Of a stretch of 40,779 nucleotides of DNA, positions 1 through 40,779 are shown piece by piece. Location of the stretch: contig CAMBRI010000012.1 of NCBI GenBank assembly GCA_945870205.1, positions 1 through 40,779 on the forward strand, given 5' to 3'. The position numbers and the translations under genes are program-made. Position 1 is the first letter of the stretch. Every line of letters begins with the position of its first letter. Source of the stretch: Sulfuritalea hydrogenivorans sk43H (GTDB lineage Bacteria; Pseudomonadota; Gammaproteobacteria; Burkholderiales; Rhodocyclaceae). Under the pieces are notes generated by a model. The model ran no database searches. It had not been told where the DNA came from and saw only the letters and a list, made by a program, of their open reading frames with translations.

Positions 1-33
1 GTCGTTGAACCACTTAACAGTACCAGTTGCCAT
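1..33 (-). CDS. cold-shock domain protein, N-terminal fragment cut by left edge
   Basis: Read on the minus strand, the ATG at 33-31 opens MATGTVKWFND, the characteristic first residues of CspA-family cold-shock proteins. These are small OB-fold proteins of about 67-70 residues that bind single-stranded RNA or DNA and melt RNA structure. Only 11 residues lie inside the window. An AAGGA ribosome-binding site sits 8-12 bases upstream of the ATG. The gene is divergent from clpS-clpA, an arrangement often seen for cspD or related genes in proteobacteria. Which paralogue it is (cold-induced, stationary-phase or constitutive) cannot be told from 11 residues, so no symbol is given. Confidence 0.88.
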   Translation of the reverse strand, partial: MATGTVKWFND

Positions 34-233
34 GTAACTTTTTCCTTAATCAAAAACGAACGAATCGGCCACCGCTGCGGGCTGCAAAACACCGCACCCC
101 GGCCGGGGCATGTTTGAGGTTCAAGCTCGGAATAGCAGAGGGGGCCAAGCGGCGATTCAGAGGAGCTGCGATTTGCCAGACTGTGAGACGACCGTAGGTC
201 ACTGCGAGGGAATTTGAACTAAACACGTTTCGC

Positions 234-262
234 GTTTTACGCACATTGTCAAGCAGCGTCAA
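234..262 (-). promoter_or_regulatory. candidate sigma70 promoter of the cold-shock gene
   Basis: On the minus strand, TTGACG (262-257) is followed after 17 bases by TAAAAC (239-234). This matches 5/6 of the -35 and 4/6 of the -10 consensus. Transcription would start near 227, giving a leader of about 190 nt. Long structured leaders are typical of cspA-type genes. Assigned by eye only. Confidence 0.45.
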
Positions 263-362
263 CAACTTTCGATGCTGCATTGCACATTGCACCCCTTGAG
301 TCTCGGCCAATCATCCCCAAATATCGCGGCATCGACGCACTATTCCCCTCTTTTTCGTGGTG

Positions 363-390
363 TTGAACTGTTGGCGAATCACATTAGAAT
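363..390 (+). promoter_or_regulatory. candidate sigma70 promoter of clpS-clpA
   Basis: TTGAAC (363-368), a 16-base spacer and TAGAAT (385-390) form a good sigma70-like promoter. The predicted start point, about 7 bases after the -10 box, falls on or next to the clpS ATG at 397. No Shine-Dalgarno sequence lies between them, so the transcript may be leaderless. Confidence 0.5.
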
Positions 391-396
391 CCAACA

Positions 397-717
397 ATGG
401 TTACACGCAAGCAAGTCAGACCGGAGGGCGGTGCCGCGCTGGCGCCCGAGCAGAGTCGCACCAAGCCGCCACCGATGTTCAAGGTATTGCTACTCAATGA
501 CGATTTCACTCCGATGGATTTCGTCGTGGTGGTTCTGGAAAAGTTTTTTGGCTTGTCGCGTGAGCAGTCGACGCAGGTCATGCTCAAGGTGCATCGTGAA
601 GGTAAGGGCGCCTGCGGAGTGTATCCTCGCGATGTAGCGGCGACGAAGGTTGAGCAGGTAAGCGAATTTTCACGTCGACACCAGCACCCGCTGGCTTGCG
701 TGATGGAGGAAAACTGA
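397..717 (+). CDS. clpS: ATP-dependent Clp protease adaptor ClpS
   Basis: ClpS recognises N-degron substrates (N-terminal Leu, Phe, Tyr, Trp) and hands them to ClpA for degradation by ClpP. The 106-residue protein has the usual flexible N-terminal tail (about 1-25) followed by the ClpS fold. The substrate-pocket residues Asn34, Asp35, Asp36, Thr38, Met40 and His66 can be seen at the same numbers as in E. coli ClpS. No Shine-Dalgarno sequence precedes the ATG. The first good promoter places the transcription start at the ATG itself. The stop codon overlaps the clpA start (TGATG), so the two genes are translationally coupled. Identification is firm; the leaderless reading is inference. Confidence 0.96.
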
Positions 718-2987
718 TGATTGCCCAGGAACTCGAAGTCAGCCTACACATGGCCTTTGTCGAAGCCAGACAAAAGCGTCATGAGTTCATCACCGTCGAG
801 CATCTGCTGCTGGCGCTGCTGGACAACCCCTCCGCCGCCGAAGTACTGCGCGCATGCGCGGCCGACCTGGAGGGCCTGCGTAAGGAGTTGCTGACGTTCA
901 TCAATGAACACACGCCGACGGTAGCCGGCAGTGATGAGATTGACACGCAACCGACGCTGGGCTTCCAGCGCGTAATCCAGCGTGCGATCCTGCATGTGCA
1001 GTCTTCGGGGAAAAAGGAAGTCACGGGGGCGAACGTCCTGGTGGCGATCTTTGGCGAAAAGGATTCGCATGCGGTTTTCTTCCTGCAGCGGCAGAACATC
1101 ACCCGACTGGATGTGGTGAACTATATTTCCCACGGCATCACCAAGACTCCACAGACGAGGGGCAAGGAAGAGCCTGCTGAAACCGAGGTTGAGGCCCAGG
1201 AAAAGGGTGGGGCGCTGGAGAACTTCACGCAGAACCTCAATCAACTGGCACTTGCCGGCAAGATCGACCCACTCATCGGCCGCGACCGAGAACTGGAGCG
1301 GGTGATCCAGACCCTGTGCCGCCGGCGCAAGAACAACCCCTTGCTAGTGGGGGAGGCGGGCGTCGGCAAAACCGCCATTGCAGAAGGGCTAGCCCTCCAC
1401 ATTGTTGAGGGACGCGTCCCCGAGATTCTTGCCAACGCCACCGTGTATTGCCTCGATATGGGCGCACTCCTGGCCGGGACCAAGTATCGAGGCGACTTCG
1501 AGCAACGGTTGAAGGGCGTTCTCAAACAGTTGGCGGACAATCCGAACGCCATTCTGTTCATTGACGAGATCCACACCCTGATCGGTGCGGGCGCGGCCTC
1601 AGGAGGCACCATGGACGCGTCCAACCTGCTCAAACCCGCACTTTCATCTGGCGCGCTGAAATGTATCGGGGCTACCACCTACACCGAGTTCCGCGGCGTG
1701 TTCGAAAAAGACCACGCGCTGTCGCGTCGATTCCAGAAGGTTGACGTCAATGAACCCTCAGTCGATGAAACCGTCTCGATCCTGCGCGGCCTCAAATCGC
1801 GTTTTGAGGAACACCACGGAGTCAAATATTCTGCCGCTGCAATTTCCTGTGCGGCCGAACTGGCGGCCAAGTACATTAACGACCGGCATCTGCCGGACAA
1901 AGCGATCGATGTCATCGATGAAGCGGGTGCAGCCCAGCGGATTCTTCCAAAGTCCAAGCAAAAGAAGACGATCGGAAAGCTCGAGATCGAAGACGTCGTC
2001 GCCAAGATTGCGCGTATCCCGCCGCAACACGTATCAGCTGACGACCGCTCGGCATTGAAGAATCTCGACCGCGATCTGAAGAACATGGTCTTCGGCCAGG
2101 AAGCCGCCATCGATGCCCTGGCCAAGGCAATCAAGATGTCGCGCTCCGGACTGGGTGATCCGCAAAAACCCATTGGCTGCTTCCTGTTTTCTGGGCCAAC
2201 GGGCGTCGGCAAGACTGAGGTCGCCCGCCAGTTGGCCTATGGCATGGGCATAGAACTGATCCGCTTCGACATGTCGGAGTACATGGAGCGCCACGCTGTC
2301 AGCAGGCTGATAGGCGCGCCACCTGGATACGTAGGCTTTGACCAAGGTGGCCTGCTCACCGAGGCCGTAACGAAGAAACCGCACGCCGTGCTGTTGCTGG
2401 ACGAAATCGAGAAGGCCCATCCCGAAGTATTCAATATCCTGCTGCAGGTGATGGACCATGGAACCTTGACCGACAACAACGGGCGCAAGGCGGATTTCCG
2501 CAATGTGGTGATTGTCATGACCACCAACGCCGGCGCCGAAGCCTTGCAGAAGACCAGTATCGGCTTTACTGCCAACAAAGGCCAAGGTGACGAAATGGCC
2601 GATATCAAGCGCATGTTCACACCGGAGTTCCGCAATCGGCTGGATGCCATCATTTCCTTCCGCGCGCTCGATGCCGAGATCATTCTGCGGGTGGTGGACA
2701 AATTCCTCATGCAGCTTGAAGGCCAGTTGCATGAGAAGAAGGTCGAAGCGATATTCACCGATGCGCTGCGCGCCTGGCTGGCGGAAAAAGGCTTCGATCC
2801 ACTCATGGGCGCCCGACCCATGGCCCGCCTGATCCAGGACACGATCCGCTCGGCACTGGCGGATGAACTGCTGTTTGGCAAACTGGTCCACGGCGGTCGC
2901 GTCACCATCGATGTCGACGAGCACGAAAAGATAACGCTCAACTACGAAGAAACCGCGGGGACTCCGACGGTGACTTCCGCCATCTAA
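717..2987 (+). CDS. clpA: ATP-dependent Clp protease ATP-binding subunit ClpA
   Basis: ClpA is a hexameric AAA+ unfoldase that feeds substrates into ClpP. At 756 residues it has the normal length. Visible parts are the N-domain repeats (about 1-150, the ClpS docking region), a first AAA+ module with Walker A GEAGVGKT near 212-219 and Walker B FIDEIH near 281, and a second module with GPTGVGKT near 493-500 and LLLDEIEKA near 560. The tripeptide IGF near 614 is the loop expected to dock on ClpP. An upstream in-frame Met at 696 exists, but the ATG at 717 overlaps the clpS stop and begins with the family start MIAQELE, so 717 is used. clpP is not in the window. Confidence 0.97.
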   Translation: MIAQELEVSLHMAFVEARQKRHEFITVEHLLLALLDNPSAAEVLRACAADLEGLRKELLTFINEHTPTVAGSDEIDTQPTLGFQRVIQRAILHVQSSGKKEVTGANVLVAIFGEKDSHAVFFLQRQNITRLDVVNYISHGITKTPQTRGKEEPAETEVEAQEKGGALENFTQNLNQLALAGKIDPLIGRDRELERVIQTLCRRRKNNPLLVGEAGVGKTAIAEGLALHIVEGRVPEILANATVYCLDMGALLAGTKYRGDFEQRLKGVLKQLADNPNAILFIDEIHTLIGAGAASGGTMDASNLLKPALSSGALKCIGATTYTEFRGVFEKDHALSRRFQKVDVNEPSVDETVSILRGLKSRFEEHHGVKYSAAAISCAAELAAKYINDRHLPDKAIDVIDEAGAAQRILPKSKQKKTIGKLEIEDVVAKIARIPPQHVSADDRSALKNLDRDLKNMVFGQEAAIDALAKAIKMSRSGLGDPQKPIGCFLFSGPTGVGKTEVARQLAYGMGIELIRFDMSEYMERHAVSRLIGAPPGYVGFDQGGLLTEAVTKKPHAVLLLDEIEKAHPEVFNILLQVMDHGTLTDNNGRKADFRNVVIVMTTNAGAEALQKTSIGFTANKGQGDEMADIKRMFTPEFRNRLDAIISFRALDAEIILRVVDKFLMQLEGQLHEKKVEAIFTDALRAWLAEKGFDPLMGARPMARLIQDTIRSALADELLFGKLVHGGRVTIDVDEHEKITLNYEETAGTPTVTSAI

Positions 2988-3045
2988 GCTTTCCCCCAAA
3001 CCGATTCCTTGATCGCACGCCAGGGTCTGCGCTCCCTTTCTCGCT

Positions 3046-3540
3046 ATGGACTTGCTTACAACAGACCTCTGTGACGCCCATGCCGATAAGGTTCGCGTTG
3101 TCGAACCGATGTTCAACAGCTTTGGCGGCCGCTCTTCCTTTCATGGCAGGATTTCCACCCTCAAGGTATTCGAAGACAACTCGATGGTCCGAACGGCGCT
3201 TGAGTCGCCCGGCGACGACCGGGTGCTGGTGATTGACGGCGGTGGCAGTCTGCGCCGCGCCTTGGTGGGCGACCAGCTCGCGGCCTTGGGGGTCAAGAAT
3301 GGCTGGGTAGGCGTAGTCGTCTATGGCTGCATCCGCGATACCCGGGCAATCGGTGAAATGAACATCGGCATGTTTGCGATCGACACGCATCCGATGAAGA
3401 CGATCAAGAGGAATGTCGGTGAGATGGACATCCCGGTAACTTTTGGCGGCGTCACTTTCGAGCCCGGTAACTGGCTATATGCTGACGATGATGGTGTGAT
3501 CGTCAGCAATGGCGCCTTGCACCAGGCCAATCTTATATAA
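3046..3540 (+). CDS. rraA: RraA-family protein (RNase E inhibitor or 4-hydroxy-2-oxoacid aldolase/oxaloacetate decarboxylase)
   Basis: This 164-residue protein has the full RraA / HMG-aldolase-like fold. Family marks are FGGRSSF near 26-32, the DGGGSLRRALVGDQLA stretch at 64-79, and YGCIRD at 93-98, whose Arg and Asp are the substrate/metal-site residues of the aldolase members. E. coli RraA binds and inhibits RNase E; other members cleave 4-hydroxy-4-methyl-2-oxoglutarate or decarboxylate oxaloacetate. Sequence alone does not separate these roles. It lies 58 bp after clpA with no obvious terminator between. Its stop codon lies inside a palindrome that is repeated upstream of aceA. No strong ribosome-binding site is seen. 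Family call firm, function open. Confidence 0.88.
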   Translation: MDLLTTDLCDAHADKVRVVEPMFNSFGGRSSFHGRISTLKVFEDNSMVRTALESPGDDRVLVIDGGGSLRRALVGDQLAALGVKNGWVGVVVYGCIRDTRAIGEMNIGMFAIDTHPMKTIKRNVGEMDIPVTFGGVTFEPGNWLYADDDGVIVSNGALHQANLI

Positions 3541-3542
3541 GA
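3531..3542. repeat. palindrome TCTTATATAAGA, copy 1, overlapping the rraA stop codon
   Basis: A perfect 12-bp palindrome that includes the rraA TAA (3538-3540). The same core recurs at 3648-3659, centre to centre 117 bp away, which is close to a whole number of helical turns. It looks like a distal operator of a dimeric regulator. Confidence 0.5.
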
Positions 3543-3645
3543 CATATATCACGCAAGCGAAGATACATCAAAATCCAAATCTATATTTCGCATTGCGCAA
3601 TAACATTTGCAATCCATTGATAAACAACTATTAAACATTTAAATA

Positions 3646-3661
3646 AGTCTTATATAAGACT
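3646..3661. promoter_or_regulatory. palindromic operator candidate AGTCTTATATAAGACT upstream of aceA
   Basis: A perfect 16-bp palindrome, ending two bases before the -35 box of the candidate aceA promoter. It contains the core found at 3531-3542. The size and symmetry fit a homodimeric helix-turn-helix regulator. Its position just upstream of -35 allows either activation or steric repression. The regulator is not identified. Confidence 0.55.
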
Positions 3662-3662
3662 A

Positions 3663-3691
3663 TTGCTGCAACGCAAAATCCTCTTTATACT
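3663..3691 (+). promoter_or_regulatory. candidate sigma70 promoter of aceA
   Basis: TTGCTG (3663-3668), a 17-base spacer and TATACT (3686-3691, 5/6 match). A transcript would start near 3698, giving a leader of about 53 nt. The weak -35 box and adjacent palindrome suggest regulated expression. Confidence 0.5.
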
Positions 3692-3750
3692 GTCGTATGG
3701 CTTCGACTTGGAGCCTCCCCCTTCGACAACGACCCTTTAGAGGATTGAAC

Positions 3751-5049
3751 ATGACTGATCGCAAAGCACAAGCCGCCGCACTGGCCAAGGACTGGACCGA
3801 AAACCCACGCTGGAAAGGTATCAAGCGCGGATACAGCGCCGACGACATCGTCCGTTTGCGCGGCAGTTTTCCCATCGAATACACACTCGCCCGCCGTGGT
3901 GCAGAAAAGCTGTGGGATCTGGTTAACAACACCCCTTATGTAAATTGCCTCGGCGCACTGACCGGCGGTCAGGCAATGCAGCAGGTCAAGGCCGGCATCA
4001 AGGCCATCTATCTGTCCGGCTGGCAGGTTGCGGCCGACAATAATTCCTATGCCTCGATGTACCCCGATCAGTCGCTCTACCCGGTTGACTCGGTACCAAA
4101 AGTGGTCGAGCGCATCAACAACTCATTCCGACGCGCCGATGAGATCCAGCATTCCAAAGGCGTGAATGCCGGCGACAAGGGCTACATCGACTATCACGTT
4201 CCGATCGTGGCCGATGCTGAAGCGGGTTTTGGCGGCGTATTGAATGCCTTCGAACTCATGAAGGCAATGATCCGTGCTGGCGCCGGTGGCGTGCATTTCG
4301 AAGACCAGTTGGCTTCCGTCAAGAAGTGCGGCCACATGGGCGGCAAAGTACTCGTGCCGACACAGGAAGCCGTGCAGAAGCTGATCGCTGCGCGCATGGC
4401 AGCCGACATCCTCGGCACGCCGACCATCATCTTGGCCCGCACCGATGCCGAAGCAGCCGACCTTGTCACCTCCGACTTCGATGAAAACGACAAGCCCTTC
4501 ATCACCGGCGAGCGCACTTCGGAAGGCTTCTACAAGACCAAGAAGGGCCTCGGCCAGGCAATCAGCCGCGGTCTGGCCTACGCGCCCTACGCCGACATGG
4601 TGTGGTGCGAAACCGGTACGCCGGACCTGGCGTTTGCAAAGGCTTTTGCCGAGGGCATTCGCGCCAAGTTCCCCGGCAAGCTGCTGGCCTACAACTGCTC
4701 ACCTTCATTCAACTGGAAGAAGAATCTCGACGATGCCACCATCGCCAAGTTCCAGCGCGAACTCGGCGCCATGGGCTACAAGTACCAGTTCATCACCCTG
4801 GCGGGTATCCATAACATGTGGTACCACATGTACGATCTGTCGCAAGACTACATGGCGCGCGGCATGACCGCCTACGTCGAGAAGGTACAGGAACCGGAGT
4901 TCGCCGCCCGCGACCGCGGCTACACGTTTGTCTCCCACCAGCAGGAAGTCGGCACCGGCTACTTCGATGATGTCACTACCGCCGTCCAGGGTGGCGCGTC
5001 ATCAGTCACCGCCTTGCACGGCTCGACGGAAGAAGAGCAGTTCCACTAA
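3751..5049 (+). CDS. aceA: isocitrate lyase
   Basis: The enzyme cleaves isocitrate to glyoxylate and succinate, the first step of the glyoxylate bypass needed for growth on acetate, fatty acids or other acetyl-CoA-yielding substrates. The 432-residue protein has the ICL signature KKCGH, with the catalytic Cys at about 193 (Cys195 in E. coli). Conserved stretches include [11 protein letters not shown] and [12 protein letters not shown]. An upstream in-frame ATG at 3697 is rejected: the ATG at 3751 is preceded by AGAGGA and starts the typical N-terminus MTDRKAQ. The gene stands alone between its own promoter and a strong terminator. The partner aceB is about 2 kb downstream. Confidence 0.97.
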
Positions 5050-5074
5050 GCAGCAAACAGCAGCCCACAAGAAA

Positions 5075-5104
5075 GCCGCAGCGGGAAACCGCGGCGGCTT
5101 TTTT
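5075..5104 (+). terminator. rho-independent terminator of aceA
   Basis: A 10-bp stem with one mismatch (5075-5084 with 5089-5098), a GAAA tetraloop and a T-run directly after. It lies 25 bases past the aceA stop. Confidence 0.85.
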
Positions 5105-5180
5105 CTGGGCTAAAGTATCCAAGGCACAACTTGTCGGCACCCCATCAATGACCGCTCGGTTTCTCGGGAAAGGTTCATCC

Positions 5181-6038
5181 ATGCTGTGGTCTGCTTTGCA
5201 GATTGCCTTGCTGGTCTATCTCGGTCTTGCGGCGGCGATTTATTTCAAGCAGTCATCGCTGGTCTTCCTGCCGGAAATGGATCGCGGCTTTCGTGCCAGC
5301 CCGGCGGATATCGACTTGCCATTCACCTCGCTAAGCCTCGCCACCGCCGACGGCGAAATCCTCGATGGCTGGTTCGTGCCCGCCGGAACGACGCCCGCGG
5401 CGCGCGGTCTGGTGATTTTTTTCCATGGCAATGCAGGAAACATCAGCCATCGCCTGGATCACCTGCGCATGTTCCATGATCTTGGAATGGCGACCCTGAT
5501 CATCGACTATCGCGGCTACGGTCGCAGCAGCGGAACGCCCTCGGAAGAAGGTAGCTATAGCGATGGAGCCGCCGCCTGGCGCCATGCCACTGAAGTGCTC
5601 GGCTTCACTCCCGGCCGCATCCTGCTCTATGGGGAATCACTTGGCGGTGGCGTGGCGGCGCAACTGGCTGAGGCCAATCGTCCGGGAGCACTGGTGCTTT
5701 CATCAACCTTCACCTCAGTACCGGATCTGGGGGCCGACCTGTATCCGGTGTTGCCGATACGCATACTCGCTCGCATCGGCTATGACACCCTCGCTCGCCT
5801 GCCGCAGATATCCTGCCCGATCCTGATAATCCACAGCCGCAATGACCACGTCATTCCTTTTTCCCACGGCCAACGCCTGTTCGCGGCCGCCCGCCCGCCA
5901 AAACAGTTTCTTGAAATAGAGGGCGACCACAACGAGAGTTTCGTCTTTGACAATCAGCAATGGATCAAGCAACTGGACGTGTTCCTGCGCCAAGCCTTGC
6001 CGGAAGCGAATCAGGCGCCGGCTGCAGCGACCCAATAG
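5181..6038 (+). CDS. membrane-anchored alpha/beta hydrolase (BEM46/YfhR-like)
   Basis: A serine hydrolase of unknown substrate. The N-terminal hydrophobic helix (about 3-22) is a membrane anchor or uncleaved signal. The alpha/beta-hydrolase domain follows, with an oxyanion-hole motif FFHGNAGN, the nucleophile elbow GESLGG (Ser near 153), a likely acid in SRNDHV and the catalytic His in EGDHNE. This is the pattern of the BEM46/YfhR group. A start at 5148 is possible, but the ATG at 5181 is preceded by AAAGG at a suitable distance and begins right before the hydrophobic helix, so it is preferred. Its 3' end overlaps the convergent lysR gene by 28 bp. No link to the neighbouring glyoxylate genes can be shown. 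Confidence 0.85.
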   Translation: MLWSALQIALLVYLGLAAAIYFKQSSLVFLPEMDRGFRASPADIDLPFTSLSLATADGEILDGWFVPAGTTPAARGLVIFFHGNAGNISHRLDHLRMFHDLGMATLIIDYRGYGRSSGTPSEEGSYSDGAAAWRHATEVLGFTPGRILLYGESLGGGVAAQLAEANRPGALVLSSTFTSVPDLGADLYPVLPIRILARIGYDTLARLPQISCPILIIHSRNDHVIPFSHGQRLFAAARPPKQFLEIEGDHNESFVFDNQQWIKQLDVFLRQALPEANQAPAAATQ

Positions 6039-6916
6039 GCCGGATCGCGCCAGGTCGCCTTCAGCAGATCGATGAACAGCCTGACGCGCAGCGGCAGATG
6101 CCGACGCTGCGGTACAACCGCGTGGATGCCCACCGGAGGCGCAGCGAATTCGTCGAGCACCGTCACCAGTTGCCCCGCCGCAATATCCGCTCCGACTTCC
6201 CACAACGAACGCCAAGCCAATCCCTTTCCGGCCAGAGCCCAGTCGTGTAACACGGCGCCGTCGTTGCACTCGAGACTGCCACTGACTTTCACAACACGAA
6301 CTTCGCCTTCCACGCGCAGCGTCCAGCCGCGCTGCTGCCGAAGCGACAGACAATTATGCTCAACCAACGCACTCGGCGCCGCAGGTGCGCCGAATTTCGC
6401 GATGTAGCCCGGACTGGCGACAAGCACGCGCTGCATTTCTCCCAGACGAATACTGATCAGGGATGAATCCGCAAGGTCGCCGATACGGATGGCGCAATCG
6501 ACGTTCTCATCGACCAGGTCGACCAACCGGTCGGACAGGTCGAGCCTCACCGTCACGTCCGGATTCCCTTCGATGAACAATGTCAGCAGCGGCGCCACGT
6601 GGCGCCTTCCAAACCCGGCCGGAGCGGATACCTTCAAATGGCCGCCGGGACGTATTCCGCCCAAGCTCACCGCGCCTTCGGCGTCCGCCAATTCACGCAG
6701 GATGCGCTGGCAATCCTCGAGAAACGCAGCCCCCTCAAAGGTGAGTGAAATCCTTCGTGTGGTGCGCAACAGCAGCTTGACCCCCAGACGCTCTTCCAAT
6801 GCATCTAGGCGCCGTCCGACTATGGCCGGGCTCACGCCCTCCGCGCGGGCGGTTGCCGACATGCTGCCACGACTCGCGACACCAACAAAGGCAGATATCT
6901 GCTTGAACTGATCCAT
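6011..6916 (-). CDS. LysR-family transcriptional regulator, divergent from aceB
   Basis: A 301-residue LysR-type regulator. The N-terminal winged helix-turn-helix covers about 1-60 (FVGVASRGSMSATAR, then VGRRLDALEERLGVKLL). The periplasmic-binding-like effector domain covers about 90-290. The N-terminal and C-terminal motifs resemble the large CrgA/AaeR/DmlR-like subgroup. It is transcribed divergently from malate synthase with 106 bp between, the classic layout for a LysR protein that controls its divergent neighbour and itself. A 7-7-7 dyad in the gap is a candidate binding site. The effector cannot be told; a metabolite of acetate or glyoxylate metabolism would be a guess. The 3' end overlaps the hydrolase gene. 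Confidence 0.92.
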   Translation of the reverse strand: MDQFKQISAFVGVASRGSMSATARAEGVSPAIVGRRLDALEERLGVKLLLRTTRRISLTFEGAAFLEDCQRILRELADAEGAVSLGGIRPGGHLKVSAPAGFGRRHVAPLLTLFIEGNPDVTVRLDLSDRLVDLVDENVDCAIRIGDLADSSLISIRLGEMQRVLVASPGYIAKFGAPAAPSALVEHNCLSLRQQRGWTLRVEGEVRVVKVSGSLECNDGAVLHDWALAGKGLAWRSLWEVGADIAAGQLVTVLDEFAAPPVGIHAVVPQRRHLPLRVRLFIDLLKATWRDPAYWVAAAGA

Positions 6917-6942
6917 TCGATACTATTCGTCAATAATCAATT

Positions 6943-6963
6943 GATAGAATCATAGCTTCTATC
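6943..6963. promoter_or_regulatory. candidate LysR operator between lysR and aceB
   Basis: GATAGAA (6943-6949) and its exact reverse complement TTCTATC (6957-6963) are separated by 7 bases, a 21-bp dyad of the size bound by LysR dimers. A further perfect palindrome ATCAATTGAT lies at 6936-6945. The right half overlaps the -35 region of the candidate aceB promoter. Confidence 0.45.
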
Positions 6964-6985
6964 CGGAAATCGGCAAGAATAGAAT
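6957..6985 (+). promoter_or_regulatory. candidate aceB promoter
   Basis: TAGAAT (6980-6985, 5/6 match to the -10) lies 17 bases after a poor -35, TTCTAT (6957-6962). A weak -35 overlapped by a dyad fits a promoter that needs an activator. Tentative. Confidence 0.35.
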
Positions 6986-7022
6986 TCCGTCATCGTCGCA
7001 CACCACACCAAGGAGCCCCTAC

Positions 7023-8615
7023 ATGAACCTGCCTGCCGGTATTCAGATCACTGCCCCCGTCACCGCCGACTACGCAAAGATCCTCACGCCCGAAGCCATG
7101 ACGCTCGTGGCCAAGCTGCACCGCGCCTTCGAGCCGCACCGCCAGGAACTGCTCAAGGCCCGCATCGCACGCCAGGCACGCATCGATGCCGGCGAAATGC
7201 CCGACTTCTTGCCGGAAACAAAACACATCCGCGACGGCAACTGGAAGATTGCGCCCTTGCCCAAAGCTCTTGAACGCCGTCACACAGAGATCACCGGCCC
7301 CGTCGAAGCCAAGATGGTCATCAACGCCTACAACTCCGGTGCGGACAGCTACATGACCGACTTCGAGGATTCCAACAGCCCGAAGTGGGACAACCTGATT
7401 CAGGGCCAGCTCAACATCTACAAGGCCATCCGCCGCGAGCTGAGCTTCAGGAACGAGGCCGGCAAGGAATACAAGCTCAACGACAAGGTCGCCACCCTGC
7501 AGGTACGGCCGCGTGGCTGGCATCTCGACGAAAAGCACGTGCTGATCGACGGCCAGCGCGTTTCCGGTGGCATTTTCGACTTCGCGCTGTTTCTGTTCCA
7601 CAACGCCAAGGAGCAGCTCGCCCGCGGCGCCGGCCCCTACTTCTACCTGCCGAAAATGGAAAGCCACCTCGAAGCCCGCCTGTGGAATGACATTTTCATC
7701 ATGGCGCAAAACGAGGTTGGCCTGCCGCAGGGAACCATCAAGGCCACGGTGCTGGTTGAAACGATCCTGGCCACCTTCGAACTCGAAGAAATCCTCTATG
7801 AACTGCGTGAGCACAGTGCCGGCCTCAACGCCGGACGCTGGGACTACATCTTCTCCTGCATCAAGAAGTTCAAGCGCAATAAGGATTTCTGCCTCGCCAA
7901 TCGCGGCGCCATCACCATGGAAGTGCCCTTCATGCGCAGCTACGCGCTGGCGCTGGTCAAGGCCTGCCACAAGCGTGGCGCTCCCGCCATGGGCGGCATG
8001 AGCGCGCTGATCCCGATCAAGAACGACCCGGTGGCCAACGAGAAAGCGATGGCCGGCATCCGCCACGACAAAACCCGCGATGCAAACGACGGCTTCGACG
8101 GCGGCTGGGTGGCCCACCCGGGGCTGGTGTCGATCGCCGCCGAGGAATTCAGGAAGGTGCTGGGCGATCGTCCCAACCAGTGGGACAAGCAGCGCGACGA
8201 AAACTTCGGCCCCAAAGACTGGCTCAACTTCCAGCCCGAACAGCCGATCACCGAGACCGGAGTTCGCAATAACATCAACGTCGGCATCCATTACCTCGGC
8301 AGTTGGCTCGCCGGCAACGGTTGCGTGCCCATCCACAACCTGATGGAAGACGCGGCCACGGCCGAGATCAGCCGCTCGCAGATCTGGCAATGGGTGGTGT
8401 CGCCCAAGGGCAAGCTGGATGACGGCCGCAAGGTCACCGCCGAGATGGTGCGCGCCATCATTCCCGAGGAACTGGCAAAGGTGAAGGCCACCGTCACGGC
8501 CCAGGGCGAGAAGACCGAAACTTACGACCAGGCGGCGAAAATCTTCGAAGAAATGTCACTGGCCGACAACTACCCGGAGTTCCTTACGCTGCCGCTCTAC
8601 GAGGCGATGGAATAG
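7023..8615 (+). CDS. aceB: malate synthase A
   Basis: Condenses glyoxylate with acetyl-CoA to give malate, completing the glyoxylate bypass begun by aceA. The 530-residue length is that of the A form, not the roughly 720-residue G form. The family signature is plain: REHSAGLNAGRWDYIFS at about 260-276. Other conserved blocks are NSGADSYMTDFEDSN, the acyl-CoA site region KATVLVETILATFE and the C-terminal region around NLMEDAATAEISRSQIWQW. AAGGAG lies 9 bases before the ATG. The gene is divergent from lysR and ends at a strong terminator, so it is probably monocistronic. Confidence 0.97.
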   Translation: MNLPAGIQITAPVTADYAKILTPEAMTLVAKLHRAFEPHRQELLKARIARQARIDAGEMPDFLPETKHIRDGNWKIAPLPKALERRHTEITGPVEAKMVINAYNSGADSYMTDFEDSNSPKWDNLIQGQLNIYKAIRRELSFRNEAGKEYKLNDKVATLQVRPRGWHLDEKHVLIDGQRVSGGIFDFALFLFHNAKEQLARGAGPYFYLPKMESHLEARLWNDIFIMAQNEVGLPQGTIKATVLVETILATFELEEILYELREHSAGLNAGRWDYIFSCIKKFKRNKDFCLANRGAITMEVPFMRSYALALVKACHKRGAPAMGGMSALIPIKNDPVANEKAMAGIRHDKTRDANDGFDGGWVAHPGLVSIAAEEFRKVLGDRPNQWDKQRDENFGPKDWLNFQPEQPITETGVRNNINVGIHYLGSWLAGNGCVPIHNLMEDAATAEISRSQIWQWVVSPKGKLDDGRKVTAEMVRAIIPEELAKVKATVTAQGEKTETYDQAAKIFEEMSLADNYPEFLTLPLYEAME

Positions 8616-8656
8616 GGAAACGAGCACCGGCGAAAACCGTCCTCGAAGACAACACC

Positions 8657-8687
8657 GGCGCACGGAGTAACCCGTGCGCCGTTTTTA
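8657..8687 (+). terminator. rho-independent terminator of aceB
   Basis: A perfect 10-bp GC stem (8657-8666 with 8673-8682), a 6-base loop and five Ts. Confidence 0.88.
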
Positions 8688-8969
8688 TTTCAGAATCCGG
8701 TCACAACGCGATGAGCATTGCGCCCGGAATGCTTGAGCCGAAAAATAGCCTGCTCCAATGGGGCAATCATTTTTTTTACTCGATAAATCAGGCGCGCCCT
8801 GCAATAATCCCCCTGCAGACAATAGTGACGCTGGTATGACGTTGCACTGACAGGGGACAGGTAAGGTATCAGCAGGCACGTGTGGCCGCTATATATGCCT
8901 TGCTATATCCATTGACTCGAAAACAAGCGCTCCGTCATTCATGGCGGACGAACCATTTGGATTCGCAAG
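8688..8969. other. intergenic region upstream of the cytochrome/FCSD cluster
   Basis: This 282-bp stretch holds no recognised gene (354 bp counted from the aceB stop, including the terminator). A 5-bp stem with one U-G pair at 8752-8764 followed by eight Ts (8770-8777) could be a weak second terminator. AT-rich elements GCTATATA and GCTATATC at 8888-8908 could hold a -10 box, but I find no -35 at a good distance. The 11-bp sequence ATGGCGGACGA occurs at 8941 and again at the cytochrome start codon, 8970. I found no FNR-like dyad or sigma54 site that I would defend. Confidence 0.4.
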
Positions 8970-10670
8970 ATGGCGGACGACGCACAAAAAACCGAATGCA
9001 AGGAAGGCTTCTTTCACTGCCTTCTCAACCCACCGAAATGCTCGATGTTGCGCATGATCGTGATCGGCGTGCTCGGCGGTATCCTCATTTGGGGCGGCCT
9101 CAACACCGGTATGGAATATACCAACCGCACCGAGTTCTGCCTCTCCTGCCACACCATGAAGACTCCTTACGAGGAGTTGAAGAAGACAGTGCACTACAGC
9201 AATCGCACCGGCACCAGCGTCGGCTGCTCTGACTGCCACGTCGCCAGCAGCAAGGAGCCCTTTGACTACGCGCGCAAGCTGACACAGAAGGTCTTCGCCT
9301 CCAAGGACGTCATCGGCGAAATTCTGGGGACCATCGATACTCCGGAAAAATTCGAGGCGCATCGTCTGACCATGGCCAAGCGCGTCTGGGCACACATGAA
9401 GGAAACGGACTCCAAGGAATGCCGTAACTGTCACAAGTTCGACAAGATGGATACGACCAAGCAGAAGGACCGCTCCGCCGTAAAGCATGAGGGTGCGGTT
9501 CAGGACGGCAAGACCTGCATCGACTGCCACAAGGGCATCGCCCACAAACCGGTGCACCATTTGCTGGAAGGCGGACAGGCCCCGGCCGGTGCGGCAGTAG
9601 CAAGCACTTCGCCGCCGACGGAGCAACCAGCAACTCCTGTAGCACCCAAGGTCGAGACCGCTGGCGCCCCGCCAGTTGGCGCTACGCCCCCCAGTACCGT
9701 ACCGGCAATCGCTGCCAAGACGCCGGTTGCGGCCGCCGATGCTGGCAAACCGGCAGCCAAGGGCGATGCGGTGGAAAAGGCCGAAGCGAAAAGCCCCCCA
9801 GCCGCTGCTGGCGGGTCGGTCAAGGCCATGGACTGGAGCAAGGTACCGTCGCGCCAGATCAAGGTTTTCTATCCGGGCCAAGCCGGCCTGGAATGGGTTA
9901 TGAACAAGGCCGACCATTCGTCCGCCGCCGACATTATCGAAAAGAAGCGCGCCTGTGCCAAATGCCACGAGGGCGACGCCAACGAAGTCGGTGCCGCAAT
10001 CGTCGCAGGAAAACCGGTGGGCGTTTCCAAGACCGTGATGGAGCCGAACCCGCCTCCGGGCAAAGTCGGATTCATCCCGGTAACGTTCCAGACCACCCAT
10101 GACGGCAGCAAGATTTACTTCCGCTTCGAATGGGTACCGCCGAAGAACGGGAACACGAAGCTGGACCCGAAGAACGAGGTGAAGCTTGCGATGATGTTCG
10201 ACGGCGGCGGTACGGTCGAAGGCAGCGAACAGAACGGCTGTTGGGCCACCTGCCACGTCGATCTGCGAACCATGAAAGACGCCAAGGATGACAAGAAGAC
10301 CAAGTACATCAAGGACGCCGATCTCGCCGCCGGCAAATTTATGGATCTGATCCAGTATCGCAGTGGCAAGGGCCAGAATCCGGTCGACGGCTGGGTGGAC
10401 AGCGAGCGCCACATGGACGGCGGCAAGAGTGGGCTCAAGGCCGAGGGCAAGAAGGAAGGCAACAAGTGGATTGTCACCTTCGAGCGCGCCTTGGCGGCTG
10501 GTGGCAAAGGCGATCATGCGATTGCTGCCGACAAGGTGTATAACTTCGGCTTCGCGATTCACGAGGACTTCACCAACGCCCGTTTCCACTATGTTTCGCT
10601 GGGCTATCAGTTCGGCCTGGACAAACCCAATCCGGGTGTGAAGAACTATATCGACGTGCAAAAGCAGTGA
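8970..10670 (+). CDS. NapC/NirT-type tetraheme cytochrome c fused to a c-heme and ethylbenzene-dehydrogenase-gamma-like heme-binding domain
   Basis: A 566-residue fusion. A single membrane helix (about 27-44) anchors a periplasmic NapC/NrfH-type domain with four CXXCH sites at 57, 86, 151 and 183. The first is CLSCHTM, the CX2CHxM form in which NrfH uses Met to ligate heme 1. NapC-family proteins exchange electrons between the quinone pool and periplasmic partners. An Ala/Pro-rich linker follows (about 200-285), then a fifth site CAKCH at 329, then a domain (about 365-560) resembling the heme-b-binding gamma subunit of ethylbenzene/dimethylsulfide/selenate/chlorate-type dehydrogenases. Inside it is an odd CWATCH (424-429, CX3CH). 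No molybdenum enzyme is encoded nearby. fccA follows after 53 bp, suggesting electron exchange with the FccAB pair. The start is weakly supported by GGA 8 bases upstream. The domain call for the C-terminal half is from pattern memory. Confidence 0.85.
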   Translation: MADDAQKTECKEGFFHCLLNPPKCSMLRMIVIGVLGGILIWGGLNTGMEYTNRTEFCLSCHTMKTPYEELKKTVHYSNRTGTSVGCSDCHVASSKEPFDYARKLTQKVFASKDVIGEILGTIDTPEKFEAHRLTMAKRVWAHMKETDSKECRNCHKFDKMDTTKQKDRSAVKHEGAVQDGKTCIDCHKGIAHKPVHHLLEGGQAPAGAAVASTSPPTEQPATPVAPKVETAGAPPVGATPPSTVPAIAAKTPVAAADAGKPAAKGDAVEKAEAKSPPAAAGGSVKAMDWSKVPSRQIKVFYPGQAGLEWVMNKADHSSAADIIEKKRACAKCHEGDANEVGAAIVAGKPVGVSKTVMEPNPPPGKVGFIPVTFQTTHDGSKIYFRFEWVPPKNGNTKLDPKNEVKLAMMFDGGGTVEGSEQNGCWATCHVDLRTMKDAKDDKKTKYIKDADLAAGKFMDLIQYRSGKGQNPVDGWVDSERHMDGGKSGLKAEGKKEGNKWIVTFERALAAGGKGDHAIAADKVYNFGFAIHEDFTNARFHYVSLGYQFGLDKPNPGVKNYIDVQKQ

Positions 10671-10723
10671 TGCGGCAATCGGTTTTTTTGCAGTACATTC
10701 ATCGAAACCAAGGAGGAGACAAT

Positions 10724-11302
10724 ATGATGATGAAGTGGAGAGGATGGGCGCTGGCCACCGGCGTCTTGGCGGTATCCGCATTGGCGCAGGCGGCACCACC
10801 GACGGCAGCGATGTTGTCCTATGCCTGCGCCGGCTGTCACGGCACCAACGGCGGCAGCGCAGGGCCGACCATGCCGAGCCTGGCCGGCCAGTCCAAGGAA
10901 GCCATTGAAGTCGCCATGAAGAAATTCAAGAGCGGCGAGCGGTCCGGGTCGATCATGGGCCGCCTGGCGAAGGGTTACAGCGACGCTGAAGTGACCGCCA
11001 TGGCCGAATTCTTCTCCAAGCAGAAACTTCACGCCACCTCCCAGACCCTTGACAAGGCGAAGATTGCCAAGGGCGCCAGCCTGCAGGAAGCGAACTGCGG
11101 CCGCTGCCACATCGAGGATGGCAAGGAAGGCAAGGACGACACGCCGGCCATGGCCAGCCAGTGGCTGCCCTACATGCAGATGCAAATGGCCGACTACCTG
11201 TCGGGCAAGCGCAAGATGCCGGAAAAAATGAAAGAGAAGGTCGATCCAATGTCGAAAGAAGACATCGAAGCCCTCTTGCACTTCTACGCCAGCGTTAAAT
11301 AA
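10724..11302 (+). CDS. fccA: diheme cytochrome c (c4/FccA-like), probable FccB electron acceptor
   Basis: A 192-residue periplasmic protein. The Sec signal peptide (about 1-23, ending AQA-AP) is followed by two class-I cytochrome c domains with CAGCH at 35-39 and CGRCH at 125-129. Likely Met ligands are in SIMGRLAKG (near 78) and at 165 or 175. Cytochromes of this c4/FccA/SoxE type carry two hemes and take electrons from the flavoprotein of flavocytochrome c sulfide dehydrogenase. The ATG at 10724 has a perfect AAGGAGGAG upstream; an in-frame start at 10667 is rejected because it would overlap the previous gene and lacks such a site. The fccB gene starts 13 bp downstream. An alternative is a generic cytochrome c4 unrelated to sulfide. 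Confidence 0.85.
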   Translation: MMMKWRGWALATGVLAVSALAQAAPPTAAMLSYACAGCHGTNGGSAGPTMPSLAGQSKEAIEVAMKKFKSGERSGSIMGRLAKGYSDAEVTAMAEFFSKQKLHATSQTLDKAKIAKGASLQEANCGRCHIEDGKEGKDDTPAMASQWLPYMQMQMADYLSGKRKMPEKMKEKVDPMSKEDIEALLHFYASVK

Positions 11303-11315
11303 AGGAGAACACAAC

Positions 11316-12605
11316 ATGACTCTGGATCGCAGAAGTTTCCTCAAGCTGATCGGCGCCGGTGCTGGTGCAGCAGGCGCCGTGAGCCTGCCTCTGATCGGAC
11401 AGGCCGCAGAACTGATGCCGAAATCGGCCAAGCGTGTGGTCGTGATCGGCGGCGGCTATGGCGGCACCATCGCGGCCAAGTACATCCGCATGATGGACAA
11501 GGGCATCGAAGTGGTGATGATCGAGCGCAACGACCATTTCGTTTCGTGCCCGTTCAGCAACCTCTACATCGGCGGCGTCCTCACCGACCTCAATCCGCTG
11601 ACCATCAAGTACGACAAGCTCGCCGCCAATCACGGCGTCAAGGTCGTGCAGGCCGAAGTCACCGCGATCGATGCGGCAGCCAAGATGGTCACGACATCCA
11701 AGGGGACGATCGCCTACGATCGCCTCGTGGTAGCGCCCGGCATCGATTTCCGCCTGGAAGAAATGAAGGGCTACGATACTGCCGCAATGGAAGTCATGCC
11801 TCACGCTTGGAAGGCCGGTCCGCAGACCGTCCTGCTGCGCAAGCAACTGGTGGCCATGAAGGATGGAGGCACCGTGGTGATGACCGTACCGCTCGCACCC
11901 TACCGCTGCCCGCCCGGACCATACGAGCGCGCCAGCATGATTGCCCATTACCTGAAAGCGAACAAGCCGAAGTCGAAGATCATCGTGCTCGACGCCAACC
12001 CCGACATCACATCGAAGGGCGGCCTTTTCAAGAAGGGCTGGAAGGACAACTACGCTGGCATCATCGACTACCGTCCGGCCAAGAAGGTCACCGAGGTGGA
12101 TGCCAAGGCCATGGCTGTCATGGTCGAAGGACTCGAAGAGGTCAAGGGCGACGTCATCAACGTGATTCCGCCGCAGCGTGCCGGACAAATCGCCGTCGCC
12201 GCCGGATTGGTCGGCGATGACAAGAACTGGTGCCCGGTCAATGCGAATACCTTCGAGTCGACCAAGCAGGCCGGCATTCATGTCATCGGCGATGCCTGCG
12301 TTGCCGGCGCGATGCCGAAATCAGGCTACTCGGCCAACTCCGAAGCCAAGGTCTGTGCGATGAACATCGTCGCCTTGATGAATGGCAAGGAAACCACCGA
12401 ACTGTCTGGCATCAACACCTGCTACAGCTATATCACCGACAAGGAGGCTGTAAGCGTCGCGGCGGTGTACGCGGTCAAGGAGGGCAAGATCATTGCCGTG
12501 CCGAATTCCGGTGGCGTTTCGCCGGCAGACTTCTCGGCCGCCAAGATCGAGGCCGTGTATGCGGAAAGCTGGCTGAAGAATATCCTGACGGAAATGTCCA
12601 CCTGA
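11316..12605 (+). CDS. fccB: flavocytochrome c sulfide dehydrogenase, flavoprotein subunit
   Basis: A periplasmic FAD protein of the FccB/SoxF family that oxidises sulfide to sulfur or polysulfide and passes electrons to a c-type cytochrome. The 429-residue precursor starts with a Tat signal (DRRSFLK at 4-10, then a glycine/alanine-rich hydrophobic stretch). The FAD dinucleotide motif VIGGGYGG follows at 43-50. Three cysteines lie where the family needs them: Cys78 in SCPFSN (covalent FAD attachment), and Cys198 in YRCPPGPYE with Cys369 in INTCYS (redox disulfide). Their spacing matches Cys42/161/337 of the Allochromatium vinosum protein if about 36 residues are removed. AAAGGAG precedes the ATG. 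The gene ends the cluster at a strong terminator. Confidence 0.93.
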   Translation: MTLDRRSFLKLIGAGAGAAGAVSLPLIGQAAELMPKSAKRVVVIGGGYGGTIAAKYIRMMDKGIEVVMIERNDHFVSCPFSNLYIGGVLTDLNPLTIKYDKLAANHGVKVVQAEVTAIDAAAKMVTTSKGTIAYDRLVVAPGIDFRLEEMKGYDTAAMEVMPHAWKAGPQTVLLRKQLVAMKDGGTVVMTVPLAPYRCPPGPYERASMIAHYLKANKPKSKIIVLDANPDITSKGGLFKKGWKDNYAGIIDYRPAKKVTEVDAKAMAVMVEGLEEVKGDVINVIPPQRAGQIAVAAGLVGDDKNWCPVNANTFESTKQAGIHVIGDACVAGAMPKSGYSANSEAKVCAMNIVALMNGKETTELSGINTCYSYITDKEAVSVAAVYAVKEGKIIAVPNSGGVSPADFSAAKIEAVYAESWLKNILTEMST

Positions 12606-12622
12606 TCGCTGCTGCCTGCTCC

Positions 12623-12659
12623 AAAAAAGCAAACCCCGCTGTTGCGGGGTTTGCTTTTT
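12623..12659. terminator. bidirectional terminator between fccB and dut
   Basis: A perfect 11-bp stem (12629-12639 with 12644-12654) and TGTT loop, with Ts after it on the plus strand and As before it. It can therefore stop both the fccB transcript and the convergent coaBC-dut transcript. Confidence 0.92.
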
Positions 12660-12687
12660 GCGGCTCTCCTTCAGGCGCGGCGCGACA

Positions 12688-13143
12688 CTACTGATGCCCC
12701 GTGCTGCCAAAGCCACCGGCGCCGCGATCGCTCGCGGCGAAGTCATCAACGACATTGAAAGCCACCTGCACCACCGGTACCACCACCAGTTGTGCTAGTC
12801 GATCGAGCGGATTAAGCGTAAAGCTATCGTGACTCCGATTCCACGTGGACACGAATATCTCGCCCTGATAGTCGGAGTCGATCAACCCGACAAGATTACC
12901 CAGCACGATGCCATGCTTATGGCCAAGACCGGAACGCGGCAGAATCATCGCTGCCAAGGTCGGATCCGACAAATGAATGGCGATGCCGGTCGGGATCAGG
13001 ATGGTCTCGCCGGGTTGGATCTTCAATGCGCTATCGACGCAGGCACGCAAGTCAATGCCGGCCGATCCGGGGGTCGCGTAGTGCGGGGCGTAGCGCTCGT
13101 CCTTCAGACGCGCGTCGAGTATCTTGAGGTCAAGCTTGGCCAT
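12688..13143 (-). CDS. dut: dUTP diphosphatase
   Basis: Hydrolyses dUTP to dUMP and pyrophosphate, keeping uracil out of DNA and supplying dTMP synthesis. The 151-residue homotrimeric-type protein shows the five motifs in order: [33 protein letters not shown] and the glycine-rich C-terminal tail [10 protein letters not shown]. Its start overlaps the end of coaBC by 14 bp, so the pair is one transcription unit, the same coupling as in E. coli. Confidence 0.97.
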
Positions 13144-14332
13144 GCGACTTCTCCATCAGGGCGACGATATGCGCAACGATGCCACGCGCCACCTCGACCT
13201 TGTCCGCGGGCGGCAGGACATGTGCCCCGGCCGCATCGAACAGGGTTACCGCATTGGTATCGCCACCCAACCCGTCCTGGACAAGGTTTCCAACCACCAA
13301 CCCGAGTTTCTTTGCGACGCGCTTGCCTTCCGCGTACATCGCCAAGTCCCGGCTCTCGGCCGCGAAACCGACGCAAAACGGCGCATCGGGTAGTGCCGCT
13401 ACCTCGGCAAGAATGTCGGGGTTGGCGTCCAGTTCCAGCACAAGACTGGCTGTGCCTTTCTTGACCTTGTCGGCAGCGACTTGCCGTGGCCGGTAGTCGG
13501 CTACCGCGGCGACACCGACGAATACATCCTGTCCCGACACGGTACGCATCACAGCGTCGCGCATCTGCAGTGCGCTTTGCACATCGACCCGGCGCACACC
13601 GCGCGGTGTAGCGAGCGCAACCGGACCGGCAATCAGAGTCACCTCTGCGCCCACCTCCACACAGGCACGCGCCAATGAAAACCCCATCTTCCCCGAACTG
13701 GAATTGGTCAGCCCGCGCACCGGATCAAGTGCTTCAAAAGTCGGCCCGGCGGTGAGCAAGACACGTTTTCCCGAAAGGGTTTTGGCTTGCAGCGAGGCGT
13801 AAAGATCATCCAATAGCTCGGCTGCTTCCAGCATGCGGCCGTCTCCCACCTCCCCGCACGCCTGTTCGCCGTGCGCAGGGCCGAGGACACGCACGCCATC
13901 CGCTCCAAGCTGCGCTACATTGCGGCGCGTGGCCGGGTTTTCCCACATCTGCCGATTCATGGCGGGAGCCACCAGCAAGGGGCAATCCCGTGCCAGACAT
14001 AGTGTTGAGAGCAGATCATCGGCAAATCCATGCGACAGTTTGGCAAGGAAATCCGCGGTTGCCGGTGCCACCAGCAACGCCGCCGCGCCACGCGTGAGAT
14101 CGATGTGCGCCATGCCGTTATCCATGCGCTCATCCCATAGCGCCTGCCATACGCGACGGCCGGTGAGCGCCTGAAAAGTCGCTGCGCCGACGAACTGCGC
14201 ACCGGCCGCCGTCAGGACCACATCCACTTCGGCGCCGGCCTTGACCAGCAGGCGCACCAGTTCTGCCGCCTTGTAGGCCGCCACGCCACCGGTTACACCG
14301 AGCACAATCCGTTTGCCCTGAAATTCATTCAT
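13130..14332 (-). CDS. coaBC: bifunctional phosphopantothenoylcysteine decarboxylase / phosphopantothenate-cysteine ligase
   Basis: Carries out two consecutive steps of coenzyme A synthesis: ligation of cysteine to 4'-phosphopantothenate (CoaB) and FMN-dependent decarboxylation (CoaC). The 400-residue protein has the N-terminal flavoprotein half ([14 protein letters not shown] near 10, [13 protein letters not shown] near 130) and the C-terminal ligase half ([26 protein letters not shown]). The open frame extends much further upstream, but the ATG at 14332 begins the canonical [16 protein letters not shown]. Longer versions would run through the divergent radC gene. The Shine-Dalgarno sequence is poor. 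Confidence 0.96.
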
Positions 14333-14377
14333 GACATTAAAATCCCGCCGACAGGCATCAAGCGGAGATTCTAAACC

Positions 14378-15058
14378 ATGGCCATACGCGATTGGCCGGC
14401 AAGCGAACGGCCGCGTGAGCGGCTGGCCCTGCAAGGTGCAGCGGCGCTGTCGGACGCTGAACTGCTGTCGATTTTTCTGCGCGTCGGCGTTCGCGGCAAG
14501 AGTGCGGTCGATTTGGCCCGCGAACTGCTGGCAAGCTTCGATGGCGATCTGGCGCGCCTGGCGGCTGCCAGCACAAAGGAACTTTCCTGCCTGCCGGGAA
14601 TTGGCCCCGCCAAGGCGGCTCAACTCTCGGCCACGCTGGAACTGGCCCGTCGCGCGCTCGCCGGGTCACTCAAGGTTAAAGATGCCCTGGCTTCGCCACA
14701 GGCGGTTCGCGACTGGTTGCGCCTGTCACTGGGCAAACTGCAGCATGAGGTCTTCATCGCCCTCTGGCTTGACGCCCAGAACCGGCTGATCGCCAGCGAA
14801 GAGCTGTTTCGCGGAACTCTCACGCAAACCAGCGTCTATCCTCGCGAAGTCGTCAAGCGGGCTCTCATACACAACGCCGGCGCCGTGATCCTCGCCCACA
14901 ACCACCCTTCAGGCCTCGCCGAGCCATCACGCGCCGACGAAGTACTCACTTCATCACTCAAGCAGGCCCTGGCGCTGATCGACGTCAAACTCCTGGACCA
15001 TTTCATCGTAACCGGGGGCGCAGAGCCACTGTCGTTCGCCGAACGCGGATTGATATAA
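14378..15058 (+). CDS. radC: RadC family JAB/MPN-domain protein
   Basis: A 226-residue protein with an N-terminal helix-hairpin-helix-like region ([12 protein letters not shown] near 71-82) and a C-terminal JAB/MPN metalloprotease-like domain carrying the zinc motif HNHPSG followed by the downstream Asp. Despite the name, a direct DNA-repair role has not been upheld in E. coli; the biochemical function is uncertain. It is divergent from coaBC with 45 bp between and lies upstream of rpmB-rpmG, the same neighbourhood as in many proteobacteria. Confidence 0.95.
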
Positions 15059-15064
15059 AAAGGA

Positions 15065-15094
15065 TTGAGTTTTAGGGCAATTGTTTGGTAGACT
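15065..15094 (+). promoter_or_regulatory. candidate rpmB-rpmG promoter
   Basis: TTGAGT (15065-15070), an 18-base spacer and TAGACT (15089-15094) lie just after the radC stop, giving a leader of about 30 nt before rpmB. Assigned by eye. Confidence 0.45.
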
Positions 15095-15129
15095 AGCAGG
15101 CTTTGCAAAATAGCATTCAGGAGCACTAC

Positions 15130-15366
15130 ATGTCTCGCGTATGTCAAGTGACGGGCAAGGCCCCGATGGTAGGGAACAACGTGTCCCACGCCAACAACAA
15201 GACCAAGCGTCGCTTTCTGCCTAATCTGCACAGCCGCCGCTTCTGGATCGAAACCGAAAACCGCTGGGTCAGCCTGCGCGTGTCAAACGCAGGTCTGCGC
15301 ACCATCGACAAGAAGGGCATCGACGTTGTACTCGCCGAGCTGCGTCAGCGCGGCGAGCGCGTCTAA
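15130..15366 (+). CDS. rpmB: 50S ribosomal protein L28
   Basis: A 78-residue basic ribosomal protein. It starts [12 protein letters not shown] and contains [18 protein letters not shown], both standard for L28. The ATG at 15130 has CAGGAG upstream; an in-frame upstream ATG at 15103 is rejected. It forms an operon with rpmG, 15 bp downstream. Confidence 0.98.
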
Positions 15367-15381
15367 TCAGGAGAAAGCATC

Positions 15382-15549
15382 ATGGCCAAGGGCGGACGCG
15401 AAAAAATCAAGCTGGAATCCACTGCCGGTACGGGACACTTCTACACGACCACAAAGAACAAGAAGACTACCCCGGGAAAGCTGGAATTCCTGAAATACGA
15501 CCCGAAGGCGAGGAAGCACGTCGCCTACAAGGAAGTCAAGCTGAAGTAA
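15382..15549 (+). CDS. rpmG: 50S ribosomal protein L33
   Basis: A 55-residue protein starting [14 protein letters not shown] and ending in [11 protein letters not shown], the typical L33. There is no CXXC pair, so it is the zinc-free form that does not depend on zinc supply. CAGGAG lies upstream of the ATG. It is the second gene of the rpmB-rpmG operon and is followed by a terminator. Confidence 0.97.
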
Positions 15550-15566
15550 TTCACCTCGACTGAAAC

Positions 15567-15594
15567 AAAAAACCCGCCGCCGGCGGGTTTTTTT
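15567..15594. terminator. bidirectional terminator between rpmG and the desaturase gene
   Basis: CCCGCC (15573-15578) pairs with GGCGGG (15582-15587), with seven Ts after and six As before. It serves both convergent transcripts. Confidence 0.85.
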
Positions 15595-15614
15595 GTTTGG
15601 CTGGCACCACTCTG

Positions 15615-16778
15615 TCAGACCGCGTAGCAGCGCAATCTCAGGGAGAATTCCTCCAATTGCCGAATCCCGCTTTGCTCGGCGCGGGCAATCCAGTCCTGCA
15701 GCTGAGCCACCAGTTGATCGTGCGAGGCTGAGGAGCGAGCCCACAGCGCCTCCAGTTCGGTCCGCATGGCATAGACGGTCGCCAAGCGCTCGCTTCGGGC
15801 AAGGATGGCTGTCAGACGCTCTTTCTGCGACGTTTGCAACGCGGCTCTATCCTCACCCAACAAACGCTTCATCATGCGGCCTTCGCGAGCATCGATCCGC
15901 AATTGTTCAAATTCCTCAGCGGCCAGCGCGCGCTGCGTCTTCAGGTATTTCGCCAGGACGTCATAGCGATGGGTGACGATCGCCTGCAGCATGTCAAGAT
16001 CGATGGCCGGCCGAATTGCTCCAAGCCGAGGTATCGGTGCCACCTTTTTCACTCGCGCCAGACCCAGCATTTCCATGAGCCGGATGTACAACCAGCCTAT
16101 GTCAAACTCGTACCATTTGTTCGACAACTTGGCCGAACTGGCAAACGCGTGGTGATTGTTGTGCAGTTCCTCGCCGCCGATCAGAATCCCCAGCGGAAAG
16201 AAATTGGTCGAGGCGTCGGCACAAGCAAAGTTCCGATAGCCCCAGAAATGACCGATGCCATTCACCACGCCGGCCGCCCAGAAGGGAATCCATGCCATCT
16301 GTACGCCCCAGATCAGAACACCCGGCCAGACGCCGAACAAGGCGACATCGATACCCAGCATGAACACGATGCCAAGCTTGTATGGCCGCGCATAGATTGT
16401 CCGCTCAAGCCAGTCATCGGGAGTGCCATGACCGTAGCGCTCCATGGTGTCCAGATTTCGCGACTCCTTCACATAGAGGAACACCCCGGTCCATAGCACG
16501 CGATTGAGGCCAAGTACCTGCGGGCTGTGCGGATCCGCTGGCGTCTCGCACTTGGCGTGGTGCTTGCGATGAATCGCAGCCCATTCCCTGGTGACCATCC
16601 CGGTCGTCAACCAAAGCCAGAGCCGGAAAAAATGACTGGGTACGGGGCCTAGTTCCAGCGCCCGATGCGCCTGATGCCGGTGCAGGAAGATCGTGACGCC
16701 CGCGATCGTGACATGAGTCAACGCCAGGGTGACAAGAACATAGCCCCACCAAGGAAGATCAAGGATTCCGTGATACAT
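15615..16778 (-). CDS. acyl-CoA/fatty-acid delta-9-type desaturase with C-terminal extension
   Basis: An integral-membrane di-iron desaturase that would introduce a double bond into fatty acyl chains and so tune membrane fluidity. The 387-residue protein has several hydrophobic segments and the three histidine boxes HRHQAHR (33-39), HRKHH (70-74) and HNNHH (206-210). After the core, which ends near 255, about 130 residues follow that are rich in Glu, Arg, Ala and Leu and look helical or coiled. I do not recognise this tail as a known domain. The gene stands alone between rnr and a terminator. Substrate form (acyl-CoA, lipid-bound) and position of desaturation cannot be fixed from sequence. 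Confidence 0.9.
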   Translation of the reverse strand: MYHGILDLPWWGYVLVTLALTHVTIAGVTIFLHRHQAHRALELGPVPSHFFRLWLWLTTGMVTREWAAIHRKHHAKCETPADPHSPQVLGLNRVLWTGVFLYVKESRNLDTMERYGHGTPDDWLERTIYARPYKLGIVFMLGIDVALFGVWPGVLIWGVQMAWIPFWAAGVVNGIGHFWGYRNFACADASTNFFPLGILIGGEELHNNHHAFASSAKLSNKWYEFDIGWLYIRLMEMLGLARVKKVAPIPRLGAIRPAIDLDMLQAIVTHRYDVLAKYLKTQRALAAEEFEQLRIDAREGRMMKRLLGEDRAALQTSQKERLTAILARSERLATVYAMRTELEALWARSSASHDQLVAQLQDWIARAEQSGIRQLEEFSLRLRCYAV

Positions 16779-16826
16779 GAACGTAGCCTTTCAAGGTCGA
16801 GGGCCCCACTGGCGCTTCATTCTATG

Positions 16827-19052
16827 TCAATGCCTGCTCTTGCTGCGAACCGGTGCCGCCTCGGCAAGGCGAAAGTCGATCTTGTTAGCTTCCATGTCGA
16901 CCCGCGTCAATTGCACGCTTACCCGGTCTGAAAGGCGGAAGCGGCGGCCACTGCGCTCACCGACCATGGCGTGGGACTTCTCGTCGAAATGGAAATAATC
17001 CTGACCGAGTTCGGATACATGCACCAGACCTTCGACAAACACGCCGTCAAGCGCAACAAAAATACCGAATGGCACGACCGAGGAGATGCTGCCTTCGAAA
17101 ATCTCGCCGACCCGGTCTTTCATGTAGAAACACTTCAGCCAGGCTTCGACATCACGTGTGGCATCATCCGCCCGGCGCTCGGTCATGGAGCAATGCAGGC
17201 CTATTTCTTCCCAGTTGCCGGGCGCATATTCCTTGGCCAGCAGTGCCGACTTGATAGCGCGATGCACCAGCAAGTCCGGATAACGGCGAATCGGCGAAGT
17301 GAAATGCGTGTAGCTCTCGTAGGCCAGGCCGAAGTGGCCCACATTGTCCGGGCTATAGATGGCCTGACGCAATGAGCGCAACATCACGGTTTGCAGCAGT
17401 TGCCGATCCGGCCGCTGGCCGATTTTCTCCAGCAGCTTGGCGTAGTCCTGGGCCTTCGGCGCATCGCCGCCGCCCAACTGGAAACCGAAGGTACCAAGAA
17501 AATCGCGCAGCTTGAGCAGGCGCTCAGGCGTCGGGCCTTCATGCACGCGATAGAGCGACGGATGTTCGCGTTCGCGCAGGAACTCGGAGGCGCAAACGTT
17601 GGCGGCCAGCATGCACTCCTCGATCAGTTTATGCGCCTCGTTGCGCTCATAGGGTTCGATACGCTGAATCTTCCCGTTGTCATCGAAGATCATGCGCGTT
17701 TCGACCGTCTCGAAATCGATCGCACCTCGCTTGACGCGCTCCTTCGCCAGTTGCCGGTAGAGCACGTCAAGGGCTTCTAGATGCGGCAGAACCGGCGCCA
17801 GCCGGGCGCGCGTCGCCGGATCCTTGTCGTACAGCGCCGCTGCAACTTCGGTATAGGTCAGCCGCGCCTGCGAGAACATGACGGCAGGGTAAAACCGATA
17901 GCGGCTGATCGCACCAGCGGCATTGATCGCCATGTCGCACACCATGCACAGTCGTTCCACCTGCGGATTGAGCGAACAAAGACCATTCGAGATTTTTTCG
18001 GGTAGCATCGGTATCACGCGCCTCGGAAAATAAACCGAGTTGCCACGTGCATAGGCATCGGTGTCGAGCGCACCCCCCGCCGTCACATAGTGCGAAACAT
18101 CTGCAATCGCCACGACCAGGCGAAAGCCTTTGCCCTGGCGTTCGCAGTACACGGCGTCATCGAAGTCCCTTGCCGTCTCGCTATCGATGGTAACCAGTGG
18201 CAGCCCGGTAACGTCTTCGCGGCCTTTCCAGTCCATCTTGCGCACAGCATCCGGCAACTTCTTCGCCTCGGCGAGCGCCTCACTCGAAAACTCGTACGGC
18301 AGCTCATGCTTCCTGAGTGCAATCTCGATTTCCATCCCGGGATCGGCATAGTTCCCTAGGACCTCCACCAGGCGGCCTATGGGTTGCCCATGCTTGCTTG
18401 GCTGCTCGATGAGCTCGATCATCACCACCTGTCCGGACTGGGCCTTGAGCGCCTTCTTCGCGCCCTTCTCGGGCGGAGCAAGCAGAATGTCCTGGCTGAT
18501 GCGCTTGTTTTCGGCGACCACAAAGCGCACGCCATGCTCTTCGACGACGCGTCCGACCACGAAGCGGTTCACCCGCTCGGTAACTTCGACAATCTTGCCC
18601 TCCGGCCGACCCTTGCGATCGACGCCGATGACCCGGGCGATGGCCTTGTCGCCGTGCAACACCTTGTCCATTTCCTTGGCCGACAGGAATAGATCTACAC
18701 CACCCTCCTCCGGAATCAGGAAGCCGAAACCATCCGGGTGGCCGGCAACGCGACCGCGAACCAGGTCGGCCTTGTCCGGGATCAGCCAATCGCCGCGCCG
18801 GTTCTGCATCAGTTGTGCATCGCGCGCCATGGCGCCCAGCCGCCGCTGGAATGGCTCCTGTTCAAACGACTGGATATCGAGCAACTCAACCAGCCGCTCG
18901 ATTTCAAGCGGCGCGCCCTGAGCCGCCAGGATTTGCAGGATATATTCCCGGCTCGGCAAGGGGTGCTCGTACTGCGCCTTTTCGCGATCGAACTGCGGAT
19001 CGGCCCGGCGGATTTTTGAAAGCTTGTGGGTGTTATGCGACTTGTTTGACAA
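16827..19052 (-). CDS. rnr: ribonuclease R, TTG start
   Basis: A processive 3'-5' exoribonuclease that degrades structured RNA and helps in rRNA and tmRNA-tagged mRNA turnover. Domains in order are a winged-helix region, cold-shock-type OB folds (SGQVVMIELIEQPSKHG region), the RNB catalytic domain with the metal-binding IDSETARDFDDAVY, and a C-terminal S1 domain (EGSISSVVPFGIFVALDGVF). The open frame reaches back to 19121, inside tRNA-Leu, so that start is excluded. TTG at 19052, about 10 bases after AAAGGA, gives MSNKSHNTHKLSK and a 741-residue protein that joins the usual RRADPQFDREK. It is shorter at the C-terminus than E. coli RNase R, lacking the long lysine-rich tail. Confidence 0.92.
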   Translation of the reverse strand: MSNKSHNTHKLSKIRRADPQFDREKAQYEHPLPSREYILQILAAQGAPLEIERLVELLDIQSFEQEPFQRRLGAMARDAQLMQNRRGDWLIPDKADLVRGRVAGHPDGFGFLIPEEGGVDLFLSAKEMDKVLHGDKAIARVIGVDRKGRPEGKIVEVTERVNRFVVGRVVEEHGVRFVVAENKRISQDILLAPPEKGAKKALKAQSGQVVMIELIEQPSKHGQPIGRLVEVLGNYADPGMEIEIALRKHELPYEFSSEALAEAKKLPDAVRKMDWKGREDVTGLPLVTIDSETARDFDDAVYCERQGKGFRLVVAIADVSHYVTAGGALDTDAYARGNSVYFPRRVIPMLPEKISNGLCSLNPQVERLCMVCDMAINAAGAISRYRFYPAVMFSQARLTYTEVAAALYDKDPATRARLAPVLPHLEALDVLYRQLAKERVKRGAIDFETVETRMIFDDNGKIQRIEPYERNEAHKLIEECMLAANVCASEFLREREHPSLYRVHEGPTPERLLKLRDFLGTFGFQLGGGDAPKAQDYAKLLEKIGQRPDRQLLQTVMLRSLRQAIYSPDNVGHFGLAYESYTHFTSPIRRYPDLLVHRAIKSALLAKEYAPGNWEEIGLHCSMTERRADDATRDVEAWLKCFYMKDRVGEIFEGSISSVVPFGIFVALDGVFVEGLVHVSELGQDYFHFDEKSHAMVGERSGRRFRLSDRVSVQLTRVDMEANKIDFRLAEAAPVRSKSRH

Positions 19053-19073
19053 TCTGCTTATTTCCTTTAAAAT
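19046..19073 (+). promoter_or_regulatory. strong sigma70 promoter of tRNA-Leu
   Basis: Perfect TTGACA (19046-19051), a 16-base spacer and TAAAAT (19068-19073), followed by a GC-rich TCGCGCC discriminator as in stringently controlled stable-RNA promoters. The promoter overlaps the rnr ribosome-binding site and TTG start codon on the other strand. Confidence 0.75.
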
Positions 19074-19093
19074 TCGCGCCTCGTTTCGCGCCT

Positions 19094-19178
<85 letters not shown>

Positions 19179-19209
19179 AGCATGGTACGCGAAAACGAGA
19201 ACGAGCATC

Positions 19210-19244
19210 GGCCGCCAGGATTAGTCCCGGCGGCCTTTTCTTTT
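19210..19244 (+). terminator. rho-independent terminator after tRNA-Leu
   Basis: GGCCGCC (19210-19216) pairs with GGCGGCC (19229-19235), with a further GGA/TCC pairing inside, then TTTTCTTTT. It works for the plus strand only; the purA side has no T-run. Confidence 0.78.
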
Positions 19245-19255
19245 GTGCCGCGCCC

Positions 19256-21731
<2,476 letters not shown>

Positions 21732-21736
21732 GACGG

Positions 21737-21922
21737 TCAACGCGAAACGGTCAGCAAGACCACACCGACCAGCATCGACGACAGGCCGATGAACCGGATC
21801 TGCCCGTCGCTCATTTCAGTCACGCGGCGAAAGGTTTCACGCCACACGCGCGGCGCCAGAAAAGGCAGCAGGCCCTCGATGACCAGCATCAGGGCGAAAG
21901 CCAGCAACAGGGTATTCACCAT
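21737..21922 (-). CDS. DUF2065 (YjeT-like) small membrane protein
   Basis: A 61-residue protein with two hydrophobic helices (about 4-24 and 42-58) around a short basic loop [13 protein letters not shown]. Sequence and place, directly after hflC, match the DUF2065/YjeT family found beside hflK-hflC in many proteobacteria. Function unknown; a role near the HflKC-FtsH complex is a context guess only. Confidence 0.85.
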
Positions 21923-21943
21923 CGCGACGGACCCAGACTTGAA

Positions 21944-22819
21944 TCACTTGCCCTTGCCACTGCTCTTCAGATACTTGAAGAACTCGGAGTTGGGTTCGAT
22001 CACCATCACGTCGCTCTTGTTCCTGAAACTGCCGCGATAGGCTTCGAGGCTTCGATAGAAGGCATAGAACTCAGGGTTTTCGCCAAAAGCGCGGCCGTAG
22101 ATCGCGGCGCCCTTGGCGTCGCCTTCACCTTTTATTTTTTGCGCATCGCGATAGGCCTCGGCCAGGATCACCTCACGCTGCCGATCAGCATTGGCCTTGA
22201 TCTTCTCGGCTTCCGCGGCACCCTCGGCGCGCAATTCATTGGCGACCCGCTTGCGTTCGGTTTCCATGCGTCGATAGACCGATTCGGACACTTCCGGTGG
22301 CAGGTCAACGCGCTTCAGGCGGACATCGACGATTTCCACACCGATGGCACGCATGTCGGCATCGGCCTTCTTCTTCACCGAAACCATGATGTCATCGCGA
22401 GCACCGGAGACCACATCATGCACCGTGCGCCGGCCGAACTCCTCGCGCAGCCCTGAATTTACCGTTTGCGACAGCCGCGTCTTGGCCAGGGTTTCATCGC
22501 CACCGACCGAGTTGTAGTACTGCTTGACGTCGTGAATTCGCCATTTGACGAAGGAATCAACCAGTACCGGCTTCTTCTCGGCAGTCAGAAAGCGTTCCGG
22601 TTCGGGCGAATCCATGGTCAGGATGCGCTTGTCGAAAATCCGTACGTTCTGGATCAATGGCCACTTGAAGGCAAGACCCGGCTCGGAAACTACTTCCTTG
22701 ATTTCTCCGAGCTGAAAAATGATCGCGAACTGGCGCTGGTCGACCGTAAACACGGTCATTGCGAACAGCGCCATTAGGCCGAAGGCAAACGAGGCGGCAA
22801 AAGACAAATAGCGTTGCAT
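21944..22819 (-). CDS. hflC: HflC, SPFH-family regulator of FtsH protease
   Basis: With HflK it forms a large periplasmic-side cage around the membrane protease FtsH and limits its access to membrane substrates. The 291-residue protein has an N-terminal membrane anchor (about 5-25), the SPFH/band-7 domain (VDQRQFAIIFQLGEIKEV onward) and a long charged helical region RVANELRAEGAAEAEKIKANADRQ near 195-220. Its ATG overlaps the hflK stop by one base, so the two are translationally coupled. Confidence 0.97.
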   Translation of the reverse strand: MQRYLSFAASFAFGLMALFAMTVFTVDQRQFAIIFQLGEIKEVVSEPGLAFKWPLIQNVRIFDKRILTMDSPEPERFLTAEKKPVLVDSFVKWRIHDVKQYYNSVGGDETLAKTRLSQTVNSGLREEFGRRTVHDVVSGARDDIMVSVKKKADADMRAIGVEIVDVRLKRVDLPPEVSESVYRRMETERKRVANELRAEGAAEAEKIKANADRQREVILAEAYRDAQKIKGEGDAKGAAIYGRAFGENPEFYAFYRSLEAYRGSFRNKSDVMVIEPNSEFFKYLKSSGKGK

Positions 22820-24090
22820 CAGCGCTCTCCCCGCTCGCGCGAACCGAGATTGCCTCGGGCGCGTGCATCACCAGGTGCCGAACGCTCGGTCTGCGGCGGC
22901 GCATCTGGCGTCGCGGCGGCCGGTCCGGGAATCACGCCGCGCGGCACAACGGCTGCTTCCGTCGGCACGGGAGCCGCGACGGCAGCAGTCGCCTGCATCA
23001 GTTTGTCCAGTGGCAAATACAGCAGGTTGCCCTGGCCCTTGGCGTCGATCATGACCTTGCTGGTATTGGCGTAAACCTGTTGAACGGTTTCCAGATACAT
23101 GCGGCTGCGCGTCACCTCCGGTGCCTTGCTGTACTCCGTTAGAACCTGCTTGAAGCGCGAAGCGTCGCCCTCTGCGGTCACGATGATCCGCTGACGGTAG
23201 CCGGTGGCCTCCTCCATCAAACGCGAAGCGGCGCCACGTGCCCGCGGAATCACGTCATTGGCGTACGCCTGCCCCTCGTTCTTGTGCCGTTCACGATCCT
23301 GCCCGGCCTTGACGGCATCGTCAAAAGCTGCCTGGACCTGTTCCGGAGGCTGGGTGCTTTGCATGCTCACCGAACGCACCTGAATGCCTGTTTCATAGCG
23401 ATCGAGGATGTCCTGGATCAACTTCTGCGTATTCGCTGCGATCTGGTCGCGCCCTTCGTAGAGCACGAAGTCCATCTTGTTCTTGCCGACGACTTCGCGA
23501 ATTGCCGTTTCGGCGGCTTGCATGACGGCATCGTCCGGGTGGCGATTGTTGAACAGATAGGCTTTAGGGTCCTTGAGCAAGTACTGCACGGCAAACTGGA
23601 CGCTGACGATGTTTTCATCATCGGTCAGCATCAACGCCTCTTTGAGCACCTTATTCTTGTCCGAACCGCGATAGCCGACTTCTACCGTACGCACACCGGT
23701 AAGGTTGACGATTTCGTGACTCTGGATCGGCCACGGCAAACGCCAGCGCAAACCAGGTTCTGTGGCTTCCTTGAAACGCCCGAACTGCAGCACGACCCCG
23801 CGCTGGGACGCATCGACGATGTAGAAGCTGCTGCCCATCCAGATCACGGCTACCAGCATCAATATCAAACCAATGCCGCCACCGAATTGCCGCGGACTGA
23901 TCGATGGCATCCGATTGCCGGAATCACCGCCACCGCCGTCACCCCCGCTGCCTTCCTTTTTGCCAAACAGGCCGGAAAGACGGCGATTGAAATCGCGCCA
24001 GAGTTCTTCGAGATCGGGAGGGCCTTGATTGCCGCCACCGCGCTTGCCGCCACCGGGCTGGTTACCCCAGCCGTGGTCGTTGAGAGACAT
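22819..24090 (-). CDS. hflK: HflK, SPFH-family regulator of FtsH protease
   Basis: Partner of HflC. The 423-residue protein has a Gly/Asn-rich cytoplasmic N-terminus (GWGNQPGGGKRGGGNQGPP), one membrane helix (about 72-92, GLILMLVAVIWMGSSFYIV), the SPFH domain (ASQRGVVLQFGRF onward) and a helical region. An Ala/Pro-rich tail (about 375-423) follows. A GTG six codons upstream (24108) is possible, but the ATG at 24090 has a GGAA site and gives the usual MSLNDHGWG start. Confidence 0.95.
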   Translation of the reverse strand: MSLNDHGWGNQPGGGKRGGGNQGPPDLEELWRDFNRRLSGLFGKKEGSGGDGGGGDSGNRMPSISPRQFGGGIGLILMLVAVIWMGSSFYIVDASQRGVVLQFGRFKEATEPGLRWRLPWPIQSHEIVNLTGVRTVEVGYRGSDKNKVLKEALMLTDDENIVSVQFAVQYLLKDPKAYLFNNRHPDDAVMQAAETAIREVVGKNKMDFVLYEGRDQIAANTQKLIQDILDRYETGIQVRSVSMQSTQPPEQVQAAFDDAVKAGQDRERHKNEGQAYANDVIPRARGAASRLMEEATGYRQRIIVTAEGDASRFKQVLTEYSKAPEVTRSRMYLETVQQVYANTSKVMIDAKGQGNLLYLPLDKLMQATAAVAAPVPTEAAVVPRGVIPGPAAATPDAPPQTERSAPGDARARGNLGSRERGER

Positions 24091-24156
24091 CAGAATTCCG
24101 GCGATCACGTTGATTTGGATTGGGTAGTCGAGAAGGGGTAAGGCATCAGGAAAATA

Positions 24157-25272
24157 TCAGGCTGCTGCAGCGGGAAATTCGTTGTGCCGACCAGCCACTT
24201 CAGCAAGGGCTTCGCGCAACAACGCTACCCCTGCCCCGGTCTGGGCGCTCAGTCGAACGGACGAAATATTACCACAGTCGTCACGCTCGATTCCGGGGCT
24301 CGCGGCCGTCAGGTCCGCCTTGTTCCAAACCACGATCTGCGCCACATCGCTGGCGCCGATTTCCTTCAGCACCGCCGCGACGGCCGTCATCTGCTGGTCG
24401 CGGTCAGGACTGGCGGAATCGACCACATGCAGCAACAAGTCAGCCTGGGCGGTTTCTTCCAGGGTGGCCTGAAAAGCCGCCACCAGCGCATGCGGCAGGT
24501 CGCGAATGAAGCCGACGGTATCGGAAATGACAATCGGTCCTGCACCCTCGACAAACAGTCGCCGCGAGGTGGTGTCGAGAGTGGCGAAAAGCTTGTCCGC
24601 GGCATAGGCACCGGCCTTGGTCAAGGCATTGAACAGAGTGCTTTTGCCGGCGTTGGTATAGCCCACCAGTGATATCGCCAGGACCTCGCCGCGGGTACGC
24701 GCACGTCGTCGAACGACGCGCTGGCGAGCCATCTGTTTCAGGCGGTCTTTGAGCAACGCAACGCGCTTGCCCAGCAGACGGCGGTCGGTTTCGAGCTGCT
24801 TCTCACCCGGGCCACGCAAACCAATGCCGCCTTTCTGCCGCTCGAGGTGAGTCCAGCCACGCACCAGCCGGGTGGCAAGATGCTGCAGCTGTGCAAGCTC
24901 GACCTGAAGCTTGCCCTCATGGCTCTTGGCACGCAGGGCGAAAATGTCCAGGATCAAACTGCTGCGGTCGACAACCCGGCACTCCAGGATGCGCTCGAGA
25001 TTGCGCTGCTGCCCGGGCGCCAGTTCATGGTTGAAAAGCACCAGATCCGCTGCATGCAAGCGAACGGCTTCGCCGATTTCGGCAACCTTGCCCTTGCCGG
25101 CAAAAAGTGCGGGGTCGGGCCTCGATCGCTTGCCGGAAATCACTGCCAGCGGTTTAGCGTGAGCGCTGGCGACCAGCAGCTTGAATTCGGAAAGCCGTTC
25201 GGCGAAGTCACCTTCACCGAAATCCAGCTGCACGAGAACCGCACTCTCGCCACTGGCGGGTCGCTCGAACAT
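24157..25272 (-). CDS. hflX: GTPase HflX
   Basis: A ribosome-binding GTPase that splits stalled or stress-arrested 70S ribosomes. The 371-residue protein has the N-terminal HflX-specific domain, a glycine-rich segment GGIGLRGPGEKQLETDRR near 148-165, and a G domain with GYTNAGKST at 204-212, DTVGFI and NKAD. Downstream of hfq and upstream of hflK, as in E. coli (hfq-hflX-hflK-hflC). Confidence 0.96.
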   Translation of the reverse strand: MFERPASGESAVLVQLDFGEGDFAERLSEFKLLVASAHAKPLAVISGKRSRPDPALFAGKGKVAEIGEAVRLHAADLVLFNHELAPGQQRNLERILECRVVDRSSLILDIFALRAKSHEGKLQVELAQLQHLATRLVRGWTHLERQKGGIGLRGPGEKQLETDRRLLGKRVALLKDRLKQMARQRVVRRRARTRGEVLAISLVGYTNAGKSTLFNALTKAGAYAADKLFATLDTTSRRLFVEGAGPIVISDTVGFIRDLPHALVAAFQATLEETAQADLLLHVVDSASPDRDQQMTAVAAVLKEIGASDVAQIVVWNKADLTAASPGIERDDCGNISSVRLSAQTGAGVALLREALAEVAGRHNEFPAAAA

Positions 25273-25317
25273 CAGGGCGACGCCCTCATGGCCGTCGCCG
25301 CGCCTGGTCCGGGGCGA

Positions 25318-25554
25318 TCAATCCGCTTCGGCTTCCTGGGCGAAATTGACCGGGCGAGCTGGAACGACCGTCGAAATGGCGTGCTTGTACACCATTTGGG
25401 TCACTGTGTTCTTGAGCAGAACAACATACTGGTCGAAGGATTCAATCTGCCCCTGCAACTTGATGCCATTGACCAGGTAGATCGAAACCGGAACATGCTC
25501 GCGACGCAGCGTGTTCAGAAACGGGTCTTGTAACATTTGCCCTTTATTGCTCAT
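25318..25554 (-). CDS. hfq: RNA chaperone Hfq
   Basis: A hexameric Sm-like protein that pairs small RNAs with mRNAs. The 78-residue protein has the proximal-face residues QDPFLN (Q9-N14 region), Sm1 ([20 protein letters not shown]) and Sm2 with YKHAIS, followed by a short acidic C-terminal tail. AAGGA lies upstream of the ATG. The 83-bp gap to der contains a small dyad ATTACTGTAAT (25593-25603) but no promoter I would assert. Confidence 0.98.
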
Positions 25555-25637
25555 GGTGGTGATCCTTTGAGGATTGTTGGTCTTTTGAATGAATTACTGT
25601 AATCGATTTTTCGTCGCCGTGCCATCAGCACCGACTT

Positions 25638-26990
25638 TCACTTTTCTCGCCGTAACTTTACTGGCCGCTTTACATTGGCAAAAGGGTTTTCGGTTGTCTT
25701 GTACTGAATGCGTAGCGGCGTACCCTGCAGTTTGAATGCCTCAAGGAAGTAGCGCGCAAGAAAGCGGGAATACGAAGCAGGAATGTGCTCGAGGGCGTTG
25801 CCATGGATGACGATGATCGGCGGATTGCTGCCGCCTTGATGGGCGTAACGAAGCTTGGGACGGAAAGCGCCATGACGAGGTGGCGTCTGCTTTTCCACGG
25901 CGGCAATCAGAACGCGAGTGAGTTTCGGCGTGGACATCTTTGCCATCGCTGCGGCGTAGGCCTTGTCTACCGAGGTCAGAATGCCCGCAATGCCCTGTCC
26001 TTTCAGAGCCGAAATGTAATGTACCTGCGCGAATCCGAGGAAATTTAGCTTGCGCGTGATGTCCAGCTTGATCTGCTCGCGGCGGTAATCATCCACCGCA
26101 TCCCACTTGTTGACTGCGACCACCAGCGCTCGTCCGGCATCAATGATGAAGCCCGCGATGTGCGCGTCCTGATCGGATATTTCCTGGGTGGCATCGACCA
26201 TCAACACCACCACGTTGGCTTCTTCGACGGCCTGCAGAGTCTTGATCACCGAGAACTTCTCGATGGTCTCGAACACGCGTCCCTTGCGTCGCAAGCCGGC
26301 CGTATCAATCAGCGTGTAGGCGCGGCCATTTCGCTCGAACGGCACCTCGATGGCATCTCGCGTGGTGCCAGGCATGTCGAAGGCAATCACTCGCTCTTCG
26401 CCAAGCAGGGTGTTGATCAGCGTGCTCTTGCCGACATTGGGCCGGCCGGCGATGGCCACCCTGGGACCGGCCGTGTCATCATCTGCTTCGCTCTCGTCAG
26501 GGAAGGGCGCGAGAGCCAGTTCAACCAACTCGCGTACCCCTTCGCCGTGAGCGGAAGAAATAACGCAGGGATCACCGCAGCCAAGTTCGTAAAACTCGGC
26601 GGCAACCACCGCCCGGTCCATGCCTTCGCCTTTGTTAGCTGCAAGCAGCACCGGGCGTCCGCTCCTGCGCAACAGGTCCGCGATCACCTTGTCCTGGGAT
26701 GTAAGCCCGGTACGCACGTCAACCACAAAGATCAGCACATCGGCTTCGGCAATCGCCGCCTCGGCCTGGCGCGCCATTTCGTGCACGATGCCTTCCTTGG
26801 CCTGTGGCTCAAAACCACCGGTATCCACCACCAGGTAGGGCTTGCTGCCCAGTCGGCCGTGCCCGTAGTGGCGATCCCGGGTCAGGCCCGGCTGATCGGC
26901 CACCAGCGCGTCGCGAGAGCGCGTCAGGCGGTTGAACAGAGTCGACTTGCCGACATTCGGTCGACCGACGATCACCAGGGTAGGCTTCAT
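25638..26990 (-). CDS. der: ribosome-assembly GTPase Der (EngA)
   Basis: An essential GTPase for maturation of the 50S subunit. The 450-residue protein has the unique tandem G domains, each with a [10 protein letters not shown]-loop (about 9-17 and again near 185), DTGGF and DTAGL switch regions and NKGE / NKWD specificity motifs. A C-terminal KH-like domain ends in a basic tail. It lies directly after bamB, as in E. coli (hisS-yfgM-bamB-der). Confidence 0.98.
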
Positions 26991-27047
26991 CCTAGATGAC
27001 CGCAGCCGGCACCTGCAAGTCCAAGGGCATATTGGCTATACACGGTG

Positions 27048-28205
27048 CTAGCGCGCTTCGAGTGCATGGAGACTGCCATTGGCAGTCTGCACCAGAAAGC
27101 CGGCGCCGAAGCCCACGGGTTCCGCCCGCACGGCACTGCCGTCGGTGCTGGCCCGCGCCGCAAACGCACCGTCCTCCTGCCGCAACAGGTGAACTATTCC
27201 CTGATAGTCGGCAATCGCGACGTAAGCACCGAGTGCCAGTGGCCGCGAAAGGCCGCGCAATGCCAGCTTGTCCTGCTTCCAGACGCTGGCACCACTGTTG
27301 CGATCCAGCGCGTGCACGGCGCCCTTGTCGTCGCTGACATAAACGTAGCGACTGCCGATGTCGAGACCAGCACTTGAAGACATATCGCGCGACCACAGCG
27401 TATTTCCGCTGTTGCTGTCGAAGCAGGCGACGCGTCCCTGAAAAGCCGCGGCACAGACAGTGCTGCCGCTCACCACGGGTGAACTGGTGACGTCGGCAAC
27501 GCGCTCCAGTTCGGTAGCGCCTTTGGGCAGCGCAACAGTCACCTCCCATACTCCGGCACCATTGTTGTTGGCGATTGCAACCAGCTTGCCGCCAGGAAAT
27601 CCAGCCAGAGTGAGCCGTCCCGCCAGCACCACCCCCACATTAGAGCGCAGCGAAAGCGCCGGCGTGCTGCGCTGATAAACCCAGCGCCGCTTGCCGTCAA
27701 CTGCGTCGAAACCAAAGATGCGCGAATCGCCCGATCGAACGATCGCCAGTCCATCCGCTACGGCCGGTGCCGCAAGCACTTCGGAACTGACGCGCGCCTT
27801 CCAGGCTTCGCGCCCGGTCGCCGCGTCAAAGGCCAGAACCTCGCCCTTGGGAGTACCAACTACAACCAGCTTGCCATCGCTGCCCACGCCGCCGGAAATG
27901 GGTTGTCCGGCCGCAACGCGCCAGACTTGTCGCCCGCCATCGATACGGACGATGGACCCATCGCGGGCCGCGGCATAAACACTGTTGCCCACCACGGCGG
28001 GGGAAAACGTGAATTCACCCGCGCTGCCGACGCTCGCCTGCCAAACACTCTTCAAGTCCGCGGTAGTCTGAATTGCGGCCAGTTCCGTCGGCTTGACCTT
28101 GGGCGTGCTGGAACCGAAGGGGTTGAGTTTTTCAACTGACGAACAAGCACCCAGCAACAATGCCGCAGCAATCCCGATACATCCCGGCAATGACGTGGAG
28201 CTCAC
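27048..28205 (-). CDS. bamB: outer-membrane assembly lipoprotein BamB
   Basis: A component of the BAM complex that inserts beta-barrel proteins into the outer membrane. The 385-residue precursor has a lipoprotein signal with lipobox LGAC (Cys near 20). An eight-bladed PQQ-type propeller follows, with repeats such as GREAWKARV, GKRRWVYQR and GNTLWSRDM. The start overlaps the yfgM stop by 4 bp (ATGA). Confidence 0.95.
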   Translation of the reverse strand: MSSTSLPGCIGIAAALLLGACSSVEKLNPFGSSTPKVKPTELAAIQTTADLKSVWQASVGSAGEFTFSPAVVGNSVYAAARDGSIVRIDGGRQVWRVAAGQPISGGVGSDGKLVVVGTPKGEVLAFDAATGREAWKARVSSEVLAAPAVADGLAIVRSGDSRIFGFDAVDGKRRWVYQRSTPALSLRSNVGVVLAGRLTLAGFPGGKLVAIANNNGAGVWEVTVALPKGATELERVADVTSSPVVSGSTVCAAAFQGRVACFDSNSGNTLWSRDMSSSAGLDIGSRYVYVSDDKGAVHALDRNSGASVWKQDKLALRGLSRPLALGAYVAIADYQGIVHLLRQEDGAFAARASTDGSAVRAEPVGFGAGFLVQTANGSLHALEAR

Positions 28206-28867
28206 TTCACCGCCCCGAGCGAATCTCGCTTGGCTTGCACAACTTCCTTGTAGCCGCCGCGCTGCCTGGTCTCATCATCCTTGACCAGGACGTCGAATTT
28301 CGCCAGTGCGAGATCATAGGCATTGCGTGCCTCAGCCGTCTTGCCTTGGGCGGCAAAAACGTCACCGCGCATCTCCGCAAAACGTGGCGCGAAGGCGGCG
28401 ACCGGCTCGGTGGCAAGTTGCTTCAGGGCGTCCTCGTAGGCCTTGTCGTCGAGCATCACGGCGGCCAGTCGCAGCCGCGCCAATTCACGCAGCCCCGGGT
28501 CCTTGGCGTTTTCCGCGGCCCAGGAAAGCTGGACGCGAGCACTCTTTGCATCGCCGGAATCCACCTGGACGCGCGCCGCCACCAATGCACCCATGCCGGC
28601 ATAGGCCGTCGATGAATACTTGTCGATAAGTTCGCCGGAGAGTTCGCGCGCACGTTTCGCGTCTCGTTGCGCGGCCGCGGATTGCAGCCCGGAGAAGACC
28701 GCGGAGGCCTGCACGGCCTGCTGCCGCTGCCACCAGTTCCAGCCTTGCCACGAGGCCACCGCCAGCGCGACGGCCAGCAGGATTCCCGTCACGATATTGC
28801 CGTACATCTTCCACCAGGTCTTCAGCTCGTCGAGCTGTTCCTGTTCTTCCAGATCATAGGTTGCCAT
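28202..28867 (-). CDS. yfgM: YfgM-family tetratricopeptide membrane protein
   Basis: An inner-membrane protein with a large periplasmic TPR domain. In E. coli YfgM associates with SecYEG and the chaperone PpiD. The 221-residue protein starts [19 protein letters not shown], has one membrane helix at about 22-42 and Ala-rich helical repeats to the end. The ATG at 28867 is chosen over an upstream frame start because it gives this conserved N-terminus; it lies inside the 3' end of hisS (14-bp overlap). Confidence 0.93.
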
Positions 28868-30161
28868 TGTCGTCTTCCAGGGGGAAAAGAATATCGCCGA
28901 GATGATCGGCCAGTTCATCGAAATTCACACGGGCCTGCGCCGCCGGCTGATCGAAGCCCGCACGCAGAAGTTTTACGCTAACTGCGTTCGCCGCTGCCTC
29001 GTCATCGCCGACGATCAGCGCGACCTGTGCGCCCGAGCTATCGGCTTTTTTCATTTGCGACTTGAAGCTGCCGCCACCGCAATGCAAGTGAATCGCGAAT
29101 CCGGCACTGCGCAACGCCTCCGCGACTCGAAACGCGAAGCGGCCGGCAGCCTCCCCCTGATGGACCAGATAGGCATCGGGCGCAGGAGTTTCGTGACGAT
29201 GGCCCTGATCCTGCCATAGTGCCAAAAGGCGCTCGATGCCCATCGCAAAACCGCAGGCGGGCGCAGGCTTGCCCCCGAGTTGCGCAACCAGGCCGTCGTA
29301 GCGCCCGCCTGCGCATACTGTGCCCTGCGCGCCGAGTTGATCGGTCACCCATTCGAACACGGTCAGGTTGTAGTAGTCCAACCCGCGCACCAGGCGCGGG
29401 TTGATGCGGTAGGGAATCACGGCATCCTTGAGCAATTGCTGCACACCCTCAAAGTGCTTTAAGGACTCCTCCCCGAGATAGTCGATCAGCTTCGGCGCCG
29501 CCTCGACCAGAGCCTGCATCGTCGGATTCTTGGTGTCCAGGATGCGCAATGGGTTGCTGTGCAGACGGCGCTGGGCCTCGGCATCGAGCTGGTCATGGTG
29601 GTCCTGGAAGTAGGTCAGCAGATCAGCGCGGTGGCGCGCGCGCTCCGCGCTCTGCCCTAGCGAGTTGATTTCGAGACGGATGCCGTCGAGCCCGAGATCA
29701 TCCCACAGGCGTGCGCACATCGCGATCTGTTCGGCATCGATATCCGGACCGGAAAAGCCCAATGCCTCGACACCCACTTGATGGAACTGGCGATAGCGTC
29801 CCTTTTGCGGCCTCTCATGGCGAAACATCGGCCCCATGTACCACAGCCGCTTGGGGCCGTCGTAGAGCAGATTGTGCTGGAGCACTGCGCGCACGCAGGA
29901 TGCCGTACCCTCCGGACGCAATGTGAGGCTTTCGCCGTTCAAGGCATCCTCGAAGGAATACATCTCTTTCTCGACAATGTCGGTGACTGCCCCAATGGCG
30001 CGGGCAAACAGCGGTGTCGGCTCCACCATCGGCATGCGGATCGGCCGATAGCCATAGGCCTGCAACCAGTCGCGCACGGACTCTTCAAACTGTTCCCAGA
30101 GTTCGGCTTCGACCGGCAGGATGTCGTTCATGCCACGGATGGCTTGCAGTGTCTGGCTCAT
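28854..30161 (-). CDS. hisS: histidyl-tRNA synthetase
   Basis: Charges tRNA-His. The 435-residue class-II synthetase starts [15 protein letters not shown]. It contains motif 2 ([24 protein letters not shown]; given here only to mark the region near residues 100-125), the histidine A motif [14 protein letters not shown] and motif 3 [12 protein letters not shown]-terminal anticodon-binding domain is present, unlike in the hisZ product. The ATG at 30161 is used in place of upstream in-frame starts. A 45-bp gap separates it from ispG. Confidence 0.97.
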
Positions 30162-30206
30162 GGTTTCTCTATCGCGACGGGCGCCCTGATTCGGCACCCA
30201 CCATGA

Positions 30207-31451
30207 TCAATGACTCGCTCTTTCCGGATACGTTTTTGCGACATACTCATCGACGATCTGTCGGAATTCGGCGGAAATGTTATCGCCGCGCAAGGTGATG
30301 ACTCGCTCGCCATCCACGTACACCGGAGCCACCGGTGCTTCGCCCGTGCCCGGCAGCGAGATGCCGATACTGGCATGTTTGCTTTCACCCGGACCATTTA
30401 CCACGCAGCCCATCACGGCCAGCGTCATGTTCTCGACGCCGACTCGCGCCAGCCGCCATGCCGGCATGCGCTCGCGCACATAGCTCTGGATATCCTGCGC
30501 CAGTTCCTGGAACACCGTGCTGGTTGTGCGCCCGCAGCCTGGGCAGGCCGCAACCAGTGGGGTAAAGGCACGCAGCCCCATGGTCTGCAGGATTTCCTGA
30601 GCGACAATGACTTCGCGTGTTCGATCGCCGTTCGGCTCAGGAGTCAACGACACGCGGATAGTGTCGCCGATGCCCTCCTGCAACAGCACGCTCAGTGCAG
30701 CCGTCGAGGCAACAATGCCCTTGCTGCCCATGCCCGCCTCGGTCAGCCCCAGATGCAGCGGGTAGTCGCAGCGTACCGCAAGTTCGCGATAGATCGCGAT
30801 CAGATCCTGCACCCCGGAGACCTTGCAAGAAAGCACTATGCGATCACCAGCCAGCCCGAGTTGCTCGGCTTGTGCCGCCGATTCGAGCGCAGAAGTCACC
30901 ATCGCTTCGCGCATGATCTCGGTGGCATCCTTGGGTTCGCTGCGCCCGGCGTTCTCGTCCATGATGCGGGCGAGCAGGGCCTGATCCAGGCTACCCCAGT
31001 TAACTCCTATGCGAATCGGCTTGTCGAATCTGCAGGCAATCTCGATCAACTGCGCAAACTGTTCGTCGCGCCGGGCCCCCTTGCCGACATTGCCGGGGTT
31101 GATGCGCAACTTGGCCAGAGACTCGGCACATTCCGGATGCTCGGCCAACAACTTGTGTCCATTGAAATGAAAGTCGCCGATCAGCGGCACATCGACATTC
31201 ATCTGCGCCAGCCGCTCTCGAATCTTTGGCACGGCGGCCGCAGCCTCGCGGGTATTGACCGTGATGCGGACCAGCTCCGAGCCGGCGCGCGCCAGTTGGG
31301 CGACCTGCATCGCGGTGGTGAATACATCCTCGGTATCGGTGTTGGTCATCGACTGGATGACGATCGGTGTCATGCCGCCGACACCGACGGCGCCCACCCG
31401 GGCCAAACGGCTGCCCCGCCGCACTATCGAGGATCTGGACTTCTCGCTCAT
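30207..31451 (-). CDS. ispG: 4-hydroxy-3-methylbut-2-enyl diphosphate synthase
   Basis: A 4Fe-4S enzyme of the MEP isoprenoid pathway (MEcPP to HMBPP). The 414-residue protein has the TIM-barrel half with [11 protein letters not shown] and the Fe-S half, with cysteines in CPGCGRTTS (near 301 and 304) and CVVNGPGE (near 348). The segment between the TIM barrel and the C-terminal cysteines is longer than in E. coli, a form common in betaproteobacteria. The ATG at 31451 overlaps the stop of the rodZ-like gene by 4 bp. Confidence 0.96.
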
Positions 31452-32320
31452 TCCAGAGTGAACCGGGCGACTTCTTCGCGGATGTGCGGTTTGAGATCGA
31501 TACTGCGCTCGCCCATGAACAACCGAACGCCGGAAGCCTTCCCGATCCATATCTGGAACGGCGGCTTGCCTTCCACATTCTGGCGAGTACCCGCCGGGTA
31601 CTCGCCGACGAAAACAATCTTTTGTGCCGCGTCCCGGACCTCGATCCAGGAACGGTCATCGAATTCGACGCGCAAACCGGCGAAAGGAAGCGCACCGGAT
31701 GCCTCGCCAGCGACGACTGGAGCGCTCTCGGCAACCACCGTCGGTGCCGGTGCCAGCACCGGCACGCCGGACGATGCAGCGACTGATGCCGGCGGGGCCA
31801 TTGCGGGACTGCTTTCTGCGCCGCGCAATTGCCTTCCCAGGCTCCCGTCTTCGTCCAGCTTCAGGTAGCCATAGCCCGCCAGAGCCAGCAGCACGAGAAC
31901 AACGCCGATGACCACGACACTGCGTGGAACTCGCTGTGCGATGGATGACTGCTCAGCTTCGCCCATATTGCTGGGTGGCCGCACATCGGCCTCGGGGACG
32001 GGCACTGCCGGTTCAAGCTGCGCCAACAGCGGCGTGGCATCGAGCTTGAGGAATTTGGCGTAATTGCGAACCAGGCCACGCACCGACGTTGCTCCGGGCA
32101 AGCTGGCGTAATCATCCCGCTCCAAAGCCGCGATCTGGTGCGCACTGAAACGAATTACTTGCACAACGTCGGCTATCGACTGGCCACGCGCTTCCCGCGT
32201 TCGCCTCAGCACCGATCCGGGCGTGATCGACTCGGCCGACTGGGTCGCGTCCGATACATCCAAGGGGGCTGAACCAACGGGATCAGTCTCCGGCCCTGCA
32301 ATTTCTCTCACCTCAGTCAT
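31448..32320 (-). CDS. RodZ-like helix-turn-helix membrane protein (DUF4115)
   Basis: RodZ links MreB filaments to the elongasome and shapes rods. The 290-residue protein has a Cro/C1-type helix-turn-helix (about 35-95: [15 protein letters not shown], then [14 protein letters not shown]), a Pro/Glu-rich linker and one membrane helix (about 134-153). The Ala/Pro-rich periplasmic stretch and C-terminal DUF4115 domain ([26 protein letters not shown]) complete it. Context between pilW and ispG matches E. coli, where rodZ (yfgA) lies between rlmN/pilW and ispG. Confidence 0.9.
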
Positions 32321-33101
32321 ACTGCCCCTGCATCAACAAGCGATGCTCGGGCGAACCAGGAAACCGGCGACGCAGTTGCGACGAGTAGCGCGCCTCCGCA
32401 TCCCGGTTACCCAGCTTTCGTTCGATGCGCAAAGCCATCCAGATCACCTCGGCCGTGGGCTCCATCATTTTCTCGATATCCGTGGCCCACTGCCGTGCTT
32501 CGGAATGGCGTCCCTGACGGTAGGCAATTTCGGCCAGCCAGAACAGCGCCTGAGTGTTGGTCGGAGACAAACGCAAGGCGGTCAACAGGTAGTCTTCGGC
32601 GGCCTTGTCGTCCTTCAGTCGCACGGCGCAAATACCCGCATTGGTATAGGGCTTGGTGGGTGCGGAGTACAAGGGATTCTTTGCCGCGGCCATGAAGTAG
32701 GATATCGAAGCTTGCTCGCGCCCGTTCTGACAGAGAAACCATCCATAGTTGTTGCTGATTTCCGGATCCCCGGGTGCCAGGCGCAGCGCCTTTTGAAAGT
32801 TGTCCTCTGCCAACCGGGCTTCGTTGAGCACCATATGCGTGAGCCCAAGCAAATTGTAGGCTGGGGCGTAGTTCGGATCAACCGACAACGCAATACGCGC
32901 TTCTTCCAGCGCAATCGCCGAACGGCCATCGAGCATATACAGCGAGCCCAATTCGGTATGCACCTTGGCGCGTTGCTGCTGTTCGCTTTCTGCCGGTTGC
33001 GCCGAAACTGCTTGTTGTGCTCCCTGCCCGGAACCGGACCCGGTAGCCGTGCAACCAGCGAGCAGGAGAACTATACAGATAGCAACAATCGTCTTGTTCA
33101 T
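32313..33101 (-). CDS. pilW: type IV pilus biogenesis/stability lipoprotein PilW (PilF)
   Basis: An outer-membrane TPR lipoprotein that in Neisseria and Pseudomonas is needed for PilQ secretin assembly or pilus stability. The 262-residue precursor has a lipobox LLAGC (Cys near 17). It then carries six or so TPR motifs ([59 protein letters not shown]). No other pilus genes are near; its place after rlmN is a conserved one. Overlaps rlmN by 4 bp and the rodZ-like gene by 8 bp. Confidence 0.92.
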
Positions 33102-34231
33102 GGGTGCAGTTCGACTCCAGCAGAAGTGCCGGGTGACCCGGCGGCCATGCCTGCGGCCCGCAGCACGCGCCGCGATTTGTCCTGCACCTTCCCCGCCAGT
33201 TGCCCGCAGGCGGCATCGATGTCATCACCACGCGTCTTGCGCGTCGTGGTGACAATGCCGCCATCGATCAGGATTGAGGCAAAACGCCGGACGCGTTCTG
33301 CTGATGAGCGGTGGAAGCCGGATGCTGGAAAGGGATTGAAGGGTATCAGGTTGAACTTGCAGGGAACATCCCGCACCAGATGCAACAACGCTCGCGCATC
33401 GGCATCGCTGTCATTGACCCCGTCGAGCATCACGTACTCGAAGGTAATGAAATCGCGCGGCGCGTGCAGCAGATATCGCTGACAGGCCGCCATCAACTCG
33501 GCCAGCGGATACTTGCGATTGATCGGCACCAGTTTGTCGCGCAGGCCATCGGTCGGCGCGTGGAGCGACACGGCCAGAGCGACCGGGCAGGCTTCGGCCA
33601 GACGGTCCATGGCCGGCACGATGCCGGACGTCGATACCGTAACGCGCCGCCGCGACAGGCCGTAGGCGTTGTCGTCGAGCATCAGGCGCAGCGCCGGCAA
33701 GAGATTGTCGAAGTTGGCCAGCGGTTCGCCCATGCCCATCAGCACCACATTGCTGATGATCCGCTCGCCACTATTGCCGGCTTTCGGGTCGTACCCCAGC
33801 GCACGATTAGCCTGCCAAAGCTGGCCGATGATCTCCGCAGTGCTGAGGTTTCGGTTGAATCCCTGCCGACCGGTGGAGCAGAACGCGCATTCGAGCGCAC
33901 ATCCGGCCTGCGACGAAACGCAGAGCGTACCGCGATCATCTTCGGGGATAAATACGGTTTCCACTGCGTTGCCGTTGCCGACGTCGAACAGAAACTTGCG
34001 CGTACCATCGTCCGACAACTTGTCGCTGATAGTCTTCGGCGGCGATACGGTGGCGGTTGCGATCAACTTCTCACGCAGCGACCTGGCGATGTCGGTCATC
34101 GCGTTGAAGTCACCTGCCCCGAAATGATGAATCCAACGCTGTACCTGGCGCGCACGAAAAGGCTTCTCGCCCTGTTGCGCGAACCAGGCGGTCAAGCCTT
34201 CAGCATCGAAATCGAGGAGGTTGACCAGCAT
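33098..34231 (-). CDS. rlmN: dual-specificity RNA methyltransferase RlmN
   Basis: A radical-SAM enzyme that makes 2-methyladenosine at 23S rRNA A2503 and tRNA A37. The 377-residue protein has the CX3CX2C cluster motif CALECAFC near 110-117, [11 protein letters not shown] downstream and the conserved C-terminal methyl-carrier Cys in AACGQLAGK. The start lies 6 bp after the ndk stop. The C-terminus runs on about 20 residues past the usual end. Confidence 0.96.
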
Positions 34232-34237
34232 CGACTT

Positions 34238-34663
34238 TTAGCGCGTATAGACGTTCAGAGCGGGGAAAAAATACGCGATCTCGACCGCAGCGGTTTCCGC
34301 GGCATCCGACCCGTGAACCGCGTTGGCATCGATGCTGTCGGCGAAATCAGCGCGGATGGTACCGGCCTCTGCCTTTTTCGGGTCAGTGGCACCCATCAGT
34401 TCGCGGTTCTTGGCGACCGCGCCTTCGCCCTCTAGCACCTGAACCATCACCGGACCGGAAATCATGAATTCGACCAGATCCTTGAAGAAAGGACGGTCCT
34501 TGTGCACGGCATAGAAACCCTCGGCGTCCTTGCGCGAAAGGTGAATCATGCGGGACGCAGCGATCTTGAGACCGTTGGTCTCGAAGCGGGAGTAAATCTT
34601 GCCGATTACATTTTTTGCAACTGCATCGGGCTTGATGATCGACAGGGTACGTTCGACAGCCAT
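34238..34663 (-). CDS. ndk: nucleoside diphosphate kinase
   Basis: Transfers the gamma phosphate between nucleoside di- and triphosphates through a phospho-His. The 141-residue protein has the active-site NAVHGSD with His117, and the starting [16 protein letters not shown] lies upstream of the ATG. It is the first gene of the sixteen-gene minus-strand run. Its upstream region holds two strong inverted repeats, so its promoter could not be placed with confidence. Confidence 0.98.
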
Positions 34664-34723
34664 TACTTTCTCCAGAACAAGTTGAATTTCAAGTTTTAAT
34701 TCGACATCCCACGACGAGATACC

Positions 34724-34746
34724 GTCCGCAGCAAGGTGCTGCGGAC
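34724..34746. repeat. perfect 10-bp hairpin upstream of ndk
   Basis: GTCCGCAGCA (34724-34733) and TGCTGCGGAC (34737-34746) are exact inverted repeats with a 3-base spacer. No T-run follows on either strand, so it is not an ordinary terminator. A -10-like TATTTA lies beside it on the minus strand (34753-34748), so the hairpin could fall at the 5' end of the ndk transcript. Confidence 0.6.
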
Positions 34747-34796
34747 ATAAATAGCTAACTCAATATTTTAACTCAGTTTCTTCGCCGAAACCGGGC

Positions 34797-34837
34797 GCAA
34801 GGCGGCTGTTGGCCGACAAATCTGGTAGCCGCCTTGC
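34797..34837. repeat. 11-bp inverted repeat with 19-base spacer
   Basis: Exact inverted repeats at 34797-34807 and 34827-34837 lie between the end of dctM and ndk. No T-run follows. It could be a backup termination or mRNA-end-stabilising structure for the dctPQM transcript. Confidence 0.5.
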
Positions 34838-34884
34838 TTTGCCGGAGATCCATCCAGGTGGCAATCGGCCCTGTGGCGAAACCC

Positions 34885-34913
34885 AAAAAAACAAAAGCCC
34901 GGGATCACCGGGC
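34885..34913 (-). terminator. rho-independent terminator of dctPQM
   Basis: On the minus strand, a GCCCGG/CCGGGC stem (34913-34908 with 34902-34897) with a 5-base loop is followed by TTTTGTTTTTTT. It starts 25 bases past the dctM stop. Confidence 0.85.
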
Positions 34914-34937
34914 CTTCGTTACCTCAATCACATGGCG

Positions 34938-36221
34938 CTACATCATGCCGAGGTACCGCGGGAACCACAGCGACAGACCGGGCCAGTAGGTCACCACAAC
35001 CAGGTAACCAAGCATGGCCAGCAGCCATGGCCAGACAGCCACGGTCAGTTCGGTAATACCCATCTTGGTGATACCGGAGGCAACGTAGAGATTGAGGCCC
35101 ACCGGCGGATGGCACATCCCGACTTCCATATTCACCACCATGATGATGCCGAAATGCACCGGATCGATACCCAGTTTGACCGCCACCGGGAACAGGATAG
35201 GCGCGAAAATCAGCACGATTGATGACGGCTCCATGAAGTTGCCAGCCAGCAGCAGGATGATGTTGCACGCCAGGAGGAAGGTGATCATGCCCAGCCCGTG
35301 GCCCAGCATCCAGTCAGCCAGCGCCTGCGGAATGTTCTCGTTGGTCATGATGAATGAGAACAGCACGGCGTTGGTGATGATGTAGAGCAGCATCGCCGAC
35401 ATGTTGGCCGAGTTGAGCAGCACGCGCGTCACGTCCTTCATGCCCAAATCCTTGTACACGAAGACCGCCACGATGAACGCATAGACCGCGCTCATTGCAG
35501 CCGCTTCGGTCGGCGTGAACATGCCGCTGTAGATGCCGCCCATGACGATGACGATAAGCAGCAGTCCCCAGGCCGACTCTTTGAAAGCCTTCAGGCGCTC
35601 GGTCCAGGTCGCTTTCGGCAGGCGCGGATAATTGAATTTCTTCGCGCGGTAATACGTCACTCCGCCTAGGACCATGGCCAAGCCGATGCCCGGCACGACG
35701 CCCGCCATGAACAGGGCGCCGACCGAGGTGTTGGTCGCCACCGAGTACATCACCATCACGATCGAGGGCGGAATCAGGATACCCAGCGCACCCGAGGTGG
35801 TGATGACACCCGCCCCGAACTTGTTGGGAAATCCCGCCTTGACCATGGCCGGCAGCAGGATCGAGCCGATCGCCACCACCGTTGCCGGCGAAGAACCTGA
35901 AATCGCCGCGAACAGGGCGCAGGCCAGCACGCCGGACAAACCGAGACCGCCGTACCAGTGCCCGACCATTGACGAGGCGAAGCGGATCATTCGTTTCGCT
36001 ACCCCGCCGTGAGTCAGGAAGTTGCCGGCGAGAATGAAGAAGGGGATCGCCATGATCTCGAATTTCTCGATGCCGGTAAAGAGCTTCAAGGCCACCGATT
36101 CCAGCGGTACCTGCGTAAATAAGAATAGGAAACTCAATACGGTCAGACCAAGGGAAATCGAGATTGGCATCCCGGTCAGCATGAGCACCAGCAGAAGGGA
36201 AAAGATGATCGCGGCATTCAT
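34938..36221 (-). CDS. dctM: TRAP transporter large permease subunit DctM
   Basis: The ion-coupled large membrane subunit of a tripartite ATP-independent periplasmic transporter. The 427-residue protein has about 12 hydrophobic segments and the DctM signatures PFFILAGNFLTHGGVA, SGSSPATVVAIGSI and GALGILIPPSIVMVMYSVAT. It overlaps the dctQ stop by 4 bp (ATGA), so the two membrane subunits are coupled. A strong terminator follows. Confidence 0.96.
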   Translation of the reverse strand: MNAAIIFSLLLVLMLTGMPISISLGLTVLSFLFLFTQVPLESVALKLFTGIEKFEIMAIPFFILAGNFLTHGGVAKRMIRFASSMVGHWYGGLGLSGVLACALFAAISGSSPATVVAIGSILLPAMVKAGFPNKFGAGVITTSGALGILIPPSIVMVMYSVATNTSVGALFMAGVVPGIGLAMVLGGVTYYRAKKFNYPRLPKATWTERLKAFKESAWGLLLIVIVMGGIYSGMFTPTEAAAMSAVYAFIVAVFVYKDLGMKDVTRVLLNSANMSAMLLYIITNAVLFSFIMTNENIPQALADWMLGHGLGMITFLLACNIILLLAGNFMEPSSIVLIFAPILFPVAVKLGIDPVHFGIIMVVNMEVGMCHPPVGLNLYVASGITKMGITELTVAVWPWLLAMLGYLVVVTYWPGLSLWFPRYLGMM

Positions 36222-36958
36222 TTCGGTTCTCCTCCGAGATCGGTCTTGCGGCGGTCGGGGTCGGTCGGGATGCTCTTTGCACGACGATTGTCGCCAACCA
36301 TGGTGTGCTTCAAATCGTGGGGATGCAGGTTGTCGTCCATGGAAAGCACATCGACATCGACGGGTGGCGTCTCGTCTTCAAGGCCGTCGACATGACCGTG
36401 GTCGTGGTGCGGCAATTCGCCGGTTTTGATGAATCCGACCAGTACTTGCAGGAAGCGGAAACACATCAGGCTGGTACCCAGCGGAATCGCGGAATAGACC
36501 ATCCAGGTCGGCCATTCGAGGTCGGGCGTGGTCGGGCCTTCGGGAACATCGCCGAACGGACTGCCGATCAGGTTCAGAAATGCCCAGTGCGCGCCGTTTT
36601 CCCATACAAAGTGAGCCCCCAGCGTCGCCACGATGCCGGTGAAGGTCGCTCCGGAGAGCAGGCCAAAGATGATGAACTTTTTGCGCATCTTGTCGTCGAG
36701 GCGGTTGATCAGCACGTCTACGCCGACGTGGATACCGGTACGCACGCCGTAAGCGGCGCCAAACTTGGCCATCCAGACGAACATGATGATGGTCAGTTCC
36801 TGCGCCCAGCTCAAATTGATAGTCAGGAGCCAGTCCTGCAGGCCCGGGATGCTCGCGCTGGCGAGATAGCGATGGACCACGGCGACAAAAATGATCAAAG
36901 TCGCAGCAGCCATGAGGAAGGTGATGATCCATTCCTCAAGGTGATCAAGATATTTCAT
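36218..36958 (-). CDS. dctQ: TRAP transporter small permease subunit DctQ, with His/Asp-rich tail
   Basis: The small membrane subunit that pairs with DctM. The 246-residue protein has four hydrophobic helices (about 9-32, 48-70, 96-118, 150-176), with the conserved WAQELTIIMFVWMAKFGAAYGVRTG. It is longer than most DctQ proteins: there is an extended loop at about 119-149 and a hydrophilic tail at 180-246 that starts HHDHGHVDGLEDE and stays rich in Asp and His. Upstream in-frame starts are rejected; the ATG at 36958 has GGAG 8 bases before it. The 101-bp gap to dctP contains two hairpins. Confidence 0.92.
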   Translation of the reverse strand: MKYLDHLEEWIITFLMAAATLIIFVAVVHRYLASASIPGLQDWLLTINLSWAQELTIIMFVWMAKFGAAYGVRTGIHVGVDVLINRLDDKMRKKFIIFGLLSGATFTGIVATLGAHFVWENGAHWAFLNLIGSPFGDVPEGPTTPDLEWPTWMVYSAIPLGTSLMCFRFLQVLVGFIKTGELPHHDHGHVDGLEDETPPVDVDVLSMDDNLHPHDLKHTMVGDNRRAKSIPTDPDRRKTDLGGEPK

Positions 36959-36978
36959 GAAAGGAACTCCCCCGGTCG

Positions 36979-37006
36979 GTGGCATGTCTGTTAGGGGACA
37001 TGCCAC
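36979..37006 (-). repeat. intercistronic hairpin between dctP and dctQ
   Basis: A perfect 10-bp stem (36979-36988 with 36997-37006) around an 8-base loop. A second palindrome GCGTTGCGCAACGC lies at 37045-37058, right after the dctP stop. No T-run follows either, so they are more likely mRNA-stabilising or attenuating elements than full terminators. Such hairpins would let the binding protein be made in excess of the permease. Confidence 0.65.
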
Positions 37007-37059
37007 GTGGAAAGTGGCCGCCGACGCAGTATCGCGCCGCCGGAGCGTTGCGCAACGCC

Positions 37060-38064
37060 TTACAGCGCAGTCGGATCGAAGCCGGTCTGTTTGTAGATGG
37101 ACTGCAGCAGGTCCTTGCCGACCCGGTCAGCCATCTTGACGTGCACCGGCGCCATCGCCTTCTTGAATGCGAACTTTTCTTCCTTGGTCGGCGCATAGAC
37201 GGTAGTCTTGCCGCTCTTCTTCACGCCTTCAAGCGCCATGTCGTTTTCTTCCTGGGCGATCTTGTTGGCATAGACCGTGGATTCCTTCATGGCCTGCTCG
37301 AGTTGGCCGCGAACGTCAGCCGGCAAACCCTCCCAGAATTTCTTGTTTACGATGACCGCATAGCCAAGATAGCCATGATTGGTCAGTGTCAGATGCTTCT
37401 GCACTTCATGCATTTTCTGCGTATAGAGATTCGAGATCGGATTCTCGGTGCCATCCACGACACCCGTCTGCAATGCTTGGTAGACTTCCGAGAAGGCCAT
37501 CACCTGCGGCAGGCCGCCGACCGAGCGAATCTGTTCTTCGAGCACTTTCGACGACTGGATGCGCAGCTTCTTGCCCTTGAGGTCGGCCGGCGACTTGATC
37601 GGCGTGTTGGCCGAAAAGGACTTGAAGCCGTTGTCCCAGAAGGCCAGCCCCTTGATGCCCTTGGGCTCAAGCTTGGCGAGCATGCTGGCCCCGATCGGTC
37701 CCTGGGTGATCTTGTGCAGATCGGCGGTGTCATCGAAGATGTAGGGGAAATCGAAAGCCTCGAACTCCTTGACGCCCAACGGGCCGAACTTTGCCAGCGA
37801 CGGTGCCAGCATTTGCACGGCACCCAGTTGCAGCGCCTCCATTTCTTCCTTGTCCTTGTAAAGGGCGCTGTTGGCATAGACTTCTACCTTGGCCTTGCCC
37901 TTGGTCAGTTCCGCCGCCTTCTTGGCGAAGAACTCCGCGGCCTTGCCCTTGGGTGTATCAACTGCCACAACGTGACTGAACTTGATAACGATGGGGGTCT
38001 GCGCCAGCGCCACCAGTGAGAATGTCGCGGCCACTAGGCCGACGATTGCTGTATGAATCTTCAT
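37060..38064 (-). CDS. dctP: TRAP transporter solute-binding protein DctP
   Basis: The periplasmic receptor of the transporter. The 334-residue precursor has a Sec signal (about 1-21, ending ALA-QT) and the DctP fold. KFSHVVAVDTPKG is at the start, the ligand-binding Arg is in KKLRIQSS, and GVVDGTENPISN is near 215-226. These features are those of the C4-dicarboxylate (malate, succinate, fumarate) branch, which agrees with the divergent DctS/DctR pair. GGAGGAG lies before the ATG. Substrate is inferred from family, not shown. Confidence 0.95.
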   Translation of the reverse strand: MKIHTAIVGLVAATFSLVALAQTPIVIKFSHVVAVDTPKGKAAEFFAKKAAELTKGKAKVEVYANSALYKDKEEMEALQLGAVQMLAPSLAKFGPLGVKEFEAFDFPYIFDDTADLHKITQGPIGASMLAKLEPKGIKGLAFWDNGFKSFSANTPIKSPADLKGKKLRIQSSKVLEEQIRSVGGLPQVMAFSEVYQALQTGVVDGTENPISNLYTQKMHEVQKHLTLTNHGYLGYAVIVNKKFWEGLPADVRGQLEQAMKESTVYANKIAQEENDMALEGVKKSGKTTVYAPTKEEKFAFKKAMAPVHVKMADRVGKDLLQSIYKQTGFDPTAL

Positions 38065-38125
38065 GCTTGCTCCTCCAAGGGTTATGTTGTGTGCTCAAGG
38101 CTACCACTCCTCATGCTGAGGTGGC

Positions 38126-38174
38126 GCGGATTTTCCGCTGACACCCCGAGCTTGCCTATTGTGGATTTCCGCAA
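38126..38174. promoter_or_regulatory. candidate DctR-binding repeats between dctP and dctS
   Basis: The dyad GCGGATTTTCCGC (38126-38138) and the related imperfect palindrome TTGTGGATTTCCGCAA (38159-38174) lie in the 149-bp divergent gap. Similar sequence, similar symmetry and a spacing near 35 bp suggest a pair of regulator sites. The link to DctR is by position only. Confidence 0.42.
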
Positions 38175-38213
38175 ACGTCTACTGGCGGCTATCAAGCGCG
38201 ATAACATCGTGCC

Positions 38214-40181
38214 ATGGGACTCGTAACTGCATCCGCCGCCACGGAACGCATCAGCCGCTGGCGCTGGCTATGGATATTGCCGCGGCTGGCGTTCATCCTG
38301 TTTGTTGGCGGGGTTGCGCTGCTGCTCTGGATGTCGGACCGTGCCGACAAGGAAGAAAAGCGCGCCACGCTGATCAGCGACATTCTGTGGCTGGAGCAGA
38401 ACCTGCGCTTTCATCTGACGCGCAACGAGGAAGTCCTCGGGCGGATCAGTCCTGCCCATACGGTCAGCGCGGCGGCTTTCGAATCTTTTGCACACACCGT
38501 GTTCGGCTTCGAAAGCGGACTGCGGCAACTGATCTGGCTCGGGACCGACGGAACCGTGCGACAGGCGCATCCGATCACCATGGATCCCAGCCTGGTGGGT
38601 GATGCGGGAGAAGCGGTACCCTCGCGGCAGAGCTTCCACCTGGCGCGCTCACTCGGGAAGCCGGTCTACAGCAAGGCCTATCCGTACTTCACGAATGACT
38701 GGCAGTTCGAAGTTCATGTGCCGGTATCTCGCGAGGGCCGCATTGTCGGTGTTGCCGTTGGCGTCTACCGGATCCGTGAACTCCTGGGCGACAGCGTGCC
38801 CTGGTGGCTGGCTGAACGCTATCGAATCAGCGTCGTTGGCGATTCCGGGAAGGTGCTGGGAACCCGCTCCAAGGTCGAGTCGGCAGCCACCGAAGAAGGC
38901 TACCAGGTCGCATTCGAGCCGCCCGGGTGGGGCTTGGCATTGCATGCCGAGCCCTACCACGCACCACGACCCCTTGCCAGCGTGCTGCTATCGGCGAGCC
39001 TCGTCATCCTGGCGATGATCGTGCTGTGGAGCCTGTGGATTCTGCGCCGGCATGTGCTGCGGCGGCAGGCCGTAGAGGAGCAGTTGCAGCGAGAACACGC
39101 CTTCCGCAAGGCCATGGAGGATTCACTCGACACGGGTATGCGCGCGCGCACTCTGGATGGGGAAATCATTTACGTAAATCCCGCATTCTGTCGCATGGTG
39201 GGATGGACCGCTACCGAACTGATCGGCAAGCGCCCACCTATGCCGTATTGGGCTGACGACTACCTCGACGAGACTCGCGCCATCCATGATCGCGTCCTTG
39301 CCGGGAATGGACCGGAAGAAGGTTTCGAGCTCAAGTTCAAGCACCGCGATGGCAATGTCATCGACGTGCTGGTCCACGAAGCGCCGCTGATCGATGCGCG
39401 CGGACAGCAATCCGGATGGATGGGTTCGATGGTCGATATTACCGAGAGGAAGCAAGCTGAACAGCGGGTACGCCAGCAGCAGGATCGCCTGCAATCCACG
39501 GCGCGCCTGATCGCCATGGGTGAAATGGCGTCGAGCATTGCCCATGAACTGAACCAGCCTTTGGCTGCCATCTCAAGCTACTGTACCGGGGCCGTCAACT
39601 TGCTGCGAAGTGCGGCGCCGGCGACAGAGGTTGTCCCAGCCCTGAACAAGGCTGTTGAACAGGCACACCGTGCTGGACAAATCATTCGCCGCATATACAG
39701 CCTGGCCCGCCCCAGCGAAAGCCGCGTCGAGAGGCTCCTGCTCGCAGAGCGCATCGATACCGCTCTGGCGCTGATGGAGGGCGACATTCGCGAAAAAGCT
39801 ATCCGCGTGACATTGGATCTGACGGCCGACGCGGCAATCGAAGGTGATCCGGTACTGCTTGAACAGGCTTTGTTCAACCTCTTCCGCAATGCCGTCGAAG
39901 CGATGCGTGAAACCATCCCCGATCACCGCGAGCTCGGCATATCGCTCTCTCGTGCCGATGGCTATGCGCTGTTGAAGGTAGCGGATCGCGGTTGTGGGAT
40001 TGATGCCGGCGTTGTCGAGAGACTGTTCGAACCCTTGTTCACGACCAAGACCGATGGCATGGGCATGGGGCTGGCAATCTGCCGCTCGGTGGTGGAGAAT
40101 CATCGAGGTCGCCTCGCGTTCCAGCCAAACCCGCTAGGAGGTGCCGTGTTTACGATTCTGCTACCCTTGACCCCTTCATGA
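38214..40181 (+). CDS. dctS: sensor histidine kinase DctS
   Basis: A membrane sensor of C4-dicarboxylates that phosphorylates DctR. The 655-residue protein has two membrane helices (about 17-37 and 259-280) enclosing a periplasmic sensing domain. A PAS domain follows (about 295-410, EDSLDTGMRARTLDGEIIYVNPAF onward), then a short coiled linker, HisKA with MGEMASSIAHELNQPLAA (phospho-His444) and HATPase_c with NLFRNAVEAM, DRGCGID and GMGMGLAI. It matches the DctS/FixL-like layout that pairs with FixJ-type regulators. It is divergent from dctP, and its stop overlaps the dctR start by 4 bp. Confidence 0.93.
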   Translation: MGLVTASAATERISRWRWLWILPRLAFILFVGGVALLLWMSDRADKEEKRATLISDILWLEQNLRFHLTRNEEVLGRISPAHTVSAAAFESFAHTVFGFESGLRQLIWLGTDGTVRQAHPITMDPSLVGDAGEAVPSRQSFHLARSLGKPVYSKAYPYFTNDWQFEVHVPVSREGRIVGVAVGVYRIRELLGDSVPWWLAERYRISVVGDSGKVLGTRSKVESAATEEGYQVAFEPPGWGLALHAEPYHAPRPLASVLLSASLVILAMIVLWSLWILRRHVLRRQAVEEQLQREHAFRKAMEDSLDTGMRARTLDGEIIYVNPAFCRMVGWTATELIGKRPPMPYWADDYLDETRAIHDRVLAGNGPEEGFELKFKHRDGNVIDVLVHEAPLIDARGQQSGWMGSMVDITERKQAEQRVRQQQDRLQSTARLIAMGEMASSIAHELNQPLAAISSYCTGAVNLLRSAAPATEVVPALNKAVEQAHRAGQIIRRIYSLARPSESRVERLLLAERIDTALALMEGDIREKAIRVTLDLTADAAIEGDPVLLEQALFNLFRNAVEAMRETIPDHRELGISLSRADGYALLKVADRGCGIDAGVVERLFEPLFTTKTDGMGMGLAICRSVVENHRGRLAFQPNPLGGAVFTILLPLTPS

Positions 40182-40779
40182 GCGCTGCTACGACGCACAT
40201 TGTCGACGATGATCCCGCGGTCCGCGATGCGCTGCAGTGGCTGCTACGGTCGCGAAATGTTTCATCACAGACGTGGGAAACCGCCGAAGGTTTTCTTTCC
40301 TTCGCCAACCACCAACTCTGCGGTTGCGTGCTGCTGGATGTGCGAATGCCGGGAATGAGCGGCATCGAAATGTTCGATCGTCTGCGCGCCATGAATTGTC
40401 GCCTGCCGGTGATTTTTCTCACCGGTCACGGCGACGTGCCGATGGCCGTTCAGGCACTGAAGGACGGGGCCTTCGATTTCATCGAAAAGCCTTACGACGA
40501 CAATGCGCTGGTTGACAAGGTGCTGGCCGCGTACCAACACGATGAGAAGCGTTGTGCCAAGGAGAACTCGATTTTATTGCTCCGAGAAAAGCTGGAGCAA
40601 CTCACGCAACGCGAACAGGAAGTCATGCATCAGATTCTCGCGGGCAAGCTGAACAAGGTCATCGCCGATGAACTCGGCATTGCCATGCGCACCGTCGAGG
40701 TCCATCGCTCTCGCATTTTCGAGAAGATGGAGGTCCGGTCTGCCGTCGAGTTGTCACAAGTACTCGGACTGCTTGCGAA
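40178..40779 (+). CDS. dctR: response regulator DctR (FixJ/LuxR type), 3' end cut by right edge
   Basis: Partner of DctS. The 200 residues present cover a receiver domain with the acidic pocket VDDDP at 9-13, phospho-Asp54 in LLDVRMPG, the conserved Thr in FLTGHGDVP and Lys in FIEKPYDD. A LuxR-type helix-turn-helix follows (about 135-195: LTQREQEVMHQILAG, then IADELGIAMRTVEVHRSRIFEKM). Only the last few residues and the stop codon lie outside the window. It starts at ATG 40178 inside the dctS stop, so the pair is translationally coupled. Its likely target is the divergent dctPQM operon. Confidence 0.94.
   Translation, partial: MSAATTHIVDDDPAVRDALQWLLRSRNVSSQTWETAEGFLSFANHQLCGCVLLDVRMPGMSGIEMFDRLRAMNCRLPVIFLTGHGDVPMAVQALKDGAFDFIEKPYDDNALVDKVLAAYQHDEKRCAKENSILLLREKLEQLTQREQEVMHQILAGKLNKVIADELGIAMRTVEVHRSRIFEKMEVRSAVELSQVLGLLA

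Follow-up and report, generated by a model that had tools for sequence, protein, structure and literature searches.

Three genes in a row were found on the + strand of the window, which is the whole 40,779-nucleotide stretch of Sulfuritalea hydrogenivorans sk43H DNA analyzed in this study. The first (8970..10670) encodes an NirTB-type fusion cytochrome of 566 amino acid residues, as identified by Pfam matches, haem motifs, a transmembrane stretch and alignment. It is followed by fccA (10724..11302, + strand), which encodes the diheme haem subunit of flavocytochrome c (192 residues), and by fccB (11316..12605, + strand), which encodes the flavoprotein of flavocytochrome c sulfide dehydrogenase (429 residues). 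The set is closed by a two-way intrinsic terminator hairpin with perfect 16-bp arms and a 4-nt loop (12624..12659). An earlier reading made from the DNA alone (the sequence-only reading) had proposed this gene order, a diheme FccA, an FccB with three family cysteines and a bidirectional terminator, all of which were confirmed. The set is flanked on the left by a gene that we take to be malate synthase (7023..8615, + strand) and on the right by a dUTPase-like gene, presumably dut (12688..13143, − strand), both named from their sequences; these genes mark a chromosomal site shared with relatives. A terminator-like hairpin also lies 3' of malate synthase, between this gene and the cassette (8656..8681), but it is weak as evidence, as 5 such sites were found vs 6.7 in shuffled sequences.

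The fusion cytochrome consists of a tetraheme NapC/NirT domain, an alanine/proline-rich linker and a NirB-type diheme EB_dh domain, in that order. The NapC/NirT domain (residues 1–205; 8970..9584, + strand) is of the quinone-linked type by Pfam and motifs. As the sequence-only reading had described, it is membrane-anchored and tetraheme: it matched PF03264 and possesses an N-terminal transmembrane anchor at residues 26–44 and CXXCH motifs at residues 57, 86, 151 and 183, which places it in the NapC/NirT family. The C-terminal half (residues 279–566; 9804..10670, + strand) matched the EB_dh domain of Pfam, as had been proposed, and its predicted structure indicates that the EB_dh fold is genuine. 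The one extra CXXCH motif reported for this half was found (residues 329–333), but a second motif, CX3CH at residues 424–429, had been overlooked. Domain, fold and two haem motifs assign the half to the NirB-type diheme EB_dh proteins. Given the second motif, the fusion probably carries six haems, of which the one at CX3CH would be covalently bound. The start of FccA is signal-peptide-like, and the mechanically called open reading frame opens at GTG 10667. FccB has a Tat signal and Cys78, Cys198 and Cys369, which we take to be the flavin-binding cysteine and the disulfide pair. FccB was far closer to FCSD than to SQR (6e-127 vs 1e-11), and its identification as an SQR was thus rejected. With the FCSD domains, these cysteines and the haem subunit all present, FccB belongs to the FCSD family, and its activity is predicted accordingly.

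A scan seeded on EB_dh alone kept 80 loci of 122 relatives. In these loci, fccA was next after EB_dh in 80 of 80, fccB followed in 78 and NapC preceded in 77, the gaps being contig ends. The linkage of the fusion with fccAB, whose absence, like that of an EB_dh match, had been set beforehand as grounds for giving up the proposal, is thus conserved. The records of the carriers are titled Sulfuritalea, Thiobacillus, Rhodocyclaceae and others, and are mostly of uncultured Betaproteobacteria. The haem motifs were also conserved: four CXXCH motifs were kept in 78/78 NapC parts (the window and 77 loci), and one CXXCH plus one CX3CH in 81/81 EB_dh sequences and two CXXCH in 80/81 FccA (both the window and named loci), with one FccA exception. 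All three FccB cysteine motifs were found in 74/79 sequences (the window and named loci). The remaining five comprise L127 and L130, in which the cysteine is retained within a slightly altered motif; L123 and L142, which are truncated where their contigs end; and L144, which is broken into two frames, the second alone being covered by the motif check.

NapC and EB_dh were separate adjacent genes in 57 of the 77 named judgeable loci and fused in 20, and their fused or split state changed at least 4 times on the NapC+EB_dh tree. On these results, a chance fusion or assembly join in the window was rejected. Given that most judgeable carriers have the split form, the essential feature is the four-gene cassette and not the fusion, and the repeated changes are a sign that the two halves function together. 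The fused or split state required 8 changes on the FccB tree vs 4 on the NapC+EB_dh tree, which suggests that cassettes have swapped fccB with one another.

The nearest known relative of the fusion is NirTB, i.e., the tetraheme NirT and diheme NirB that adjoin cytochrome cd1 nitrite reductase. In Stutzerimonas/Pseudomonas stutzeri and others, the same tetraheme NapC/NirT and diheme EB_dh proteins are encoded by adjoining genes (nirSTB) or as one chain. The equation of EB_dh with P. stutzeri NirB was made via the gene order nirS-nirT-EB_dh, Psest_0815/0817 and the published description of NirB as diheme, and PMC13086519 already presents NirTB as one fused chain. The fusion half therefore has a precedent beside nirS, whereas in the cassette the partner is FccAB instead of NirS; no nirS adjoins the fusion in the window. 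In the literature searched, no system joining NapC, ethylbenzene dehydrogenase and flavocytochrome c, or ethylbenzene dehydrogenase and fccAB, was found, nor was a NirT/NapC-FccAB system among the matches listed. Thus, the view that no described system has this exact composition holds for the pairing with FccAB, which is the new part, but not for the NirT+NirB half.

Other fusions resemble the cytochrome less closely. TorC and related proteins combine a NapC domain with a C-terminal haem domain, but the C-terminal half of the fusion is EB_dh with two haem motifs, and its score of 211.4 was below the NCBIfam TorC cut-off of 478.2, so that membership in TorC was rejected. The gamma subunit of ethylbenzene dehydrogenase (EbdC) has a Met/Lys-ligated haem b; different from EbdC and from NxrC of nitrite oxidoreductase, the cassette possesses covalent-haem motifs and no molybdoenzyme. 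An ethylbenzene dehydrogenase-like complex was rejected, as the neighbors are NapC, fccA, fccB and the flanking genes, with no partner genes for it.

A paralogous NirT/EB_dh pair adjoins nirS in cassette-bearing and other genomes. The fcc-type and nir-type EB_dh sequences were about 50% identical, and the nir-linked ones also contain CXXCH and CX3CH. A class-wide sample of 369 genomes gave EB_dh matches, several of them partial, in 39, among them G000. None of the 19 loci mapped outside the window's genome had an fcc context: 14 were with nir genes, 3 with a monoheme porin and 2 with MtrB/PioB. nirS was directly beside the pair in 11 of the 14, and only other nir genes were found in L211, L212 and L228. 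Among 15 mapped nir-type loci, NapC and EB_dh were both called in 10 and NapC was uncalled in 5 (a separate check found it in G039). The monoheme porins matched no family model above cut-off and presumably resemble Cyc2 by architecture only.

The nirS-linked pairs raise the question of whether the NirB-like domain is a periplasmic hub that gathers electrons from FccAB and, via the NirT-like domain, from quinol and supplies acceptors in the periplasm, NirS for example, in which case the main acceptor of sulfide electrons would not be quinone. Table 1 of PMC5554334 is consistent with this explanation: in P. stutzeri RCH2, an 'Ethylbenzene dehydrogenase' two tags from NirS had control/Cr(VI) fitness values of −0.7/−2.1, like those of NirS (−0.5/−2.1). 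However, G002 and G005 possess a nirS-linked NirT+EB_dh pair in addition to, and separate from, the cassette, and the fcc-type and nir-type NapC+EB_dh pairs separate on one fully supported branch, which point to separate partners. Moreover, no nirS-like gene was found in 25 mapped cassette loci. Such a hub is unlikely.

Compared with ordinary FccAB (PDB 1fcd, 3vrd, 5n1t), the cassette has the same diheme FccA and FAD-binding FccB with three family cysteines, but its FccB is encoded behind a quinone-linked relay and falls in a separate clade (support 98/92); three rows in which no relay was seen are likewise in this clade. The careful FccB tree was built with 36 of the 80 cassette rows pooled from an earlier FccB tree and the EB_dh-seeded scan, plus 11 other rows. 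In this tree, the cassette-type FccBs did not form a single clade (2 changes; such a clade was present in 6% of bootstrap trees), although a single clade was not rejected (p-AU 0.363). Eight of the ten unlinked rows that were left out were long or additional copies; the other two, L158 and L159, lie inside the clade, and their omission favors the single-clade result. L128 is linked, with EB_dh present. L159 (G079) is inside the clade and the relay is not beside it, likewise for L156 and L157 near the base, while L155 and L158 end at contig edges, where absence of the relay cannot be judged. The relay-less L159 would fit a relay and FccAB that are co-regulated and exchange no electrons directly. 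The order of the genes is nevertheless fixed in 80/80 loci though the flanks vary between genera, and such mere co-regulation appears very unlikely.

In G010 and G017 of the window's genus, an ordinary fccA-fccB pair and a transporter gene (Sulf_transp, as tested in G010) lie between malate synthase and dut. The same site carries the cassette in the window and in 14 mapped genomes of the genus, a few of which have one or two extra genes and 1 of which has its right flank off the contig. Among the 31 genus genomes, cassette-type FccB was found in 25 and ordinary FccB (47–55% identity) in 3, and the two never co-occurred. Four members are incomplete genomes in which the site shows no cassette: malate synthase is at a contig end in G009 and had no match in G014, G029 and G030, the last of which has an ordinary FccB elsewhere. 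One genus carrier (G007) has a further FccA-FccB pair at 35/41% (L169), and several have an orphan FccB-like protein at 33–39%. Of the 10 carriers that belong to the family but not to the genus, 7 (G032, G037, G048, G052, G054, G058 and G070) also hold ordinary FccB at 47–52% identity, so that mutual exclusion was seen only within the genus. Among the 11 DsrA-positive family genomes that lack the cassette, 9 have ordinary FccB too, but given how widespread this FccB is in the family, the figure is not a contrast. The counts for the 36 carriers are not independent, as 25 are from one genus; they include G021, counted by FccB identity alone with linkage not seen, and G018, in which EB_dh was seen only as fragments where contigs end (L031, L171).

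Gene content was compared across 150 genomes. Outside the genus, DsrA was present in 9/10 carriers vs 6/50 non-carriers (p 3e-6), SoxB in 9/10 vs 17/50 (p 0.0015) and MenD in 7/10 vs 6/50 (p 4e-4). Within the genus, UbiA was above cut-off in 28/31 genomes and MenD in 0/31; MenD matches below cut-off, which we take to be other enzymes of the MenD superfamily, were not counted. MqnA was found in 0/150 genomes. Electron transfer from sulfide to ubiquinone is downhill, and the reverse is strongly uphill.

We propose, with a probability of about 0.52, that the cassette encodes a sulfide:quinone electron-transfer unit of the periplasm in which FccAB is paired with a NirTB-type relay; the observations behind this proposal are gene content and order, their conservation, the EB_dh fold, the same-site exchange and the quinone gene content. 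In the complex that these proteins would form, FccB would oxidize sulfide, or a related sulfane or persulfide, at its flavin-disulfide center and pass the electrons to the two haems of FccA. From there they would pass through the diheme NirB-like domain to reach the tetraheme NirT-like domain anchored in the membrane, where ubiquinone would be reduced. In ordinary FccAB, soluble cytochrome c takes up the electrons. The linkage and cofactor conservation speak for such a unit, and the genomic context (same-site exchange, Dsr/Sox link and quinone genes) favors sulfide oxidation with quinone as the acceptor. The suggestion in the sequence-only reading that the fusion may wire FccAB to the quinone pool is thus supported in part. 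Confidence is lowered by the ordinary FccB kept in carriers outside the genus, and the usual reading of NirT/NirB and NapC-type proteins is that they oxidize quinol and feed reductases (PMC8954225, PMC13086519). ImoA, a proposed quinone reducer, was shown to oxidize quinol (PMC9600427).

That usual direction of NapC/NirT proteins (PMC8954225, PMC9600427) would suit a reductive cassette, in which quinol electrons would pass via the NirT-like and NirB-like domains to FccAB for reduction of polysulfide, tetrathionate or similar. The MenD enrichment makes a menaquinol-driven role of this kind possible in the outside carriers, where the cassette, with ordinary FccB kept beside it in 7/10, could have another job. 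Within the genus, however, no menaquinone genes were above cut-off, the potential of ubiquinol is too positive to reduce sulfur, and both the same-site exchange with ordinary fccAB and the Dsr/Sox link fit oxidation. Reduction is therefore disfavored in the window's genus, though possible elsewhere, and overall quite unlikely.

SQR, a single membrane-bound flavoprotein, catalyzes the same overall reaction as that proposed for the sulfide:quinone unit; in the cassette, FccB is the flavoprotein, and quinone would bind at the cytochrome. As described in PMC4288042, the electron acceptor is cytochrome c for Fcc and the quinone pool for SQR, and SQR has the higher energy yield. The FccAB version may, tentatively, be a multi-part sulfide:quinone oxidoreductase, which would add a third route to those of SQR and cytochrome-c-linked Fcc. 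If the cassette links Fcc to ubiquinone, the view of fccAB as a low-yield, cytochrome-c-linked enzyme would be wrong for these Betaproteobacteria, and freshwater carriers may route sulfide electrons straight into the main respiratory chain. It may also bear on why Rhodocyclus, as described in PMC8954225, makes abundant NirB without any nitrite reductase.

The fusion gene of the window (8970-10670, + strand), recognized by its Pfam domains and haem motifs, encodes a polypeptide of 566 residues. Its N-terminal half is a NapC/NirT tetraheme domain (PF03264, 4e-65) with a single membrane anchor, and a low-complexity linker joins it to a C-terminal half whose proposed EB_dh identity was confirmed (PF09459, 3.7e-30). 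The fusion contains five CXXCH motifs and one CX3CH motif, of which the CX3CH motif and one CXXCH motif are in the EB_dh half. This pair was present in 81/81 EB_dh sequences (that of the window and those of 80 named loci), with Cys and His residues that were invariant across a mixed alignment (n = 18 EB_dh, 11 nir-linked). Downstream are fccA (10724-11302, +) and fccB (11316-12605, +), both clear flavocytochrome c sulfide dehydrogenase (FCSD) subunits, and a perfect 16-bp hairpin (12624-12659) closes the cassette. With PF03264, PF09459 and FCSD matches, the gene set is as the sequence-only reading had described it; the flanking genes look unrelated to the cassette.

The linkage of NapC and EB_dh to fccAB also held in relatives, whose contigs were scanned with an EB_dh alignment. 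Because the query was EB_dh alone, linkage to fccA, fccB and NapC was not built in. Among the loci kept (best 80 of 122 relatives), FccA was downstream of EB_dh in 80/80, FccB in 78/80 (L079 and L132 end before it; in L144 it is in two frames) and NapC was upstream in 77/80 (L088, L101 and L145 start too late). Named carriers included Sulfuritalea, Rhodocyclaceae, Thiobacillus, Sulfurisoma, Rhodoferax, Rubrivivax, Gallionellaceae, Sideroxyarcus, Azoarcus, Propionivibrio, Ca. Desulfobacillus denitrificans, Ca. Nitricoxidireducens bremensis, among others. Wherever a lower group was given, it was betaproteobacterial; two were titled Proteobacteria only. NapC and EB_dh were fused in 20 of the 77 judgeable named loci and separate genes in 57. 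A NapC+EB_dh tree built from 78 fcc and 10 nir rows (88 in total) required at least four changes of fusion state and divided fcc from nir pairs at one fully supported branch. In L075, L080 and L085, the fusion genes are near that of the window (EB_dh 85-91% identity), yet FccB is only 68-79% identical, which suggests that fccB has been exchanged within the cassette. In addition, L032 (5593-6300), L033, L034, L039, L044, L045, L050 and L171 have, right after fccB on the opposite strand, an extra gene that resembles a diheme cytochrome (about 28-32% identity to FccA) and is absent from the window.

A second EB_dh in the family is located behind nirS (PF02239, 7.6e-154, tested in L058) with nirC, nirF and nirJ; NapC was also called in 10 of the 15 loci mapped. 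In a class-wide sample, EB_dh was within a nir cluster in 14/19 mapped loci, directly adjoining nirS in 11; it was usually part of a fusion with NirT and was doubled in some loci. On plasmids of Azospirillum, Ruegeria and Aliiroseovarius, the fused protein is flanked, by annotation, by a cytochrome D1/nitrite reductase gene and a copper-protein gene. According to passages in two papers, tetraheme NirT is thought to hand electrons to diheme NirB and then NirS (PMC8954225, PMC13086519). Since NapC and EB_dh occupy the positions of NirT and NirB in nir clusters, and since a passage on P. stutzeri RCH2 gives Psest_0817 ("Ethylbenzene dehydrogenase") nearly the same fitness as NirS, Psest_0815 (PMC5554334), the window protein is read as a NirTB-type fusion, its EB_dh half being equated with P. 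stutzeri NirB by gene position, fitness and published descriptions. Nir clusters pair NirTB with nirS, whereas the window's fusion, whose EB_dh is about 50% identical, pairs with fccAB. The earlier proposal that the fusion wires FccAB to the quinone pool, or lets quinol drive the flavoprotein in reverse, was reasonable but under-identified the fusion. A longer fusion (about 920-930 aa), in which NirT is joined to a tandem pair of EB_dh (NirB-type) domains, was also observed beside nirS in L217 (7771-10557, -) and L221 (6696-9461, +). Contig C83 of the window's own genome (L229:4312-5706, -) encodes another EB_dh protein, which is about 465 aa long and has both CXXCH and CX3CH; NapC was not recognised beside it.

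Other partners were also found in the class-wide sample. The pair adjoins a DmsE/MtrA-family multiheme gene and an MtrB/PioB porin in L226 (3387-8374); in L227 (7692-12964), EB_dh is found with MtrB/PioB, a decaheme gene and a tetraheme gene that weakly resembles NirT; and in L223-L225 the pair adjoins porins of 400 residues that have a single N-terminal CXXCH and are Cyc2-like by architecture only. Iron or extracellular electron links are possible for these five loci. Given such neighbours, the results suggest that the NirT/EB_dh pair serves as a relay between quinone and periplasm that can be reused with different partners, FccAB among them. The new element is the linkage of a conserved NirTB-type relay with FccAB, of which the literature searched gave no example.

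Sulfide oxidation with quinone as acceptor is favoured (probability about 0.5) by same-site exchange, sulfur-gene company and quinone genes. Two genomes of the window's genus, G010 and G017, have ordinary fccAB (FccA/FccB identity 44/54% and 41/55%) at the site between malate synthase and dut, which holds the cassette in the window and in 14 other mapped members. Across the genus, the cassette type occurred in 25/31 genomes and ordinary FccB (47-55% identity) in 3/31, never together. At this site in L152 (8350-10110) and L153 (9205 onward), two genes come after ordinary fccAB, one of 130 aa and a Sulf_transp gene of 423 aa (PF04143, tested in L152); neither was seen beside the cassette. Outside the genus, DsrA was found in 9/10 family carriers vs. 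6/50 non-carriers and SoxB in 9/10 vs. 17/50; either was found in 35/36 carriers vs. 52/114 non-carriers among all 150 genomes. UbiA was over the cut-off in 28 and MenD in none of the 31 genomes of the genus, and MqnA was in 0/150 relatives. By their potentials, sulfide to ubiquinone is downhill and ubiquinol to sulfur is not.

On the other side, quinol oxidation is the role usually given to NapC/NirT proteins. ImoA had been proposed to reduce quinone but was shown to oxidise quinol (PMC9600427). Moreover, MenD enrichment outside the genus (7/10 carriers vs. 6/50 non-carriers) makes a reductive role of the cassette possible there, though such a role is rated unlikely overall. Ordinary FccB (47-52%) was also present in 7/10 of these carriers, and G007, within the genus, has an additional distant FccA-FccB pair (L169), so the cassette is no simple replacement of ordinary Fcc everywhere. 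These FccB counts slightly lower our confidence in sulfide-to-quinone transfer. In G079 (L159), an FccB within the cassette clade has no adjoining relay, and one origin of cassette-type FccB was neither supported nor rejected by the tree. Finally, orphan FccB-like flavoproteins (33-34% identity), beside which fccA was not called, were observed in L230 (7029-8318, -) and L231-L235; that of L230 has LPMSN at the flavin-binding Cys position and retains RCPP.PYER.
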